From assembly GCF_034259325.1 (NCBI RefSeq), contig NZ_JAXIVS010000014.1, positions 186,001 through 250,000 of the forward strand: a stretch of 64,000 nt of DNA, written 5' to 3'. This DNA comes from Hyalangium ruber. GTDB lineage: Bacteria; Myxococcota; Myxococcia; Myxococcales; Myxococcaceae. The position numbers were made by a program, and so were the translations under genes. The notes beneath the pieces are model-generated. The model searched no databases, had not been told where the DNA came from, and saw only the letters and a list, made by a program, of their open reading frames with translations. Numbering within the stretch: position 1 is the first letter of the stretch; each line of letters opens with the position of its first letter. Of this stretch, positions 1 through 64,000 are shown piece after piece.

Positions 1-466
1 CATTCGACATGTGCCGAGCCTTCGCCGGCTCATAGGTGACCGTCGTCACGGAGGCGGTCTTCACACAAGCGGACGCGTCGATCCGGAACCCCTCGGACCC
101 CTTCCGCCGAGGACACACGCAGTGCCCTGCGGTGAGGACCACGCGCGAATCGAGGAGAACACCGCTGCAGATCGTCCCCAGCAGCGGCTCATCCACCGTC
201 ACCAGGACCGTGGAGGCGTACCGATTGCCCTCATCCAAGGTCCCCGCGGCCAGGAACACCTGCCTGTCCAGAGGCTGCAACTCCATGCCCTCGGAGGACC
301 TTTCGATCGCTGGCGGCTCCACCGAAGTCTCTGGGATACTCCCGCCACGGGGGGACTCCACCGCGCGGCTCGGGGAGGGAGTGGTCCCATCGGAGCATCC
401 GCTGCAGGCAAGGAACGGCGAGATGAGCAGAGGGAGCAGGGCCAGCAGCGTGGAGCGATGGAGCAT
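1..466 (-). CDS. Trypsin-like (S1) serine protease, lipoprotein; 3' end outside window
   Basis: Predicted exported serine endopeptidase of the chymotrypsin/trypsin family. About 155 residues are visible. Residues 1-20 form a lipoprotein-type signal peptide (core LLALLPLLISPFLA) ending at Cys21, so the protein is probably lipid-anchored. A Ser/Pro-rich spacer follows, then the S1 core begins with CSGVLLDSRVVLTAGHC, which contains the catalytic histidine (about His115) and the cysteine pair around it. The catalytic Asp and Ser would lie beyond base 1 and cannot be checked. The ATG at 466 gives a complete signal peptide. It is transcribed divergently from the kinase at 709, with about 240 bp between them. 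Without the catalytic Ser an inactive homologue cannot be excluded. Confidence 0.85.
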   Translation of the reverse strand, partial: MLHRSTLLALLPLLISPFLACSGCSDGTTPSPSRAVESPRGGSIPETSVEPPAIERSSEGMELQPLDRQVFLAAGTLDEGNRYASTVLVTVDEPLLGTICSGVLLDSRVVLTAGHCVCPRRKGSEGFRIDASACVKTASVTTVTYEPAKARHMSN

Positions 467-708
467 CCGGAGGGCTCGGAGGATTCGATTCTCTCGATGG
501 ATTGCCGCCAGGCTGGCGAATTCTAGGCTCCGCAGCCCCCAGACCCTTACCTGCATCCTGCCACCCGGTACGCAAGCCCGGCAGCCCGTACCACATTGGA
601 GCAGGCGGGGAATCCCCCAGCGAGCGGGAAGGCGTGTCCCTGCTGGACAGTTCGCACGTCGCATCCACCTCCTATCTCTCCGACTCTGCTACAGCAGATG
701 ATGCCACC

Positions 709-3700
709 ATGAGGGTCCCGCTCGAGCCTCCAGTTCCGCCGCAGGCAGGCGCCGGGTCTCCCCAGGGCGGTGATCCGAAGTTCGCCCCGCTGCTGGACAG
801 CGTCACCGACGGCATCGTCGTGGTGGATCGCGACTGGCGCATCACCTACCTCAACGCGGTGGCCGAGAAGGTGTCGGGCCGCCCGCGAGAGAAGGCGCTC
901 GGCCGGGAGCTGTGGGCCGAAGTCCCGCAGCTGCTCGACACCCCGTTCGCCAAGGCCTTCCACGAGACGGCGGCCACGGGCCAGCGCACCACGGTGAGCG
1001 ACTACTTCGCGCCCGCGGATGCCTGGTACGAGGCGCGGGCCTTCCCCTCCTCCGAGGGGCTCGTCATCTTCGTGCGCGACATCACCGACCTGCGCCAGGC
1101 GGAGGTGGAGCGACTGCGCCTGCTGAACGCCGAGCGCTCCTCGCGAGAGGACGCCGAGCGCGCCGCGCACCGGCTCGTGCGCCTGCAGGAGCTCACCGCG
1201 CAGCTGGCCGCCGCGCGCTCGCCCGAGGAAGTCATGTCCGCGGCCATCGAGCGCATCATGTCCGCGGTGGGCGCGAACTTGGCCCTGGTGGGCCTGCCGG
1301 TGGAAGAGGGTCGGATGCTGCGCGTGGTGGCCTGGCGCGGCCTGCCTCGGCAGCTGGTGCAGGACCACCCCCTGTTGCCCGTGGATGCCCCGCTGCCGGT
1401 GTCCACGGCGTGGCGCACGGCCGAGCCCGAGTGGCTGGAGTCCCCCGAGGCGCTGGGCGCGCGCTACCCGAAGCTGTTGTCGATCCTGCTGGAGAAGACG
1501 GCCGCCCGCTCGGTGGCGAGCCTGCCCATGGTGGTGGAGGGGCGGGTGCTGGCGGTGCTGGCGCTGGGCTTCCCCGAGCCCCGGGCCTTCTCGGGCGATG
1601 ACCGCGAGTTCCTGCTGGCGCTGGTGCGCCACTGCGCGCTGGCGATGGAGCGCGCTCGGCTGCTCTCCGAGGTGGAGGCCCAGCGCGCGCGGCTGGAGGA
1701 CCTGGTGATGCGGGTGCCGGCGGTGATGTCCGTCACCCGAGGCGCCGAGCACCGCTTCGTGCTCTGCAACCCGCGCCACCGCCAGCTCATGGGCGGCAGG
1801 GATTTGACGGGGCTCACGGTGCGCGAGGCCCTGCCGGAGATGGCGGGCCAGGGCTTCTTCGAGCTGATGGACCGGGTGTACACGAGCGGCGAGCCGTTCA
1901 TCGGCAAGGAAGTCCCGCTGCGCTTCAACGGGCAGCCGAGCGACGTGCTGCCGGAGACGTTCTTCGACTTCGTGTACCAGCCGCTGCGGGACGCCGAAGG
2001 CAAGGTGGAGGGCATCGCCTCGTTCGCCTTCGACGTGACGGATCAGGTGCTGGGGCGGCGCACGGTGGAGGAGCTGCTGCGGGACATGGCGCGCAGCGAG
2101 GAGCGCTTCCGCGCGTTCCTCACCGCCACCTCGGAGATCATCTGGGACATGCCACCCTCGGGCGTCTTCGACTCGGATCAGCCGGGCTGGCGGGCCTTCA
2201 CGGGGCAGCGTCGCGAGGCGCTGCTGGGCTGGGGCTGGCTGCAGGCGGTACACCCGGAGGACCGCGACCTCATCGAGCGGGCCTGGCGCGAGTCGGTGCG
2301 GGCGGGGGCCTCGCTGCAGAGCGAGGTGCGGCTGCGGCGGCAGGACGGGGTGTACCGGCACATGCAGATGCGCGCGGTGCCGGTGTTGGAGCTGGACGGG
2401 ACGGTGCGCGAGTGGGTGGGCATCCACCGCGACGTGACGCGGCAGCACGAGGACGCGGCGGAGCGCGAGCGGCTTTTGGCGCAGGAGCAGCGCCACCGCA
2501 CCCAGCTCGAGGGGCTGGCGAAGGCGTCGCTGGCGATTGGACAGGCGGCCTCGCTGGACGCGGTGCTCCAGGTGACGACGGAGCAGGCGCGAGCGCTCAT
2601 CGGCGCGCACCAGTCGGTCACCAGCCTGACGACGAGCGAGGACGGGACGCAGACCATCAACTCCGTCTCGCTGTCGGACAAGTACCGGGCGTGGAACGGG
2701 TACGCGGTGCCTCCGAACGGTGCGGGCATCTATATGGAGGTGTGCCGCACCAACCGCTCGCTGCGGATGACGCAGGAGGAGCTGGAGGCACACCCGAAGT
2801 GGCGAGGCTTCGGCGCGCACGCGGCCGAGCACCCGCCCATGCGCGGGTGGCTGGCGGTGCCGTTGATCGGGCGCAACGGGCGCAACCTGGGCCTCATCCA
2901 GCTGTCGGACCGGTACGAGGGCGAGTTCAACGCGGAGGACGAGGCCATCCTGGTGCAGCTGGCGCGCCTGTCCTCGGTGGCCATCGAGAACGCGCGGCTG
3001 ATGGCGGAGTCCCAGGCGGCCAACCGGGCCAAGGACGAATTCCTGGCGGTGATGAGCCACGAGCTGCGCACGCCGCTGACGGCGGTGCTGGGCTGGACGC
3101 AGATGTTGCGCAGCCGCAAGGACGACTCGGCGGTGCGGGAGAAGGGGCTGGAGGTCATCGAGCGCAACGCGCGCTCGCTGGCGCAGCTGATTGAGGACGT
3201 GCTGGACGTCTCGCGCATCCTCACGGGGAAGCTGACGCTGCACCGCAAGGCGGTGGAGCTGGCGGGGGTGGTGCAGGCGGCGGTGGAGGTGGTGCGGCCG
3301 CGCGCCGACCAGAAGGAAGTCTCGCTCTCGGTGGAGGTGGCGCCGGGGGTGGGGCTGGTGACGGGAGACCCGGGGCGGCTGCAGCAGGTGTTCTGGAACC
3401 TGCTGGCCAACGCGGTGAAGTTCACCCAGGAGGGCGGGCGGGTGGAGGTGCGGGTGGAGCGCGGGGAGGGCGAGTGGCGGGTGCGGGTGCGGGACACCGG
3501 GCAGGGCATCCGGCCGGAGGCGCTGCCGCACCTCTTCGAGCGCTTCTGGCAGGCGGACGGCAGCAGCACGCGGGAGCACGGCGGGCTGGGGCTGGGGCTG
3601 GCCATCGTCCGGCACCTGGTGGAGCTGCACGGCGGCTCGGTGGAGGCGCAGAGCCCGGGGCCGGGCCAGGGCTCCACCTTCACGGTGCGACTGCCGGTGC

Positions 3701-4161
3701 CGGCGCTGCTGCCGGAGGCGGAGCGGGCGGCCTCGGCGGAGGCGGCGAAGGCGACGCGGCTGGACGGGGTGCGGGTGTTGTTGGTGGAGGACGCGGAGGA
3801 CGCGCGCGAGCTCATCACCCTGCTCTTGAAGGAGCGCGGCGCGGAGGTGCGGGCGACGGCCAACGCGCGCGAGGCGATGGAGAGCCTGACGGCCTCGTTG
3901 CCGGACGTGCTGGTGTCGGACATCGGCCTGCCGGGCGAGGACGGGCACACGCTGCTCAAGCGGGTGCGCGAGTGGTCGGAGGCGAGGGACCAGTGGATTC
4001 CGGCCATCGCGTTGACGGCATACGCGGGGGCGGAGGACGCGCGCCGGGCCTACCGCGCCGGCTTCCAGGTCCACATGGCCAAGCCGCTGGAGGCCGAGGC
4101 GTTGGTGGAGTCCGTGGCGCGGCTGGCGGCGCGGGACGGGCAGTCGAGCTCGAGCACCTGA
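709..4161 (+). CDS. Hybrid sensor histidine kinase (PAS-GAF-PAS-PAS-GAF-HisKA-HATPase-REC)
   Basis: Cytoplasmic hybrid histidine kinase of about 1150 residues with no membrane segment. Domains in order: PAS (about 30-128, ending in the typical DITDL), coiled coil, GAF (170-330), two further PAS domains (340-590, the last ending in IHRDVT), a second GAF (604-770), HisKA with the phospho-acceptor in SHELRTPL (His784), HATPase with N, G1 (DTGQGI) and G2 (GLGLGL) boxes (885-1000), and a C-terminal receiver with acceptor Asp1071 in SDIGLPGEDG. It should autophosphorylate and pass the phosphate to its own receiver and then to an HPt or regulator elsewhere. The frame stays open to 502, but the first 69 codons look like non-coding Arg/Pro/Ser-rich sequence, so I chose the ATG at 709; its Shine-Dalgarno site is weak. 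The signal sensed is unknown. Confidence 0.9.
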   Translation: MRVPLEPPVPPQAGAGSPQGGDPKFAPLLDSVTDGIVVVDRDWRITYLNAVAEKVSGRPREKALGRELWAEVPQLLDTPFAKAFHETAATGQRTTVSDYFAPADAWYEARAFPSSEGLVIFVRDITDLRQAEVERLRLLNAERSSREDAERAAHRLVRLQELTAQLAAARSPEEVMSAAIERIMSAVGANLALVGLPVEEGRMLRVVAWRGLPRQLVQDHPLLPVDAPLPVSTAWRTAEPEWLESPEALGARYPKLLSILLEKTAARSVASLPMVVEGRVLAVLALGFPEPRAFSGDDREFLLALVRHCALAMERARLLSEVEAQRARLEDLVMRVPAVMSVTRGAEHRFVLCNPRHRQLMGGRDLTGLTVREALPEMAGQGFFELMDRVYTSGEPFIGKEVPLRFNGQPSDVLPETFFDFVYQPLRDAEGKVEGIASFAFDVTDQVLGRRTVEELLRDMARSEERFRAFLTATSEIIWDMPPSGVFDSDQPGWRAFTGQRREALLGWGWLQAVHPEDRDLIERAWRESVRAGASLQSEVRLRRQDGVYRHMQMRAVPVLELDGTVREWVGIHRDVTRQHEDAAERERLLAQEQRHRTQLEGLAKASLAIGQAASLDAVLQVTTEQARALIGAHQSVTSLTTSEDGTQTINSVSLSDKYRAWNGYAVPPNGAGIYMEVCRTNRSLRMTQEELEAHPKWRGFGAHAAEHPPMRGWLAVPLIGRNGRNLGLIQLSDRYEGEFNAEDEAILVQLARLSSVAIENARLMAESQAANRAKDEFLAVMSHELRTPLTAVLGWTQMLRSRKDDSAVREKGLEVIERNARSLAQLIEDVLDVSRILTGKLTLHRKAVELAGVVQAAVEVVRPRADQKEVSLSVEVAPGVGLVTGDPGRLQQVFWNLLANAVKFTQEGGRVEVRVERGEGEWRVRVRDTGQGIRPEALPHLFERFWQADGSSTREHGGLGLGLAIVRHLVELHGGSVEAQSPGPGQGSTFTVRLPVPALLPEAERAASAEAAKATRLDGVRVLLVEDAEDARELITLLLKERGAEVRATANAREAMESLTASLPDVLVSDIGLPGEDGHTLLKRVREWSEARDQWIPAIALTAYAGAEDARRAYRAGFQVHMAKPLEAEALVESVARLAARDGQSSSST

Positions 4162-4170
4162 ACCTCAGTC

Positions 4171-4188
4171 GTACCACTGAAGTGGTAC
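4171..4188. promoter_or_regulatory. Perfect palindrome between kinase and Ig-like protein gene
   Basis: GTACCACT-GA-AGTGGTAC is an 8-bp perfect inverted repeat with a 2-base centre. It starts 9 bp after the kinase stop and ends 36 bp before the next start codon. It has no T-run, and the two-base centre is too tight for a hairpin loop, so a protein-binding operator fits better than a terminator. A single half-site (GTACCAC) also occurs near 587, upstream of the kinase. Function is inferred. Confidence 0.4.
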
Positions 4189-4224
4189 AGGCTCGCGGGC
4201 CGCCCTTCCCTACCCTGTCGTGTC

Positions 4225-4689
4225 GTGAGCGGACACGGAGAGGCAAGGCGGGTGCTGGCCGCGGTGGCGTTGCTGGCGCTGCCGGGGCTGGCGAGCGCCC
4301 AGCCGGAGACCCACATCGTGCGGGCCCCGCCCTGCGTGACGGAGAGCCGGCTGACGGAGTTTGAGTTCGAGTCGGACGACCCGAAGGCCCGCTTCGAGTG
4401 CCGGCTGGACGGGCATGGCTTCTACCCGTGTGAGCGGGTGCTCCGGCTGTATGCGCGGATCAGCGCGGGAGCGCACATCCTGGAGGTCCGGGCGCTCGTG
4501 GACGAGGCGCTCGTGGATCCCAGCCCCGCCGCCTACGCCTGGGAGGTTCGGGAGGCGCCACTGGCTCAGCCGCTGATCGCACCCCTGGAGGAGGCCGGTT
4601 GCTCGGGTGCAGGAGGCTCCCCAGCCCTCTTCCTGATCGGGCTGTTCGCGCTCGTGGCGCTGAAAACCCGAGTCTCTTCAAGGACTTGA
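4225..4689 (+). CDS. Small secreted Ig-like protein with MYXO-CTERM-like tail
   Basis: A 154-residue exported protein. Residues 1-25 are a signal peptide ending in LASAQ. Residues 35-115 match the short bacterial Ig-like repeat seen in large surface proteins: FEFES..., FECRLDGHGFYPC, SAGAHILEVRALVD and a final DPSPA segment. Here there is only one repeat, with its two conserved cysteines. The C-terminus carries a Cys-Ser-Gly segment (GCSGAGGSP), a hydrophobic stretch (ALFLIGLFALVAL) and basic residues, the tripartite layout of MYXO-CTERM sorting signals. That would make it a substrate for myxosortase-type processing and surface anchoring. It starts with GTG. It lies 63 bp after the kinase, with the palindrome at 4171-4188 between them, so it may have its own promoter. 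Confidence 0.75.
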   Translation: MSGHGEARRVLAAVALLALPGLASAQPETHIVRAPPCVTESRLTEFEFESDDPKARFECRLDGHGFYPCERVLRLYARISAGAHILEVRALVDEALVDPSPAAYAWEVREAPLAQPLIAPLEEAGCSGAGGSPALFLIGLFALVALKTRVSSRT

Positions 4690-4769
4690 AGAACGCAGGA
4701 AACCTCGGGCGAGTCCTCTCCGACAATGGAGTCACTGCAGTTCCGACCTCCATTAGAGAGAGCACGACC

Positions 4770-6446
4770 TTGACGACCGTGAACACCTATTCCGTCCGCA
4801 AAGGCGACACCCTGAACGAGCTGGCGAAGCGCTTCGGCACTTCGGCCAAGGAGATCGCCAAGAAGAACGGCCTGGAGGACATCAACAAGATCCAGGTGGG
4901 CCAGAAGCTGATCATGCCGGACAGCTTCGAGCAGGGCACCCGCACGGGGAGCACCAACAGCGGCACCAGCAGCAAGCCCTCCCCCGAGGCGAGCGCCCCG
5001 GCGACCACGGCGGCCAAGAGCGGCCCGGCGAAGGATGACGACGGCCGGCAGTTCCCCACCTCGCGAGACGGCACCCCCATCTACAAGCAGGGCGACGCGC
5101 AGTGGGGCGGCCGCACGCTGGGCTCCAGCTCCAGCCTCGCGGCGGCGGGCTGCGCCATGACGTCGACGGCGATGGCCATCAGCAAGATCACCGGCAAGGT
5201 GATCAACCCGGGCGAGCTGGACCAGTACCTGGACAAGAACGGCGGCTACTCGGGCAACGGGCTCATCTGGGGCAAGGCCGCGCAGATGGCGGGCCTGGGC
5301 GCCAGCAAGCCGGGCTGGAGCTTCGACAACATCAACAAGCAGATCGACGCGGGCCGCCCGGTGGTCATCGGCGTGGACTACAAGGCCGGCAGCAACGGTG
5401 GCGCGAACGGCACCGACCATTGGATCACCGTGACGGGCCGCGGGACGCAGAACGGCAAGCCGGTGTACTACGCCAATGATCCGGCGACGGGGAAGGAGAT
5501 CACCCTGACGAAGGACGGCAACCGGCTGACGGGTGGCCCCCAGGGCTACAAGTCGACGGGCGAGCTGGTGACCTTCTCGGGCGGCAACCCGAACCCGGGC
5601 ACGGCGCCGACCAACTCGCAGCCGGGCGGCGAGACGCCGACGCAGACCCCTCCGGCGAGCAGCGTGGACATGAAGGGCACGACCCTGCCGGGGGGCGAGC
5701 TGAAGAAGGGCGCCCGGGGCCCCGAGGTGGAGCAGCTCCAGAACGCGCTGGTGAAGTCGGGCCACCTGACGCAGGCGGACATGAGCACGGGCCCGGGCAT
5801 CTTCGGCCCGAAGACCGAGGCGGCGCTCAAGAAGTTCCAGGCGGACAACGGCGTGGACGCCATCGGCATCTACGGCCCGAAGACGCGCGCGGCCTTCGAG
5901 AAGCTCGGCGCGAAGATCGGCGGAGGCTCGTCGACGCCCACCAACCCCACGGGCCCCACCACGCCGGTGGGTGACCTGCCCAAGACGGGCAACGCGTTCC
6001 TGGACCGCGTGGCGGCCGACGCCATCAAGAGCCAGCGGCAGACGGGCGTGCCGGCCTCGGTGACGCTGGCGCAGGCGATGCTGGAGAGCGGCTCGGGCCA
6101 GTCGGGCCTGGCCACCAAGGCCAACAACTTCTTCGGCATCAAGGGCGAGGGCCCCGCCGGCCACGTCACCATGCCCACCAAGGAGTTCCTCAACGGCAAG
6201 TGGGTCACGGTGAACGCCAACTTCCGCAAGTACAACTCGCCGGCCGAGTCCTTCGCGGACCACGGCAAGTTCCTGCGCGACAACCGCCGCTACGCCAACG
6301 CCTTCAACCACACGGACAACGCGGCCCAGTTCGCCCGGGAGATCCACAAGGCCGGCTACGCCACCGACCCCGAGTACTCCAACAAGCTCATCTCCATCAT
6401 CAACAAGTACGGCCTGGACCGCTTCGACAAGATCGCCCGGGGTTGA
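4770..6446 (+). CDS. Modular peptidoglycan hydrolase: LysM - C39-like peptidase - PG-binding - GH73 glucosaminidase
   Basis: A 558-residue wall hydrolase. The N-terminus is a LysM domain (SVRKGDTLNELAKRF). Residues 90-245 form a C39_2-type papain-fold peptidase with Cys128 (AAGCAMTS), His217 (TDHWITV) and Asp237 (YANDPATG). A PG_binding_1 domain follows (residues 295-375). The C-terminal third is an FlgJ-like GH73 N-acetylglucosaminidase with the catalytic Glu439 in AMLESGSG and the NNFFGIK motif. No signal peptide precedes LysM, so the export route is unclear. The frame is open upstream to 4599, overlapping the previous gene, but the TTG at 4770 (MTTVNTYSV) aligns with the start of the paralogue at 6573 (MSVNTNYSV). 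A GTG at 4779 is an alternative. The next gene is a tandem paralogue with a different catalytic end. Confidence 0.85.
   Translation: MTTVNTYSVRKGDTLNELAKRFGTSAKEIAKKNGLEDINKIQVGQKLIMPDSFEQGTRTGSTNSGTSSKPSPEASAPATTAAKSGPAKDDDGRQFPTSRDGTPIYKQGDAQWGGRTLGSSSSLAAAGCAMTSTAMAISKITGKVINPGELDQYLDKNGGYSGNGLIWGKAAQMAGLGASKPGWSFDNINKQIDAGRPVVIGVDYKAGSNGGANGTDHWITVTGRGTQNGKPVYYANDPATGKEITLTKDGNRLTGGPQGYKSTGELVTFSGGNPNPGTAPTNSQPGGETPTQTPPASSVDMKGTTLPGGELKKGARGPEVEQLQNALVKSGHLTQADMSTGPGIFGPKTEAALKKFQADNGVDAIGIYGPKTRAAFEKLGAKIGGGSSTPTNPTGPTTPVGDLPKTGNAFLDRVAADAIKSQRQTGVPASVTLAQAMLESGSGQSGLATKANNFFGIKGEGPAGHVTMPTKEFLNGKWVTVNANFRKYNSPAESFADHGKFLRDNRRYANAFNHTDNAAQFAREIHKAGYATDPEYSNKLISIINKYGLDRFDKIARG
5304..5903 (+). 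repeat. Long direct repeat, copy 1 (pairs with 7104-7703)
   Basis: 600 bp that recur exactly 1800 bp downstream with 16 differences counted by eye, about 97 % identity. A 230-bp stretch (5611-5840) is completely identical, including synonymous positions. It covers the second half of the peptidase domain, the linker and the peptidoglycan-binding domain. Outside this block the two genes drift apart to clearly lower identity. Confidence 0.9.
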
Positions 6447-6491
6447 TTTTGACCCAGGGTCGCTGAGCAAACGAGCGAGCAGGACCGGCGG

Positions 6492-6526
6492 GGGGGCGAT
6501 TTCTGATCGCCCCCTCGCAACTTTTT
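6492..6526 (+). terminator. Hairpin terminator between the two hydrolase genes
   Basis: A 9-bp perfect stem (GGGGGCGAT / ATCGCCCCC) with loop TTCTG is followed after 7 bases by a run of five T. It sits 45 bp downstream of the stop at 6446. The gap before the T-run makes it less than ideal, but it suggests the tandem genes are separate transcripts. Confidence 0.6.
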
Positions 6527-6572
6527 GGGGGTTCCCGCGAGAATGGAAAAAGCCCTCACCCCCCGAGTGACC

Positions 6573-8219
6573 ATGAGCGTGAATACCAACTACTCTGTCC
6601 GTCGCGGCGACACCCTCAACGAGCTGGCCAAGCGCTTTGGCACGACGGCTCAGGAGATCGCCAAGAAGAACAATCTCTCGGACGTCAACAGCATCAAGGT
6701 TGGCCAGAACCTGGTGATGCCGGACAAGTTCGAGACCGGCTCGGGCACTCCCAGCAGCGCCGGCCAGCCCTCGGGCGACACGTTCCAGGCGAGCGAGACG
6801 TCGAACACCACCGCCGCTCGCGGTCCGGTGAAGGATGAGGACGGCCGCCAGTTCCAGACCTCGGCGGACGGCACGCCCATCTTCAAGCAGGGCGACGCGC
6901 AGTGGGGCGGTCGCGCGCTGGGCACCGGCTCGAGCATCTCCGCGGCGGGCTGCGCGATGAGCTCCACGGCGATGGCCATCAGCAAGATCTCCGGCAAGGT
7001 CATCAACCCGGGCGAGCTGGACGCGTACCTGGACAAGAACGGCGGGTACTCGGGCAACGGCCTCGTGTGGAGCAAGGCCGCGCAGGCGGCGGGGCTGACC
7101 GCGAGCAAGCCGGGCTGGAGCTTCGACAACATCAACAAGCAGATCGACGCGGGCCGCCCGGTGGTCATCGGCGTGGACTACAAGGCCGGCAGCAACGGCG
7201 GCGCCAACGGCACCGACCACTGGATCACCGTGACGGGCCGTGGGACGAAGGACGGCAAGCCGGTGTACTACGCCAATGATCCGGCGACGGGGAAGGAAAT
7301 CACCCTGACGAAGGACGGCAACCGGCTGACGGGTGGCCCCCAGGGCTACAAGTCGACGGATGAGCTGGTGACGTTCGGGGGCGGCAACCCGAACCCGGGC
7401 ACGGCGCCGGCCAACTCGCAGCCGGGCGGCGAGACGCCGACGCAGACCCCTCCGGCGAGCAGCGTGGACATGAAGGGCACGACCCTGCCGGGGGGCGAGC
7501 TGAAGAAGGGCGCCCGGGGCCCCGAGGTGGAGCAGCTCCAGAACGCGCTGGTGAAGTCGGGCCACCTGACGCAGGCGGACATGAGCACGGGCCCGGGCAT
7601 CTTCGGCCCGAAGACCGAGGCGGCGCTCAAGAAGTTCCAGAGCGACAACGGCGTGGACGCCATCGGCATCTACGGCCCGAAGACGCGCGCGGCCTTCGAG
7701 AAGATGGGCGCGCAGATCAGCAGCAGCCCGGCGAGCAACACGGGCGGCACGAACAACACGGGCGGCACGAACAACACGGGCAGCACGAACGGGCCGGCCA
7801 AGGGTAACAACGACCTGAGCGGCTTCTCGTCGAACAAGTACGACGCGCTGATCAACGAGATGTCGCAGAAGTACAACGTGCCCGCGCGCCTCATCAAGTC
7901 GGTCATCCAGCAGGAGTCGGCGTTCAACCCGAACGCGCGCTCGCCGGTGGGTGCCACGGGCCTGATGCAGCTGATGCCGGCCACCGCGCGTGGCCTGGGC
8001 GTGACGAACCCGAACGACCCGCGCCAGAGCATCGAGGGCGGCACCAAGTACCTGTCGCAGATGCTGAAGATGTTCAAGGGCGACACGACGCTGGCGCTGG
8101 CCGCCTACAACGCGGGCCCGGGCAACGTGCAGAAGTACGGCGGCGTGCCTCCCTTCAAGGAGACGCAGAACTACGTGAAGAAGATCACCGGCTGGTACAA
8201 CGGCGCCGGCCCGGCGTAG
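6573..8219 (+). CDS. Modular peptidoglycan hydrolase: LysM - C39-like peptidase - PG-binding - SLT lytic transglycosylase
   Basis: A 548-residue tandem paralogue of the gene at 4770. It has the same LysM, C39-like peptidase (Cys127, His216, Asp236) and PG_binding_1 order, but the C-terminus is a different enzyme: a GH23/SLT-type lytic transglycosylase with the catalytic Glu448 in IQQESAFNP, then GATGLMQLMPAT and AAYNAGPG. The linker before it contains a short Thr/Asn/Gly tandem repeat (GGTNNT type, 7741-7790). The product should bind and cut peptidoglycan, possibly both peptide and glycan parts. No signal peptide is visible. The ATG at 6573 is chosen by alignment with the paralogue; an in-frame ATG at 6543 would add 10 residues. 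Together the pair looks like duplication followed by catalytic domain exchange. Confidence 0.87.
   Translation: MSVNTNYSVRRGDTLNELAKRFGTTAQEIAKKNNLSDVNSIKVGQNLVMPDKFETGSGTPSSAGQPSGDTFQASETSNTTAARGPVKDEDGRQFQTSADGTPIFKQGDAQWGGRALGTGSSISAAGCAMSSTAMAISKISGKVINPGELDAYLDKNGGYSGNGLVWSKAAQAAGLTASKPGWSFDNINKQIDAGRPVVIGVDYKAGSNGGANGTDHWITVTGRGTKDGKPVYYANDPATGKEITLTKDGNRLTGGPQGYKSTDELVTFGGGNPNPGTAPANSQPGGETPTQTPPASSVDMKGTTLPGGELKKGARGPEVEQLQNALVKSGHLTQADMSTGPGIFGPKTEAALKKFQSDNGVDAIGIYGPKTRAAFEKMGAQISSSPASNTGGTNNTGGTNNTGSTNGPAKGNNDLSGFSSNKYDALINEMSQKYNVPARLIKSVIQQESAFNPNARSPVGATGLMQLMPATARGLGVTNPNDPRQSIEGGTKYLSQMLKMFKGDTTLALAAYNAGPGNVQKYGGVPPFKETQNYVKKITGWYNGAGPA
7104..7703 (+). repeat. Long direct repeat, copy 2 (pairs with 5304-5903)
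   Basis: Second copy of the 600-bp block inside the paralogous hydrolase, offset by exactly 1800 bp. Such near-identity in adjacent genes points to recent duplication or ongoing gene conversion. It also makes the locus a likely site of unequal recombination or assembly collapse. Confidence 0.9.
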
Positions 8220-8238
8220 TCGAGTCCAGGGCTTCACT

Positions 8239-8283
8239 CACACGAGGACCGTGTGCCCTTCGCGGGCCGCGGTCCTCGTTGTG
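8239..8283. terminator. Bidirectional hairpin terminator between convergent genes
   Basis: ACGAGGACCG (8242-8251) pairs with CGGTCCTCGT (8270-8279) around an 18-base loop. Three further pairs form if one base is bulged. The + strand continues with a T-rich stretch (TTGTGTTTG). It lies between the stops of the hydrolase at 8219 and the minus-strand gene at 8301 and can serve both. Confidence 0.7.
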
Positions 8284-8300
8284 TTTGCGGGCTCCTCCGC

Positions 8301-9101
8301 TCAGCGCAAGGGGTCGTCCGGCGCTTCGGGCGCCTCGGGCGTGGCGGGCGCCTCATCCTCCTGGGCGAGCCACTCGGGGTGGCGCAGCAGTACGGAGCCG
8401 AGCACGAGCGACAGGCCGGCGACCACCGCGACGAGAGGGAAGGGGTGGCCGAGCGGCTCCGAGGCGAACCCCAGGGCGGCGAGGGCGAGCCAGACGCTGC
8501 CCACCAGGGCCATGGCGATGACGCCCACGCGCTGCAGGCCAGGTGAGCGCAGCCAGCCGCCGAGCAACGCGGAGAGGGAAGGCCCCAGCGCCGCGCCCAG
8601 CAGGAACAGGCCGATCAGGCTGCTGCCGAGATAGCCATCGATGAACTCGAGCGAGAGGGGCACGGCGTAGAGGCCCTGGGCGATGAGGCCGACGAGGGTG
8701 GCGCCGATCCCCAAGGCGGGGATGTCGCGGGGCTGGGCGTTGGCGCGCGCGCGGTGGGCCTCGTCGAGGGCCTCGGGAGGGACCTCGAGGGCGTAGGGGT
8801 AGCCCAGGGCGATGAGGGCCTCCACGGCGGAGGTGCGCAGGGTGCGCCCGTCACTGCCCTTGAGGCCCGTGGCCTCGCGCGCCTCCAGCAGGGAGAGCAG
8901 GAAGTCGGCCCGGACACGGGGGGACTCTCCCTCGGCGAGCGGCTGGGCGAGCGCTTGCTGGAGCGCATCCACCTCCTCCTGAAGGGCGCCCGGGGACTGC
9001 ACGGCCACCAGCAATGCCTGGAGGGCGTGGGTCTCCGGCAGCGGGTGGATCGTGTCGGGGCCGAGGTCCTCGGAGGGGCCAGGCGAGCGGATGCGTTCCA
9101 T
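8301..9101 (-). CDS. Membrane protein of unknown function
   Basis: 266 residues that I do not recognise. The first half (about 1-125) is soluble and helical, rich in Ala, Leu and Glu. The second half holds four hydrophobic segments, roughly: GIGATLVGLIAQGLYAVPL, LIGLFLLGAALGPSLSALL, VGVIAMALVGSVWLALAAL and FPLVAVVAGLSLVLGSVLL. An acidic, Pro/Glu/Ala-rich tail follows. There is no signal peptide, so the soluble half probably faces the cytoplasm. A GGAG lies 6 bases before the ATG at 9101. It is divergent from the SnoaL-like gene at 9270 and converges on the hydrolase, so it is probably monocistronic. Confidence 0.7.
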   Translation of the reverse strand: MERIRSPGPSEDLGPDTIHPLPETHALQALLVAVQSPGALQEEVDALQQALAQPLAEGESPRVRADFLLSLLEAREATGLKGSDGRTLRTSAVEALIALGYPYALEVPPEALDEAHRARANAQPRDIPALGIGATLVGLIAQGLYAVPLSLEFIDGYLGSSLIGLFLLGAALGPSLSALLGGWLRSPGLQRVGVIAMALVGSVWLALAALGFASEPLGHPFPLVAVVAGLSLVLGSVLLRHPEWLAQEDEAPATPEAPEAPDDPLR

Positions 9102-9269
9102 GGCGGCTCCAGCTTACCCGCCCGGCGGGGCTGCGTCCGCGCCTGGGGGGCAACAGGGGAAAGCTGGAGCCACCTCGCGGGGCAGGGGAGTGGGCGTCGA
9201 GTAGGGCGGAGAGGCCGTCGAGTGAACACCGTTTCCGGCGAGACGCCTTTGTCGCCGAGCGAGGGACAC

Positions 9270-9695
9270 ATGCCGATGGAGCGAGCGCAGCGGTTCGCGG
9301 AAGCCCTGACGAAGCTGGAGGAGAGCGGAGACCTGGAGCCGCTCGTCTCGCTGTTCGCCGATGACGCGCAGGTGAGCAACGTGGCCACGTCGCGGGTGTT
9401 TTCGGGGAGGGAGGGGGCGCGCCTGTTCTGGAAGGAATACAAGGGGATGCTGACGCGGGTGAAGTCCACCTTCCGGAACTTGATTGAGTCAGGAGACCGG
9501 GTGGCGCTGGAGTGGGAGACGCAGGGCACGGCGCAGAACGGCGCGGCGGTGAACTACGAGGGCGTCTCCATCATCGAGTGGGACGGCGAGCGAATCAGCC
9601 GCTTCTACGCATACTTCGACCCGGGGTTGCTGGGGCGGGAGATGACGCAGGGGACGGCGAAACGCTCGGAGCCGCCGGCCACCACGCCGGCCTGA
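9270..9695 (+). CDS. SnoaL / NTF2-like fold protein
   Basis: 141 residues with the pattern of the SnoaL-like (NTF2-fold) superfamily: an N-terminal helix (RAQRFAEALTKLEESGD), the typical LVSLFADDAQV, a central FWKEYKGML helix, then beta strands ending in EWDGERISRFYAYFDP. Proteins of this type bind small hydrophobic ligands or act as polyketide-cyclase or isomerase-like enzymes; no specific reaction can be assigned. The C-terminal 20 residues are a Thr/Pro/Ala tail. The ATG at 9270 is preceded by GAGGG at a short spacing. A GTG-started frame upstream would add unlikely sequence. No partner gene is adjacent on the same strand. Confidence 0.75.
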   Translation: MPMERAQRFAEALTKLEESGDLEPLVSLFADDAQVSNVATSRVFSGREGARLFWKEYKGMLTRVKSTFRNLIESGDRVALEWETQGTAQNGAAVNYEGVSIIEWDGERISRFYAYFDPGLLGREMTQGTAKRSEPPATTPA

Positions 9696-9768
9696 GCCCT
9701 CGGACACTCCAGAGCACGAGGGGTGAACGCCGGGAACTCAGGAGGAGGCCAGGCACGAACTCACGTTT

Positions 9769-9941
9769 GGGACACGCAGGTCGCGGGCCCCTCGTCTCGG
9801 CGCGGGTCCCCCCATCAGCGGATGGGTCCGCCCGCGCCGGCCGTCCCGCTCTCCCAAGGGCCACGGCCTCCAGCGGGCGGCTTCCTTCGCGGTGTCCCTG
9901 GGGCGCGCACTTTGCGAATCGGTCCAGTTGTCTGACAGGTT
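9769..9941 (+). repeat. Dispersed repeat element, copy A (second copy inverted at 51690-51862)
   Basis: About 173 bp. An 80-bp core (9776-9855), beginning GCAGGTCGCGGG and ending CCGTCCCGCTCTCCC, matches the reverse complement of 51777-51856 with five substitutions by eye. A variable middle follows, then a second shared block with TGGGGCGCGC and TTGTCTGACAGGTT. The layout (conserved core, variable spacer, conserved palindromic end) resembles a non-coding mobile or REP/MITE-like element. Confidence 0.75.
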
Positions 9942-10199
9942 GGCTGACCCACTGCCGGTAGGGGCTGCAGCACCTTTGCGGAAGGGAATGCAGGTAGAGC
10001 CCTGGACGAGATGCACAACATCTATGTTCGGAGGCTTAAGCCCCTTCAGGTAAGTGAGTGAAGACCCAGTTCCCGAGAGAGGACCGCCGCCTCTCGTGTG
10101 CATCGCCGCTCAGGCGCTTCCGCCAGGTGCTGAAGGCTGCGCAGTGGAAAGTTGGCTCCGGGTCTTGCATTAGGGGCCGCCCCGGCGGCGCTTCTGCCC

Positions 10200-10223
10200 A
10201 ACCTGTCTGATGTCTGACAGGTT
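10200..10223. repeat. Palindrome of the AACCTGTC...GACAGGTT family
   Basis: AACCTGTC (10200-10207) and GACAGGTT (10216-10223) form perfect 8-bp arms around TGATGTCT. The same motif ends the dispersed repeat near 9941, where the left arm is eroded, and at 51690-51714, where the arms are 10 bp. It is not beside a coding start, so an operator role is not obvious. Confidence 0.6.
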
Positions 10224-10345
10224 TGCTCAGCCCCCGCCCTGGGCAGGCGCTCAAGTCCTGATCGCTCTGTCTCCACGGAAACGATGGCCATCGCTCAGCA
10301 CCTTCGGCAACTGTGCTGAAAGGGGTTAGGCGGCTCATCGCGGGC

Positions 10346-10993
10346 TCAGGCGGCGCGGACCTCCTCGAGGGTGCGGCACAGCTCATCGATGGTGTCGGTG
10401 AGCTCGCGGGCACGGCCGGCGGCGTGGGTATGGGCGCCCTCGTAGCGCAGGAGGGTGAGCCGGGTGGCCAGCTCGCCGGAGCGGGCCAGGGCGCGCTCGA
10501 GGTCGGCACGGGCCTGGGCGCGCAGGGATTCCAAGCGGGAGAGGTGGGCCAGACGCTCGCGGAGGATGTCGGCCACGGGCTTGGCGTCGGTGCGAGCATC
10601 CATGGAGGCCAGCTCCCGGGCGAGCGCATCGGTGTCGTGGTCGGGAGAGGACAGCACGGCATCCAGCTCGGCGAGGCGACGGGAGGCGGCGCGCAGGGCG
10701 GTGCCGAGCGAGCGTACGCGCGCGGTCTCCAGGGCCAGGGGGTCCCCCAGCTCGCGACCGAGCCGCTGGAGCGCGTCCTGGAGGGTGGCTTCGGCGGCGT
10801 CGATGCGCGAGCCGCCAGCGCCGGCGGGTGCGGCGGCGGTGGGCATGAGCACGGGGAGGAACAGGGGCCAGAGGACGGCGTGGAGTCCGGCGCGGGCCAT
10901 GCCTCCGGCGCTCCGGGCCTCACCGCGAGCGAGCACGAAGGCGACGGCGATGCCGGCCAGGCAGTAGGCCGCGACGGTGACGAGGGCGATCAT
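10346..10993 (-). CDS. Membrane-anchored coiled-coil protein, unknown function
   Basis: 215 residues. The N-terminus (MIALVTVAAYCLAGIAVAFV) is one transmembrane segment or uncleaved signal anchor, and a second hydrophobic stretch (AGLHAVLWPLFLPVLMPT) follows at about residue 35. The remainder is a long Ala/Leu/Arg/Glu-rich helix, probably coiled coil. No catalytic motif is seen and I do not recognise the family. It is the last gene of a three-gene minus-strand operon. Its ATG shares one base with the TGA of the gene before it (TGATG), a translational coupling arrangement, so it is likely made together with the two membrane proteins at 10993-12360. Confidence 0.75.
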   Translation of the reverse strand: MIALVTVAAYCLAGIAVAFVLARGEARSAGGMARAGLHAVLWPLFLPVLMPTAAAPAGAGGSRIDAAEATLQDALQRLGRELGDPLALETARVRSLGTALRAASRRLAELDAVLSSPDHDTDALARELASMDARTDAKPVADILRERLAHLSRLESLRAQARADLERALARSGELATRLTLLRYEGAHTHAAGRARELTDTIDELCRTLEEVRAA

Positions 10994-11799
10994 CACCAAC
11001 GCTCCTCGGGGTCCTCGGAGTCGGAGGAGCGCGGCCGCCAATCGCCGGTGAGGGAATCGACATTGGAGCGCCAGAGGGTGGAGGCGGCGTCGAAGGCGCT
11101 GCGCTCCAGGGGACGGAAGGCGACGGAGGGGCTGCCGGGGGTGCCGACGAAGGGGCGGACGACCCAGGCCATCTGGATGCCGACCATGCCGTAGAGGGCG
11201 GTCCACGCGAGGAGGTGGAGGGTGGTGCGGCCCTGGATGCGCAGGGCTTTGACGAGGACCCACACCCCGCGCAGGGCGGCGAGCCCGAGGAAGGCGAGGC
11301 TGCCGAGCATGACGTGGAAGTAGCCAGTGGGTGGGTGGTTGACGGCGTTGGCGAAGGCGAGCCACACGGGGCACAGGCCAAGCAGGGTGAGGCCGGTGGT
11401 GGAGAGTGCGACGAGGGCCTCGCACACGGCCTGGAGCGCGGAGCCGCGGCCGCCGAGGAGTCGGCCATAGACGTGAAGGGCGGGCAGACACACGGCGAGG
11501 CTGCCGAGGCCCACGAGCATGAGCTTGGGAGCGGCGGCGAGCCCGGCGAGGGGCGAGCGGGTGAGGCCGAGGAGGAAGCCAAAGGCGCCAAAGCCAATGA
11601 GGGCACAGACGGCGAGGCGCAGGGGCAGCTCGCGCAGCTCGGGGCCGCCGGCCTGAACCTGGGCGAGCACGGCGGAGGGGTTGCGCAGCAGCAACTCAGC
11701 GGTGCGGAGGATGCTCGCGGAAGCGGGCAGCGCGGGCAGCACAGGCACGGAGGGGACGGGGGACTCGGAGGGAGCGACGGAGGACACGGGCAGGGACAT
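10993..11799 (-). CDS. Multi-pass membrane protein, paralogue of next upstream gene
   Basis: 268 residues. A Pro/Ser/Val-rich N-terminus is followed by a soluble helix (RTAELLLRNPSAVLAQV), then about five or six hydrophobic segments from residue 62 to 215, and a charged tail with SLTGDWRPRSSDSEDPEE. The membrane part aligns in segment order with the protein at 11818 (both share an AVCLPALHVY / ALCLPALYIL-type motif and a long Ala/Leu-rich helix after it), so the two look like ancient paralogues. The topology is similar to Yip1-like membrane proteins, but that is weak. The start at 11799 lies 18 bp after the upstream gene's stop. Confidence 0.72.
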   Translation of the reverse strand: MSLPVSSVAPSESPVPSVPVLPALPASASILRTAELLLRNPSAVLAQVQAGGPELRELPLRLAVCALIGFGAFGFLLGLTRSPLAGLAAAPKLMLVGLGSLAVCLPALHVYGRLLGGRGSALQAVCEALVALSTTGLTLLGLCPVWLAFANAVNHPPTGYFHVMLGSLAFLGLAALRGVWVLVKALRIQGRTTLHLLAWTALYGMVGIQMAWVVRPFVGTPGSPSVAFRPLERSAFDAASTLWRSNVDSLTGDWRPRSSDSEDPEERW

Positions 11800-11817
11800 G
11801 GAGGGCCTCGTGAGGAG

Positions 11818-12360
11818 CTACCAGTAGAGCCCGGTACCGCGAGCGCACTGGGTGAAGGTGATGGCGTGGAGGGCGAGGAAGGCGACGCGGGTGTAGCCAG
11901 CGAAGGAGGCGCCGTAGCGCTGGAGGGCCAGGGAGAAGGTGTGGCCACTGGCGACGAGAGCGAGGAGGGTGAAGAGGAAGGCCAGCGGCGAAGCGATGCT
12001 GGACTCGGGGGCGGTAGCGGCGAAGAACCAGAGGATGGGCGTGGTGGAGGCCAGACACAGTCCGAGGGTGTGAAGGGCCTCGAGGGCGGCCTGAGCGCAG
12101 TGGGCGGCGCCGAGGCCGGGCTGTCGAGTAGCCCAGAGGATGTAGAGGGCGGGGAGGCACAGGGCCCAGGCCATGAGGGACACGGCGGGGAGAGCGAAGG
12201 CCCAGCCGAGATGAGCGGCGCTGAAGCCCTCATGGGTAACGGCGGTGCGCAGGGCGAAGCCGAAGAGGGCGATACCGCCGAGGCCAATCGCGAGGGGCCG
12301 GACGGAAGGCAAGGCAAGGGCGTGCGCTCCGCCGAGCGCGGTGAGCGAGGAGGGCTGCAT
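11818..12360 (-). CDS. Multi-pass membrane protein, first gene of three-gene operon
   Basis: 180 residues with about five transmembrane segments: residues 20-40 (PLAIGLGGIALFGFAL), 50-75 (LGWAFALPAVSLMAWALCLP), 95-120, 128-150 and 155-178. No extracellular domain or catalytic motif is present. It resembles the membrane part of the protein encoded just downstream. The pair plus the coiled-coil protein at 10346 form an operon whose function I cannot name. The ATG at 12360 is divergent from thiD, with 174 bp between the two starts. Confidence 0.72.
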   Translation of the reverse strand: MQPSSLTALGGAHALALPSVRPLAIGLGGIALFGFALRTAVTHEGFSAAHLGWAFALPAVSLMAWALCLPALYILWATRQPGLGAAHCAQAALEALHTLGLCLASTTPILWFFAATAPESSIASPLAFLFTLLALVASGHTFSLALQRYGASFAGYTRVAFLALHAITFTQCARGTGLYW

Positions 12361-12534
12361 GCGGGCTCCGGTGAGAGAAGAAGACGGAACCGCCGCAATG
12401 CACCTTTGGCGCCAGGGCCCTTCTCAGAGGGGAGCACAGGCGAGGCGTGGCCAACGAGCCATACCCCTGCGTCTCCATGCCCGCACCCGTGTCCGAGCGC
12501 ATAAGCTCCCGCGCCCCAGGAGGTTCCCTAGACG

Positions 12535-13344
<810 letters not shown>

Positions 13345-13664
13345 ATCCAGGACTCAACAGGCGCCCTGTCCGCTACTGGAGACACCGCGCGAGGATCAGC
13401 GGCAGGCGAGCCAGGAGGGCTAGACACCTGACCGCCGAATGACGAATCTGCCCCACGGATGATGAACCACCTCGGTGGGGCTTCCAGCACCCATGCCCGC
13501 GCAAGACTTGGCGGGTCATGAAGGCTGGCAGCGCTTCCAAGGTTGCTGTCGGCACCTCGTGGAGGTGAATACCCCCGTCAGGACAAGGGGTTGGCACGAG
13601 GCAGCGGGGTCAGGGGACCCAGGAGGGCGGGGCGGGTGTTGTGTGACCCGCATTTCAGGTGATC

Positions 13665-13680
13665 GGGTCATTCATGACCC
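13665..13680. promoter_or_regulatory. Palindrome GGGTCAT-TC-ATGACCC, possible operator
   Basis: Perfect 7-bp arms around two bases. A third TGACCCG half-site lies 21 bp upstream. The ATG inside the right arm could be read as a start codon, but the following 50 codons are unlike protein. A repressor-binding site upstream of the gene at 13833 is a reasonable guess. Confidence 0.4.
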
Positions 13681-13718
13681 GCAGCACGGTGGAAATACGA
13701 CAACTCATCGGTCCTGGG

Positions 13719-13749
13719 ACTCTTGCTAACCCCTGGTTAATTCAAGAGT
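13719..13749. promoter_or_regulatory. Compound inverted repeat upstream of small gene
   Basis: Arms ACTCTTG (13719-13725) and CAAGAGT (13743-13749) enclose a second inverted repeat, TAACC-CCT-GGTTA. Together they can form a hairpin of 12 base pairs with small internal loops. It is 83 bp before the TTG start at 13833. It could be an operator or a leader RNA structure. Confidence 0.45.
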
Positions 13750-13832
13750 TCTGTGAAATCCTGGGATTTGGAGGGTGCTCGGCGGCGTTGGCCCTGGGAT
13801 TGCTACGCAATCACGTTCTCCCGGAGGACTCC

Positions 13833-14114
13833 TTGCTGACGCTCGCCACCGAGAAGCCTGCCGTGCTGGGTTGGAAGTACCCGACGACCTCTCCGTTCCA
13901 GGGTCGCATCGTGGTGCGCACCGCGCTCGCGCCGGCGCTGATGCCGCGTGAGGAAGTGGAGCCCATCAAGCTGAAGGTACCGCGTCACCTGGCGTGGCTG
14001 GTCGGCGGCGAGGAGCGCGTGGGCTTCAACGTCCTGGGCCGCCGCGTGGACCCCACCACCGCTCCGGAGCGGGCCCCGCACGTGGCCCCCAAGGCGAGCA
14101 CCTCCGCCAGCTGA
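13833..14114 (+). CDS. Small conserved-looking protein of unknown function
   Basis: 93 residues if started at the TTG at 13833, chosen because GGAGG (13823-13827) sits five bases before it and because everything upstream in this frame looks non-coding. The protein (MLTLATEKPAVLGWKYPTTS...) has a central region with several Pro-Arg and Glu-Glu groups (LMPREEVEPIKLKVPRHLAWL), a GGEERVGFNVLGRR segment and a low-complexity Ala/Pro/Ser tail. No membrane segment, signal peptide or known motif is visible. It converges on the CBS-domain gene. A frame open to 13659 exists, but I regard that extension as spurious. Confidence 0.6.
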   Translation: MLTLATEKPAVLGWKYPTTSPFQGRIVVRTALAPALMPREEVEPIKLKVPRHLAWLVGGEERVGFNVLGRRVDPTTAPERAPHVAPKASTSAS

Positions 14115-14196
14115 TCCGCCCCGGCCTCGCCGCCAGGGCCTCCAGGTGGAGGGACCGGGAGATCCCCCCACCCGTGAGTGTCCGCGCGAGGCCTTC

Positions 14197-14224
14197 GGGG
14201 AGGCGCCCGTGTTCGCGCCTCCCC
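14197..14224. terminator. GC-rich hairpin between convergent genes
   Basis: GGGGAGGCGC and GCGCCTCCCC form a perfect 10-bp stem with an 8-base loop (CCGTGTTC), between the stops at 14114 and 14244. There is no T-run, so it may act as a transcript-end stabiliser or weak bidirectional terminator. Confidence 0.55.
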
Positions 14225-14243
14225 CAGCCCTACGGCTGACGCA

Positions 14244-15509
14244 CTACGTCAACCGGCTCCAGAAGGAGCGCTTGGAGGAGACGCGGTCGAGCGCCTCCTG
14301 CAGCTCCTCGTCGTAGTCGGCGCGGTTGGCGATGTCGCCCATGGAGATGAGGCCGACGACGCGGTCATCGCGCTCCACGACGGGAATCCGGCGGATCTGC
14401 CGCTTGCCCATCAGCTCGATGACGCTGTGGATGCTCTCCTCGGGGTGGACGCATTCCACATCGTCGGTCATCACGTCGCCCGCGCGGAGCTGATCCGGCG
14501 TCTTTCCGCCGGTGAAGGCGCGGATGACCATGTCGCGGTCGGTGATGATGCCCACCAGGGTGCCCTTGTCGTCCACGATGGGGACGACGCCGCAGTCCTC
14601 GTCCTTCATGATCTGAGCGACGTCGCGCAGCGGGCTGTCGCGGCGCACCGTCTTGATGCCGCGCGTCATGACCTCGCGGGCGGTGAGCGGCTCGCGCTGC
14701 CAGCGGCGGCGGCCGGTGCCCATGTCCGTGCTGCCCATGCCCATGCGGCCGGTGTCCCCGCTCCGGGCGGTATAGGTGCCGCCCTGGCCGAGGTTCACGC
14801 CCATGCCCGGCTGGCCGGGGCTGGCGTGGCCCATGCCGAGCATCGGGTCGTACCGCTCGCCGGAGACGCGGCCCTGGGAGCCGTACTGGCCGCTGGAGTA
14901 CTGGCCGCGCTCCTCGCGCAGCTGGCGCTCGTCGGCGCCGTAGCCGGTGCGGTCCCACGGGCGGAAGTTCTCGCCGCCGGTGTCGCGGCGCATCTCCAGC
15001 GAGTGGCGGATGTCCTGCTCGCCCATGCGCATCTGGGTGCCCACGCCGGAGGCATAGCGGTCATCGCGGTCATCGCGGCCGTAGGGGCCACGTTGGTCAG
15101 CGCCGCCGTAGCCGAGCTCGCGCATGTCGCTGCCGCGGTAGCCCGCGCGGTCATCCCGGTTGAGGGAGTCCGGGCGGGTGGAGCCCATGTGGCCCGTGGT
15201 GCCCATGGGAGTCCCCGCGTGGAGGCCCGTGCCCATGTCCGCGGAGGTGCGGGGCTGGGCCAGGCGCATGGCGGCGGCGCGGTGGAAGCGGCCCTGGCGC
15301 ATGGCCGGGTCCTCATCGCGCGCGGGGCTATAGCCCGTCACATCCGACTCGGAGCGCTCGCGCGAGCCAGGCGGCGCCACGTCGGGGCTGCGCGAGGGCA
15401 CGCTGGCGCTCCCCATCATCCCGGTGCTGACATCCGACATCCCCGAGCGCTGCTGCTGCTGCGCGCTGCGAGCATCGTCCCTACCGTTGTCCGTTCTTCT
15501 GTCGGCCAT
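14244..15509 (-). CDS. CBS-domain-pair protein with long disordered N-terminus
   Basis: 421 residues. The C-terminal 145 residues are two CBS domains (about 281-335 and 345-400) with the family pattern: VMTRGIKTV, PLRDVAQIMKDEDCGVVPIVD, LVGIITDRDMV, then VMTDDVECV, ESIHSVIELM, RIPVVERDDRVVGLISMGDIA. CBS pairs usually bind adenine nucleotides and regulate a partner domain; here no enzyme is attached. The first 280 residues are low complexity, rich in Gly, Arg, Asp, Met, Ser and Gln, with many RDDR and MG groups, and are probably disordered. The ATG at 15509 has a GGAGG about 9 bases upstream. A longer frame runs to 15866 but has no such signal. Probably monocistronic. Confidence 0.85.
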   Translation of the reverse strand: MADRRTDNGRDDARSAQQQQRSGMSDVSTGMMGSASVPSRSPDVAPPGSRERSESDVTGYSPARDEDPAMRQGRFHRAAAMRLAQPRTSADMGTGLHAGTPMGTTGHMGSTRPDSLNRDDRAGYRGSDMRELGYGGADQRGPYGRDDRDDRYASGVGTQMRMGEQDIRHSLEMRRDTGGENFRPWDRTGYGADERQLREERGQYSSGQYGSQGRVSGERYDPMLGMGHASPGQPGMGVNLGQGGTYTARSGDTGRMGMGSTDMGTGRRRWQREPLTAREVMTRGIKTVRRDSPLRDVAQIMKDEDCGVVPIVDDKGTLVGIITDRDMVIRAFTGGKTPDQLRAGDVMTDDVECVHPEESIHSVIELMGKRQIRRIPVVERDDRVVGLISMGDIANRADYDEELQEALDRVSSKRSFWSRLT

Positions 15510-15697
15510 CTTCGTGAACCTCCGACTGCGCAAGGGTGAGCGTTGCCGCGCTCGGAATGGAGAGCGCGGGCGGCGAAGGCTGGGGCTGGCCTCGCGGCGC
15601 ACCAAGGGAGCGGGGGAAGGATTCACGTCTTCTGTCGGCAGCCGGGCAGCTTCGCGGCGCTGTGCGCACGAAGCCGGACACCCGGCGCGCCCGCTGG

Positions 15698-16828
15698 TCA
15701 ACGAACCGCGGGAGCTCCGAGCGCCTCGCCCAGGCGCGTGAGGCCGGCGAAGTCCTCCAGCTCTCCGCCCACCTCGGGGGCGGCCACCGCCACCGCGCCG
15801 GTGGGCAGCCGCTCGGCGAGCCGCGCCAGGAGCCGGCGGTGCTCGCCTGCTCGCTCGCGCTCCCACTGGGCCAGGCGGGACAGGGCCTCCACGCCGGTGC
15901 GCGCCGCGTCATCGCCGGGCACGTGGCGCAAGAGCGCCTCGGGCGTGGGCAACTCCTCGTCGCGCGCCCAGCTTCGGTTGAGCACGTAGCCGGCGAAGGG
16001 CAGGCCCTGCTCCGTGAGCGTCTTGCGGAAGAAGGCCGCCTCCTCCAGCGCCGCGGCCTCCGGAGAGGTGACGAGCAGGAAGGCCGCCTCGGGCGAGGAG
16101 AGCCGCGCGCGCAGCCGCTCGGTGTGCAGCCGGATGCCGGCGAACAGCCCGCTGAAGGCGGAGACGAAGGAGCGCAGGTCTCCCACGAAGCTGTCCCCGA
16201 AGACGGAGCCCAGCACCCCGCTCACCAATTGCGTGGCCTTGCGCCACAGCCCGCCGCCGCGCCCTCCTCCCGAGTCCAACCCGAAGAGGCTCACCACGCG
16301 GTCATCCAGAAAGCGCGAGAGCCGGCCGGGCGCCTCGAGGAAGTCCAGCGCGTTGCGGCTGGGGGGCGTGTCCAGGATGATCAGCTCGTAGCGGCCCTCG
16401 TGCAGGAAGGCGTCGAGCGCCTCGGCCGCCGCGTACTCCTGTACGCCGGCCACCAGCCCTGAGAGGAAGCCATAGAAGCGGTGCTCGAGGATGGTGCGCG
16501 CCGCCTCCGGCGTGGGGGACATGCGCCGCACCATGCGCTCGAAGATGATGCCGGGGTCCAGCATCCACACGTCGAGCTGTCCCGGGGTGGCCGTGGCGTC
16601 TCCCTGCCGCAGGCGCTCGGCGGGGACGGTGGTGGGCTCGGCGCCACCGGCGGGCAGGCCCATGGCCTCGGCGAGCCGCCGCGCCGGATCAATGGTGAGC
16701 ACGAGCACGCGCCGGCCCGCGCGCGCGGCCGCCACGCCGAGCGCCGCCGCCGTCGTCGTCTTGCCCACGCCGCCAGCGCCGCACAGCACGAGCACGCGCT
16801 TGTCGCGCAACAGGGGATGGAGGCTCAT
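15698..16828 (-). CDS. ArsA/Get3-family ATPase (second of a pair)
   Basis: 376 residues. A deviant Walker A motif (CGAGGVGKTTTAAALG, residues 16-31), the switch region LTIDPARRL and the LIILDTPPS Walker-B-like motif identify an anion-pump ATPase of the ArsA/Get3 branch of the SIMIBI NTPases. These act as dimers that couple ATP hydrolysis to movement or release of a cargo. No arsenite-binding cysteine cluster is evident, so arsenic resistance should not be assumed. Its ATG overlaps the TGA of the upstream paralogue by four bases (ATGA), so translation is coupled and a heterodimer is likely. Such two-gene ArsA-like pairs are also known in actinobacteria. Confidence 0.85.
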   Translation of the reverse strand: MSLHPLLRDKRVLVLCGAGGVGKTTTAAALGVAAARAGRRVLVLTIDPARRLAEAMGLPAGGAEPTTVPAERLRQGDATATPGQLDVWMLDPGIIFERMVRRMSPTPEAARTILEHRFYGFLSGLVAGVQEYAAAEALDAFLHEGRYELIILDTPPSRNALDFLEAPGRLSRFLDDRVVSLFGLDSGGGRGGGLWRKATQLVSGVLGSVFGDSFVGDLRSFVSAFSGLFAGIRLHTERLRARLSSPEAAFLLVTSPEAAALEEAAFFRKTLTEQGLPFAGYVLNRSWARDEELPTPEALLRHVPGDDAARTGVEALSRLAQWERERAGEHRRLLARLAERLPTGAVAVAAPEVGGELEDFAGLTRLGEALGAPAVR

Positions 16829-17790
16829 GAGGTTCCTCCGGCCCGCTGCCTGGCGCGAGCGGGGCTGAGCGCCTCGGCGAGCTGCTCCACGAGGGCGGGG
16901 CCGGTGGCGGGGCGCTCGGGGAGGCACAGCACGGGGGCGCTGAGGCCCGCGCTCAGGCGCACGTGGCTGGAGCGGGCCACGTCCAGCCGCGCCAGCGCGC
17001 GAGAGCCCTCGTGAGGGCCGTGGGCAGCGAGCAGCGTGTCCAGCGCGGCGCGGGAGTGCGGCTCGGGGAAGGGATTGTCGGGCATGCGGTTGAGCAGCGC
17101 GGCGGCCAGCGGCAGGCCCAGCTCGCGCATCTCGCCTTCGAGCTGCAGCGCCTCGCTCACGGGCAGCGGCTCGGGCAGGGTGGCCAGCAGCACGGCGGTC
17201 TGGCGGGTGTCCTGGAGCAGGCCGAAGCCCTCGCGCACGGCGCGGCCGATGGGGCCTCCCGGCAACACCGTGAGCAGCGAGCGCGGCAGCGAGGCCAGGG
17301 CGAGCGCGTGGCCGGTGGCGGGCAGGTCCACCACGCACAGCGGGTGGGCGAAGCCGCCGTCCTTGCCGGTGTGCCGCACCAGATCCAACAGGTGGTACAT
17401 GACGCCCATCTCCCAGAGGGCGGGGCCGGCCTCGAGGAAGCGGCGCAGGGCGCGCGAGCGCATCGCCGCGTCGGCCATGAGGCGCAGGGGCAGCACGTCC
17501 TGGAGGAAGCGGCGGTGGCCCGAGGGCGCCGCCAGCCGGACGAAGGACAGGCCCGGCTCCACCTGGGTCACCTCGGGGCCGGGCTCACGGGCGCCCACGA
17601 GGGGCCCCAGCATGGATGGGCCTTCGAGGCCGGGCGTCAGCTCGGCGAGGAGCACCGTGCGGCCGGCCCGCACCGCGGCGCGAGCAATGGCCGCCGAGAG
17701 AGTGCTCTTGCCCACTCCACCCTTGCCCGAGATGAGCAGGAGCCTTCTGTCCCACAACGCTTCCAGCAACGGCCCCTGCCCTCGCCGCAT
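16825..17790 (-). CDS. ArsA/Get3-family ATPase (first of a pair)
   Basis: 321 residues from the ATG at 17790. The N-terminus has the deviant Walker A LISGKGGVGKSTLSAAIA (residues 20-35); further motifs are LLAELTPGLEG (switch-I position) and CVVDLPATGHAL (Walker-B/switch-II-like). It is more divergent than its downstream partner, which it overlaps by four bases. The heterodimer model would give one composite ATPase. The frame is open to 17910, but residues before MRRGQGPLLEALWD look like non-coding sequence. No clear Shine-Dalgarno is seen. No arsenical pump (ArsB) or repressor (ArsR) gene is nearby. Function could be membrane-protein targeting or envelope-related, but this is open. Confidence 0.8.
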   Translation of the reverse strand: MRRGQGPLLEALWDRRLLLISGKGGVGKSTLSAAIARAAVRAGRTVLLAELTPGLEGPSMLGPLVGAREPGPEVTQVEPGLSFVRLAAPSGHRRFLQDVLPLRLMADAAMRSRALRRFLEAGPALWEMGVMYHLLDLVRHTGKDGGFAHPLCVVDLPATGHALALASLPRSLLTVLPGGPIGRAVREGFGLLQDTRQTAVLLATLPEPLPVSEALQLEGEMRELGLPLAAALLNRMPDNPFPEPHSRAALDTLLAAHGPHEGSRALARLDVARSSHVRLSAGLSAPVLCLPERPATGPALVEQLAEALSPARARQRAGGTS

Positions 17791-17947
17791 GCGCGGCCCG
17801 ACGTCTAAGGATGGGAGGCCCCTTGCCCAGGGCAAGGTGGACCTCCACGGCCCACCCAGCGTAGCGCGAGCGACCGGAGGCGGGAAGCCGCCGCGCTTTT
17901 CAGGCGCCACGGCGCCGGGCAGTGTTCAACGGCCACCACGTGGCGCG

Positions 17948-18631
17948 TCAGTGAACGCCCCACAGGGCGCCGATCTCCTCACACGCCAGCTCCACGTCAT
18001 GGAGCCTGCGGGAGTTGGCCTTGGGCGCCTGGAACAGGGTGCCGGCGAACACGTCCACGACGTGGATCAACCGGTGGTCCACCGGGCCCAGGCGCTGGAG
18101 GTGCTGTTGGGCGAAGCTCTGCAGCAGCGTGGCGATGTACTGGCCCGAGCGCTCATCCAGCGAGTGCCACTTGGAGAAGTAGAGCTTGAGCAGCCCCACC
18201 TTGTTCTCGCCGCGGCGGTCCACCATCTGCAGCGCCACTTCGGGGCGCACGCTGATGGTGACGCCGGCCATCTCCATGACGGGAGGCTCGGTGCCCACGG
18301 CGCTGACGATGACGTTGTCGAGCTCGAGCCGAGGCACCAGCGCGGCGAAGCGGTCCAGCGCCTCGATGCACAGTTGCAGGCGCTGTGCCTCGAACTCCGA
18401 CTGCGGCACGGTGTTGAAGAAGCGCTCCTGGTGGTCGCGGAGGATGCCGCCGTTCATTCCGTTGCACAGGAAGTCGGTGATGGCGGCGGAGGCCTCGGGG
18501 TAGCGGAGGAGCTGCGGATCACACGGGTGCTTCTGGTCGTGGATGATGCGCTTGCGTCGCGCGGGCGTGGCGGTGAGGTATTCGCCCAGCTTGTTGACCG
18601 AGACGCGCGGCGACTCACGGGTTTCTGCCAT
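17948..18631 (-). CDS. Conserved protein of unknown function (KLGEYL / DQK motifs)
   Basis: 227 residues that I cannot assign. The N-terminus has a distinctive block: SVNKLGEYLTATPARRKRII followed directly by HDQKHP. Residues 45-75 are helical and the rest looks like a mixed alpha/beta domain (NVIVSAVGTEPPVMEMAGVTISVRPEV, KVGLLKLYFSK). It has no membrane segment. The block recalls a family of standalone proteins I have seen beside mobile or defence genes, but I cannot name it with certainty. It lies on the same strand as the STAND-WD40 gene, 144 bp downstream of that gene's stop, so it may belong to the same locus. The ATG at 18631 has AGGGG about 9 bases upstream. Confidence 0.7.
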   Translation of the reverse strand: MAETRESPRVSVNKLGEYLTATPARRKRIIHDQKHPCDPQLLRYPEASAAITDFLCNGMNGGILRDHQERFFNTVPQSEFEAQRLQLCIEALDRFAALVPRLELDNVIVSAVGTEPPVMEMAGVTISVRPEVALQMVDRRGENKVGLLKLYFSKWHSLDERSGQYIATLLQSFAQQHLQRLGPVDHRLIHVVDVFAGTLFQAPKANSRRLHDVELACEEIGALWGVH

Positions 18632-18775
18632 GGGAGTGACCCCTGCGAGTGTCGTTGATGGAGCCACACTACAGAGCGGGTCTGACACGTTGATCCCGGG
18701 GAGTTACGCGGACTTGGAGTGTCTCTTGGCCTCGCGCGCGGAGACCGAACCCGGTGGATTGCGCGGCCGGAGGGC

Positions 18776-21700
18776 TCACGGGAGGTTGGGACAGGCGCGC
18801 TGGTAGGGCTCCTGGTTGCCGATGTGTTGCAGCCACTCCTCGTGCGTCATGTTCCGGTCCAGCAAGCCGCAGGCGATCTCCAGCAGCTCCCCAGCGTGCC
18901 AGGGGGCGAGGTGTCCTGTCCCATTGCCGGTGGCGGTGGCCAGCAGCCGGCCATCGGGGCTGAGGGCCACGGCGTTCACGGCGTCGCGGTAGTCGAGGCG
19001 CACGAGGGCCTCTCCGGAGGCGACGTCCCACAGGCGCGCGGTGGTGTCGAGGCTGGAGGTGGCCAGGGTCTTTCCCTCGGGGCCGAAGGTCACGGTGTTG
19101 ACGGGGCCGTCGTGAGCGAGGAGGACGAGCGGCACTCCGGAGGAGGTATCCCAGAGGCGCGCAGTGTGGTCATCGCTGGCGGTGGCCAGGCGCGTGCCGT
19201 CGGGGCTGAAGGCCACCGCATGGACGGGGCCGGCGTGGAGCAGTGTGGCCACGGGCTGTGGCTCCAGGGGCCGCGCTTCGGAAGGCTGCGCGGACGAGGT
19301 GGCCCAGAGGCGCGCGGTGTGGTCGGCGCTGGCGGTGGCCAGGAGCGAGTCGGGACCGAAGGCCACCGCATGAACGGAGGCGTTGTGGCGCAGGATGGCC
19401 AGGGGCCTGGCTTCGGCGGGCTCGGTGGGGGCGGCGGCCCAGAGCCGCGCGGTGCCGTCGTTGCTGGCGGTGGCCAGCAGCCTGCCATGGGGGTCGAAGG
19501 CCACGGCGGTGACGGCATCCTCGTGCGGCAGGCGCGCCAGGAACTGGAACTGGAGCAGACCCGAGGGGGAGGAGAGCTCCCACAGGCGCGCGGTGGCGTC
19601 GAGGCTGGCGGTGGCCAGGCGTGTGCCATCGGGGCTGAAGGCCGCCGCGTGGACGGGGCCATCGTGCGGCAGGCATCCCTGCTGTACCCCATCGGCGGAG
19701 CGCCACAGACAGGAGAGGGCGTCGTTGGCGCTCGTGGCGAGGAGCTTGCCATCGGGGCTGAAGGTCAGGGCGTTGATGTGGCCCTGGTGCGGCAGGAGCG
19801 CCAGGAGCTTTCCCGAGGAGACCTCCCAGAGGCGCGCGGTCTTGTCATCGCTGGTGGCCAGGCGCGAGCCGTCGGGGCTGAAGGCCACGGCGCTGACGGA
19901 TTGGTCGTGAGCCAGGATGGCCAGGGGCTTTCCCGGGTAGGCCTGCCAGAGGCGCGCGGTGTGGTCGTCGCTGCCGGTGGCCAGGCGCGAGCCGTCGGGG
20001 CCGAAGGCCACGGCATTGACGGCGCCCTGGTGGGACAGGATGGCCAGGGCCTTTCCGGAGGAGGCGTCCCAGAGACGCGCGGTGGTGTCGGAGCTGCCGG
20101 TGGCCAGCAGGCTGCTGTCGGGGCTGAAGGCCACGGCGAAGACCCTGCCCTTGTGACGGAGGTCGGCCAGGGGCTCGGGTGCGAGGGGCTCGGCGCCGGG
20201 AGGGTCCGAGAAGGAGATGTCCCAGAGGCGCGAGGTGGTGACGAAGCCGGCGGTGGCCAGGCGCGTGCCGTCGGGGCTGAAGGCCACGGTGGCCACGGGA
20301 GCATCGTGCTTCAGCACGCCCACGAGCTTCTGGGAGGCGATTGCCCAGAGGCGCACCACGTTGTCCTGACTGGCGGTGGCCAGACGCGTGCCGTCGGGGC
20401 TGAAGGCCACGCCATAGACGATGACGTCATGAGGCAGCAGGGCCAGGTACTTCGCTTCGAGGGGAGGCCCGGTGCCCCGAGGTGTCGCGAAGGAGGCATC
20501 CCAGAGGCGCGCGGAGCGGTCGTTGCTGGCGGTGGCCAGGCGCGAGCCGTCGAGGCTGAAGGCCACCGCATGGAGGGGACCGTCATGGCGCAGGATGGCC
20601 AGGGGGCTTCCGGAGGAGACGGCCCAGAGGCGCGCGGTGAGGTCGTCGCTGGCGGTGGCCAGACGCGAGCCCTGGGGGTTGAAGCTCAGGGCGACCACGG
20701 GACCCTGATGGAGCAGGCGAGCCAGGAGCTTGCCCGAGGAGGTGTCCCAGAGGCGCGCGGCGTGGTCATTGCTGGCGGTGGCCAGGCGCGAGCCGTCGGG
20801 GCTGAAGGCCAGGGCGCGCACGGTGTCCTCGTGCTCGAGCTGAGCCAGGAGCTTTCCCGAGGAGGTGTCCCACAGGCGCACGGTGTGCGGGCCGCGGGTG
20901 ACGCCACCGTCGGGGAGGGAGGAGCTGGCGGTGGCCAGCAGCTTGCCGTCACCGCTGAGCGCCACGGCCTGGACGGGGGCGTCGTGGTCGAGGTGTGCCA
21001 GGGTCGGCCGCATCAGCTCGGTGCCGCGGATCAGCTCCCCCAGACCATCGGGGTGGGGCTGCTTGCGAACGGACTCGACGGCCAGCAGGACACTGAGCGG
21101 CAGCGCCTCGGGCCGCTGCCGGCGGAGGAACTGGGCGCGAGAGGCGGTGCGGACGGCGAAGGACTCGGCGCTTCGCCGGTCCACCTCGGCCGCCATCCGG
21201 AAGAGGAGCAGGGTGAGCGTGGCCAGAAGCGCCAGGCCGATGACGACCAGGGCCGGGGCCGCCCGTTGCAAGAGCCGCTTCCAGTGGAACGGGAGGTTCT
21301 GGCGGACCCAGCGGGGGTCGAACACCTGGCGGTAGATGGCATTGCGGAGGACCAGCGCATCGCGCTCACGGCGCACCACGCCCGAGAGCTTCAGGTGTGA
21401 CTTCACGCGGGACTGCTCTTCATCGGGGACGCGCCGCCCGAGCCGCACGGCGAGGTAGGTGCTCAGCACGTCCCCCACGTCGGGAGCGGCGGGGGGCCCC
21501 TTCGTCAGCATCTGGCGGACGAATTGGAGGTTGTTGTCCTGCCAGCTCTTTTCGCCGATGAAGACGCGCGACACCACCGCGCGCACCTCCTCCTGGGACG
21601 TGGCGCCGGCCTCGGCCAGCTCGCGGCACAGCCGTTGCGTGAGGTAGGGGTGTCCGCCGGTCCACTCCAAGGCCCACCGCAGTACTTGCTGGGATTGATC

Positions 21701-22366
21701 CGGTGGCAGGCCCAGGCCCGCGGCCAGGGGCAGGGCCTCCTCGAAGGTGAAGTCGGTAAGCTCCACCCGCTGGCCCAGGTTGAAGGGCGTGCGCCGAGGG
21801 TCCTTCACGAGGCTCCCCGGCGTGGCGACGCCCAGGAGCACGAAGGACAAGCGCTTCAGCTCCGGCTGCTGCGCCCGGGAGTTGTAGAGGAAGCGGATGG
21901 TGGCGAAGCAGTCATCCGTGAAGTCCATGCTCTGCGTGGTGTCGATCTCATCGATGAAGATGACCACCCGCTCCTGGACCTCGGTGAGGACGACCGCTTC
22001 GAGGAAACGCGCCAGGCGCTGCGGCGCTCCCAGGTGCTCGTGCTCGTGCCACCAGTCGGTCACGGACTGCTTCAGCGAGAGCTGGCTCTCCAACTCCACC
22101 AGCAGGCCCAGGTACCACTGCTCGACGGTGAGCCGCGTGCCCAGCGCATTGAGGTCGATGATGACGGAGCGGCAGCCCTGCGCGATGAGCCGCTCGGAAG
22201 TGCGGGTCATGAGGCTGGACTTACCCATCTGCCGGGCGGTGAGCACGAAGGCGAAGGTGCCCTCGCGGCAGAGCGCGAGCAGCTCTTCGTCGGCCCGGCG
22301 GGTCAGATAGAGGCCGCCGCTGGCCTGGACGGTGCCTCCGGTGGTGAACAGGTGCGTGTCAGCCAA
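18776..22366 (-). CDS. STAND-type ATPase (AAA-like) with transmembrane segment and WD40 propellers
   Basis: 1196 residues. Residues 10-350 are an AAA-like (AAA_35 type) STAND NTPase: P-loop TARQMGKSSLM (Lys49), Walker B VVIFIDEID (about 135-143), the GHPYLTQRL sensor-2/winged-helix motif and VRRERDALVLRN. A single transmembrane helix lies at about 368-390. From about residue 450 there are some 16 WD40 repeats of the form H-x-x-V-x-x-V-A-F-S-P-D-G-x-x-L-A-T-x-S-x-D-x-T-A-R-L-W, enough for two beta-propellers. The C-terminus (THEEWLQHIG ... YQRACPNLP) is the tail commonly found in this class. STAND proteins are switch ATPases that oligomerise on sensing a ligand. The start is a TTG whose first eight bases overlap the end of the TIR-STAND gene, so the two are translationally coupled. 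Confidence 0.88.
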   Translation of the reverse strand: MADTHLFTTGGTVQASGGLYLTRRADEELLALCREGTFAFVLTARQMGKSSLMTRTSERLIAQGCRSVIIDLNALGTRLTVEQWYLGLLVELESQLSLKQSVTDWWHEHEHLGAPQRLARFLEAVVLTEVQERVVIFIDEIDTTQSMDFTDDCFATIRFLYNSRAQQPELKRLSFVLLGVATPGSLVKDPRRTPFNLGQRVELTDFTFEEALPLAAGLGLPPDQSQQVLRWALEWTGGHPYLTQRLCRELAEAGATSQEEVRAVVSRVFIGEKSWQDNNLQFVRQMLTKGPPAAPDVGDVLSTYLAVRLGRRVPDEEQSRVKSHLKLSGVVRRERDALVLRNAIYRQVFDPRWVRQNLPFHWKRLLQRAAPALVVIGLALLATLTLLLFRMAAEVDRRSAESFAVRTASRAQFLRRQRPEALPLSVLLAVESVRKQPHPDGLGELIRGTELMRPTLAHLDHDAPVQAVALSGDGKLLATASSSLPDGGVTRGPHTVRLWDTSSGKLLAQLEHEDTVRALAFSPDGSRLATASNDHAARLWDTSSGKLLARLLHQGPVVALSFNPQGSRLATASDDLTARLWAVSSGSPLAILRHDGPLHAVAFSLDGSRLATASNDRSARLWDASFATPRGTGPPLEAKYLALLPHDVIVYGVAFSPDGTRLATASQDNVVRLWAIASQKLVGVLKHDAPVATVAFSPDGTRLATAGFVTTSRLWDISFSDPPGAEPLAPEPLADLRHKGRVFAVAFSPDSSLLATGSSDTTARLWDASSGKALAILSHQGAVNAVAFGPDGSRLATGSDDHTARLWQAYPGKPLAILAHDQSVSAVAFSPDGSRLATSDDKTARLWEVSSGKLLALLPHQGHINALTFSPDGKLLATSANDALSCLWRSADGVQQGCLPHDGPVHAAAFSPDGTRLATASLDATARLWELSSPSGLLQFQFLARLPHEDAVTAVAFDPHGRLLATASNDGTARLWAAAPTEPAEARPLAILRHNASVHAVAFGPDSLLATASADHTARLWATSSAQPSEARPLEPQPVATLLHAGPVHAVAFSPDGTRLATASDDHTARLWDTSSGVPLVLLAHDGPVNTVTFGPEGKTLATSSLDTTARLWDVASGEALVRLDYRDAVNAVALSPDGRLLATATGNGTGHLAPWHAGELLEIACGLLDRNMTHEEWLQHIGNQEPYQRACPNLP

Positions 22367-23858
22367 GGAGATGCTTCCTGAAGTAGCGGGCGTACAGCTC
22401 GCAGCGAGGCATCGCCCGGGTTCCCTGGTGGCGCTCCAGTCCCGCGCTGCGCAGTTGGTACAGGAGGGTGGCGTCCCGGCAGGTGCCGTGGAGGAGGATC
22501 TCCTTCATGGCCTCGATCAGCTTCTGCCGGCGATTGATCAGGACGAGCAGGTGGCGCAGGTGGTCGCCGAAGGGGCCGGCGTCCATGTCCTCGTGGGTGA
22601 GCAGCTCCGAGGCGGACATGCGCTTGGTGGCGATGAGGTAGAGCGCCCGGCGCACCAGGTACGGGTGGCCTCCCAGGAGCGCGAACAGTTGGCGCTCCTG
22701 CTCGGGGTCGACGGCGGGCCCATGGAGTTGATTGAGGCGGGTGACCTCCTCGGCGGAGAAGTCGAACAGCTCGAGCTGCTCTCCGATGTTGAAGGGGGAT
22801 TGTTGGAGGTTGTCGATGAGCAGGTACGGCTCGGTGGAGCTGACGAGCACGAGGTCCAGCTTCTTCCAGGTGTCAGCGATGGGCTGCGCGCGCTTCTCGT
22901 GCCAGCTGCGCAGCATGCCGAAGAAGTCGGAGCGGAAGGGCACATCGAGGAGCCGGTCCACTTCGTCCAGGGCGAGGACCAGGGGCGTGTCCAGGGACTT
23001 GAGCACGGAGTTGCCCACGTAGCGGCCGCAGCTCTGGACGTTGCCCAGGCGCGGCTCCCAGCTGGTATCCACCTGGTTGGGCAGCGAGAGCTGCTCGCTG
23101 ATGGAAGCGCAGAAGGTGCGGAAGAACACGTCGTCGTCGGTGAAGGCGGCGGAGTCGAACTCCTGAAAGTCGATGAAGGCCAGGCGCTTGCCGGCCTTCA
23201 GGGCCTCGTCGAGCAGGTGCATGAGCAGTGAGCTCTTGCCCATCTGGCGAGCGCCCTTGATGTTGAGCGTCTGCCCCCTGCGGCGGATGAGGGAGGTGGC
23301 GATCTCATCGGCGGGGCGCTGGATGTAGAGGCGGGACTCGACCGCCATGGCGCCCGTCTCGAAGGTGATGCAGGCCAGCGGCAGCGGCTGGGGGAGGGGC
23401 GCGGCGGGGGCCGGCTGGAGGTGCTCACGGTGGGGATGGCCCTGGCCCACGGGTAGCGTGGCGCCCGCGATGGCCCGGAGGAGCTCCTCCGCTACCCGAG
23501 GCGTGTCGGAGGGCTCATCCCAGAAGGCCCAGTTGATGGGATTGAGCCAGGCGCTCAGGGGGTACTTGAAGGGCTCCCTCCAGGCGAGGCGCACGGGCAG
23601 CAGGCCCTTCTTCAGCCGCCAGGCGGTGCCGATCTCCTCGAGGGTCATCTCGCTCTGGAGCGAGCGCCCGGAGAGGAGGGCGACGAGGAAGTCGGTGCGC
23701 TGCAGCTCGGCTTCGATCTGCTTGGCCCATTCGACGCCCACGGGCAGGGTGAGGTCGACGAAGACGTCATGACCGGCCTGGCGCAGGGCCTGGTCGAGCG
23801 CGCGAGCCACCGAGGAGTCGGGTTCGGTGTGCTTGTAGCTGATGAAGACGCGCGCCAT
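22359..23858 (-). CDS. TIR-domain STAND ATPase
   Basis: 499 residues. The N-terminal 130 residues are a TIR domain: MARVFISYKHTEPD (box 1), the GHDVFVDLTLPVG strand, FLVALLSGRSLQS and the LEEIGTAW helix with the candidate catalytic Glu of NAD-cleaving TIRs. Residues 150-450 are an AAA_35-like STAND NTPase with P-loop GARQMGKSSLLM (about 203-214) and Walker B LVLALDEVDRLL (about 293-304), ending in a winged-helix-like GGHPYLVRRAL module. In bacteria TIR-STAND proteins are typically immune effectors that deplete NAD+ or make signalling nucleotides after sensing a trigger; that role here is inferred. The ATG at 23858 starts TIR directly. It heads a minus-strand operon with the STAND-WD40 gene and is divergent from the LSDAT-SLATT gene at 24018. 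Confidence 0.88.
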   Translation of the reverse strand: MARVFISYKHTEPDSSVARALDQALRQAGHDVFVDLTLPVGVEWAKQIEAELQRTDFLVALLSGRSLQSEMTLEEIGTAWRLKKGLLPVRLAWREPFKYPLSAWLNPINWAFWDEPSDTPRVAEELLRAIAGATLPVGQGHPHREHLQPAPAAPLPQPLPLACITFETGAMAVESRLYIQRPADEIATSLIRRRGQTLNIKGARQMGKSSLLMHLLDEALKAGKRLAFIDFQEFDSAAFTDDDVFFRTFCASISEQLSLPNQVDTSWEPRLGNVQSCGRYVGNSVLKSLDTPLVLALDEVDRLLDVPFRSDFFGMLRSWHEKRAQPIADTWKKLDLVLVSSTEPYLLIDNLQQSPFNIGEQLELFDFSAEEVTRLNQLHGPAVDPEQERQLFALLGGHPYLVRRALYLIATKRMSASELLTHEDMDAGPFGDHLRHLLVLINRRQKLIEAMKEILLHGTCRDATLLYQLRSAGLERHQGTRAMPRCELYARYFRKHLLG

Positions 23859-23933
23859 GCCAGGCCCCCAGGCAACAATGAGGGTGTGGGGGCGAGGGCT
23901 GCACCGTGCGAGGAGGGCAGGCCCCGCGTGGTC

Positions 23934-23949
23934 TGGCACACAGGTGGCT
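23934..23949 (+). promoter_or_regulatory. Candidate sigma54 promoter of LSDAT-SLATT gene
   Basis: TGGCACACAGGTGGCT matches the sigma54 consensus TGGCAC-N5-TTGCW with a perfect -24 element, one mismatch in the -12 element and the required GG-N10-GC spacing. Transcription would begin near 23960, leaving a leader of about 58 bases before the GTG at 24018. It lies in the 159-bp gap between divergent genes, the expected location. Confidence 0.5.
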
Positions 23950-24017
23950 GGCCTGGAGGCGGGGGTGTCGAGGCCTGGGCAGGAACCTACCCTTGAGGGG
24001 CAATCACGGGAGGGGGC

Positions 24018-25763
24018 GTGCAGCCGTCCGAGCCAGGGGCCAGCGGGGAGATCCACTTTCCGAATGGGAACCGGGCGCGGTGGGTGCGCGCCGCGCCGGA
24101 GGCGGAGCCGCGCGAGCTGTTGCACGAGTTGGGGCTGAGCGGCCCGCCGCGCTCGCTCATCCTGTTGCTGGGGGGCGCGGACGCGCTGGATGCGGGGCTG
24201 AACGCGAGGCTGCAGCAGCTCTTCAGCCGGGGCATCGCGCGCGCGGCGGCGGAGACGGGAGCGCTGGTGCTGGATGGGGGCACGCAGTCGGGAGTCATGG
24301 CCCTCATGGGGCAGGGAGTCGCCGACCGGGGACACCGCTCGACGCTCGTGGGAGTGGCGCCTGCGGGGCGCGTCACCGCTCCCGAGAGTGCCGCCGAGGG
24401 CGACGCGGAGCCGCGAGTGCCGCTGGAGCCGAATCACTCCCACTTCGTCCTGGTGGACAGCGATGCCTGGGGAGGGGAGACCCAGACTCTCTACAAGCTG
24501 GCCTCGACGCTCGCGGGCGATGCGCCGGTGGTGGTGGTGCTGGTCAACGGAGGAGCGCTCTCCAAGCAGGAGGTGCTCCGGGCGGTGCGCCGAGGCTGGG
24601 CGGTGGTGGTGGTGCAGGGCAGTGGCCGGCTGGCGGACGAGGTGGCGGCGTTGATGCGCAAGCGTCCGCGCTCCATCGAGGATCCGGTGCTGGCGGAGAT
24701 CGTCTCGGATGGGGACCTCTGCCTGTTTCCGCTGGAGGGCTCGCCACGAGAGCTCAAGCGGCTGATCAGCCGCGAGCTGCGAGAGGACTCGATCCTGAAG
24801 CTGGCGTGGCAGCGGTTCGCCACTTACGACGCCAACGCCATGCGCCAGCAGCGCATCTTCAAGCGGATCCAGTTCTGGAGCCTGTTTTTGGGGCTGCTCG
24901 GCACGCTGGCGGTGCTGGTCAAGAATGCGCTGCCGCGGCTCGCGAGCAGCCCGGCGTTGGACCTGGGGAGCCAGGCGCTGATCGTGACGTTGGCGGCGGC
25001 GGTCACGGCGCTGGTCTCGGCCTCGAGCCGGTTCAAGTTCGGCGCGAAGTGGATCGTGCTCCGAGCGCACGCGGAGGCGATCAAGCGGGAGATCTACCGC
25101 TACCGCTGTTCGCTGGGGGGAACGGTGGAGCACCGGCCGGGGCGGCTCACCTGCGAGCACCGATTGGCGAGCCGGATGAAGTCGATCAGCCGTCAGTTGA
25201 TGCGAACGGAGGCGAACCTCTCCGCGCTGCGTTCGTACACAGGGCGCATTCCCCCACCGAGCGTGGTGTCGCGAGGGGATGATGGCTTCAGTGCGCTGAC
25301 GCCCTCGCAATACATCCGGTTCCGCCTGGATGAGCAGCTGAACTACTACCGGCGGAGGATCGATGCACTGGACCGCCAGGCGTCACGGTTGCAGTGGAGT
25401 GTCATCGGGATCAGCGCGGTGGGCACGGTGCTGGGCGCGGTGGGACAGGAGCTGTGGATCAGCCTGACGATGGCGTTGGTGATGGCGCTCACGGCGTGGT
25501 TGGGTTTCCAGCAGGCGGAGAACCGGCTGATGAAGTACCACCAGGCGGCGACGGACCTGGACAACCTCAAGGCATGGTGGAGCGCGCTGTCCATCGAGGC
25601 AATGGGACTGCGCCGCAACTTCGATGCCCTGGTGGAGAACACCGAGCTGGTGCTTCAAGGCGAGCTGACGGGCTGGGTCCACGAGATGAAGGACGTGGTG
25701 AGCCGGCTCCCCACGCAGCAAGAGAAGGCGGAGCCGGAGGACAAGACGAAGACGATGCACTGA
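24018..25763 (+). CDS. LSDAT (SLOG-family) sensor fused to two SLATT-type membrane modules
   Basis: 581 residues. Residues 5-250 match the prokaryotic LSDAT branch of the SLOG (Rossmann-like) superfamily: SLILLLGGADAL, a Gly-rich AAAETGALVLDGGTQSGVMA, STLVGVAPAG, HFVLVDSDAWGGET and VVVVLVNGG. This fold is proposed to bind nucleotide-derived ligands. Two transmembrane pairs follow: about 286-306 with 318-336 (then SSRFKFGAKWIVLRAHAEAIKREI, the DUF4231/SLATT pattern) and about 459-477 with 478-498 (then QQAENRLMKYHQAATDLDNLKAWW). SLATT 2-TM proteins are predicted pore-forming effectors of nucleotide-triggered immunity systems. Here sensor and effector are one chain. It starts with GTG after a GGGAGG. 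It is divergent from the TIR-STAND gene, so the three probably form one conflict locus. Confidence 0.82.
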   Translation: MQPSEPGASGEIHFPNGNRARWVRAAPEAEPRELLHELGLSGPPRSLILLLGGADALDAGLNARLQQLFSRGIARAAAETGALVLDGGTQSGVMALMGQGVADRGHRSTLVGVAPAGRVTAPESAAEGDAEPRVPLEPNHSHFVLVDSDAWGGETQTLYKLASTLAGDAPVVVVLVNGGALSKQEVLRAVRRGWAVVVVQGSGRLADEVAALMRKRPRSIEDPVLAEIVSDGDLCLFPLEGSPRELKRLISRELREDSILKLAWQRFATYDANAMRQQRIFKRIQFWSLFLGLLGTLAVLVKNALPRLASSPALDLGSQALIVTLAAAVTALVSASSRFKFGAKWIVLRAHAEAIKREIYRYRCSLGGTVEHRPGRLTCEHRLASRMKSISRQLMRTEANLSALRSYTGRIPPPSVVSRGDDGFSALTPSQYIRFRLDEQLNYYRRRIDALDRQASRLQWSVIGISAVGTVLGAVGQELWISLTMALVMALTAWLGFQQAENRLMKYHQAATDLDNLKAWWSALSIEAMGLRRNFDALVENTELVLQGELTGWVHEMKDVVSRLPTQQEKAEPEDKTKTMH

Positions 25764-25786
25764 GCCCGAAAAGCCTCCCGAGGGCG

Positions 25787-26689
25787 CTACCACCAGTCGG
25801 GATGGCAGGCAAAGGGCTTGTCCGGACCGCGCTGTCTGCACCGATAACCTTCGCCGCAGACTTCCGGTCCCTGGGGATCGCAGGCGGGTAGGCACCGCCA
25901 ATCGGCACAGACCCGTCCAGCGCCGCAGGGAGGTAAGTCTTCGCCACACCGCTCGACACACTCCATCCACGCTTTGCCTGGATGCGGTGTCTCAACGCGC
26001 ACTCTGCACTCGCGGCCTTGGGGACAGGGCGACTGCTGGCAATTGGGACCATGAACGTGCGCGCACACCGAGGAGCCCTCATCGAACCGGACGCACTGTT
26101 GGCCCGCGGGGCACCCCTGTGCCTCACAAGTGGGAAGGCATACGGGTTGGGGGAGAGTGTCCACACAAAGGAACCGGTCGGGACAATCGGCCGTCATGCC
26201 AGGACGACACGGTCGCGAGCACCAGCCGTCACGTCCGCCGCACACCAGCCCAGGTGCACAGGCGGACTCCTTGATGTCCGGAACCTTGACGCAGCTCTCT
26301 CCTTCCTGGCGTATGCCCGTGGCGATGCAGATGCGCACTCGCAGCCCACTGTTCGCAGTGGCAAGGGCGCTGCAGACCTGGCCCTCCGGACATTGTGTAT
26401 CCGTCATGCATTGGCTGTCGGTGCAGTAAGCCTGCCCGTAGCGCGCCTCGAACAAGCAGCCCAACGGAGGCTCGCACTCGGTGCTCGAACTGCAGGGACG
26501 ACGGTAAGTCATCAGCCGCGTACGCTGCTCGAGGTCGAGCATCGGGCTGATGGGGGCTCCTCCCGAGACTTCTTCCGGGACTGCTGGCTTCAGAAGCCCT
26601 CCTAACAACAGCACGAGCGGCAGCGGCAGCAGCACGCCCGCGCAGATCGCCAGGAGCGCGCGCCAGCTCACCCGCCGCACGCACGACAT
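25787..26689 (-). CDS. Membrane-anchored cysteine-rich surface protein
   Basis: 300 residues. An N-terminal signal anchor (LLAICAGVLLPLPLVLLLGGLL, about 12-33) is followed by about 260 residues with roughly 30 cysteines in repeated short patterns such as CSSSTECEPPLGC, CMTDTQCPEGQVC and CGEDLPPCGAGRVC, spaced like the disulfide-rich modules common in myxobacterial and other deltaproteobacterial exported proteins. No enzymatic motif is visible. It begins with an ATG inside the last codons of the small lipoprotein gene upstream (22-bp overlap), so the two are probably co-translated. It converges on the LSDAT-SLATT gene with a gap of only 23 bp. Confidence 0.8.
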   Translation of the reverse strand: MSCVRRVSWRALLAICAGVLLPLPLVLLLGGLLKPAVPEEVSGGAPISPMLDLEQRTRLMTYRRPCSSSTECEPPLGCLFEARYGQAYCTDSQCMTDTQCPEGQVCSALATANSGLRVRICIATGIRQEGESCVKVPDIKESACAPGLVCGGRDGWCSRPCRPGMTADCPDRFLCVDTLPQPVCLPTCEAQGCPAGQQCVRFDEGSSVCAHVHGPNCQQSPCPQGRECRVRVETPHPGKAWMECVERCGEDLPPCGAGRVCADWRCLPACDPQGPEVCGEGYRCRQRGPDKPFACHPDWW

Positions 26690-26886
26690 TCCGCTGAGGT
26701 TTGCCTACCGTGTCCACACGCCTCGTCGCGCTCCTTCGCCGTACAGCGCTTCTGGATGAGTTCGAGCGCGTCTTGATGCGCGGCCTTGGCGGTACGACCG
26801 CTCTTACCGAACTCAGAGGGGCAGCCTGTCGCCAGGAGCGCGAGCACGCCTATTCCGCCTGGAGCCACCGCATGAGGTCCTCCCAT
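26668..26886 (-). CDS. Small predicted lipoprotein
   Basis: 72 residues. A short hydrophobic segment (GIGVLALLATGC) ends in a lipobox-like LATGC with Cys22. The mature 50 residues contain three more cysteines (KRC, EAC, CRACGG) and a charged helix (KAAHQDALELIQK). The start is uncertain because the region before the hydrophobic core has an unusual composition and no clear Shine-Dalgarno. I kept the ATG at 26886. It overlaps the cysteine-rich membrane protein gene by 22 bp and probably forms an operon with it. Its function is unknown. Confidence 0.6.
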   Translation of the reverse strand: MGGPHAVAPGGIGVLALLATGCPSEFGKSGRTAKAAHQDALELIQKRCTAKERDEACGHGRQTSAECRACGG

Positions 26887-26946
26887 GAAGATTCCGGACG
26901 CTACCAGCGTGGCTCGGGGGGCGTGTATGGGAATCGGTGTCCGGGG

Positions 26947-28821
26947 TCAGCGCGCCGCCACGCGTCCCACCAGCGGGGAGGCCTTGTCGAGCAGCTGGAG
27001 GAACTCCTCGCGCTCGGCGTTGCCAGCGGGCGTCGCCTCGCGGGCGATCTTCTTCACCTGGTCGAAGTTCCAGCGCTGGGCATGCGGGCTGCGACGGAAC
27101 AGCTCGGCCGCCCCCATCACTGCCGTGGCGAAGCGCAGATCCTCCTTCGCCATGGAGAAGGTCGGCGCCAACGCCTGGGCGGAGAAGGCGAACGCACGCT
27201 CGGTGGCCTTCTCCCCGCGCGGCTTCTTCGCGCGCACGCGCACCGTGGCCAACGCCTCACCCGCGCCCGGCTTGAGCTCCAGCTCGTACAGCGCCGTCAC
27301 GCTGTGGCCCGAGCCCAGCTCGCCCGCGTCCACCTTGTCGTCCCGGAAGTGGATGTCCGCGATCGCCCGGTTCTCGTAACCCACCAGCCGATAGCGCGCC
27401 ACCTGCGCCGGATCGAACTCCACCTGCAGCTTCACGTCCTGCGCAATCACCTCCAGCGTGCCCCCGAGTTGCTCCTGGAAGATGCGCCGCGCCGCCATCA
27501 GCGAGTCCACGTAATAGTGGTTGCCGTTCCCCTGGTTGGCGAACTGCTCCATCGTCGAGTCCTTGTAGTTCCCCATGCCGAAGCCCACGGTGGTGACGGT
27601 AATCCCCTCCTTCACGTAGCCGCGGATCTGCTTGAGGATCTCCTCGTGGCTGGTGGCGCCCACGTTGGCATCTCCATCCGAGAGGATGATGACGCGCGAG
27701 AGGGACTGGTCATCCAGCGTCTTCATTGCCTGCGCGTAGGCGACGTCGATCCCCGAGGCCATCGCGGTCGAGCCGCCCGCCTCCAGCTCCGCGATGGCCG
27801 CGTGGATCAGCGCCTTCTTCTCCATGCCCGTGGGAGGCAGGGCCAGCTTCACATGGCCCGCGTACGTCACGAGCGACACCGTGTCCCCGTCACGCAGGTT
27901 GTCCACGAGCATGCGCAGCGCGCGCTTGGCCAGCGGCAGCCGATCCGGTGAGGACATGGAGCCGGAGACATCCACCAGGAACGTGAGGTGCGCGCTCTTG
28001 CGCTCGGAGATGCTCAACTGCTTGCCCTGCACGCCCACTCGCAGCAGGTGGCGGCCCTGGGTGTACGGCGAGGGCGCCGCGTCCATATGCACCGCCAGCG
28101 GCGAGCCGTCCGTCGGGCCCGGGTAGCTGTAGCGGAAGTAGTTGAGGAACTCCTCCACCCGCACGCCCTCCTGCGCCGGCAGCGAGCCCTCGTGAATCTT
28201 CCGGCGCGCCAGCGTGTACGCGCCCGTGTCCACGTCGATGGCGAAGGTGGACAGCTTGTCCTCCGCTGCGGAGACGAACGGGTTGATGCCCGCGTCCTGG
28301 TATCCCTCGGTGTTGGCCACGGGATCCGCGACAGGCGCCGCGCGAGACAGGGGCGCGCCCATGACGACCATCTTCTTGCCGGCCATTGCGCCTCGGCCCG
28401 AGAAGGTGGCGCTGCCCGAGCCGTAGGCGGTGCCACCGCCACCCTTGCCCGAGCCCTTCACGCCCAGGCCGCCGATTCCGGGCCCGCTGCTGGCGCCCTT
28501 GCCCGCGCCCATCAAGTCTCCCAAGCCGCTGCTCTTCCCCGCGAAGAGGTGCTTGGCGACGCCAGAGGGCGCCGGCGCCAACTTCATCGCCTGGGCCTCA
28601 TCGCTCTTGGTGGCGCTCTCCGGCGGAGGGCTCTCCGGAGAGGAAGGCGCCGCGCGCATATCCGCCTTCTCCTTCACCTCCTGCTTCTTCGCCGGGGGGA
28701 CCTCGCTCTGCTTCGCCATCTGCGCGACCTGTTCCTCGCGCGAGCGGCAACCGGTGGACACTCCCCCCCCCAGCAACAGCGCGCACACGACTCCACCGAC
28801 GGCGACACGGCTCCGCCTCAT
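26947..28821 (-). CDS. VWA-domain lipoprotein (YfbK-like, with DUF3520-type C-terminus)
   Basis: 624 residues. The signal peptide ends at the lipobox VSTGC (Cys25). Residues 30-150 are low complexity (Pro/Lys/Glu, then Gly/Ser/Lys). The conserved YfbK-type core begins at NPFVSAAEDKLSTFAIDVDTGAY and VRVEEFLNYF. The von Willebrand A domain follows with a complete MIDAS: DVSGSMS (about Asp285), Thr in GGSTAMASG, and LSDGDANVG. After it come the C-terminal strands typical of this family (VEFDPAQVARYRLVGYENRAI). VWA domains bind metal ions and protein partners; an envelope adhesion or assembly role is likely. It is divergent from pilY1, with a 270-bp gap holding the direct repeats at 28908-28935. 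Confidence 0.88.
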   Translation of the reverse strand: MRRSRVAVGGVVCALLLGGGVSTGCRSREEQVAQMAKQSEVPPAKKQEVKEKADMRAAPSSPESPPPESATKSDEAQAMKLAPAPSGVAKHLFAGKSSGLGDLMGAGKGASSGPGIGGLGVKGSGKGGGGTAYGSGSATFSGRGAMAGKKMVVMGAPLSRAAPVADPVANTEGYQDAGINPFVSAAEDKLSTFAIDVDTGAYTLARRKIHEGSLPAQEGVRVEEFLNYFRYSYPGPTDGSPLAVHMDAAPSPYTQGRHLLRVGVQGKQLSISERKSAHLTFLVDVSGSMSSPDRLPLAKRALRMLVDNLRDGDTVSLVTYAGHVKLALPPTGMEKKALIHAAIAELEAGGSTAMASGIDVAYAQAMKTLDDQSLSRVIILSDGDANVGATSHEEILKQIRGYVKEGITVTTVGFGMGNYKDSTMEQFANQGNGNHYYVDSLMAARRIFQEQLGGTLEVIAQDVKLQVEFDPAQVARYRLVGYENRAIADIHFRDDKVDAGELGSGHSVTALYELELKPGAGEALATVRVRAKKPRGEKATERAFAFSAQALAPTFSMAKEDLRFATAVMGAAELFRRSPHAQRWNFDQVKKIAREATPAGNAEREEFLQLLDKASPLVGRVAAR

Positions 28822-28907
28822 GAACTGCCTCCCTCGTGCTTTTTTGGGCTTTCGGGCGGATTGGACAACCGCTCGCGGAGCGGGTTCCCGAAAATTCCAC
28901 GGGACCT

Positions 28908-28935
28908 CGCAAACTTTGCACCCCGCAAACTTCGC
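28908..28935. promoter_or_regulatory. Tandem 12-bp direct repeats, possible activator site
   Basis: CGCAAACTTTGC (28908-28919) and CGCAAACTTCGC (28924-28935) differ at one base and repeat with a 16-bp period. They lie in the divergent region between the VWA lipoprotein and pilY1 genes, about 155 bp upstream of the pilY1 start. Tandem direct repeats of this size are typical of activator binding sites, but the regulator is not known. Confidence 0.5.
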
Positions 28936-29090
28936 GAGGCGCAGCCGCTCGTATCCGCGGGTCGCGGCGGCCTCACCCCCCGTGGTTTCGCCTGCTTGGA
29001 GTGGGGCCGGCGGAGGGCTGGACTTTGCAGAGTCCCGGGTGCGCCGGAGACCTCCCCAGGACTTCGGCGCTTCCGCAGGGAGTAACCACC

Positions 29091-32000
29091 ATGCATTCCC
29101 GGACTTCCATTCTCCGTACCCTGAGCGCCGGCTTCGTGGCGCTCGGCATGGCAGGCATCGCCTCCGCGCAGAGCGACCTCGGTGATTCGACTCAGGACAC
29201 CGCCGCTTGCTGCCAGCTCACCACCTCGCTCATCCAGGACGTGCTGCGCGGCAAGGACGTGGCCGGAGACGAGCGCTTCTTCAGCGCCGAGGGCGCGCCG
29301 CCCAACATCCACTTCCTCATCGACACCTCGGGCTCGATGCGCGAGCTGCCGCAGATCCAGAACAGCAACCACATCGAGTTCTTCGACAACACCACCAACG
29401 GCTGCGTGAACGCGCGGCTGGATGCCTTCCAGCTCAGCCGCGGCTGGAACCCGACCACCGTGTACCCGGTGCCGGACATGGGCACGGGGCTGGGCTCGGA
29501 CACGGGCTTCCCCAACCTGTTCCAGGACAACAGGTTCTACGGCTACATGTACTGGGGCGACAGCAGCAACCCCACGCCCCAGTGGGCCACGCGGGACGCG
29601 GCGTGCCAGTCGCAGGTGCCCAACTGGAACACCTCGCGCGCCGCGGACTACGCCCGCTGCCAGGTGTGCCTGGACACCAAGGGCTACTACAAGCTGCCCG
29701 AGGCCGAGGCCGTCAACAGCGGTGACCTGTCCAACCCGGACTTCATCCTCAAGGGCCGCTTCCTCAACTTCAACCCGCCCAAGTACGTCACCGCCAAGGC
29801 GGTGCTCAAGCAGGTGGTGAAGGATCTGCGCCGGGTGCGCGCTGGCTTCAGCGTCTTCACCAACGACTCCACCAGCACGCAGCTGCGGCAGCGGCAGAAC
29901 CCCACGTGCGATGCGATCCTCAGCAACGCGAGCGCCTTCGACGGCAACCGCGAGAGCTACATCAACGACATCAACAGCCTGGGCTTCAGCACGGGCACGC
30001 CGCTGGCGCGCTCGCTGCTCAACGTGGGCTTCTACTTCACCTCGGATGACGGGGTGTACCGCGACGTGTTCGGCTTCGGCTCCGGCTACGCCTACCCGGC
30101 CACCTTCCGCAACGGCGCGCTCGACTCGCCGGGCCGCAGCGTGTGCTGGGGCTGCCAGGCCTCCTCCGTCATCATCGTCACCGACGGCGAGCCCACCAGC
30201 GACACCCTGAGCCCCACCGTCGTCAACAAGCTGCGCCAGCTCAACGACGGCCCCGTCTACTGCCCGGACTCCGCGTGGTGCGGCACCAACAGCGGCAGCG
30301 GCCGGGACCGGGGCAACAACCTCGCCAGCTACACCGACGACAACGGCAACTACTACCTGGATGACGTCGCCAAGCTGCTGGCCAACCAGGACCTGCAGCG
30401 GGACAGCGGCTCGGTGGCGTCCGACTTCAACACCGCCGGCCGGCAGAGCGTGAGCGTGTACACCGTGGGCTTCGGCATCAACAGCAACCTGCTCAAGCAC
30501 ACCGCCGAGGTGGGCAACGGCCTGTATTACACGGCCGAGGACTCGGCCAGCCTCAAGCAGGCGCTGCTGGAGATCATCAGCAACGTGCAGACGCGCGCCA
30601 CCTCGTTCTCCAGCGCGGCGGCCAGCTCCCTGCAGGTGCGTGCCGCGGGCGCGGCCGTGATTCCTCGCTTCGAGCCGGGCCGCAACCGGGCCGCCTCGTG
30701 GAAGGGCTACCTCTACCGCTTCAAGCTCGGCCCTGAGCGGCTCCTGAACTGCGTGCCCAGCGGCACGGGCGACCTCAACAACGACGGAGACTGCAATGAC
30801 ACGCACCTGATCGACGCGGCGGGTGACGCGATCATCGAGAACGACGAGGGTGACTTCGTGAAGCTCGCGGCGCCCACCGTTCCCGCGGTGCCCTTCTGGG
30901 AGGCAGGCGCGAAGCTGCGTCCGCCCACCGGCAACACCCAGCGTTGGATGACCCGCCGCATCTACACCGTGGTGGACCGCAACAGCGACAACAAGCTCGA
31001 CCGACAGGATGCGCCCATCGAGTTCAACGAGAACCCGGCCAACGTCGCGCTGCTGCGCGACTACCTGGGCATCAGCGACAACGCCACCGCGTGCAACGAC
31101 CTGGCGACCCGACTGGGTGTGCCCAGCCTCTCGCCGGACGACTGCGCCAAGGTGGTCATCCGCTGGTACCGGGGCGCGGACGTGTTCAACGTGGACCCGA
31201 GCCTGCGCAACTACGACCGGCCGTTCCTGCTGCACGACATCTTCCACTCCTCGCCCGTGAGCGTGGAGCCGCCCATGCCTCGAATCCTCTGCGACTTCTC
31301 CAGCCAGTGTACGTACACCCTGTTCTCCGGCAGCACGCCCGGCACGGACTCCTATGAGCCGTACCAGCAGGCGGCCGGCGACCGGGACAAGGTGGTGCTG
31401 GTGGGCTCCAACGGCGGCATGCTGCACGCCTTCCACAACGGGCACGCCACCGGCGCGGTGGATCCGCTCACCCGCATCCGCGAGTACGACGAGGGCACGG
31501 GCGAGGAGCTGTGGGCCTTCATCCCTCCGGACATGCTGCCCCGGCTGCGGCCCAACCTGGGCAAGCACGCCTACTTCGTCGACGCCACGCCGATGGTGCG
31601 CGAGGTGTGGCTCGACGGCGTGGATGGCGCGGCCGACGGCACCAAGCAGGAGGGCGAGTTCCGCACCGTGGCCGTGGTGGGCACGGGCCGTGGCGGCGTC
31701 CACCGCTTCGCGTTGGACCTCACGCGCCTGCTGGGCAGGAACATGCACCTGGCCGGCAACATCGTGGTGCCCGACCAGGCCGGTGACTTCCTCTGGATGT
31801 GGCCGCAGCCGTGCGATCCGCTCGCGCTGCAGGTGGGCGAGAGCTTCAGCAACTTCTCTCCCCGCCCGCCTCCCATCGGCCCCGTGGCCCTGAGCCCCGA
31901 GGCGGATGATGGCGTGCGCGCGCTCTATGGCATGTCGGGGCCCTCTAGTGCGCCGTGGCTCGTGGAGAGCCTGCCGGCGCGCGAGCGCTGGGTGGTGGCC

Positions 32001-33488
32001 CTCAACGGCGGCTATGACCAGAGCCACAGCCGTGGCCGCGGCATGGCCATCGTGGACCTCACCACGGGCCACACGCTGTGGAGCTTCTTCCACGGCGATG
32101 GCCAGACCCGCTCCGAGCACCTGCGCTACCCCATCGGCGCGGGCCTCTCGCTGCTCGACATCGGCCGGGGCACGGATGTGACGCGTGACGCGGACCTGCT
32201 GCTCGACAGCGCCACCGTGGGCGACTACGGCGGCCAGCTCTGGATGCTGCGCATGTGGAAGCCCGGCACCTGGGACAGCAGCGCCAAGCGCATCAACAAC
32301 TGGTTCGCCGCGCGGGCCTTCCGCGTGGAGAAGCCCAGCACCAGCACTCATGACGAGGCGGTCCGTGGACCGTTCAGCTACATGACCACCAACACCTTCC
32401 AGCCCGATACCGGCTACCTGCGCACCTTCGTGGGCACCGGCGACAAGGAGAACCTGCTCGACAAGGGCAGCACGTGCCGGCTCTCCAACCCGCACGCCTG
32501 CGCGGCGCAGGGCTGCAGGGTGAACACCTCCGTGAAGGTGGAGCGGGGTGGCTCCGAGGCCTGGAGCTCCAGCGCGAACTTCCAGGACTTCCACTACGCC
32601 ACCGGCGCGGCCACCGCCAACGCGGCGGGTGCCTCGTGCGGCGGCGCGCGGGCCACCTTGAGCTGGGACGTGGAGCCGGCCAACGGCTGCACGGCCGACA
32701 ACCAGGGCTCCATCCAGTACACCTGCGATGGCGACAGCTCCTCGTGGAGCTGCCGCGAGACGGCCAACACCTGGACGGTGCTCAACTTCAACGACGCCGA
32801 CCGGCCCTACCCGCGCCGCTTCTACGGCGTGTGGACTTATGGCGTGGCGCCGGACCGCACCTTCAACACCGACGCGGAGGCCACCGCCTATGACAACGTC
32901 CACTTCACCGACGGCCAGCTGGTCAACGTGGGCCAGTTCGACTCCAGCGGGCGCGTCATCGACAACGCCCAGCAGGAGGCGCCCTCCACGGGCAAGGGCT
33001 GGTACATCGAGTACGCCAACGGCAGCGAGGGCACCGGTAACAACGGCGCCCTGGTGAGCGGCTGCATGGTGTGGGGCTCCTTCGAGCCCAGCGGCAGCTC
33101 GGGCGCGGTGTGCTCCACCACGGGCACCAACAAGGCGCGCGTGTACCAGGCCAACTACGCCACGGGCCGGGCCAACTGCGCCGAGGGCTTCTTCACCCAG
33201 AGCACCAATAGCTGGGCGCGCTACGTGGAGTTCAACAGCGTGGCCAGCGCGCCCGAGCCCACCATGCAGCTGTCCGTGGGTGGCGGCCAGCTCTCGCGTG
33301 GCATCACCATCCTTGGGCCGAGCACTACGCCCACGGGCGGTCCGGGTCCGGGTCCGGGTCCGGGTGGCAGTGGCGGCGTGCCCAGCCTCGCCATCACCAC
33401 CACCGAGGAGGGCGTGAAGTCGCTCTATCAGATCACCCTCGACGCCGAGGGCCACGCCTGCCGCCACGAGGGCAGCAACTGCGAGTGA
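29091..33488 (+). CDS. pilY1: PilY1-type type IV pilus tip/assembly protein with VWA domain
   Basis: 1465 residues. A signal peptide (1-26, GIASAQ) leads to a VWA-like domain with MIDAS start FLIDTSGSMRELP (Asp78) and SSVIIVTDGEPTSD. The C-terminal half is the PilY1/PilC beta-propeller: DKVVLVGSNGGMLHAFHNG, GEELWAFIPPDML, HAYFVDATPMVREVWLDG, GRGGVHRFALDLT, WVVALNGGYDQ, and GQLWMLRMW. Such proteins sit at the pilus tip or outer membrane and control pilus extension and adhesion; myxobacteria use them for social motility. The last 130 residues include a Gly-Pro hexamer-coded linker. AGGGAG lies 9 bases before the ATG at 29091. No minor pilin genes are adjacent, which is unusual. A convergent terminator follows at 33517. 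Confidence 0.85.
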   Translation: MHSRTSILRTLSAGFVALGMAGIASAQSDLGDSTQDTAACCQLTTSLIQDVLRGKDVAGDERFFSAEGAPPNIHFLIDTSGSMRELPQIQNSNHIEFFDNTTNGCVNARLDAFQLSRGWNPTTVYPVPDMGTGLGSDTGFPNLFQDNRFYGYMYWGDSSNPTPQWATRDAACQSQVPNWNTSRAADYARCQVCLDTKGYYKLPEAEAVNSGDLSNPDFILKGRFLNFNPPKYVTAKAVLKQVVKDLRRVRAGFSVFTNDSTSTQLRQRQNPTCDAILSNASAFDGNRESYINDINSLGFSTGTPLARSLLNVGFYFTSDDGVYRDVFGFGSGYAYPATFRNGALDSPGRSVCWGCQASSVIIVTDGEPTSDTLSPTVVNKLRQLNDGPVYCPDSAWCGTNSGSGRDRGNNLASYTDDNGNYYLDDVAKLLANQDLQRDSGSVASDFNTAGRQSVSVYTVGFGINSNLLKHTAEVGNGLYYTAEDSASLKQALLEIISNVQTRATSFSSAAASSLQVRAAGAAVIPRFEPGRNRAASWKGYLYRFKLGPERLLNCVPSGTGDLNNDGDCNDTHLIDAAGDAIIENDEGDFVKLAAPTVPAVPFWEAGAKLRPPTGNTQRWMTRRIYTVVDRNSDNKLDRQDAPIEFNENPANVALLRDYLGISDNATACNDLATRLGVPSLSPDDCAKVVIRWYRGADVFNVDPSLRNYDRPFLLHDIFHSSPVSVEPPMPRILCDFSSQCTYTLFSGSTPGTDSYEPYQQAAGDRDKVVLVGSNGGMLHAFHNGHATGAVDPLTRIREYDEGTGEELWAFIPPDMLPRLRPNLGKHAYFVDATPMVREVWLDGVDGAADGTKQEGEFRTVAVVGTGRGGVHRFALDLTRLLGRNMHLAGNIVVPDQAGDFLWMWPQPCDPLALQVGESFSNFSPRPPPIGPVALSPEADDGVRALYGMSGPSSAPWLVESLPARERWVVALNGGYDQSHSRGRGMAIVDLTTGHTLWSFFHGDGQTRSEHLRYPIGAGLSLLDIGRGTDVTRDADLLLDSATVGDYGGQLWMLRMWKPGTWDSSAKRINNWFAARAFRVEKPSTSTHDEAVRGPFSYMTTNTFQPDTGYLRTFVGTGDKENLLDKGSTCRLSNPHACAAQGCRVNTSVKVERGGSEAWSSSANFQDFHYATGAATANAAGASCGGARATLSWDVEPANGCTADNQGSIQYTCDGDSSSWSCRETANTWTVLNFNDADRPYPRRFYGVWTYGVAPDRTFNTDAEATAYDNVHFTDGQLVNVGQFDSSGRVIDNAQQEAPSTGKGWYIEYANGSEGTGNNGALVSGCMVWGSFEPSGSSGAVCSTTGTNKARVYQANYATGRANCAEGFFTQSTNSWARYVEFNSVASAPEPTMQLSVGGGQLSRGITILGPSTTPTGGPGPGPGPGGSGGVPSLAITTTEEGVKSLYQITLDAEGHACRHEGSNCE
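33341..33364 (+). repeat. Hexamer tandem repeat (TCCGGG x4) in pilY1
   Basis: Four perfect copies of TCCGGG encode a Gly-Pro repeat in the C-terminal linker of the PilY1-type protein. Gain or loss of units keeps the frame, so it changes only linker length. Confidence 0.75.
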
Positions 33489-33516
33489 GTTGAAGGCACC
33501 GTAGGGCTGAAAAGCA

Positions 33517-33552
33517 GAAGGGCTCGGAACCCACCGTGGTCCCGAGCCCTTC
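33517..33552. terminator. Strong bidirectional terminator hairpin
   Basis: GAAGGGCTCGG (33517-33527) and CCGAGCCCTTC (33542-33552) form a perfect 11-bp stem with a 14-base loop. The + strand continues with GTGTTTC. It lies between the convergent stops at 33488 and 33581. Confidence 0.75.
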
Positions 33553-33580
33553 GTGTTTCAGCGGTGGTTCGCGCCGGGCC

Positions 33581-34384
33581 TTACTTGGCCGGAGTCGGAG
33601 CGGGGGCCGCGGCCGCGGCGGCCTTCGCCGCCTTCTGCGCCTCGGCGAACTTCTGGTTCAGCTCCATGATCTTCGACTTGAACTCCTCGTAGCGCGCCGC
33701 GTGCTGCTCCGAGCGGGCCTTCGCCTCGGCGGCCTTGTCCGCCTTCTTGACGTTCTCGCGCGCCTCGAGATCGGCCACGTCCTTCTGCACGCGCTCGTGC
33801 TCCATGTACTTCGTCATCACCACGCGCTTGTTGAGGTACGTGTTGGCGCTGTTCGGGTTGATGGCGATGACCTGGTCGTAATAGCCGAGCGCCTTCTGCA
33901 GGTGCTCATCTACCAGCGGGGCCGCCATGGAGCGCGCGCCGCCGCGCTGCGCGTAGATCTCCGCCAGCCAGCCCAGCGCCGTCTCGTCCTTCGGGTTGAG
34001 CTTGAGCACCTCGTTGAAGAAGCCCTCGGCTTCCGCCGCGCGCCCGCTCGTCATGTGCAGGCTGGCCAGGCTGCTGTACACCTCGGCCTTGGCGACCGGG
34101 TCGGTCTTGAACTCCAGCAGCTTGTTGAGCGACTCCAGCGCCCTGTCCGTCTCACCCACCTGCATGTGGGCGAAGGCCTTCTTCTCCCAGACCTTCTCCT
34201 GCTTGGGATCGGCCTGCAGCGACAGCTCGTACTCCGCCGCCGCCTGCTTGAACTCCTTCTTGCTGAGGTGGTCGCTGCCCTTGACCCGGTGGATCTTCGC
34301 CGGATCCGGCGGATCCTCGCACGCCATCGTCCCCGACAGGGTGAGCATTCCCAGCAGCAGCCCCACGCTTCCCAGCTTCTTCAT
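33581..34384 (-). CDS. TPR-repeat lipoprotein
   Basis: 267 residues. The signal peptide (MKKLGSVGLLLGMLTLSGTMAC) ends in a lipobox with Cys22, so it is probably membrane-anchored by lipid. Residues 35-190 contain four or five TPR-like helix pairs (AAAEYELSLQADPKQEKVWEK, AEVYSSLASLHMTSGRAAEA, LGYYDQVIAINPNSANTYLNK). The C-terminus is a charged coiled coil followed by an Ala/Pro tail. TPR lipoproteins often scaffold envelope complexes. Of two ATG codons, 34390 and 34384, I prefer 34384 because GAGAGG is 7 bases before it. It converges with pilY1, sharing the terminator at 33517. Confidence 0.82.
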   Translation of the reverse strand: MKKLGSVGLLLGMLTLSGTMACEDPPDPAKIHRVKGSDHLSKKEFKQAAAEYELSLQADPKQEKVWEKKAFAHMQVGETDRALESLNKLLEFKTDPVAKAEVYSSLASLHMTSGRAAEAEGFFNEVLKLNPKDETALGWLAEIYAQRGGARSMAAPLVDEHLQKALGYYDQVIAINPNSANTYLNKRVVMTKYMEHERVQKDVADLEARENVKKADKAAEAKARSEQHAARYEEFKSKIMELNQKFAEAQKAAKAAAAAAPAPTPAK

Positions 34385-34505
34385 GAACATGCCTCTCGAG
34401 CGGTGCCGGTCATGCGACGGATGGACGCGGCACGGTTTGCGCGCGCGGAGCATACCCGAAGTCGCTCGCCGCGCGATGCCGTCGTCCTACCTGCCAGGAG
34501 GGCAG

Positions 34506-34536
34506 GCCCCGGCTCCGTGGGACGGAGAGCCGGGGC
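34506..34536 (-). terminator. Hairpin downstream of small acidic protein gene
   Basis: GCCCCGGCTC (34506-34515) and GAGCCGGGGC (34527-34536) form a 10-bp stem, just beyond the stop of the minus-strand gene at 34550. No T-run follows, so efficiency is uncertain. Confidence 0.5.
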
Positions 34537-34549
34537 TTCACCGAGGGTG

Positions 34550-34834
34550 CTACGACTTGTCGCCTTGGTAGTCCGCCCAGTAGACGTCCGGCAGTGGGTT
34601 GGTGCCCCGGTCGCTGCGCGGCCCGTCTCCATCTGGAATGTCGTTGATGCCCCCGGCACGGCGCTCCTCGTCCTCGTCCTCCTGCTCCGTGCTCTTGCGA
34701 GAGCCGGTCTTGTCCTGGACGGGGGCCTTCGTGCCCTCCCGGGTGGCGGGCTCGGAGTGACGCGTGTCCGTCGGTCGCCCGAACATGTCCTCGGCTGGCT
34801 GGGCTGTAGGCTGCTTCAAGTCCTTCTTCGCCAT
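34550..34834 (-). CDS. Small hydrophilic acidic protein, unknown function
   Basis: 94 residues, almost all polar: MAKKDLKQPTAQPAED, then a Thr/Glu/Lys-rich middle with the acidic cluster EQEDEDEE, and a conserved-looking C-terminus (GGINDIPDGDG, NPLPDVYWADY). No hydrophobic core is present, so it is probably disordered in isolation. A good ribosome binding site (GGGGAGG, about 9 bases before the ATG at 34834) and a hairpin after the stop support a real gene. It has no evident partner; the kinase gene upstream at 34942 is on the same strand, 107 bp away, and co-transcription is possible. Confidence 0.7.
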   Translation of the reverse strand: MAKKDLKQPTAQPAEDMFGRPTDTRHSEPATREGTKAPVQDKTGSRKSTEQEDEDEERRAGGINDIPDGDGPRSDRGTNPLPDVYWADYQGDKS

Positions 34835-34941
34835 GATGGAAATCCTCCCCAGGACACAACGGTCATGGCGGGACCGGCGGACCGCAAGCTGTCCTCCCTA
34901 CAGGGCCCCAGGGCAGGCAGGCAGGCACGGGCCGCGCTCCC

Positions 34942-36276
34942 TCAGGCGCGGGGGGCTTGCTCGGGGGACACTGGCACGCGCGGCAGGCGCAGGGTGAAGG
35001 TGGTGCCCCGCTCGCGCGAGGACTCCACGTCCACCCGGCCGCCGTGCGCCTTCACCACCTCCGAGACGATGTAGAGCCCCATGCCCAGGCTCTCGCGCAC
35101 CACCTCCTGCGCGGGCTTGCCGTGCCGGAACGGCTCGAAGATGTGCGGCAGCAGCTTGGGGTCGATGGGTGGGCCCTCGTTGTGGATGTGGACCTCCAGC
35201 ACGCTCGGGTTGGTGCCTCGGCTCACCACCTTCACCCGCGTGCCCGGCGTCCCATGGCGCAGTGCGTTGTCCATCAGGTTGGCCAGCGCCTGCCGCATCC
35301 GCTGGGTGTCGAAGTCTCCCTGCCCATCTCCCTGCTTCTCCAGCACCAGCTCCCGGTCCACCCACAGCGCGCCCACCTCGTGGGCGATCTGCTCGCAGAC
35401 CTGGTGCAGGTCGGCCGGCTCGTGCGCGAGGTTGAGCCCCTGGGTGAGCCGCGTCTGCGAGAAGTCCATGAGCAGCTTGGTGAGCACCTCGATGCGCCGC
35501 GCGCTGCGCAGCACCCGCGTCAGCATGTTTACCGTCCACCCCTCCAGCCCCGGGCGCCGGAGCGCATGGCTGGTCGAGGCCAGGATGGCGGCCAGCGGGC
35601 TGCGCACGTCGTGCCCAACGATGGAGATGACGCGCTGCTGGAACGCCGCCGCCTCCAGCAGCCGCTTCCACGAGCGCAGGAGCATGAAGGCCAGCGCTCC
35701 GGACAGCACGATGGAGCCGCCCACCGCCACCGCCAGCAGCGTGAAGGACCGGGAGGCGGTCTTGGCCGCCGTGCGCTGGGCCTCCTCCAACTGGTGCTCC
35801 TTCGTGCGCTTGAGCGTCGCCAGCGTCGCGTCCAGCTCGTCCCGGTCCGGTTGGACCTCCAGCTCCAGGTGTCGCCCGACCTCCGCCGTGTCGAGCCCTT
35901 GCTTGCGGCGCTCGATCAGCTCATCCAGCTTTTGACGCAGCGCGGCCTCGGTCTCCTCGACGCTCGCCAGCAGTTGTCGCTCCTCCTCCGTACGGGCGCG
36001 GGACTCGAGCACCTCGAGCTGGCGGGTCTGCTTCTCCTGGGTCTGCGGGCGGTCACGGAGGAAGCGCTCGCTGCCCGTCAGCAGGAAGGAGCGGGCCTTG
36101 CGCGCGGCGCGTTCATGGGTGGAGACGAAGCCTTCCAGGAGGATCAGATCCTCCGAATACTGGGCGATGACCTCATCCTTGCGGTCCACCGTGTATCGCA
36201 GGAGGAAGGCGGAAAGGCCCCCCACCAGGATGACGAGGAGCGAGAGCGCCGCGAGGCCAGCGAGCAGGTGGCGCAT
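34942..36276 (-). CDS. Membrane sensor histidine kinase with CHASE3-like sensor
   Basis: 444 residues. Two transmembrane helices (about 5-24 and 178-198) bracket a helical periplasmic domain with the CHASE3-like pattern (VIAQYSEDLILLEGFV, ARSFLLTGSERFL, RQLEVLESRARTEEERQLL). The cytoplasmic part has HisKA with the acceptor in SIVGHDVRSPLAAI and HATPase with NLMDNALRHGTPGT (N box) and GMGLYIV (G2-type). The G1 box reads HNEGPPIDP instead of D-x-G-x-G, but the kinase still looks functional overall. I used the ATG at 36276; a GTG three codons upstream is equally possible. It has no receiver and is divergent from the kinase operon starting at 36538, with 261 bp between. Confidence 0.87.
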   Translation of the reverse strand: MRHLLAGLAALSLLVILVGGLSAFLLRYTVDRKDEVIAQYSEDLILLEGFVSTHERAARKARSFLLTGSERFLRDRPQTQEKQTRQLEVLESRARTEEERQLLASVEETEAALRQKLDELIERRKQGLDTAEVGRHLELEVQPDRDELDATLATLKRTKEHQLEEAQRTAAKTASRSFTLLAVAVGGSIVLSGALAFMLLRSWKRLLEAAAFQQRVISIVGHDVRSPLAAILASTSHALRRPGLEGWTVNMLTRVLRSARRIEVLTKLLMDFSQTRLTQGLNLAHEPADLHQVCEQIAHEVGALWVDRELVLEKQGDGQGDFDTQRMRQALANLMDNALRHGTPGTRVKVVSRGTNPSVLEVHIHNEGPPIDPKLLPHIFEPFRHGKPAQEVVRESLGMGLYIVSEVVKAHGGRVDVESSRERGTTFTLRLPRVPVSPEQAPRA

Positions 36277-36537
36277 CTCTCTCACGTGCCTCCAGGGAGG
36301 ACACCGGGAGAGGCAGACCTGAGGGCAACGTGAGCGTTCACCTGGAGGCAACCCTATGCACTCCGAGGCTCCTTCCCCCAGGGCTCTTTTGCTTCGGCTT
36401 GCTTCTTCCGAACAATGTCTTCCGGAGTGTACGGAGGGCGGCTCGCCTGTTCGCCTACCTCTCGCACCAGCGCGGCACAGGGGCCCCCAAGGCGGAGGAG
36501 GAACGGCTACGCTAGGACGGAGAGCCTCTCCCTCCAC

Positions 36538-38514
36538 ATGATTCCTCCTCCCCTGCCGCCCGATGAGCCCCGGCGCCTCCAGGCCCTCCATCGGTTGTGC
36601 CTGCTGGATACCCCTGCCGAGCTGCGCTTCGACCGCATTGTCCGCACCGCGGCCCAGGTGTTCCGCGTCCCCATGGCGCTCGTGTCGCTGGTGGACGGTG
36701 AGCGCCAGTGGTTCAAGGCGCGCGTCGGCCTGGACGGCGCGGACTCCACCTCCCGCAGCGTGTCCTTCTGCGGCCATGCCATCCTCACGCCCGACACCTT
36801 CGTGGTGCTGGATGCGCTGAAGGATCCGCGCTTCTTCGACAACCCATTCGTCACCGGCGCTCCGCACGTGCGCTTCTACGCGGGCCACCCGGTGCGCGCT
36901 CCGGACGGCAGCGCCGTGGGCACGCTGTGCCTGCTGGACTCCAAGGTGCGCGACTTCTCCGAGGAGCAGTGCAAGCTGCTGGTGGACATGGCCGCCTGGG
37001 TGGAGCTGGAGTTCAACGCCCTCACCGTCCAGGAGGCGCGCGCCGCGATGGCGCAGAAGGAGCGCTTCTTCGAGCTGTCCGTGGACATGCTCTGCATCCT
37101 CGGGCTGGAGGGGCGCTTCCGGCAGGTGAGCCGCGCCTGGCCTCGCACGCTGGGCTACGGCGAGGAGGCGCTGAACGACATGCCCCTGCGCGAGCTGATC
37201 CACGAGGAGGATCGGCCCGCGCTGGCCGCGTGGCTCGGCCAGGGGACGCAGGGTGGGCCCATGCCCCGCTTCGAGCACCGCTGCCGAGGCAGGGCGGGGG
37301 AGTGGCGCTGGCTGCAGTGGAGCGCCGTGGCCCAGCCCGAGGAGGGCATCCTCTATGGCGTGGCGCGCGACGTCACCGAGCAGAAGCGCCTGGAGGCCGA
37401 GCGCCAGCACGTGGAGCAGATGAAGAACGAGTTCGTCTCCACGGTGAGCCATGAGCTGCGCACCCCGCTCACCTCCATCCGCGGGGCGCTGGGGCTGCTG
37501 TCGGGCGGAGTGGCCGGGCCGCTGCCCTCCACCGCGGCGGACATGATCGACATCGCCCACAAGAACAGTGAGCGGCTCATCCGGCTGATCAACGACATCC
37601 TGGACTTGGAGAAGATGGAGTCGGGCAAGCTGGACTTCCAGCTTCGGCCGCTGGAGCTGGGCGCGCTGGTGGCGCAGGCGGCTCGGGCCCACGAGGGCTA
37701 CGGGCAGGAGCGCCACGTGCGGGTGGAAGTGGCGGTGGAGGCGCCCGGCGCGCTGGCCCTGGTGGACGAGGATCGCTTCCTCCAGGTGCTGGCGAATCTC
37801 CTGTCCAACGCGCTCAAGTTCTCTCCGGCGGGGGGCGCGGTGGTGCTGCGGCTGGCGCGGCGCGGTGAGCGCCTGCGGGTAGGCGTGGAGGACCAGGGGC
37901 CGGGCATCCCCGAGGCCTTCCGCGCGCGCATGTTCCAGAAGTTCGCCCAGGCGGATGGCTCGGACTCGCGGCGCAAGGGCGGTACGGGGCTGGGGCTCTC
38001 CATCGCCCTGGCCCTCATGGAGCGCATGGGCGGCGCGCTGGACTTCACCTCCCAGCAAGGGGTGGGCACCACCTTCTGGGCGGAGCTGCCCGAGTGGCGC
38101 GAGGCGCCCTCCGAGAAGCCCTCCGAGTCACGGCCCGCGGAGGCGGTGGAGCTGCCCGAGGCCGTGCGCCCTCGCGTGCTGCACGTGGAGGCGGACGCGG
38201 ACAACCGGCGCGTGGTGGCCGATGTGCTGCGAGGCGTGGCGGAGGTGGTGGCCGCCTCCAGCCAGGTCGAGGCCGAGGCCGCGCTGCGCTCGGGCTCCTT
38301 CCCGCTCGTCATCGCCGAGCCCGTGCTGCCCGAAGGCACGCTGCCGTTGCAGCCGCTGCTCCAGGCCGCTCCCGTGCTCCTGTTCTCCGTGCGTGAGGCC
38401 GCGCCCGAGGTGGCTCAGCAGGTGTCCGCCGCTCTGGTGAAGTCGCGCGCCTCCAACGCGGAGCTGCGCGCCGCCGTGCTCCGCCTGCTGCGGCCGGGGG
38501 CCTCCACGCCATGA
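36538..38514 (+). CDS. Hybrid histidine kinase (GAF-PAS-HisKA-HATPase-pseudoreceiver)
   Basis: 658 residues, soluble. GAF (20-170) contains the hallmark FDRIVRTAAQVFRVPMALVSLVDG and SVSFCGHAIL of the GAF family used in such kinases. PAS (178-295) ends in GVARDVTEQKR. HisKA has the acceptor His305 in VSHELRTPLTS and HATPase ends in GTGLGLSIALA. The C-terminal 110 residues have receiver length and fold pattern, but the acceptor site reads IAEPVLPEG: a Glu stands where the phosphorylated Asp belongs, and the N-terminal acidic pair is EADAD. It is therefore a pseudo-receiver, possibly locked in an active-like state. First gene of a four-gene operon; 28 bp separate it from the next. Confidence 0.88.
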   Translation: MIPPPLPPDEPRRLQALHRLCLLDTPAELRFDRIVRTAAQVFRVPMALVSLVDGERQWFKARVGLDGADSTSRSVSFCGHAILTPDTFVVLDALKDPRFFDNPFVTGAPHVRFYAGHPVRAPDGSAVGTLCLLDSKVRDFSEEQCKLLVDMAAWVELEFNALTVQEARAAMAQKERFFELSVDMLCILGLEGRFRQVSRAWPRTLGYGEEALNDMPLRELIHEEDRPALAAWLGQGTQGGPMPRFEHRCRGRAGEWRWLQWSAVAQPEEGILYGVARDVTEQKRLEAERQHVEQMKNEFVSTVSHELRTPLTSIRGALGLLSGGVAGPLPSTAADMIDIAHKNSERLIRLINDILDLEKMESGKLDFQLRPLELGALVAQAARAHEGYGQERHVRVEVAVEAPGALALVDEDRFLQVLANLLSNALKFSPAGGAVVLRLARRGERLRVGVEDQGPGIPEAFRARMFQKFAQADGSDSRRKGGTGLGLSIALALMERMGGALDFTSQQGVGTTFWAELPEWREAPSEKPSESRPAEAVELPEAVRPRVLHVEADADNRRVVADVLRGVAEVVAASSQVEAEAALRSGSFPLVIAEPVLPEGTLPLQPLLQAAPVLLFSVREAAPEVAQQVSAALVKSRASNAELRAAVLRLLRPGASTP

Positions 38515-38542
38515 GGCACGCTCTTCCCTCTCGAGGTACTCC

Positions 38543-38920
38543 ATGACGATTCACAAGGTGTTGCTCGTGGATGACGAGGACGACATCCGCACCGTGGGCC
38601 ACCTGAGCCTCAGCCGCGTGGGAGGCTGGCAGACGGTGCTCGCCTCCTCCGGCGCGGAGGCCGTGAGCAAGGCCGCCGCCGAGCGCCCGGACCTCATCCT
38701 CTTGGATGTGATGATGCCCGGCATGGACGGGCCCACCACGTTCGGACAGCTGCGCGCCCAGGAGGCCACCGCGCGCACGCCCATCATCTTCATGACGGCG
38801 AAGATCCAGAAGCAGGAGGTGGCGCGCTACCTGGAGCTGGGCGCCGTGGGGGTCATCGGCAAGCCGTTCGATCCGATGACGCTGCCCGCGGAGATCAAGA
38901 AGCTGCTGCCCTCCTCCTGA
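38543..38920 (+). CDS. Single-domain response regulator (CheY-like)
   Basis: 125 residues, one receiver domain only. Conserved sites are complete: acidic pair in LLVDDEDD, phosphorylated Asp55 in LILLDVMMPGMDG, Thr in IIFMTAK and Lys in VIGKPFDP. It has no output domain, so it acts as a phosphate shuttle or as a CheY-type protein binding a target. Position in the operon, between two hybrid kinases and 11 bp before the next gene, suggests it carries phosphate between them and the HPt of the protein at 41472. Confidence 0.93.
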   Translation: MTIHKVLLVDDEDDIRTVGHLSLSRVGGWQTVLASSGAEAVSKAAAERPDLILLDVMMPGMDGPTTFGQLRAQEATARTPIIFMTAKIQKQEVARYLELGAVGVIGKPFDPMTLPAEIKKLLPSS

Positions 38921-38931
38921 GCCGAAGCGCC

Positions 38932-41475
38932 ATGGCGAACCCGACGCAGATGACGCCCCCGGGCGGTGGGACGTGGCTCTCCAAGCCCGCGGTGGGGCTG
39001 GCGGCGGTGGCGCTCGTGCTGCTGTGCGCCCTGTTCGCGCTGGACCGCCAGGGCCGGCTGTCCACGCATGACGCGTACCGCGTGCAGCTCACCCAGCTCC
39101 AGGTGCGCAGCCTCGAGCTGGAGAAGGACCTGCTGCGCGCCCGGCTGGAGCTGCCGGGGCATGAGGGTACTCCGGAGGATGAGTTCGCCGCGCTGCGCTC
39201 GCGCGCCGATGGGCTGCATGCCTTCCCCACCTTCCTGGACGAGGCGGGCCGGCGCCGGCTGAGCGGGCTGCTCGATGAATACACGCGCTCGCTCGCCGAG
39301 GCCGAGGCGCTGTTGGGCCAGGCCCGCGCGCGGGAGCTGAAGGAGGGGGTGAGCCAGCTGCTGGACTCCTCCTTGAGCCTGAGCGCCGAGCACGTGCTCT
39401 CCACCTACCTGGAGCTGTACGCCGCGAGCCTGGCGGAGGCCGAGCGCATGCGCATCGTCTTCTTCGTCGTGGCGCTGCTGCTGGGGGCGTACCTGGTGGT
39501 GATGCTGGTGCGGCTGGAGCGGGCGGGCGCCGCGCTCAACACGCTCAACGCGGAGCTGGAGCTTCGCGTGGGGGAGCGCACCGAGGCCCTCTCTTCGGCC
39601 AACGCGGAGCTGCGTGACAGCGAGGCGCGCAAGGCGGCCATTCTCGAGGGCTCGCTGGATGGCATCATCGCCCTGGACGAGGCCAGCCGCATCCTCGAGT
39701 TCAACCCGGCCGCTGAGCGCATCTTCCGGCTGCCCCGGGCCCAGGCTCTGGGGCGTGACTTCCTGTCGCTGGGGCTGGCAGCCTCTGTCACTCCCGAGCA
39801 GCAGCAGCGGGTGCGGCGCGCGCTGCGGGCGGACGCCGAGCCGGGCCTGGCCACGCGCCTGGAGCTGTCCGGTGTGCGCGCCGATGGGGATGTGTTCCCC
39901 TCGGAGTTCACCCTGATCCGCGTGGCGGCCGAGGGCCCTCCCCGCTTCACCGCCTATGTGCGCGACATCACCGAGCGCAAGGTGGTCGAGCGGATGAAGA
40001 GCGAGTTCGTCTCCACGGTGAGCCACGAGCTGCGCACTCCGCTCACCTCTATTCGCGGCTCGCTGGGCCTGCTGGAGGGCGGCATCATGGGGGTGCTGCC
40101 CGCTCCCGTGCTGGACATGGTGCGCATCGCCCGCACCAACACCGAGCGCCTCATTCGGCTGATCAACGACATCCTCGACCTGGAGAAGATGGAGGCGGGC
40201 AAGCTGGAGCTGCGCCTGCAGCCGGTGGAGGTGGCCGAGGTGGTGGAGAGTACCTTCGGCGGCGTGCGCGCCATGGCGGACGCGGCCAAGGTGGCGCTTC
40301 GCTCGGAGGCCGTCGGCGCGGGCCTGGTGCGCGCCGATAGGGACCGGCTCATCCAGGTGCTCACCAACCTGGTCTCCAACGCCATCAAGTTCTCTCCCGC
40401 GCAGGGCGTGGTGACGGTGCGGGCCTCGCGGGAGGCGGGTGGGCTGACGCGCTTCGACGTGGTCGACCAAGGCCCCGGGGTTCCGCCGGAGAAGCGCGGG
40501 CGGCTGTTCGGCAAGTTCCAGCAGCTCGACAGCTCGGACACGCGCTCCAAGGGTGGCACGGGGCTGGGGCTGGCCATCTCCCAGGCCATCCTCGAGCAGC
40601 ACGGCGGCCGAATCGAGGTACACGGTGAGCAGGGCGCGGGCGCCACGTTCTCCTTTTCGCTTCCGGTGATGAAGGGGGACTCGGGCTCGCTGTCCATGGC
40701 TCGCGATGAGTCTCGCTATAACGTCCTGGTGGTGACGGCGGACGCGGAGGTGTCCTCGCTGCTGCGCGGGCTGCTGACCAGCGAGGGCTATCGCAAGCTG
40801 AGCGCCTCTTCGCTCTCCGAGGCGGAGAAGCTCATCGAGGCGGGCGCGCCGGACGCGCTGGTGTTGGAGCCTCGGCTGCCGGATGGGGAGGGGCTGGAGT
40901 TGGTGCGCAGGCTGCGGCAGGAGCCGCGCACCCGCGAGCTGCCGGTGGTGATGATGGCCGAGCGCACCTCTGCGTCGGACGGGGGCGACACGACCCGGGT
41001 GGAGTGGGTGGGGCGGCCCTTCGATGAGACGCACTTCCTCCGGGCGCTGCGCTACGCGGTGCGCGTGCCCGGCCCGGCGCGGGTGCTGGTGGTGGATGAC
41101 GACGCGGATCTGCGGCGGCTCCTGCGCATGCGCCTGGAGCGGCTCGGCATGGCCTGCATCGAGGCGGAGAATGGCGAGCGCGCGGTGGAGCTGGCGCGCG
41201 AGGTGCCTCCGGACCTCATCGTCCTGGATGTGATGCTGCCCCGGCTGGATGGCTTCGAGGTGGTGGACATGTTGCGCCAGAGCAAGTTCCGCGGCACGCC
41301 GCTCATCGTCTTCACCGTGCGGGAGCTGTCCTCCACGGAGCTGCGTCAGCTCACGCTCGGAATCACGCGCTACTTCCCCAAGAAGGCCGGGGCCGAGGTC
41401 GAGCTCGTTGACGCGGCGGCGGAGCTGCTCACCGGGCTGCTGGAGGCGAACGCGCCCCGCAAGGTGGCCTCATGA
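38932..41475 (+). CDS. Membrane hybrid histidine kinase (TM-sensor-TM-PAS-HisKA-HATPase-REC-REC)
   Basis: 847 residues. Two transmembrane helices (22-40 and 173-193) bracket a helical periplasmic sensor resembling CHASE3. A coiled coil leads to PAS (232-345, ending in VRDITERK), HisKA with His365 in VSHELRTPLTS, and HATPase ending in GTGLGLAISQA. Two receivers follow. The first (600-715) lacks the acceptor Asp (LVLEPRLPDG), so it is a pseudo-receiver. The second (722-840) is complete: VVDDDADL, VLDVMLPRLDG. The kinase core is close to that of the kinase at 36538, so the two are likely duplicates. Its stop overlaps the ATG of the GGDEF gene (ATGA). Confidence 0.9.
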   Translation: MANPTQMTPPGGGTWLSKPAVGLAAVALVLLCALFALDRQGRLSTHDAYRVQLTQLQVRSLELEKDLLRARLELPGHEGTPEDEFAALRSRADGLHAFPTFLDEAGRRRLSGLLDEYTRSLAEAEALLGQARARELKEGVSQLLDSSLSLSAEHVLSTYLELYAASLAEAERMRIVFFVVALLLGAYLVVMLVRLERAGAALNTLNAELELRVGERTEALSSANAELRDSEARKAAILEGSLDGIIALDEASRILEFNPAAERIFRLPRAQALGRDFLSLGLAASVTPEQQQRVRRALRADAEPGLATRLELSGVRADGDVFPSEFTLIRVAAEGPPRFTAYVRDITERKVVERMKSEFVSTVSHELRTPLTSIRGSLGLLEGGIMGVLPAPVLDMVRIARTNTERLIRLINDILDLEKMEAGKLELRLQPVEVAEVVESTFGGVRAMADAAKVALRSEAVGAGLVRADRDRLIQVLTNLVSNAIKFSPAQGVVTVRASREAGGLTRFDVVDQGPGVPPEKRGRLFGKFQQLDSSDTRSKGGTGLGLAISQAILEQHGGRIEVHGEQGAGATFSFSLPVMKGDSGSLSMARDESRYNVLVVTADAEVSSLLRGLLTSEGYRKLSASSLSEAEKLIEAGAPDALVLEPRLPDGEGLELVRRLRQEPRTRELPVVMMAERTSASDGGDTTRVEWVGRPFDETHFLRALRYAVRVPGPARVLVVDDDADLRRLLRMRLERLGMACIEAENGERAVELAREVPPDLIVLDVMLPRLDGFEVVDMLRQSKFRGTPLIVFTVRELSSTELRQLTLGITRYFPKKAGAEVELVDAAAELLTGLLEANAPRKVAS

Positions 41476-43529
41476 GCGGCGGGAGGGTGCTCTTCCTGGA
41501 GCAGGACGGGCAGCTCCAGGTGCTGGTGCCCGCGTACCTGCGGGAGCGGGGCTACCAGGTGGAGTCCGCTCGCAGCGTGCAGGAGGCTCGGAGCGTGCTG
41601 GCGCGCACGGCGGTGGACGCGGCCGTGGTGGACGGGCTGCTGCCCGGGACGGTGGGCATGGACTTCGTCCAGGAGCTGCGCCAGGCGCGGCCCGCATTGC
41701 CCATCCTCTTCGCCTCCGGCTTCTGGAAGGACGTGAAGGTCCGAGAGCAGCGGCTCAAGCAGCTGCGGGTGACGCGCATTCTTCAGAAGCCGTACACGGT
41801 CCAGGAGCTCTTCGTCTGGGTGGAGCAGGCGCTGGCGATGCCCAAGCCTCTGCTCCCGGTGCCCGCGCCGCCTCCTGCCACGGGGGTGCCGGCGGACCTG
41901 GCGGCGGAGCTGGCGGCGCTCAATGCCGAGTATGGCCGGCAGCTCGAGCCGAGGCTGGCGACGGTGAAGGCTCAGGTGGAGCAGGCGCGGGGCGGTTCTC
42001 GCGAGGCGCTGGAGGCGGCGTACAACGGTGTCCACAAGCTCCACGGCTCGGCGGGCTCGTTCGGCTTCGCCTCGGTGGGCGTGGCCGCGGGACGCGTGGA
42101 AGCGCAGCTCAAGCCGGTGCGCGCGGGCGCCTCTCCGGACTGGAGCGCCATCGAGGCCGCGTTGCGTGAGCTGCTCGCGGTGGGCGCTTCGGCTGTCGCG
42201 CCGCCGGCTCCCGCGCAGGAGCCAGCGGGGACTCCGGAGTCGGGCGGTGCGGCGGAGTCCGCCTCGACGGTGAGCGCGCCGGGCACGGTGCTGCTGCTGG
42301 ACGAGGACGCGGAGTGGTTGGCCGAGGTGGAGCGGATGGGCCAGGCGCAGGGCGTGCGCGTGGTGGTGGCCCTGGGGGTGGAGGAGGCGCTGGAGCGGAC
42401 GCGCGCGCAGTGGCTGGACGGGGCGCTGCTGCACGTTCACCTGGGCGAGCCGGAGGGCGGCTTCGCGGCGGCTTCGCGGCTTCGGAGCGAGGAGGCGCTG
42501 AGCTCGCTGCCGCTGGCCTTCTTCAGCGCGGACGGCGACTTCGCGCACCGGGTGGCGGCGGCCCACGCGGGCGGCTCGCTGTACCTGCCCAGGCCCTTCT
42601 CACCGGTGGACTTCACCGGAGCGGTGGAGCGGCTGGTGGCGGCCCGGCGCCCCGAGCGCTCGCGGGTGCTGGTGGTGGACGACAACCCCGAGTCCCTGCG
42701 CGGGCTGCGCCAGGCGCTGTCGGGCCAGCAGGTGGAGGTGCTCTGTCTGGAGGACCCCTACCGTCTGGTGGAGGCGCTGGCCGAGCACCGGCCGGACCTG
42801 TTGTTGCTGGACGTGGAGCTGCCGGGGCCGAGCGGCTTCGACTTGTGCCGCATCGCCCGCTCCATGCCCGAGTGGCAGCAGTTGCCCATCCTCCTGCTCA
42901 CCTCGCGCCAGGGGACGGAGTTCCGCGTGGCGGCGTTGGAGGCGGGCGCGGATGACTACCTCGCCAAGCCGGTGCTGAAGGAGGAGCTGGTGGCGCGCAT
43001 GCGCTCGCGGCTGGAGCGGGTGCGGCTGTCGCGCGAGCGCTCCGAGCGGGATGCGCTCACGGGCTTGCTCCTGCGCCGGCCATTCGTGGACAGCGTGCGC
43101 ACGCGCCTGTCCGAGGCCGAGCGCCAGCACCGGCCGCTGGCGCTGTGCTTCCTGGATGTGGATCACTTCAAGCGGGTGAACGACACGTACGGGCACCTGG
43201 CGGGAGACCGCGTGCTGGCGCGGCTGGGGCGGCTGCTGGCCACGCGCTTCCGCAGGGAGGACGTGCGCGGCCGGTGGGGCGGCGAGGAGTTCGTGGTGGC
43301 GCTGATGGGCGAGACGGCCGAGAGCGCGCGCGACATCCTCGCGCGCACGGCGGTGGAGCTGGCGCGCATGGAGTTCGAAGGGGAGCGCGGTGAGCGCTTC
43401 CACGTCGCCTTCAGCGCCGGCATCTCCGAGGCGCCTCGGGAGGGGGCCACGGTGGAGGCCCTGCTCAAGGAGGCGGACACGCGCCTCTATCGAGCCAAGG
43501 CGAACGGGCGCAATCGCATCGAAGTCTGA
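41472..43529 (+). CDS. Multi-receiver HPt diguanylate cyclase (REC-HPt-REC-REC-GGDEF)
   Basis: 685 residues. Order: a receiver-like domain (1-125, VVDGLLPG, but the N-terminal acidic pair is reduced), an HPt domain with acceptor His188 in VHKLHGSAGSFG, a pseudo-receiver (270-385, no acceptor Asp), a full receiver (395-515, VVDDNPES and LLLDVELPG), and a GGDEF domain (525-680) with an intact active site GGEEF (about 603-607) and an RxxD inhibitory site (RRED) just before it. It should make c-di-GMP when phosphorylated and be inhibited by its product. Translationally coupled to the kinase at 38932; it is the output of this four-gene phosphorelay operon. Confidence 0.9.
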   Translation: MSGGRVLFLEQDGQLQVLVPAYLRERGYQVESARSVQEARSVLARTAVDAAVVDGLLPGTVGMDFVQELRQARPALPILFASGFWKDVKVREQRLKQLRVTRILQKPYTVQELFVWVEQALAMPKPLLPVPAPPPATGVPADLAAELAALNAEYGRQLEPRLATVKAQVEQARGGSREALEAAYNGVHKLHGSAGSFGFASVGVAAGRVEAQLKPVRAGASPDWSAIEAALRELLAVGASAVAPPAPAQEPAGTPESGGAAESASTVSAPGTVLLLDEDAEWLAEVERMGQAQGVRVVVALGVEEALERTRAQWLDGALLHVHLGEPEGGFAAASRLRSEEALSSLPLAFFSADGDFAHRVAAAHAGGSLYLPRPFSPVDFTGAVERLVAARRPERSRVLVVDDNPESLRGLRQALSGQQVEVLCLEDPYRLVEALAEHRPDLLLLDVELPGPSGFDLCRIARSMPEWQQLPILLLTSRQGTEFRVAALEAGADDYLAKPVLKEELVARMRSRLERVRLSRERSERDALTGLLLRRPFVDSVRTRLSEAERQHRPLALCFLDVDHFKRVNDTYGHLAGDRVLARLGRLLATRFRREDVRGRWGGEEFVVALMGETAESARDILARTAVELARMEFEGERGERFHVAFSAGISEAPREGATVEALLKEADTRLYRAKANGRNRIEV

Positions 43530-43663
43530 GGAACTTCTTACAGGCGCGGGGCTGCAATTTCTTCTAGTCGCGGACCGGGTGATCCACGAAAGGGGCCATT
43601 TCCCAAGCGGGCAGCCGGGCGCGTGGCTTGCAAAACCGATGGGTCGACTTCGGAGAGCCCACC

Positions 43664-43942
43664 ATGTCCCGCACGCGCACACGTCTGACTCCGTACTACC
43701 GCATCGACCTCTCGCCGGATGCCTGGCACGAGGTGGGGTGTGTGACAGCGGATGACTTCCTGGTGCTCCAGGGGGTGATGGATCTGCTGGCGGTGGAGGG
43801 CACGCCGTACGAGCAGGGCCTGGGCCCGCACTCCGTCACGGTGTCGGGCTTCGAGGTGCATTACACGCGCGATGACGTGGCGCGCACCCTCACGTTGCAC
43901 CGGGTCGTACGGACGCACGCGGAGGCGGCCGCGGCCTCGTAA
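43664..43942 (+). CDS. Small protein, possibly of the RelE/ParE fold
   Basis: 92 residues. The strand-helix-strand pattern (YYRIDLSPDAWHEVG, a helix VLQGVMDLLAVEG, then SVTVSGFEVHYTRDDVARTLTLHRVVRT) resembles the RelE/ParE toxin fold. The catalytic residues of RelE (the basic/Tyr set) are not clearly present and no antitoxin-like gene is adjacent, so a toxin function is not supported. It starts with ATG after CCCACC, with no strong Shine-Dalgarno. It is 134 bp downstream of the GGDEF gene and almost touches the convergent gene at 43949. It may equally be an unrelated small regulator. Confidence 0.6.
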   Translation: MSRTRTRLTPYYRIDLSPDAWHEVGCVTADDFLVLQGVMDLLAVEGTPYEQGLGPHSVTVSGFEVHYTRDDVARTLTLHRVVRTHAEAAAAS

Positions 43943-43948
43943 CCCTCT

Positions 43949-44488
43949 TTAGGAATCGGAGATCAGGCCGGCGACGAGGGCCGACTGCCGGGCGTCGGCG
44001 ATGGCTGCCTGGATGCGCTCCGACTCGGGGAAGACCTTTTCCGCCTGGGCGCTCAGTGCCAGGGCTTGAGGTAGTCGTCCTTCCATGGAGTGAAGGCGGA
44101 TGAGCCCTGCCCACGCATCCTCGAGGCTTTCCAGCGCCTTGGACGCGCCTTCTTCCAGGAGCTTGCAGGCCTCGTCGGGCGACGCCCGGTGGGTATCCAG
44201 GAAGTAGGCGAGTTCGATGAGGGAGTCGGCGCTTCGATTCGAGACCTGGACGGCGTGCTCCAGCAGCCGGTGGACCTCGGCCAGCATCTCTTCGACGTCG
44301 ACGCCTGGCTCGTCCGCGAGGCGCAGCAGGCGGGCCAGTTCCAGGAGGTTGGGAGTGAAGGCGGGGCAGGCCTCCACCAGCTCCCGGTGGAGCTTCAGTT
44401 GATCAGCGGAGCCTCGCGGCTCCTGACGGGCCGCCTCACGGAGGGCTTGGAACTTCGCCAGCAAATCTTGGGGGCTGAGGTGGGCCAT
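43949..44488 (-). CDS. TPR-like helical protein, unknown function
   Basis: 179 residues, nearly all alpha-helical. Repeated helix pairs such as PNLLELARLLRLADEP, EMLAEVHRLLEHAVQVSN, DSLIELAYFLDTHRASPDEACKLLEEG and EDAWAGLIRLHSMEGRLPQALALSAQAEKVFP fit TPR or SEL1-like solenoids. No signal peptide, membrane segment or enzymatic motif is present, so it is probably a cytoplasmic adaptor. It is on the same strand as the HPt-receiver gene ending at 44601, with 112 bp between them, and may be co-transcribed with it. Confidence 0.7.
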   Translation of the reverse strand: MAHLSPQDLLAKFQALREAARQEPRGSADQLKLHRELVEACPAFTPNLLELARLLRLADEPGVDVEEMLAEVHRLLEHAVQVSNRSADSLIELAYFLDTHRASPDEACKLLEEGASKALESLEDAWAGLIRLHSMEGRLPQALALSAQAEKVFPESERIQAAIADARQSALVAGLISDS

Positions 44489-44600
44489 GACGCGCTCAAT
44501 CTCCCCGTTTCTCCATCAACCCTGTACGCCTGGATGCCGAAGGTGAACAGCCCCGCGAGCAGCAGGCTCCAGCGCATCCGGGGCTCCTCTAAGCCCAGGC

Positions 44601-46736
44601 TCAGGAGGAGCGGGGCGGCAACAGGCGGGTGACGCGCGCCAGCAGCGTGTGGATGGAGAAGGGCTTGGCCACGAAGTCCGCGGCGCCCTCGCCGTACAGC
44701 TTCAGCACATCCGCGTCCCGCACACGCGCCGAGAGCACCAGCGCCTTCACGGGCGAGGAGGCCTCGCGCAGCGCGCGCAGCACGTCGATGCCCGAGCGCC
44801 GGGGCATATGCACATCCAGCAGCAGCAGATCCACTGGCGTGAGGTTGGGGTTGAGCAGACGCGTCAGCGCCTCCTCGCCGTCCTCGGCCGTCTCCACCAC
44901 GTAGCCCTCCTGCTCCAGCAGGCGCTGGAGCACCCGGCGCAGCGCGGGCTCGTCATCCGCCACGAGGATGCGGTGCGAGCGAGGCTGTCCCGCCGCTCCT
45001 GGCTCCGTCGGGCGCGGAGTCGGAGGCACGCGCGGCGCGACGCTGGCCGGAGTCTCTCCGGTAGGCAGGCGGATCGGCGGGAACGTGGGGGCACTGCCCG
45101 AGGGCCGGGTCGGCGGCGGAGCGTGCGGCTCGGGGCGCGCGGTAGGAGCGGGGCGCGTCGCCGGCGGCTGGACGGCCGGCAGCGAGGAGTGGGACGGAGT
45201 CTTGGACGGAGTCGCGAGGGCGGGCCGTGAGCCGGACAGGGCGGAGCCCTCCGTGCGCGGCGGCATGCTGGGGCGCTCGAGCCGGGAGGCATCCGAGCCG
45301 CGTCCCAGGTTCAGCTCGGCGGCGGTGAGCAGCGCCTGCGCGCCCATGCTCGGCTGCGCCCGGTTGTCGGCCACCCCGAGCAGGGCATCCGCCGTGCCCG
45401 GAGGCGCCTGGAGGAACGCCTGCAGCGCGCGAGCATCCTCGCCGGCGCGCACCAGCGCCAGGGTGCGCTCATCCCAGCGTGCCAGCACGTCACTGGGGCG
45501 CAGCCGGGGCGTCAGCCGCGCGGAGTGCTCGGTGAGGGCCTCCGGCTTGGGGAAGCGCAGCAGCGCCACGGCGACGGGCGCGGTGCCCGACTCCAACTGT
45601 CGCGCCAGCGTGCGCTGCAGGGCGTGCGCGGAGGCCAGGCCCGTGGTCGCCTCCTTCTCTGCGGCGGCGCGCAGCAGGGCCCGGCGCTGCAGGTGGGCCA
45701 GCACGCGCACGCGCAGCTCGGCGGGCTCCACGGGCTTGATGAGGTAGTCGTCCACGCCGAGCTGGAAGGCGCGCACCCGCTCCGAGGTGGCATCGCGGGA
45801 GGTGTGGAAGACGACGGTGAGGTTGCGCCAGGCCGGCTCGCTGCGAAGCTGGGACAGCAGGTCGAACCCATCCAGCGCGGGCATGGCCACATCCAGCAGG
45901 AGCAGGTCCGGGTGGTGGCGCTGCAGGCTGGAGAAGAGGTTGCGCGCGTCGGAGAGCGTCACCACCTCGAGGCCCGCGGCCTCCAGCACGGCGCGGGCGG
46001 CGGCGAGCACGGCGGCGTCATCATCCACGGCGAGCACGCGGAAGCGCGTGGGGCTGGTGCGCTGGAGCGAGGCCAGCTCGCGGGCGAGCGCCGGGGCGGG
46101 GGTGCCCAGCGAGAGCACGGCGTCGGTGCCCTCCCGAGGGCCGTTGCGGGCCTCGGAGGCGGACAGCAGCTGGACGAGCAGCGGCGGCGAGCCGGTGGAG
46201 CGCAGGGCCGAGCGCAGCGCGGGGGAGACGGCGGGGCCGACCACCACGCGCTCCACGGGCCGGTCGGCGGTGAGCAGGCGGACGGCCTCCTCGTCCGAGC
46301 CGGCGTGGACGCCGTCCATGCCGAAGGAGTCCAGGTTGCGGATGAGCTCGGCGGCGAAGTGGGCATCCGACAGGCGTATCAGCACGCGGGGCCGGTGGGG
46401 CACGACGGACAGGGTGCTCGGGGGCTGGGAGAAGGCATCCAGCAGCGCCTGGAGCAGCACGAGGACGCGCGGGGAGAAGGGGGGCGAGTCGCCCTCGGCG
46501 AGCTTCTCCAGCTCGGAGGCGACGCGTACCACCTCGGTGAAGCCGAGGGTGCCGGCGGTGCCGCGCAGGCTGTGGACGCTCTGGGCGAACAGGGTGGCGG
46601 CGCCGGGGGTATGAGCCTTCCAGGCGTCGGCGTTGCGGCGTAGCTGGGCAAGCCGCTCGGGGGCACTGGAGCGGAAGCCATCGCGCACCGTCGCGAGGGC
46701 CTGGGCCATCTCTTCTGCGACACCACGCTCGGACAT
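44601..46736 (-). CDS. HPt - pseudoreceiver - REC - degenerate GGDEF - REC protein
   Basis: 711 residues. HPt at the N-terminus has the acceptor His55 in SVHSLRGTAGTLGF. A pseudo-receiver follows (115-235), then a full receiver (about 238-360, AVDDDAAV and LLLLDVAMPALDGF). Next comes a GGDEF-like region (365-470) with the fold pattern but WDERT where the GGDEF signature should be, so it cannot make c-di-GMP. A long Pro/Ser/Thr/Arg linker (490-590) leads to a final complete receiver (VADDEPAL, LLLLDVHMPRRSG). The order HPt-pseudoREC-REC-GGDEF is the same as in the protein at 41472, so this looks like a decayed and rearranged paralogue. ATG at 46736. Confidence 0.87.
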   Translation of the reverse strand: MSERGVAEEMAQALATVRDGFRSSAPERLAQLRRNADAWKAHTPGAATLFAQSVHSLRGTAGTLGFTEVVRVASELEKLAEGDSPPFSPRVLVLLQALLDAFSQPPSTLSVVPHRPRVLIRLSDAHFAAELIRNLDSFGMDGVHAGSDEEAVRLLTADRPVERVVVGPAVSPALRSALRSTGSPPLLVQLLSASEARNGPREGTDAVLSLGTPAPALARELASLQRTSPTRFRVLAVDDDAAVLAAARAVLEAAGLEVVTLSDARNLFSSLQRHHPDLLLLDVAMPALDGFDLLSQLRSEPAWRNLTVVFHTSRDATSERVRAFQLGVDDYLIKPVEPAELRVRVLAHLQRRALLRAAAEKEATTGLASAHALQRTLARQLESGTAPVAVALLRFPKPEALTEHSARLTPRLRPSDVLARWDERTLALVRAGEDARALQAFLQAPPGTADALLGVADNRAQPSMGAQALLTAAELNLGRGSDASRLERPSMPPRTEGSALSGSRPALATPSKTPSHSSLPAVQPPATRPAPTARPEPHAPPPTRPSGSAPTFPPIRLPTGETPASVAPRVPPTPRPTEPGAAGQPRSHRILVADDEPALRRVLQRLLEQEGYVVETAEDGEEALTRLLNPNLTPVDLLLLDVHMPRRSGIDVLRALREASSPVKALVLSARVRDADVLKLYGEGAADFVAKPFSIHTLLARVTRLLPPRSS

Positions 46737-46985
46737 GGAAGACCGTAGGCTCGGGGTGAGGACGCCAGGGCGATCGCCCCGGCGTGACCCGCAGATTTAG
46801 CACGTCACGAGAAGAGTTGCCGGGACCTAAGAGGTGGGCGGAGGCGGGGTGCCCGGTTGCTCGCTATCACCGGGGAAGAAGGGCTCTCCTGGAAGGGCCG
46901 GAGGCGGGAGCGGGTAACTCCGCTTGATCGGGGAGCAGCCGGAGCGTCAGGCTTTGACGCATGAGTCCAAAGCCCTGCCCGGACG

Positions 46986-49900
46986 ATGCGTATGCCTCCT
47001 GAACTGAAGGAGGTGCTCACCTGGGACGAGAACCGGCTGCGCGCGAGCGGCGAAGGCCTGGCGGTGCTGGTGGGCGCCGTGATGGAGGGGCCGGGGTCTG
47101 AGCGGACCTCGGCGCTGGAGGTGCTGGGCCGGGTGCTCGCGTGGAACCCACGCCGTGCCGCACAGCGAGAGCTGCCGAGAGGGCTGGAGACGCTGCTCGA
47201 CAGCCCCGAGGTGGAGGTGCGGTGGGTGGGCGCGCGGCTGGTCGATGCGAGCCGCATGCCCGAGGCCATTCCGAAGCTGAGGCGCGGACTGGGGGATGCG
47301 GACGCGAGACTGCGCGAGGCCTGTGTGGGCGCGCTGAGAGAGGCGGAGCTGGGGCCCGAGGCGCTCGGTGAGCACCTGGACTCGGAGCGGGCCGAGGAGC
47401 GCGAGGCAGCGCTGGAGCTGGTGACCCCTCAGGTGCGCGAGGCGCTGCGACCGAGGCTGCTGCGGCTGCTTCGGGACTCGGTGGCGGCGGTGCGCTACCT
47501 CGCGGCGGAGCGGCTCGGAGTGGAAGCGGAGGCGCCAGAGGCGTGGGCGGTGACGCTGGAGGCGGCGCGGGAGGGCCGGGATCAGGATCTGCGGATCAGC
47601 GCGCTCGAGCGCCTGGCGCGGTTCGGGCCGCGAGCGGAAGCGGTGCCCGTGCTGCTGGAGCTGTTGAGGGCGGACCCGGACGACCTGGTGCGAGAGGTCG
47701 TCGCGGGGGTGCTCGAGGCGCTGGCGCCCCTGCATCCCGAGGTGGCGGAGGCACTGGTCCATGCGTTGAGGGACAAGGACCTCAGCGTGGCGGAGCGGGC
47801 GGCGATGTCCCTGTCCAGGCGGGGCGCGGCCACGGAGGCGGTGGTGCCGCGGTTGCTGGCGGCGTTGGAAGACCCCGCGGTGGATGAGTTCGTGCGCGGA
47901 GCGGTGGCGCTCGCGTTGGCGCGGCAGGGAGCGCGGGCCGTGGTGCCAGTGCTGGTGCGCCTGCTGAAGCAGCCCGATGACCACTTTCGAGCGCGCGGGG
48001 ACGAGGTGACGGGATGGGGGACGGAGCCGCCGTTGAAGCTCCAGGCGGTGGAGGCGCTCGGGGTGCTGGGACCGCTGGCGGAGGAAGCGGTGCCGGTGCT
48101 GCTCGCGAGCCTCCGGACGGGCGCGGTCGAGCGCCAGCCCGCGGATGCCGAGGCCCTGGAGCGCATCGGCACGGCGAGGGAGGAGCTGGAGGCGCTCCTC
48201 TGTGAAGTCCTCCCTGGCGCCGAGGGCTGGAGCAAGGCGCGGATGCTGGCGGTGTTGTCGCGGGTGAAGCCCGAGCGGGACGCCTCGCTGCGGCTGCTGG
48301 TGAATGCGCTGGAGCACGAAGATGCGCGAGTCCGCACGCAGGCGCGGACGCACCTGTGGCGCGTGATGGGAGATCGACCCGAGAGCCTGGAGCGCCTGGA
48401 AGCCTTCACGCGCGGGGAGGACGCCACGCTCCGACACGCGGCCACCGAGGCGCTACGGATGTTGGGCCGGCCCACGGAGGGAGGCCTGGCATGGCTGGGG
48501 GGGCAGCTCTCCTCGGCGAACGAGGAGGAGCAGGAGCACGCCATCACGGAGTTGAGGACGCTGGGGCGCCGGGCAGAGTCGCTGGTGGACAAGCTCACGG
48601 GGCGGCGGCAACGGCTCGGCCCCCGGTCGCGCGCGGCGGTGCTCACAGTGCTGGGCCCGTTGAGCGGAGGGCGGCTCGACGAGGCACGGCGGGCGGAGCT
48701 GGCGTCGGGATTGGAGGACGAGGATGCGCGGGTGCGGGAGGCGGCACTCTGGGCGCTGGCGGACTTCACCGACGTGGACGCGCAGACATGGCAACGCGCG
48801 GAGGCGCGGCGGGAAGACCCGGAGCCGCAAGTGCGAGAGGCGGCGGAGGCGGTGCTCGGCAAGCACCGGGGCGCACGAACCGAAGAAGTCCCGAGCGCGG
48901 AAGCGCCCACGGCGCAGGCAGCCCAATCCCTCCAGCGGTTCACCTTCGCGCTCTACGCCGTGCTGAGAGAAGGCGAGGGCAACCGTGTCTTCTCGCCCCT
49001 GTCTCTCTTCACGCTGTTGGCCATGGTGATGCGCGGAGCGCGAGGCGGCACGGAGGAGGCGCTGCGAAGGGCGCTGCGCTGGCCCACGGAGCCGGAGAGG
49101 ATCTCCCAGGCCCTGCAGTTCCTGAGCGCGAAACTACACCTCCCTACAGCCCAAGATGCGGTCCCGCATATAAAGGAGGGGGACGAGGGGGCGGCGCTGG
49201 TGTCGGCGAACGGCTTCTGGGGGCAGGAGGGCTACGCGTTTCGAGCGGAGTACCTGTCGGAGCTGGCGGAGCAGTTCGGAGTGACGACGCAGCGGGTGGA
49301 CTTCGCGGGAGCACCGACGCAGGCGAGTGAGCGCATCAACACCTGGGCGCGGGAGCAGACGCGGGGCCGCGTTACGAACCTCTTCTCACCAGAAGAGCTG
49401 TCGGAGGCGACGCGGTACGTGATGGCGAACGCGGTGTACTTCCGTTCGCGCTGGGCGCAGCCCTTCTACGAGGGCACGCGGGAGGCGCCATTCCACCTGC
49501 TGGATGGGAGGGAGGTGGACGTGCCGATGATGAGCCGGGAGGGCCGCTTCGGCTACGCGAGAGGGTCGAGGTACCAGCTCATCGAGCTGCCCTACCGAGG
49601 CGGACAGACATCGATGGTGGTGCTGCTGCCGGACGCGGGCTTCTTCGAGCGCATCGAGCGGCTGCTGACGGCGGAGGGAGTCGAGGGGCTCCTGGCGAAG
49701 CGAACGCAGGAGGACTTCACGCTGAAGCTGCCGCGCTTCCACTTCGAGCAGAGCGTGAACGTGACGGAGCTGGCGGAGCGGCTGGGGCTCTCGGCGCTGT
49801 TCGGGGCCGAGGCGGACCTGTCGGGGATGACGCCGATGCGAGAGCCCTTCGCGGGCCAGCTCCGGCACGACGCGACCCTCACGGTGGACGAGGAGGGGAC

Positions 49901-50072
49901 GGAGGCGGCGGCGGTGATGCGGGTGTACCACATGGGCGGAGTGCCGCAGGTGGTGGTGGCCAACCGTCCATTCCTGTACCTGATCCGGCACGAGGCCACG
50001 GGGGCGGTGTTGTTCCTGGGGCGGGTGATGGATCCGAGAGGCTCACAGCCACAGGGGAACGCGAGAGGGTGA
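46986..50072 (+). CDS. HEAT-repeat / serpin fusion protein
   Basis: 1028 residues. Residues 1-640 are a HEAT-repeat solenoid (about 15 units; AVPVLLELLRADPDDLVREVV, VVPRLLAALEDPAVDEFVRGA). Residues 648-1020 are a serpin: QRFTFALYAVLR, NRVFSPLSLFTLLAMVMRGA, YVMANAVYFRSRW, and the C-terminal signature FLYLIRHEATGAVLFLGRV (from about Phe996). The reactive loop has the inhibitory-type hinge EEGTEAAAV (Gly971 = P15) and is one residue shorter than that of alpha-1-antitrypsin up to the conserved Pro-Phe. It is thus expected to trap a serine or cysteine protease, with P1 around Met/Gly. No signal peptide, so it is cytoplasmic. The ATG at 46986 has an alternative at 46992. The ATPase gene follows after 21 bp. 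Confidence 0.88.
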   Translation: MRMPPELKEVLTWDENRLRASGEGLAVLVGAVMEGPGSERTSALEVLGRVLAWNPRRAAQRELPRGLETLLDSPEVEVRWVGARLVDASRMPEAIPKLRRGLGDADARLREACVGALREAELGPEALGEHLDSERAEEREAALELVTPQVREALRPRLLRLLRDSVAAVRYLAAERLGVEAEAPEAWAVTLEAAREGRDQDLRISALERLARFGPRAEAVPVLLELLRADPDDLVREVVAGVLEALAPLHPEVAEALVHALRDKDLSVAERAAMSLSRRGAATEAVVPRLLAALEDPAVDEFVRGAVALALARQGARAVVPVLVRLLKQPDDHFRARGDEVTGWGTEPPLKLQAVEALGVLGPLAEEAVPVLLASLRTGAVERQPADAEALERIGTAREELEALLCEVLPGAEGWSKARMLAVLSRVKPERDASLRLLVNALEHEDARVRTQARTHLWRVMGDRPESLERLEAFTRGEDATLRHAATEALRMLGRPTEGGLAWLGGQLSSANEEEQEHAITELRTLGRRAESLVDKLTGRRQRLGPRSRAAVLTVLGPLSGGRLDEARRAELASGLEDEDARVREAALWALADFTDVDAQTWQRAEARREDPEPQVREAAEAVLGKHRGARTEEVPSAEAPTAQAAQSLQRFTFALYAVLREGEGNRVFSPLSLFTLLAMVMRGARGGTEEALRRALRWPTEPERISQALQFLSAKLHLPTAQDAVPHIKEGDEGAALVSANGFWGQEGYAFRAEYLSELAEQFGVTTQRVDFAGAPTQASERINTWAREQTRGRVTNLFSPEELSEATRYVMANAVYFRSRWAQPFYEGTREAPFHLLDGREVDVPMMSREGRFGYARGSRYQLIELPYRGGQTSMVVLLPDAGFFERIERLLTAEGVEGLLAKRTQEDFTLKLPRFHFEQSVNVTELAERLGLSALFGAEADLSGMTPMREPFAGQLRHDATLTVDEEGTEAAAVMRVYHMGGVPQVVVANRPFLYLIRHEATGAVLFLGRVMDPRGSQPQGNARG

Positions 50073-50093
50073 AGGTGTAGCCTCGGGCGGGCG

Positions 50094-51200
50094 ATGACGG
50101 TGACGAAGCTGGAGATAGCGGGGTACCGCTCGGTGCGGAGGTTGGTGTTGCCGGTGCATCCGGTGACGGTGGTGGTGGGGCCGAACGGGAGCGGGAAGAC
50201 GAACCTGTACCGAGCGCTGTACCTGTTGCAGGCGGCGGCGGAGGGGCGGCTGGCGAGGACGCTGGCGGAGGAGGGGGGCACGCCGAGCGTGGTGTGGGCG
50301 GGGCCGAGGGAGCACAAGAAGCCGGTGCGGCTGACGGTGGGAGTGACGTTGGATGACGAGCTGGCCTACGAGCTGAGCTGCGGCATTGCGCCGAGTGACC
50401 CATCGGAGCCAGCGACCCTGTTCGTGTTGGATCCGGAGGTGAAGGAGGAGCACCTCTGGGTGCTGGTGGGAGGACGGCGTGGGGTGTTGATGGAGCGCAA
50501 GGACCGCACGGCCTTCCTGCGAGACTCGGAAGGAAAGCGGGTGACGTTCCCGACGCAGCTGTGGAGCGCGGAGTCGGTGTTGGATCAGCTCGCCGAGCCG
50601 CACCGTTTCCCCCGGCTGTCGGAGGTACAGCGGACGTTGAAGTCGTGGCGCTTCTACCACCAGTTCCGAACGGACCTGGAGTCACCGGCGCGGCAGACGC
50701 AGGTAGGAGTGCGCACGGTGGCGCTGTCGAACGACGGAAGAGACCTGGCGGCGGCGCTGGGAACCATTCACGAGATTGGCGACCGAAGGGGACTGGCGAA
50801 GGCACTGGACGATGCGTTTCCGGGCTCGGAACTGGAGGTGCAGGCGCCACAGGGACGTTTCAGCCTGCTCTTACACATGCCGGGCTTGAGCCGGCCGATG
50901 GCGGCGAGCGAGCTGTCGGACGGGACGTTGCGGTACCTGTGCCTGCTGGCAGCGCTGCTGAGCCCGAGGCCGCCGCCATTCCTGGCCTTGAACGAGCCGG
51001 AGACGAGCCTGCACCCGGACCTGCTGGGACCCCTGTCGCGCCTCATCGTGGAGGCAGCCAAGAACAGTCAGATCTGGGTGACGACGCACGCGGAGGCGCT
51101 GGCGGAAGCCATCTCCCGACGCACGGGCTACGAGCCGGTGCGGCTGGTGAAGCAAGGCGGGGCCACGGACGTGGAAGGCACGTCCAACCCAGAGGACTGA
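50094..51200 (+). CDS. AAA_21-type ATPase (RecF/OLD-like ABC-ATPase fold)
   Basis: 368 residues. Walker A VVGPNGSGKTNLYRAL (about 29-42), an ABC-signature-like LSDGTLRYL, Walker B FLALNEPETSLHPDLL and the H-loop WVTTHAEALAEAI place it in the AAA_21 family of SMC/RecF-type ATPases. This family includes standalone ATPases used in repair and in phage defence together with nucleases or other effectors. No nuclease (TOPRIM) domain is attached here. It lies 21 bp after the HEAT-serpin gene and is very probably in its operon, so the pair may act together. It converges on rpiB with only 4 bp between stops. Confidence 0.88.
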   Translation: MTVTKLEIAGYRSVRRLVLPVHPVTVVVGPNGSGKTNLYRALYLLQAAAEGRLARTLAEEGGTPSVVWAGPREHKKPVRLTVGVTLDDELAYELSCGIAPSDPSEPATLFVLDPEVKEEHLWVLVGGRRGVLMERKDRTAFLRDSEGKRVTFPTQLWSAESVLDQLAEPHRFPRLSEVQRTLKSWRFYHQFRTDLESPARQTQVGVRTVALSNDGRDLAAALGTIHEIGDRRGLAKALDDAFPGSELEVQAPQGRFSLLLHMPGLSRPMAASELSDGTLRYLCLLAALLSPRPPPFLALNEPETSLHPDLLGPLSRLIVEAAKNSQIWVTTHAEALAEAISRRTGYEPVRLVKQGGATDVEGTSNPED

Positions 51201-51204
51201 GCGC

Positions 51205-51669
51205 TCACCCGCCAGAGCCAGGAGCGAAGCGCGCCTCCAGTGCCGCCACCTTGGACAACCGGCGCACATGGCGCTCCTCGCCCGTGAAGTGCGCGGAGAG
51301 GAATGCCCGTACCAGCTCCTCGGCGAGAGCGGGGCCAACGACGCGAGCACCGAGCACCAGCACGTTCATGTCGTCATGTTCGACGCCCTGGTGAGCGGAG
51401 TAGGTGTCGTGACACAGGCCGCCGCGAACACCCGGGAGCTTGTTGACGGCCACGGAAGCACCGACGCCACTGCCACAGATGAGCAGGGCGCGGTCGGCCT
51501 CTCCCCGCCGCAAAGCCTCGCCAACCGCCTGGGCGAAGTCCGGGTAGTCGACGGGCTGGGGGCCATGGGTGCCCTTGTCGACCACCGAGTGTCCCAAGGC
51601 CTCCACCACGCCGCGCAGCTGCTCTTTCAACTCGAAGCCCGCGTGGTCAGCGCCCAGAGCGACGCGCAA
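51205..51669 (-). CDS. rpiB: Ribose-5-phosphate isomerase B
   Basis: 154 residues, standard length. It interconverts ribose-5-phosphate and ribulose-5-phosphate in the pentose phosphate pathway. Family motifs are all present: [13 protein letters not shown] at the N-terminus, DYPDFA, the active-site loop [16 protein letters not shown] with the catalytic Cys, [13 protein letters not shown] and [15 protein letters not shown]. The transketolase gene lies upstream on the same strand, but its stop at 51894 is separated from the rpiB start by 224 bp that hold a dispersed repeat, so co-transcription is possible but not certain. Confidence 0.95.
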
Positions 51670-51689
51670 GGTAGCCTCCTCGATTCAGA

Positions 51690-51714
51690 AACCTGTCTGA
51701 CAACCAGACAGGTT
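51690..51714. repeat. Perfect 10-bp-arm palindrome of the AACCTGTC family
   Basis: AACCTGTCTG (51690-51699), spacer ACAAC, CAGACAGGTT (51705-51714). It is the most complete copy of the motif also seen at 10200-10223 and, eroded, near 9941. It forms one end of dispersed repeat copy B, between rpiB and tkt. Confidence 0.75.
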
Positions 51715-51862
51715 TGGCCAGAGCGCGCCCCAAGAGCGCCTTGGACCCACGGAGTAAAAGGAGCCCGTGAGTCCAGGGAGAGCGGGACGGCCGGCGCGGG
51801 AGGACCCGTCCGCTGACGGGGGGCCCCGCGCCGAGACGAGGGACCCGCGACCTGCGTCCCCC
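51690..51862 (-). repeat. Dispersed repeat element, copy B (inverted relative to 9769-9941)
   Basis: About 173 bp between the rpiB start and the tkt stop. Read on the minus strand it has the same layout as copy A: an 80-bp core with five substitutions, a divergent spacer, then GGGGCGCGC and the palindromic end. Both copies are of the same length and intergenic. No transposase or target-site duplication is recognisable. Confidence 0.75.
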
Positions 51863-51893
51863 ATCCGTGAGCCCGTCTTCCAATCCGTGTCAC

Positions 51894-53948
51894 CTACTTC
51901 CGTGCCTTGGCGATCGTCTCCTTGGCCACCTTCACCACGTTGTCCACGGTGAAGCCGAACTTCTGAAGCAGGTTCTTGAGCGGAGCGGATGCGCCGAAGG
52001 TGCGCATTCCCACGACGGAGCCGCGCAGACCCACCCAGCGCTCCCAGCCGAACGCGGCGGCCTGCTCCACCGCCACGCGAGCGCTCACGGAAGGAGGAAG
52101 CACCGAGTCCTTGTAGGCCTCGTCCTGCTGCTCGAACAGCTCCCACGAGGGCATGCTCACCACGCGCGCCTTCACCCCTTCGGCCTTGAGCTGATCATAA
52201 GCGGCGAGGCACAAGGATACCTCGCTGCCGGTGCCGATGAGGACGACCTCCGGAGCCCCCTCGCTGTCGGCGAGCACGTAGGCGCCCTTGGCCAACCCCG
52301 AGGCGGGCGCGTACTTGGTGCGGTCCAGCGTGGGCACCGCCTGGCGCGTGAGCACCAGCGCCACCGGGTGGTGCTTCTGCCGAGCGATGACGCGCCAGGC
52401 CTCGGTCACCTCGTTGGCGTCCGCGGGCCGCAGCACGATGAGGCCCGGAATCGAGCGCAGACCCGAGAGCTGTTCCACGGGCTGGTGCGTGGGCCCGTCC
52501 TCGCCCAGGCCGATGGAGTCATGGGTGAAGATGTGGATGGAGGGGACCTCCATGATGGCCGACAGGCGGATGGCCGGGCGCTCGTAGTCGCTGAAGATGA
52601 GGAAGGTGGCGCCGTAGCCGCGCAGCTTGCTCAGCGACAGCCCGTTCACGATGGAGCCCATCGCATGCTCGCGCACGCCGAAGTGGATGTTGCGCCCGGA
52701 GTGCTCCCCCGGCTTCATCGGCCCGGACAGGCTCAGGTACGTCTTGGTGGACGGGTTGAGGTCCGCCGAGCCACCCACCAGGAACGGGTGGTGCTTGGCC
52801 AGCGCGTTGAGCACCTTGCCGCTCGACTCGCGCGTGGCCACGCCCTTGGCATCCGCCGGGAAGCTGGGCAGCTCCGCGTCCCAGCCCTCCGGAGCCTCGC
52901 GCCGCTGCAGGCGCTCGAGCTGATCCGCCAGCGCCGGGTGTGCCTTGCGATACTCCGCGAGCGACTTCTCCCACGCCTCGCGAAGCTGCTTGCCCCGCGC
53001 GCCCATCCGCTCCTGGAAGCGCTCGCGCACACCGTCGGGCACCAGGAACTGCGAATCCTCGGGCCAGCCATAGTTCCGCTTGGCGCCCTTGAGCTCCTCG
53101 GCCCCCAGCGGCTCGCCGTGCGCGCTGGCGGTGCCCTCCTTTTTGGGCGCGCCGTAGCCAATCCGGCTGGTGACGATGATCAACGTGGGCTTGCCGCGCT
53201 GCTCCTTGAAGGTGCGGTACGCCTGCCCCAGCTCCTCCAGGTTGTTCGCGTCGGCCACGCGCAGCACGCGCCAGCCATACGCCTCGAAGCGCCGGCCCAC
53301 GTCCTCGGTGAAGGCCAGGTCCGTGCTGCCATCGATGGAGATGCGGTTGGCGTCGTAGATCCAGCACAGGTTGGGCAGCTGCAGGTGCCCGGCGATGGAG
53401 GCGGCCTCGCTGGCCACGCCCTCCATCAAGTCTCCGTCACCGCACAGGGCCCACACGTCGTAGTCGAACAGGGTGAAGCCCGGCCGGTTGAAGTAGCCCG
53501 CCAGCCACCGCGAGGCGATGGCCATACCCACGCTGTTGGACACGCCCTGGCCCAGCGGTCCGGTGGTGGTCTCCACGCCGCTGGTCCACCGGTACTCGGG
53601 GTGGCCCGGAGTGACGCTGTCGAGCTGGCGGAACTTCTGGAGGTCCTCCATCGAAATGGCGGGTACCTCCTCCACGCGGTAGTCGCGGGTGACGCGCTTC
53701 ACCCCGGCCAGGTGTAGCAGCCCGTACAGCAGCATGGAGGCGTGGCCATTGGAGAGGATGAACCGGTCGCGGTTGGGCCAGATGGGCTGCGCGGGGTCAT
53801 AGCGCAGCTCCTGCTGCCACAACTGGTACGCCACGGGCGCCAGCGCCATGGGCGCGCCTGGGTGGCCCGAGTGGGCCTTCTCCACCGCATCGATGGCGAG
53901 GGTGCGGAGGGTGTTGATGCACTGCGTGTCCCGCGTGTCAGTCGTCAT
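51894..53948 (-). CDS. tkt: Transketolase
   Basis: 684 residues, typical for a single-chain transketolase, a ThDP- and Mg-dependent enzyme that moves two-carbon units between sugar phosphates. Visible motifs: KAHSGHPGAPMALAP with the catalytic His, SNGHASMLLY, GPLGQGVSNSVGMAIA, the ThDP signature ALCGDGDLMEG, GREHAM-like FGVREHAMGSIVNG, and HDSIGLGEDGPTHQPVEQL in the pyrimidine domain. The ATG at 53948 gives the expected start (MTTDTRDTQCINTLR); an extension to 54035 lacks protein character. The pathway partner rpiB lies downstream on the same strand beyond the repeat element, as expected for the non-oxidative pentose phosphate branch. Confidence 0.95.
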   Translation of the reverse strand: MTTDTRDTQCINTLRTLAIDAVEKAHSGHPGAPMALAPVAYQLWQQELRYDPAQPIWPNRDRFILSNGHASMLLYGLLHLAGVKRVTRDYRVEEVPAISMEDLQKFRQLDSVTPGHPEYRWTSGVETTTGPLGQGVSNSVGMAIASRWLAGYFNRPGFTLFDYDVWALCGDGDLMEGVASEAASIAGHLQLPNLCWIYDANRISIDGSTDLAFTEDVGRRFEAYGWRVLRVADANNLEELGQAYRTFKEQRGKPTLIIVTSRIGYGAPKKEGTASAHGEPLGAEELKGAKRNYGWPEDSQFLVPDGVRERFQERMGARGKQLREAWEKSLAEYRKAHPALADQLERLQRREAPEGWDAELPSFPADAKGVATRESSGKVLNALAKHHPFLVGGSADLNPSTKTYLSLSGPMKPGEHSGRNIHFGVREHAMGSIVNGLSLSKLRGYGATFLIFSDYERPAIRLSAIMEVPSIHIFTHDSIGLGEDGPTHQPVEQLSGLRSIPGLIVLRPADANEVTEAWRVIARQKHHPVALVLTRQAVPTLDRTKYAPASGLAKGAYVLADSEGAPEVVLIGTGSEVSLCLAAYDQLKAEGVKARVVSMPSWELFEQQDEAYKDSVLPPSVSARVAVEQAAAFGWERWVGLRGSVVGMRTFGASAPLKNLLQKFGFTVDNVVKVAKETIAKARK

Positions 53949-54165
53949 GGGTAGGAGTTCCTCGTCTGGCCCGTGCGTGGAGCGCACCATGCCGCAAGCG
54001 CGGCCCGAGCGCCGCACCAAACGCATGGAACCCAAGGCGTGGGGTGGGATGTCAGACCGGCTGCGTACACTTTCGCGACGAAATAGCCGGGGGGCTCGTT
54101 CGTTTCAGGAACGGGGCGGCTACTTCGTCGGAGTCGACGCTCTTTAGGGTCATGGGGTGGGAGTC

Positions 54166-54306
54166 ATGGGGCATCTCTTCGTTCCTGCGGCGCTGGTGTT
54201 GTGGGTGGCGGTGGCGGTGGTGCGCATGTGGGCGACACCGCAGGTGCCTCCAACACCCGCTCCGGCGCCGCAGGAGCGTCAGTCACAGCAGCAGAACGAG
54301 CGCTGA
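54166..54306 (+). CDS. Micro-membrane protein A (46 residues)
   Basis: 46 residues. One transmembrane helix at the N-terminus (MGHLFVPAALVLWVAVAVV) is followed by Arg-Met-Trp and a Pro/Gln-rich tail ending in QQQNER. Reality is supported by the second gene at 54462, which encodes the same N-terminal pattern M-x-H-L-F-x-P-A-x-L-V-L-W-V-A and is preceded by a similar sequence: TTTCAGGAACG occurs about 60 bases before each start. The ribosome site is weak (GGGAG). Function unknown; proteins of this kind often modulate membrane complexes or stress responses. Confidence 0.6.
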   Translation: MGHLFVPAALVLWVAVAVVRMWATPQVPPTPAPAPQERQSQQQNER

Positions 54307-54461
54307 AGCGGTTTCCCGAGGCAGCGCCTTCTCGGTCAGCAAGAAAGCACGGCCCCGGACACATGCGTCCGGCGGGTCTCAGGGCCTTGTCTGGCCATTT
54401 CAGGAACGAAGAAAAGGGCCCGTCAGGGCTGGCGGATATGGATTCAACAGGGGGGTTGGCG

Positions 54462-54566
54462 ATGGTTCATCTGTTCATTCCCGCGGTGCTGGTGCTGTGG
54501 GTGGCGTGGGTGGTTCCGCGCTCCCGGCGGCGCAACCGTCGGTTCAAGGTCATCCGCGCTCGGTAG
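54462..54566 (+). CDS. Micro-membrane protein B (34 residues)
   Basis: 34 residues. The transmembrane helix (MVHLFIPAVLVLWVAWVV) is followed by a strongly basic tail with five Arg in PRSRRRNRRFK, giving cytoplasmic-tail-in polarity by the positive-inside rule. AGGGGGG lies 7 bases before the ATG at 54462; an in-frame ATG at 54438 is possible. It is paralogous to the gene at 54166 in the membrane part but has a different tail. A strong intrinsic terminator follows 24 bp after the stop, which is good evidence for expression. Confidence 0.7.
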   Translation: MVHLFIPAVLVLWVAWVVPRSRRRNRRFKVIRAR

Positions 54567-54590
54567 AAGCGCGCGGACTGGACGTAAACC

Positions 54591-54623
54591 AGGCCTCGGG
54601 GGTTTCCCCCCGGGGCCTTTTTT
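54591..54623 (+). terminator. Strong rho-independent terminator
   Basis: AGGCCTCGGGGG (54591-54602) pairs with CCCCCGGGGCCT (54607-54618), one G-U pair, loop of four bases, directly followed by a run of T (54618-54623). It is the most canonical intrinsic terminator in the window and ends the micro-protein transcript. Confidence 0.85.
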
Positions 54624-54682
54624 CTGACTCGGAGTGAAGCAGGGCTCACCACATCCGCGAGCAGCGGTGATATGTGCGGTGT

Positions 54683-55252
54683 ATGTCATTCGAGAAAGCC
54701 CTCCGAGAGATGATTCAGCGTGAGCTGCAGCTCGCGCTCGCCCCGCTCCAGAAGTCCACCGGCCGGTTGGAGCGAGGGGTGGAGTCCCTCGGGGAGATCC
54801 GCCGCGTCACGGGCCAGCTCAAGCCCCTGCTCGGGCAGCAAGGCAGGATGGTGGCGCTCCAGCACGCGCAGGCCGTCGAGGCTCCCGCGCGCAAGGTCAA
54901 GGCGCCCGCCGCGAAGGCTCCGGTCGCGGCGCCTCCGGCGAAGAAGCGCGGCCGTCCCGCCCGTAGCACCGGTGCCCAGGCCTGCGCGGTGATCGGCTGC
55001 AAGCGGCCGGCGCGCTCCAAGGGGTACTGCTCGGCGCACTACCAGAAGCTGCGCCTGCTGGTGCGCACCAACCGCCGCCCGGCGGATTGGAAGGACGATG
55101 CCGCGCCCCAGTCCGCGCGCGAGGTGAAGCTGCCTCGGGGCCGCGCCGCCGCCCGTGAGCGCACGCCCGAGCCGGCCAAGCCGCGCGAGGCGCCCAAGCC
55201 CAAGGCCTGGGTGCGCAAGAAGGGCTCTCCGGGCATGGTCTCGCTGCACTAA
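54683..55252 (+). CDS. Coiled-coil protein with a zinc-knuckle-like motif
   Basis: 189 residues. The N-terminal 60 residues are helical (FEKALREMIQRELQLALAPL, a likely coiled coil). An Ala/Lys/Pro-rich basic segment follows (KVKAPAAKAPVAA), then a compact Cys/His motif: CAVIGCKRPARSKGYCSAHY, i.e. C-x4-C-x8-C-x2-H, typical of small zinc-binding knuckles found in HNH-associated and phage proteins. The C-terminal third is basic and Pro-rich. A nucleic-acid-binding role is plausible. The ATG at 54683 was chosen; a GTG three codons upstream is possible. It is followed after 112 bp by the kinase at 55365. Confidence 0.75.
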   Translation: MSFEKALREMIQRELQLALAPLQKSTGRLERGVESLGEIRRVTGQLKPLLGQQGRMVALQHAQAVEAPARKVKAPAAKAPVAAPPAKKRGRPARSTGAQACAVIGCKRPARSKGYCSAHYQKLRLLVRTNRRPADWKDDAAPQSAREVKLPRGRAAARERTPEPAKPREAPKPKAWVRKKGSPGMVSLH

Positions 55253-55364
55253 GCCGCCCGCCTCCTTCCTGAGAGGGCAGGCGTGTTCACTCCAGAGCGA
55301 GGCCCTCGCCCCGGCGGCCCGGCGGCCCCACGCTGGTGTAACAAGAAGCGGGGCGGGGGACTGC

Positions 55365-57518
55365 GTGGAGGCCGTGGTGCTGGAGGAGAACGTCGCACCC
55401 CAAGCCGGCATCCTGCTGGTGGATGACCATCCCGCCAACCTCGTGGCGCTGGAGGCCGTGCTCGGCCCCCTCGGCGAGCGGCTGGTGAAGGCGGGCTCGG
55501 GGGAAGAGGCGCTGCGGTGCCTGTTGTCCGAGGACTTCTCCCTCATCCTGCTGGATGTGCAGATGCCGGGGCTGGATGGCTTCGAGACGGCCCAGCTGAT
55601 CAAGGCCCGCGAGCGCACGCGCCACATTCCGCTGCTGTTCCTCACCGCCATCCACCGGGACGAGCAGTACATGCTGCGCGGCTACACGCTCGGGGCGGTG
55701 GACTACATGGTGAAGCCCTTCCCGCCGGAGGTGCTGCGCGCAAAGGTGAAGTCGCTGCTGGAGATGCACCGCCAGGGGCAGGCGCACTGGCGGTCGGAGG
55801 CAGTGCCGCCGCAACCCGCCGAGGAGGCCACCGCTCGGGGTACACAGGCCGAGGCGGTGCGGGGCCGGGAGTGGGAGCAGACGCGGGCCCAGAAGAGCGA
55901 GGTGATGCGGCTGATCACCGAGCAGGCCCCCTCGGCCCTCTTCGTCGTGGATGAGCAGGGCCATGCCTCCTTCATGAACCCCGCGGCGGAGCGGATGACG
56001 GGCTGGAGCTTGGAGGAGCTCCAGGGGCGGACGCTGCATGACGTGCTCCACTCCCGCCGCGAGGATGGTACGGCCCTGCCGCGCTGCGAGTGCGTCATCC
56101 TCCAGTCCCTCGAGCGGGGCGAGCCCCTGAAGGAGCACTCGGACGTCTTCCTGCGCCGGGATGGGAGCTTCTTCCCCGTGCGGTGCGCGCTGGGAATGCT
56201 GGAGCGCGGGGGGAGGCGGGTGGGCGCGGTGCTGGAGGTGCAGGACGTCACCGAGCGGGGCCGGAGCGAGCAGGCGGCGGTGTTCCTGGCGAAGGCGGGC
56301 GAGGCGATGGCCTCGTCGCTGGAAGAGGAGGAGCTGCTGGAGCGGGTGGTGAAGCTGTCGGTGCCGTGGCTGGCGGACTGGTGCGCGGTGGACCTGCGGG
56401 AGGAGGAGGGCCCCCTCCGCCGGGTGGTGGTGGAGCACCGTGAGCCGGCGAAGGCGGCCCTGGTGGAGGAGTTGGCTCGGCGCTACCCCATTCGCGAGAC
56501 GGATGCGGTGGGGGTGGGCTGGGTGGTGCGCACGGGCGAGCCGGTGTGGAGCTCCGAGATGCCCGAGGCGCTGCGGGACCGGGTGGCGCGGGACGCGGGG
56601 CAACTGGAGCTGCTGCGGCAACTGGCCATCTGTTCCTACATCATCGTCCCGCTCAAGGCCTGGGGGCGGACGCTGGGCGCGCTGACGTTGTGCATGGCGG
56701 AGAGCCGGCGCCGCTACACGGCGGCGGACGTGCCGCTGGCGATGGACCTGGCGCGGCGGGTGGGGCAGGCGGTGGACAACGCGCAGCTGTTCCGCCAGGC
56801 GCAGGAGGCCATCCGCGTGCGGGACGAGTTCCTCTCGGTGGCCTCGCACGAGCTGAAGACGCCGCTCACGCCGCTGTCGCTGCGGCTGCAGGGGTTGCTG
56901 CGCGAGGTGGCCTCGCGGCCGGAGTCCCTGCAAGAGCAGCGGGTGGTGGCCAGCGTGGAGGCGGCGCGCCGGCAGGTGAAGCGGCTGTCGGACCTGGTCA
57001 ACGGGCTGCTGGACGTGACACGGATTACGACGGGGCGGTTGACGCTGGAGCTGGAGCGGGTGGACCTGGCGGCGCTGGTGCGCGAGGTGGCCTCGCGCTT
57101 CCGGGAGGAGGCGGAGCGGGCGAAGTGCGAACTGGAGGTCCGCGCCGAGGGCCCGGTCGAGGGCCGGTGGGACCGGATGCGGCTGGAGCAGGTGGTGACG
57201 AGCCTGCTGAGCAACGCGCTGAAGTACGGGGCGGGCCGGCCGGTGCGCGTGGAGGTGGTCGCCGAGGGCGGAGTGGCGCGCCTGGTGGTGCGGGACGAGG
57301 GTATTGGCATTGCCCCGGAGCACCTGTCGCGCATCTTCGGGCGCTTCGAGCGGGCGGTGAGCGACCGGCACTACGGGGGCTTGGGGCTGGGGCTCTACTT
57401 CTGCCAGCAGATCGCCGAGGCGCTGGGCGGCAGGGTGGTGGCCCAGAGCGAGCCGGGGGCGGGGGCGACGTTCACGGTGGAGGTGCCGTGCGAGGGGCCC
57501 GGGGCTCCGGAGGAGTAG
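55365..57518 (+). CDS. Receiver-PAS-GAF sensor histidine kinase
   Basis: 717 residues, soluble. The N-terminal receiver (18-135) is complete: [10 protein letters not shown], Asp64 in [18 protein letters not shown] and VKPFPPE. PAS (about 190-305) ends in [11 protein letters not shown] spans 315-475, HisKA has His495 in [13 protein letters not shown] and HATPase has [14 protein letters not shown] and [10 protein letters not shown] receiver in front of the kinase means that an upstream protein controls it. The GTG at 55365 was chosen because GGGGCGGGGGA precedes it at the right distance; the long in-frame extension upstream to 55155 overlaps the zinc-knuckle gene and is not protein-like. Confidence 0.88.
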
Positions 57519-57626
57519 CCGGGCTCATGAGCCTGTCAGGCCGGGCAGCGGACGCGGGGGTTCCAAGCCAACACGGCAGGTTGCGCGGCCGTTGACAGAC
57601 CTGCCGGGGGATGGGATTCGGGCGGC

Positions 57627-58151
57627 ATGAGCGAGCAAGGCTATCCGGTGACCGTGGCGGTACGGCGCCCCGATGGGCGCGTGGAGCAGGTGCGAGTCGG
57701 CACAGCGTATAAGAGCGGTGACGGCTTCACGCTGAGCATGGGAGAGCTCTCCATTGGTGGCACGCCCGAGGCGGCCCCGGCTCCCGCGGCGCGTCGGGCC
57801 GCGAGTGGGGCAAGCGCCAGCAGCGGCGGTGGGGGCGGCGGCGGCGGCGGCGGCGAGGTGTTCCCCAACTACGGCCGCAGCAAGGGCGGCCCCATCCGCG
57901 GCGCGACGATGCAGGACCTGGAGTACTACGCCAACGGCGCGAGGCGCTCGCTGGGGGACCCGAGCAAGTCGCGCTGGCACGACAAGGAGCGCGCGCTGCT
58001 GGCGTCCATCGAGGCGGAGATTGCCCGCCAGCGCGGTGGCGGCGGCGGTGGTGGGGGTGAAGAGGACTACGGCGGCGGCGGTGGCGGCAGTGGCGGCATG
58101 GGCGACAACGAGCCGCCTCCGCACTCGGACGACGACAACATCCCCTTCTGA
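57627..58151 (+). CDS. Gly-rich protein with SSB-like acidic C-terminal tip
   Basis: 174 residues. The N-terminal 45 residues look like a small beta-strand domain (YPVTVAVRRPDGRVEQVRVG). A first poly-Gly linker follows, then a conserved-looking helical module (FPNYGRSKGGPIRGATMQDL, EYYANGARRSLGDPSKSRW, ALLASIEAEIARQ) and a second Gly-rich linker. The last seven residues are DDDNIPF, a near match to the DDDIPF tip by which single-stranded-DNA-binding protein recruits repair and replication proteins. No OB fold is evident, so this is not SSB itself. The Gly-rich linkers resemble the SSB tail. It is convergent with the MASE1 kinase. A TTGACA lies 35 bases before the start but no good -10 follows. 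Confidence 0.75.
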   Translation: MSEQGYPVTVAVRRPDGRVEQVRVGTAYKSGDGFTLSMGELSIGGTPEAAPAPAARRAASGASASSGGGGGGGGGGEVFPNYGRSKGGPIRGATMQDLEYYANGARRSLGDPSKSRWHDKERALLASIEAEIARQRGGGGGGGGEEDYGGGGGGSGGMGDNEPPPHSDDDNIPF

Positions 58152-58159
58152 GCCCGGGT

Positions 58160-59869
58160 TCACCCCGCCGCGAGCTGAGGGCGCGAGGGTGCGGCGCAGG
58201 GCAGGGACAGGGTGAAGGTGGTGCCCTGGTCCCGGGCGCTGTGTACCTGCACGGTGCCCTGGTGGCTCTCGATGATGCGCCGGACGATGGGCAGCCCGAG
58301 TCCGGTGCCGGTGGCGCGCGTGGTGAAGAACGGCTCGAAGATGCGCGCCTGGACTTCGGGGAGCATGCCCGGGCCCGTGTCGGAGATGGAGAGCTGGAGG
58401 CGCCCGGCGCCCGCGTACACCTCGGCCGAGAGCTTCACGGTGAGGGTGCCTGCCTCGGGCATGGCCTGCAGGGCATTGGTGAAGAGGTTGGTGAGGGCGA
58501 CGTGGAGCAATTGCGTGTCCACCAGCGCCAGGGGGAGCCCGGCGGCCACCTCTCGCCGCACCTTCACCCGCTCCTCGCTGCGCTGAGCCCGGAGCGCCGC
58601 GCTCAGGGCACCCTCCACCAATAGGTCCAGCGGCTCGGGCCGGGGGCGGGGCTTCACCGGGCGCGCGAAGTCCAACAGCCCATGCACCAGCTCATCCAAC
58701 CGGTGGACCTCCTCGGTGACGATGTCGAGCAGCGAGGACTCCTCGGGGTTCGGCTTGCCACCGAGCAGGTGGCGCAGGGCGGACACGCAGTTGGCGATGA
58801 CGGCCAGGGGGTTGCGCACCTCGTGGGCCACGGTGGCGGACAGCTCGCCGAGCGCGGCCAGGCGCTCGCGCTCCACCAGCTCCGCCTGGGTCTTGGCCAG
58901 CACCTCCAGGGAGTGGCGCAGCTCCTCGTTGAGCGCGCACACCTCGAGCTGGGCGCGGCGCCGCTCGCCGAGCGCGGCCGACAGCAGCAACCCCGAGAGG
59001 CTGGCGGTGCCGAGGAAGGACTGGAGGAAGGCCAGGTAGTGCGAGGAGGCGACCGCGGCGAGCGTGGCGAAGGGGCCCCAACCCTGGGAGGTGTGCCAGA
59101 TGGCGATGAGCGAGAGCAGCATGGTGGCCGCGCTGGCGCCTCGGGCCTCGAAGCGCACGGCGGCCCAGAAGATGAACGGGAAGGCGAGGTAGCCCAGCGG
59201 GTGGAAGACGCTGCCGGTGGGACCTGGCAGGCCGCCGAAGACGAGATGCGTGGCCACGCTCAGGGCGACCAGGAGCGCGACCAGCTCCGCCACGCGCCAT
59301 CGGCTCCAGCCCTCGAGGCCGCGCCTCCAGGAGAGCAAGAGCGGCGTCACCACCAGCACGCCCATCGCATCCCCCAGCCAGAACACCCGCCAGTGGTACC
59401 CGTAGGTGTCCCAGGAGGATTCACCCAGGAAGGTGAGCGCGGTGAGGGAGAGTGTCGCATTGAGCGCGGGGCTGAGCAGCGCGCACAGCACGAGCAGCCC
59501 GAGCAAGTCTCTCACCCGGTGCGGCTCGGGCTGGGGGCCGGCGAAGCGGCGCAGGAGCAGGGCGCCGATGAGGGACTCCAGGGCGTTGCTGCTGGCGACG
59601 ATGAGGTTGGAGAGCCTCCAGGGGTGCTCGGGCAGGAAGACGGGCGGCTCCAGGAGGATGGCGGCGAGCAGCAGGGCCGGCCAGTGCCGCCGGGGCGACA
59701 GCAGCAGCGAGGCGAGCAGGACGCCACTGGGCAGCCACACGGAGGTGGGCTGATCCACCTCGGCGCTGAAGAAGCGCCCGAGCCGCACCGCGGCGGCATA
59801 CAGCACGGCGAAGAGAGCCAGCCGGGCCAGCGGATGCCAGCGTGGGAAGGCGGATTCGGTTGATGTCAC
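58160..59869 (-). CDS. MASE1-type membrane histidine kinase
   Basis: 569 residues from the GTG at 59869. Residues 10-300 hold about eight transmembrane helices with the MASE1 pattern (LARLALFAVLYAAAVRLG, SVWLPSGVLLASLLL, YHWRVFWLGDAMGVLVVTPLLL). MASE1 domains are membrane sensors shared by kinases and diguanylate cyclases. The cytoplasmic part has HisKA with His349 in ATVAHEVRNPLAV, and HATPase with NLFTNALQAM, DTGPGM and GTGLGLPIV, of the NtrB-like class. No receiver is attached. A GTG at 59881 would add four residues, but the G-rich stretch lies better for 59869. It is divergent from the operon starting at 59995. Confidence 0.88.
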   Translation of the reverse strand: MTSTESAFPRWHPLARLALFAVLYAAAVRLGRFFSAEVDQPTSVWLPSGVLLASLLLSPRRHWPALLLAAILLEPPVFLPEHPWRLSNLIVASSNALESLIGALLLRRFAGPQPEPHRVRDLLGLLVLCALLSPALNATLSLTALTFLGESSWDTYGYHWRVFWLGDAMGVLVVTPLLLSWRRGLEGWSRWRVAELVALLVALSVATHLVFGGLPGPTGSVFHPLGYLAFPFIFWAAVRFEARGASAATMLLSLIAIWHTSQGWGPFATLAAVASSHYLAFLQSFLGTASLSGLLLSAALGERRRAQLEVCALNEELRHSLEVLAKTQAELVERERLAALGELSATVAHEVRNPLAVIANCVSALRHLLGGKPNPEESSLLDIVTEEVHRLDELVHGLLDFARPVKPRPRPEPLDLLVEGALSAALRAQRSEERVKVRREVAAGLPLALVDTQLLHVALTNLFTNALQAMPEAGTLTVKLSAEVYAGAGRLQLSISDTGPGMLPEVQARIFEPFFTTRATGTGLGLPIVRRIIESHQGTVQVHSARDQGTTFTLSLPCAAPSRPQLAAG

Positions 59870-59994
59870 AAACCCCCCCACGGCTGCCGCGAGTGGTGCG
59901 CGTTGGGAGAGAGGCTCCTCTCTTCGCGCGGTCCCACGCCCGGGAAGAATGACACGGAGAGGGCCGCTGCCGGAAGGTGGTAAGAGGGTGCTTC

Positions 59995-60456
59995 ATGTCT
60001 CAGACGCAACGCGCGAGGCCTTCGGACTACGAGCCACTCAGGGGTGCGGTGTTCGAGTCAGGGGTGCGGCCTTCACGGCGAGTGGGCGCCGTGTTCGCCG
60101 TAGGGGTGGCCGCGGCGCTGGTGACGGTGCCCTTGGCGCTGGGGTTGGGCATCTGGGTGGGCTCGCTCTCCTCCAAAACTTTGGTGGCGGCGCCGTCGGC
60201 GCTGCTCGGGGTGTGGGTGCTGCCGCCACTGGCAGTGGTGGCCGCGGAGGCCTGGCAGGGCCGTCGCCAGGAGTCGGGGCGCACCCGGGTGGGAGTCCCC
60301 CTCGCGGCGGCGCTCGGGGTGCAGCTCTTGGTGCTGATGGGCGCGGTGCTGGTGGGAGCCTCGGCACACGTGCTGGGAGACGCGATGCTGCTGACGCTGG
60401 TGGAGGCCGTACTGCTGCCCGCGGTGGTGAGCCGAACGGTGTGGCGGGCTCCATGA
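59995..60456 (+). CDS. Small membrane protein, unknown function
   Basis: 153 residues with about four hydrophobic segments: 40-62 (VGAVFAVGVAAALVTVPLAL), 70-90 (VAAPSALLGVWVLPPLAVVA), 105-125 (PLAAALGVQLLVLMGAVL) and 128-147 (VLGDAMLLTLVEAVLLPA). The N-terminal 30 residues are hydrophilic and cytoplasmic. I do not recognise the family. The ATG at 59995 has GAGGG 7 bases upstream. Its stop overlaps the ATG of the serine hydrolase gene by four bases (ATGA), the first of two such overlaps in this operon, so all three products are likely made in fixed ratio. Confidence 0.78.
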   Translation: MSQTQRARPSDYEPLRGAVFESGVRPSRRVGAVFAVGVAAALVTVPLALGLGIWVGSLSSKTLVAAPSALLGVWVLPPLAVVAAEAWQGRRQESGRTRVGVPLAAALGVQLLVLMGAVLVGASAHVLGDAMLLTLVEAVLLPAVVSRTVWRAP

Positions 60457-61625
60457 AGCGGAACGCGAGCCCCATGTCCCCCGCGCCGAGCTTCCTCCTG
60501 CTGCTCGCACTGGTGCTCCTGGCGCCGGGCCAGGCGAGCGCCACCTGCCCCGAGCGCGCCAGTTGGCCCACGCGGGACTGGCCCCAGGGAGAACTGCCGG
60601 CGGGGCGTGAGCAGGCGCTGAAGGCCTTCGAGGAGTACGCCTTCACGCTCACGGGAGCCGACGCGGAGCGCAAGGGCATCCGCACAGACGGGGTGCTCAT
60701 CATTCATAAGGGGCGCGTGGTGTACGAGCGCTACGCGCGAGGCTTCGACGCCAGTCGCCGTCACCTGGGCTGGTCCATGTCCAAGAGCGTCACCAACGCG
60801 CTCACGGGGCTGGCGGTGGCGCACGGGGCGCTGACGGTGGACGACTCCATCTGCAAGTACGTGAAGGCGACGAACGAGGCCGCGTGCGCCATCCAGGTTC
60901 ACCACCTGCTGGAGTTCGCCTCGGGGCTGGACTGGAAGGAGGCCTACGAGAACGGGCCGCTGCAGGGCTCCTCGGTGCTGGCGATGCTCTACGGCGAGGG
61001 GCGCCGGGACATGGTGGGCTTCATCACCTCGCACCCGCTGCGGGACGCGCCGGGCACGAGCTGGGAGTACTCCTCGGGAGACACCACGCTGCTCGCGGGG
61101 GTGGTGGGCGCGGCGATGAAGCCGAAGCTGGGCGAGGGGTGGGAGTGGAAGCTGTTGATGGATCCGGTGGGAGTGCGCAGCGCGGTGTTCGAGCGGGACG
61201 GGCAGGGCGTGCTGGTGGGCTCCTCGCTGATGCACGCCACGCCGCGCGACTGGGCGAAGCTGGGGTTCCTCTTCCTCAATGACGGGTGCTGGGAAGGCCA
61301 GCGCCTGTTGCCGGAAGGGTGGGTGGCCCGGTCGGTGGCCGTCTCCGAGCCGCTGAAGCTCAAGCGCTTCGAGTGGGACCCGGGAGATGTGCAGGGCCGG
61401 CAGTTCTGGCTCAACCGCCGGGTGCCAGGAGTCCAGGAGGAGAAGCCCTGGCCAGACGTGCCCGAGGACGCCTTCGCCATGCGCGGACACTGGGGGCAGT
61501 CGGTCACCCTCATCCCCTCGATGGACCTGGTGGTGGTGCGCATGTCGGATGACCGCCAGGCAGGGGCCTTCAAGCTGAACACCTTCCTCGCGCGGGCCAT
61601 CGCCCTGGTGGAGGGCACGCCATGA
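60453..61625 (+). CDS. Secreted beta-lactamase-fold serine hydrolase (class C / PBP4-like)
   Basis: 390 residues with an N-terminal signal peptide (cleaved after about residue 31, ASA). Beta-lactamase/transpeptidase fold: the S-x-x-K motif is SMSK (nucleophile Ser108, base Lys111), the Y-x-N position is YSS in WEYSSGDTTLL, and the third motif is HWGQ (H-x-G). This set is typical of the esterase and EstB-like branch called serine hydrolases rather than true beta-lactamases, so antibiotic resistance should not be assumed. It is the middle gene of a translationally coupled operon between a membrane protein and a small lipoprotein. Confidence 0.88.
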   Translation: MKRNASPMSPAPSFLLLLALVLLAPGQASATCPERASWPTRDWPQGELPAGREQALKAFEEYAFTLTGADAERKGIRTDGVLIIHKGRVVYERYARGFDASRRHLGWSMSKSVTNALTGLAVAHGALTVDDSICKYVKATNEAACAIQVHHLLEFASGLDWKEAYENGPLQGSSVLAMLYGEGRRDMVGFITSHPLRDAPGTSWEYSSGDTTLLAGVVGAAMKPKLGEGWEWKLLMDPVGVRSAVFERDGQGVLVGSSLMHATPRDWAKLGFLFLNDGCWEGQRLLPEGWVARSVAVSEPLKLKRFEWDPGDVQGRQFWLNRRVPGVQEEKPWPDVPEDAFAMRGHWGQSVTLIPSMDLVVVRMSDDRQAGAFKLNTFLARAIALVEGTP

Positions 61626-61930
61626 AGCGGGCGCTCATCCTGGGAGCCGTGCTGCCGCTGCTGGCCTCGTGCGAGAGCAAGGGCCGGCGGCCATACGACA
61701 ACAATGACCTCCAGTTGGTGACGGCGTACACGGCCAAGGACGCGTGCTCGTGCCTCTTCGTCATGGAGCGGGACGAGGCCTTCTGCCACGCCTTCGTGCA
61801 GGCGAGCCCAGCCGTGGCACGCCTCCGCATCGACACCGAGAAGAAGGTGGTGCGCAGCACGGCGCTGCTGCTCTGGGGGGCCAGCGCCCGCTTCGTGGAT
61901 TCGCGTCAGGGCTGCGTGCTGGAAGAGTGA
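61622..61930 (+). CDS. Small lipoprotein, unknown function
   Basis: 102 residues. The signal peptide ends in the lipobox LLASC (Cys17). The mature part has four more cysteines (ACSC, FC, GC), suggesting one or two disulfides, and a short hydrophobic strand (STALLLWGASARFV). It may be a periplasmic partner of the serine hydrolase encoded just before it, whose TGA overlaps this ATG by four bases. It converges on the sigma54 activator gene with a 10-bp gap. Confidence 0.82.
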   Translation: MKRALILGAVLPLLASCESKGRRPYDNNDLQLVTAYTAKDACSCLFVMERDEAFCHAFVQASPAVARLRIDTEKKVVRSTALLLWGASARFVDSRQGCVLEE

Positions 61931-61940
61931 GCGCGGGCGC

Positions 61941-63740
61941 TCAACCCTTCCACAGCCCGTGACGGCGGGCCCTTCGCCCCAGCGTCACCGGATCCATGCC
62001 CAGCGCGGTCGCCGCGCGCCGCAGCACATTGCCGTGCTGCTCCAGCGCCTCGCGGATGAGGTCGCGCTCCACCTGCTCCATGCGCGCCTTCAGCCCGCCT
62101 TCCACCGAATTGCCGGCCGGGCGCAGGTTGGCGACCAGCGCCGGAGGCAGCAGCCGCCGCGTCACCATCTCTCCCGGCTGGGACAGCAGCACCGCGCGCT
62201 CCATCACGTTGCGCAGCTCGCGCGCGTTGCCCGGCCACACATAGCCGAGCAGCGCCTCCTCGGCGTCCGGGGCGATGCCGCTCGCCGAGCGCTTCAGCGT
62301 CCGGTTGAACATCTCCAGGAAGTGCCGCGCCAGCGAGAGGATGTCATCGGCGCGCTCGCGCAGCGGCGGAATGTCGATGGTGAAGCTGTTGAGCCGGTAG
62401 AAGAGGTCCGCCCGGAACCGCCCGGCGCGCACCTCCTGGGCGAGGTCCCGGTTGCTCGCCGCCACCACGCGCACGTCCACGTGGCGCACCTGGGTGCCGC
62501 CCACCGGCCGCACATCCCCGCCCTCCAGCACGCGCAGCAGCTTGGCCTGGAGGTTGGGCGTGGTGTTTTCGATTTCATCCAGGAAGATGGTGCCGCCGTC
62601 GGCCAGTACGAACAGGCCCGGGTGGTCGGCCACCGCGCCGGTGAAGGCACCCTTCACGTGACCGAACAGCTCGCTCTCCAGCAGCGTCTCGGTCAGCGCG
62701 CCGCAGTCCTGCACCACCAGCGGCACGTCCCCGCGGCCACTCATCCGGTGGATGATGCGCGCCAGCACCTCCTTGCCCGTGCCCGTCTCGCCCTGCAGCA
62801 GCACCGCCACCCGGTGGGGGGCCGCCACGCGCACCAACTCCATCACCCGGTGCATCGCCGGGCTGGAGAAGCCCGGCCCCTCGCTCCCCGACGGCGCCGG
62901 CGTCGCGGGCCCGCTGGTGAGCGCCCGTTCGCGCAGCAGGTTGCGCTCCAGCTCCAGCCCCATGCGCCGCTGCTCCGTGCGCACCCCGTACTCGCGCCCC
63001 GCGTCCAGCACGGCCTGCCGTACCATCTCCTCGTCCGGCGCGGGCCCCAGCGCGCGAAAGAGGCTGCCCGAGTTGAACAGGCCGATCAGCCGCTCCGGCG
63101 GCGCGGGCGCGCAGTAGACGATGCGCGCCGCCATGTCGCTCGGAGGCGTAGTGCCCGTGGTGTCCACCTCGTCCATGCGCCGCGCCGACAACTGCTCCAC
63201 CAGCGCCAGCGCCTGCACCTCGTCCCACCCGGCCACCAGCAGCACGCCCACGTCTCCGCGCGTGAGCAGCGCCTGCACCTCCAGGGGCGTCTGCGCGAAG
63301 CCCAGCCGCGCGTGCCCCTCCAGCGCCGCGCGGATGATGCGCATCTGCGAGTCGGCCGCGTAGGCCACCGCCACATGCAGCGCGCTCTCCAGCAGGTAGC
63401 GCACCAGCGTGACACGGTCGGAGCCCTCGAAGGCCCGGAACGCCACGCCCAGCGCCGTCACCGTCTCGCCCTCGGCCCCTTCCGTGTCGTGCCGCCAGCG
63501 CACCTCGCCCCGCACCCGGATGCGCACGTGCGAGTCCGGCAGGCTGAAGGCCATCTCCAGCTCCTGCCCCTCGCGCGGGCCCTCTCCCGAGCCCCCGCGC
63601 GGCATGGCCACCAGCCCAATCCCCGTCTCGCTGATGTTGACCGACCAGCACCCATGCAATGCGGGCTGCGTCACCACCTGCACGTACAGGGGCTTGCGAG
63701 GGCTGCGATCGACGAAGCTGGAGTCGCGGGCGTGCTTCAT
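61941..63740 (-). CDS. PilZ-domain sigma54-dependent transcriptional activator
   Basis: 599 residues. The N-terminal 115 residues look like PilZ: basic SPRK near the start and SVNISETGIGL (N-x-S-x-x-G), so c-di-GMP binding is plausible. A second alpha/beta domain of receiver length follows (125-275) but lacks the acceptor Asp. The AAA+ domain (about 295-525) has Walker A GETGTGKE (about 317), the sigma54-contacting GAFTGA (about 363), Walker B GGTIFLDEIE and the R-finger region. A Fis-type helix-turn-helix ends the protein (VLRRAATALGMDPVTLGRRARRHG). It should open sigma54 promoters, and one lies just upstream on the opposite strand at 63883. ATG at 63740. Confidence 0.9.
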   Translation of the reverse strand: MKHARDSSFVDRSPRKPLYVQVVTQPALHGCWSVNISETGIGLVAMPRGGSGEGPREGQELEMAFSLPDSHVRIRVRGEVRWRHDTEGAEGETVTALGVAFRAFEGSDRVTLVRYLLESALHVAVAYAADSQMRIIRAALEGHARLGFAQTPLEVQALLTRGDVGVLLVAGWDEVQALALVEQLSARRMDEVDTTGTTPPSDMAARIVYCAPAPPERLIGLFNSGSLFRALGPAPDEEMVRQAVLDAGREYGVRTEQRRMGLELERNLLRERALTSGPATPAPSGSEGPGFSSPAMHRVMELVRVAAPHRVAVLLQGETGTGKEVLARIIHRMSGRGDVPLVVQDCGALTETLLESELFGHVKGAFTGAVADHPGLFVLADGGTIFLDEIENTTPNLQAKLLRVLEGGDVRPVGGTQVRHVDVRVVAASNRDLAQEVRAGRFRADLFYRLNSFTIDIPPLRERADDILSLARHFLEMFNRTLKRSASGIAPDAEEALLGYVWPGNARELRNVMERAVLLSQPGEMVTRRLLPPALVANLRPAGNSVEGGLKARMEQVERDLIREALEQHGNVLRRAATALGMDPVTLGRRARRHGLWKG

Positions 63741-63755
63741 ACGTGAATCTTCATG

Positions 63756-63769
63756 CTTCAAAAATGAAG
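63756..63769. promoter_or_regulatory. Inverted repeat 16 bp upstream of activator start
   Basis: CTTCA-AAAA-TGAAG, 5-bp arms around four A, in a short AT-rich island directly before the ATG at 63740. It could be an autoregulatory site or leader hairpin of the PilZ-sigma54 activator gene. The arms are short and the match may be chance. Confidence 0.3.
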
Positions 63770-63853
63770 TATGCGCTTGTCCCGTCGGAAAATCACGCCT
63801 TGGCTGGCCTCCCATGACACAGAGGCTTCACTGCTGAAACCAGGCCGCCAGAC

Positions 63854-63876
63854 AACCCCTTGGATTCTCAGGGGTT
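63854..63876. promoter_or_regulatory. Inverted repeat just upstream of sigma54 promoter
   Basis: AACCCCT (63854-63860) and AGGGGTT (63870-63876), perfect 7-bp arms with a 9-base spacer, ending 6 bp before the -24 element at 63883. It may be the binding site for the divergent activator's helix-turn-helix, although it is closer to the promoter than most enhancer sites. Confidence 0.4.
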
Positions 63877-63882
63877 GGGGCA

Positions 63883-63898
63883 TGGCCCGGATCCTGCT
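63883..63898 (+). promoter_or_regulatory. Candidate sigma54 promoter
   Basis: TGGCCCGGATCCTGCT agrees with TGGCACG-N4-TTGCW at all but two positions and has exact GG-N10-GC spacing. Transcription would start near 63909 and run to the right, about 60 bases before the ATG at 63968. It faces the PilZ-sigma54 activator gene, the usual place for the activator's own target. Confidence 0.6.
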
Positions 63899-63967
63899 CT
63901 TGGGCAGGGGCAGACGGCAGCGGTCTGCGGTCCTCTTCAACAGGTCCATCCGAAAGAGCCTCCACCC

Positions 63968-64000
63968 ATGCACGCGCAACTCGAGACGATACGGCCGGTG
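63968..64000 (+). CDS. Start of a gene running off the right edge
   Basis: Only 11 codons are visible (MHAQLETIRPV), too few to assign a product. The ATG at 63968 is placed about 60 bases after the predicted transcription start of the sigma54-like promoter at 63883, and the frame stays open to the window end. No strong Shine-Dalgarno is seen (AAAGAG about 12 bases before). Considered a probable gene because of the promoter. Confidence 0.45.
   Translation, partial: MHAQLETIRPV

Follow-up and report, generated by a model that had tools for sequence, protein, structure and literature searches.

A HEAT-repeat solenoid fused to an inhibitory-type serpin in Hyalangium ruber and two other genera

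Hyalangium ruber carries a gene in which a long solenoid of HEAT repeats is joined, within one open reading frame, to a complete serpin domain with a hinge of the inhibitory type. The gene lies in the window that we analysed, a stretch of 64,000 nucleotides (contig NZ_JAXIVS010000014.1, positions 186,001 to 250,000 of the forward strand), and orthologues are present in two further genomes, G081 and G047. Serpins and HEAT solenoids are each familiar; what is new is their fusion and its narrow, loss-prone distribution. We propose, with about even confidence, that the product is an intracellular inhibitory-type serpin aimed by an N-terminal HEAT docking platform. The solenoid would bind a partner, either the target protease itself or a complex in which that protease works, and would so concentrate the serpin locally; any protease that cut the reactive loop near Gly985 would be trapped as an acyl complex upon insertion of the hinge into sheet A. 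That the serpin inhibits, that the solenoid docks and what it docks to are all predictions of this proposal. The locus is organized as follows:

46737 to 46985, no strand assigned: intergenic stretch with partial conservation in G081, G082 and G083 and a putative promoter role (from comparison)
46986 to 50072, plus strand: HEAT-serpin fusion gene, 1028 amino acids (open reading frame, Pfam, orthologues)
46986 to 48215, plus strand: HEAT-A, residues 1-410, the portion with stand-alone relatives (Pfam, profile search)
48216 to 48875, plus strand: HEAT-B, residues 411-630, additional HEAT repeats (Pfam, matches)
48876 to 48926, plus strand: poorly conserved linker between solenoid and serpin (alignment of the three orthologues)
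48927 to 50036, plus strand: serpin domain, residues 648-1017 (Pfam, PDB sequence match, model and fold match)
49890 to 49919, plus strand: reactive-loop hinge P17-P8, EEGTEAAAVM (orthologue alignment)
49938 to 49943, plus strand: predicted scissile bond Gly985-Val986 (P15-to-P1 spacing)
50094 to 51200, plus strand: AAA_21-type ATPase, 368 amino acids, a widespread neighbour (Pfam, distribution)

The frame of the fusion gene begins with ATG and is free of internal stop codons, and Pfam recognizes both of its parts. The serpin profile (PF00079) aligns from position 2 to 370 of 370 at 309.6 bits, against a cut-off of 27; this full-length match above the curated cut-off places the domain in the serpin superfamily. 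HEAT_2 passes in seven stretches, totalling 114.4 bits against a cut-off of 27.7, and so identifies tandem HEAT repeats in a solenoid of about 620-630 residues. The sequence-only reading of this DNA, which had described the fusion, named a frameshift or an assembly join of two genes as one finding that would overturn it. The probability of such an artefact is negligible, because the same fusion, 58-61% identical, is carried as a single fused frame by genomes of two other genera. The three copies occupy two different genomic settings, and GC at codon position 3 is even along the frame (0.880 in HEAT-A, 0.882 in HEAT-B and 0.877 in the serpin), both of which also speak against a join. The fusion is genuine.

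The orthologues emerged when 96 genomes of the family were searched at the protein level; three of the 96, from three genera, have the fusion. The G081 protein is 58% identical over residues 6-1022. The G047 protein is 61% identical over residues 201-1023, with a further match over residues 1-151 in the same open frame; about 50 residues are missing between the two matching stretches, and identity overall is 59%. When 195 genomes of the phylum were searched with a profile of the three-row alignment, 88 gave hits at E <=1e-25; almost all of these fell on the serpin only, and both halves were found in one gene in just these three (four candidates scored per genome). The suggested check, a search for HEAT-serpin architectures, thus returned the same architecture in two further genomes of the phylum. 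The number of candidates scored per genome (8 in the family protein search, 4 in the phylum profile search, 18 in the HEAT-A profile search and 20 in the ATPase search) is small, such that weak or extra copies may be missed. Among plasmids, 107 records match the fusion and none covers 80% of the query; two phage records match. Scans of genome contigs, with the single sequence and with the three-row alignment, and of viral contigs, with the fusion as query, were without yield. The earlier remark that bacterial serpins are uncommon does not apply to the order, in which 67 of 145 genomes carry one. Two serpin genes lie close together at each of four loci, L028 (G038), L016 (G073), L020 (G074) and L043 (G076).

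The protein is probably cytoplasmic, as judged from its N-terminus. A hydrophobic, signal-peptide-like N-terminus was not seen by Kyte-Doolittle hydropathy in any of the three orthologues (maximum 19-residue mean in the first 60 residues of 0.83, 0.78 and 0.94), in agreement with the absence of a signal peptide noted earlier. The HEAT part is acidic, with net charges of -20, -16 and -19 in the three orthologues. Its PDB matches include alphaREP proteins, which are artificial binding scaffolds; this counts in favour of a docking function. A single-sequence structure model of the full-length protein (pLDDT 39.2) is too weak to judge the solenoid in space.

The serpin domain is better defined. 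Conserpin is its best PDB sequence match (1.5e-56), and an AlphaFold2 model of the domain, built on an alignment of five rows (pLDDT 72.1, pTM 0.78), again places conserpin first by fold, with a TM-score of 0.86 by query length. The best 50 of 415 matches in the fold search (E <=0.001) are all serpins by their titles. The structure prediction that had been proposed as a check therefore gives a serpin fold. The model has pLDDT <50 in the loop and draws the hinge as a strand, and is therefore silent on the native state. In an alignment to conserpin read by eye, most of the conserved core positions of serpins are kept; departures include FRS instead of the usual FKG and several conservative changes. 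The complete domain, its core positions and its fold all count in favour of the docking serpin.

The hinge and the loop bear on inhibition. The inhibitory form of the P17-P9 hinge is E-x-G-T-E-A-A-A-A, as quoted in a passage of PMC8233489. The hinges of the three orthologues, EEGTEAAAV, EKGTEAAAV and EKGAEAAAA, each follow this form with one departure, Val at P9 in two and Ala at P14 in one. The earlier assignment of GTEAAAV to the inhibitory type stands, and its completeness needs qualifying, in that P9 is Val and P8 Met in place of the commoner Ala and Thr. Met at P8 is found in human alpha-1-antitrypsin too. Across the orthologues P14 is Thr, Thr and Ala, P12 and P10 are Ala, and P8 is Met, Thr and Thr, residues that appear compatible with loop insertion. 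The reactive loops are GTEAAAVMRVYHMGGVPQ in the window genome, GTEAAAVTQVFHVGGVPP in G081 and GAEAAAATRVFHIGGMPQ in G047. The loop is equal in length to that of conserpin in the alignment, so P1 is predicted to be Gly985 and P1' Val986; the Gly984-Gly985 bond is also possible, because a MAFFT alignment with other serpins gaps one residue between the two glycines. By spacing, the predicted P1 is Gly in all three orthologues.

Glycine suits most known targets of serpins poorly as P1, and its predicted presence there lends weight to the main rival of the docking serpin, a non-inhibitory domain. Here, as in HSP47, angiotensinogen and the hormone-binding serpins, the domain would not trap proteases; it would be a binding or conformational module, the HEAT part would carry the main function, and the hinge would be an inherited remnant. 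Val at P9 in two of the three orthologues points the same way. Non-inhibitory serpins, however, often lack small hinge residues, whereas P15-P10 is GTEAAA in two of the fusions and GAEAAA in the third. Nor is Gly at the predicted P1 peculiar to the fusions: among the 70 distinct serpin rows taken from the examined loci, a subset of the serpins matched, 69 have Gly aligned at P15, and nine of these have Gly at P1, namely the three fusions and six rows outside their clade. The same six rows weaken the idea that Gly-Gly at the predicted P2-P1 marks peptidases cutting at Gly-Gly as targets. We regard a non-inhibitory domain as rather unlikely, while considering it the most serious alternative.

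The idea of an unusually conserved loop is likewise unsupported. Among the three orthologues loop identity is 0.54, 0.54 and 0.62, so that the loop is no better conserved than in 204 other pairs of serpins that have diverged to a similar degree (mean 0.54, sd 0.12). Loop conservation is thus ordinary and gives no sign of a single fixed target, which counts against the docking serpin.

In a tree of the 70 rows, the three fusions form one clade (support 99/97), to which a truncated serpin of G044 is sister (100/100), the G047 row and the G044 fragment both differing from the alignment in letter make-up. At locus L066 (G044, 6637-7400) this truncated serpin, which lacks the reactive loop, ends beside a short inverted-repeat stretch seen by eye. 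The stem of the fusion clade is long, 1.02 changes per column, and sides with a non-inhibitory domain, as do high rates of protein change. When the window genome is compared with G081, NG86 gives the fusion a dN/dS of 0.70 (each HEAT part 0.67, the serpin 0.75), the ATPase 0.18 and the response regulator 0.48. With G047 in place of G081, the two HEAT parts come to 0.51 and 0.62 and the serpin to 0.39. All these values are rough because NG86 ignores the strong codon bias and YN00 mostly failed. The high dN/dS indicates modest constraint, not stronger on the serpin in the G081 pair, in which amino-acid identity is 66% for the serpin and 53% for the HEAT parts. For the docking serpin it counts that the fused architecture has been kept in three genera despite this fast protein divergence.

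The locus records loss as well as retention. In the window genome and G081 the fusion is flanked by a response-regulator gene on one side and the ATPase on the other; its setting in G047 is different. In G083 and G082, which belong to the genus of G081, the matches to the response regulator and the ATPase are 506 and 307 bp apart, respectively. Within the G083 gap, one stretch aligns at 163 bits to the G081 upstream region running into the first bases of the fusion gene, and another at 67 bits to serpin-coding sequence; the best score in 500 two-base-block shuffles of the gap was 34.6 bits. As laid out at locus L106 (G083, gap 5867-6372), the scar of the deleted HEAT-serpin comprises the upstream region with the start codon and short serpin-coding pieces. 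Read from these remnants, the fusion gene was once present in G083 and was then deleted. In G082, whose gap lay outside the shuffle control, a 113-bit match takes in the upstream region as far as the gene's first bases, with nothing long beyond, and the gene was probably deleted there as well. The scar in G083 and the upstream remnant in G082 mark the fusion gene as dispensable and accessory. That the gene reached this site in the window genome and G081 only recently is less probable than an older presence followed by loss, given the scar retained in G083.

The neighbours do not point to a target. None of the four window neighbours scanned is a peptidase (two had a Pfam match), nor is any of ten neighbouring open reading frames of the G047 and G081 orthologues (six had any Pfam match). 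Those of the G047 orthologue include a TonB-type receptor, a glycosyl hydrolase 88 and an oxidoreductase, and suggest no partner. In the window, the genes after the ATPase presumably encode ribose-5-phosphate isomerase and transketolase, as read from their translations. Peptidase-free scanned neighbours, Gly at the predicted P1, modest constraint, and loss in G083 and probably G082 all weigh against the docking serpin.

The ATPase gene follows the stop codon of the fusion by 21 bp on the same strand, exactly the spacing from which the sequence-only reading had gone on to suggest a protease-control or anti-protease defence module of the two genes. The arrangement is common to G081, and the ATPase resembles the HEC-01A candidate defence ATPases (E 2.3e-52, PADLOC). 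Its distribution is nonetheless not that of a partner: the ATPase is present in 49 of the 96 family genomes, the fusion in three, and the two adjoin in only two, the window genome and G081. Among 15 ATPase neighbourhoods besides that of the window, the fusion is adjacent in one (G081) and absent from the other 14. In G047 the fusion, at about 9.99 Mb, is distant from both copies of the ATPase (near 0.15 and 5.95 Mb), and G083 retained the ATPase after losing the fusion. Between the window genome and G081 the ATPase is 89% identical and the fusion 58%. No PADLOC family matches the fusion at E 0.01. On this distribution we reject the ATPase as a dedicated partner; it is an ordinary common neighbour, and a two-gene module, which the counts do not support, is very unlikely.

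The sole hint of defence for the fusion lies at locus L063 (G081, 9812-12251), where a Septu-like PtuA/PtuB pair (PDC-M01) stands directly downstream of the ATPase beside the orthologue. This hint, together with an accessory distribution marked by loss, fits a further alternative, a protease sensor. Here a protease that had invaded or strayed would cut the loop, and the cut would snap the serpin into its relaxed state and alter the HEAT platform, which would then signal. The main recommendation of the sensor is its architecture, in which a spring-loaded domain sits on a scaffold, probably in the cytoplasm. Against it, Pfam finds no effector domain in the protein, no conserved partner gene was seen, and the response of the HEAT part is itself a supposition of the proposal. 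We consider the sensor improbable. Equally a long shot is the variant in which a protease foreign to the cytoplasm, such as a phage or a rival might deliver, would trigger loop insertion and the HEAT platform would relay the change to a partner; the protein would then be a bacterial intracellular protease sensor.

The HEAT part has relatives of its own. In a profile search, HEAT-A was found in 7 of the 96 family genomes, three times fused to a serpin and four times not (G073, G045, G048 and, more weakly, G114). Unlike the fusion, these four stand-alone proteins have no serpin part. The first three are 48, 44 and 43% identical to HEAT-A of the fusion, their matches stopping at fusion residues 437, 395 and 396, respectively; the G114 match is weaker (E 1.2e-46). 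The copies of G045 and G048 sit in similar settings, and no neighbour common to these and the copies of G073 or G114 was seen, reading mostly from translations. At locus L072 (G073, 9328-12163), a DUF2381 protein lies beside a serine/threonine kinase and adjoins the stand-alone relative.

Among known systems, the fusion shares with conserpin and the inhibitory serpins of PF00079 a complete serpin domain and hinge. It differs in the roughly 620 HEAT residues in front and in the Gly at the predicted P1, and its inhibition is predicted. The second serpin of the window genome (G000:C6), 36% identical to the fusion serpin and with a GTEAAA hinge, exemplifies the lipoprotein-like serpins of the phylum, which have a lipobox-like leader, mostly Ala-Thr at P9-P8 and no HEAT part. 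A lipobox with a hydrophobic stretch is present in 38 of the 70 rows by a crude motif test, which undercounts; that none of the three fusions has a hydrophobic N-terminus sets them apart and speaks for the docking serpin. Passages of PMC8233489 call the functions of prokaryotic serpins relatively enigmatic and state that transport peptides are present in most of them; an ExGTEAAAA hinge is common to nearly all of the hub-like serpins, which, according to the same source, may act inside the cell. HEAT repeats are named among the domains in an excerpt of a paper on cyanobacterial metacaspases (PMC2853523). Among the matches listed from the open-licence literature, no title or beginning of an abstract describes a HEAT-serpin fusion.

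A parallel for the docking serpin is chloropin, the serpin of Chlorobium limicola, which is accelerated by DNA bound across helix D; its authors speculate that DNA is a natural modulator, many prokaryotic serpins being intracellular (PMC10090351). Both would be bacterial serpins served by an extra binding surface. That of chloropin binds DNA, a separate cofactor, whereas in the fusion the surface would be the acidic HEAT part, a large and probably protein-binding scaffold joined to the serpin itself. The partner of the HEAT part should then point to the intracellular protease, if there is one, that is under the control of the serpin.
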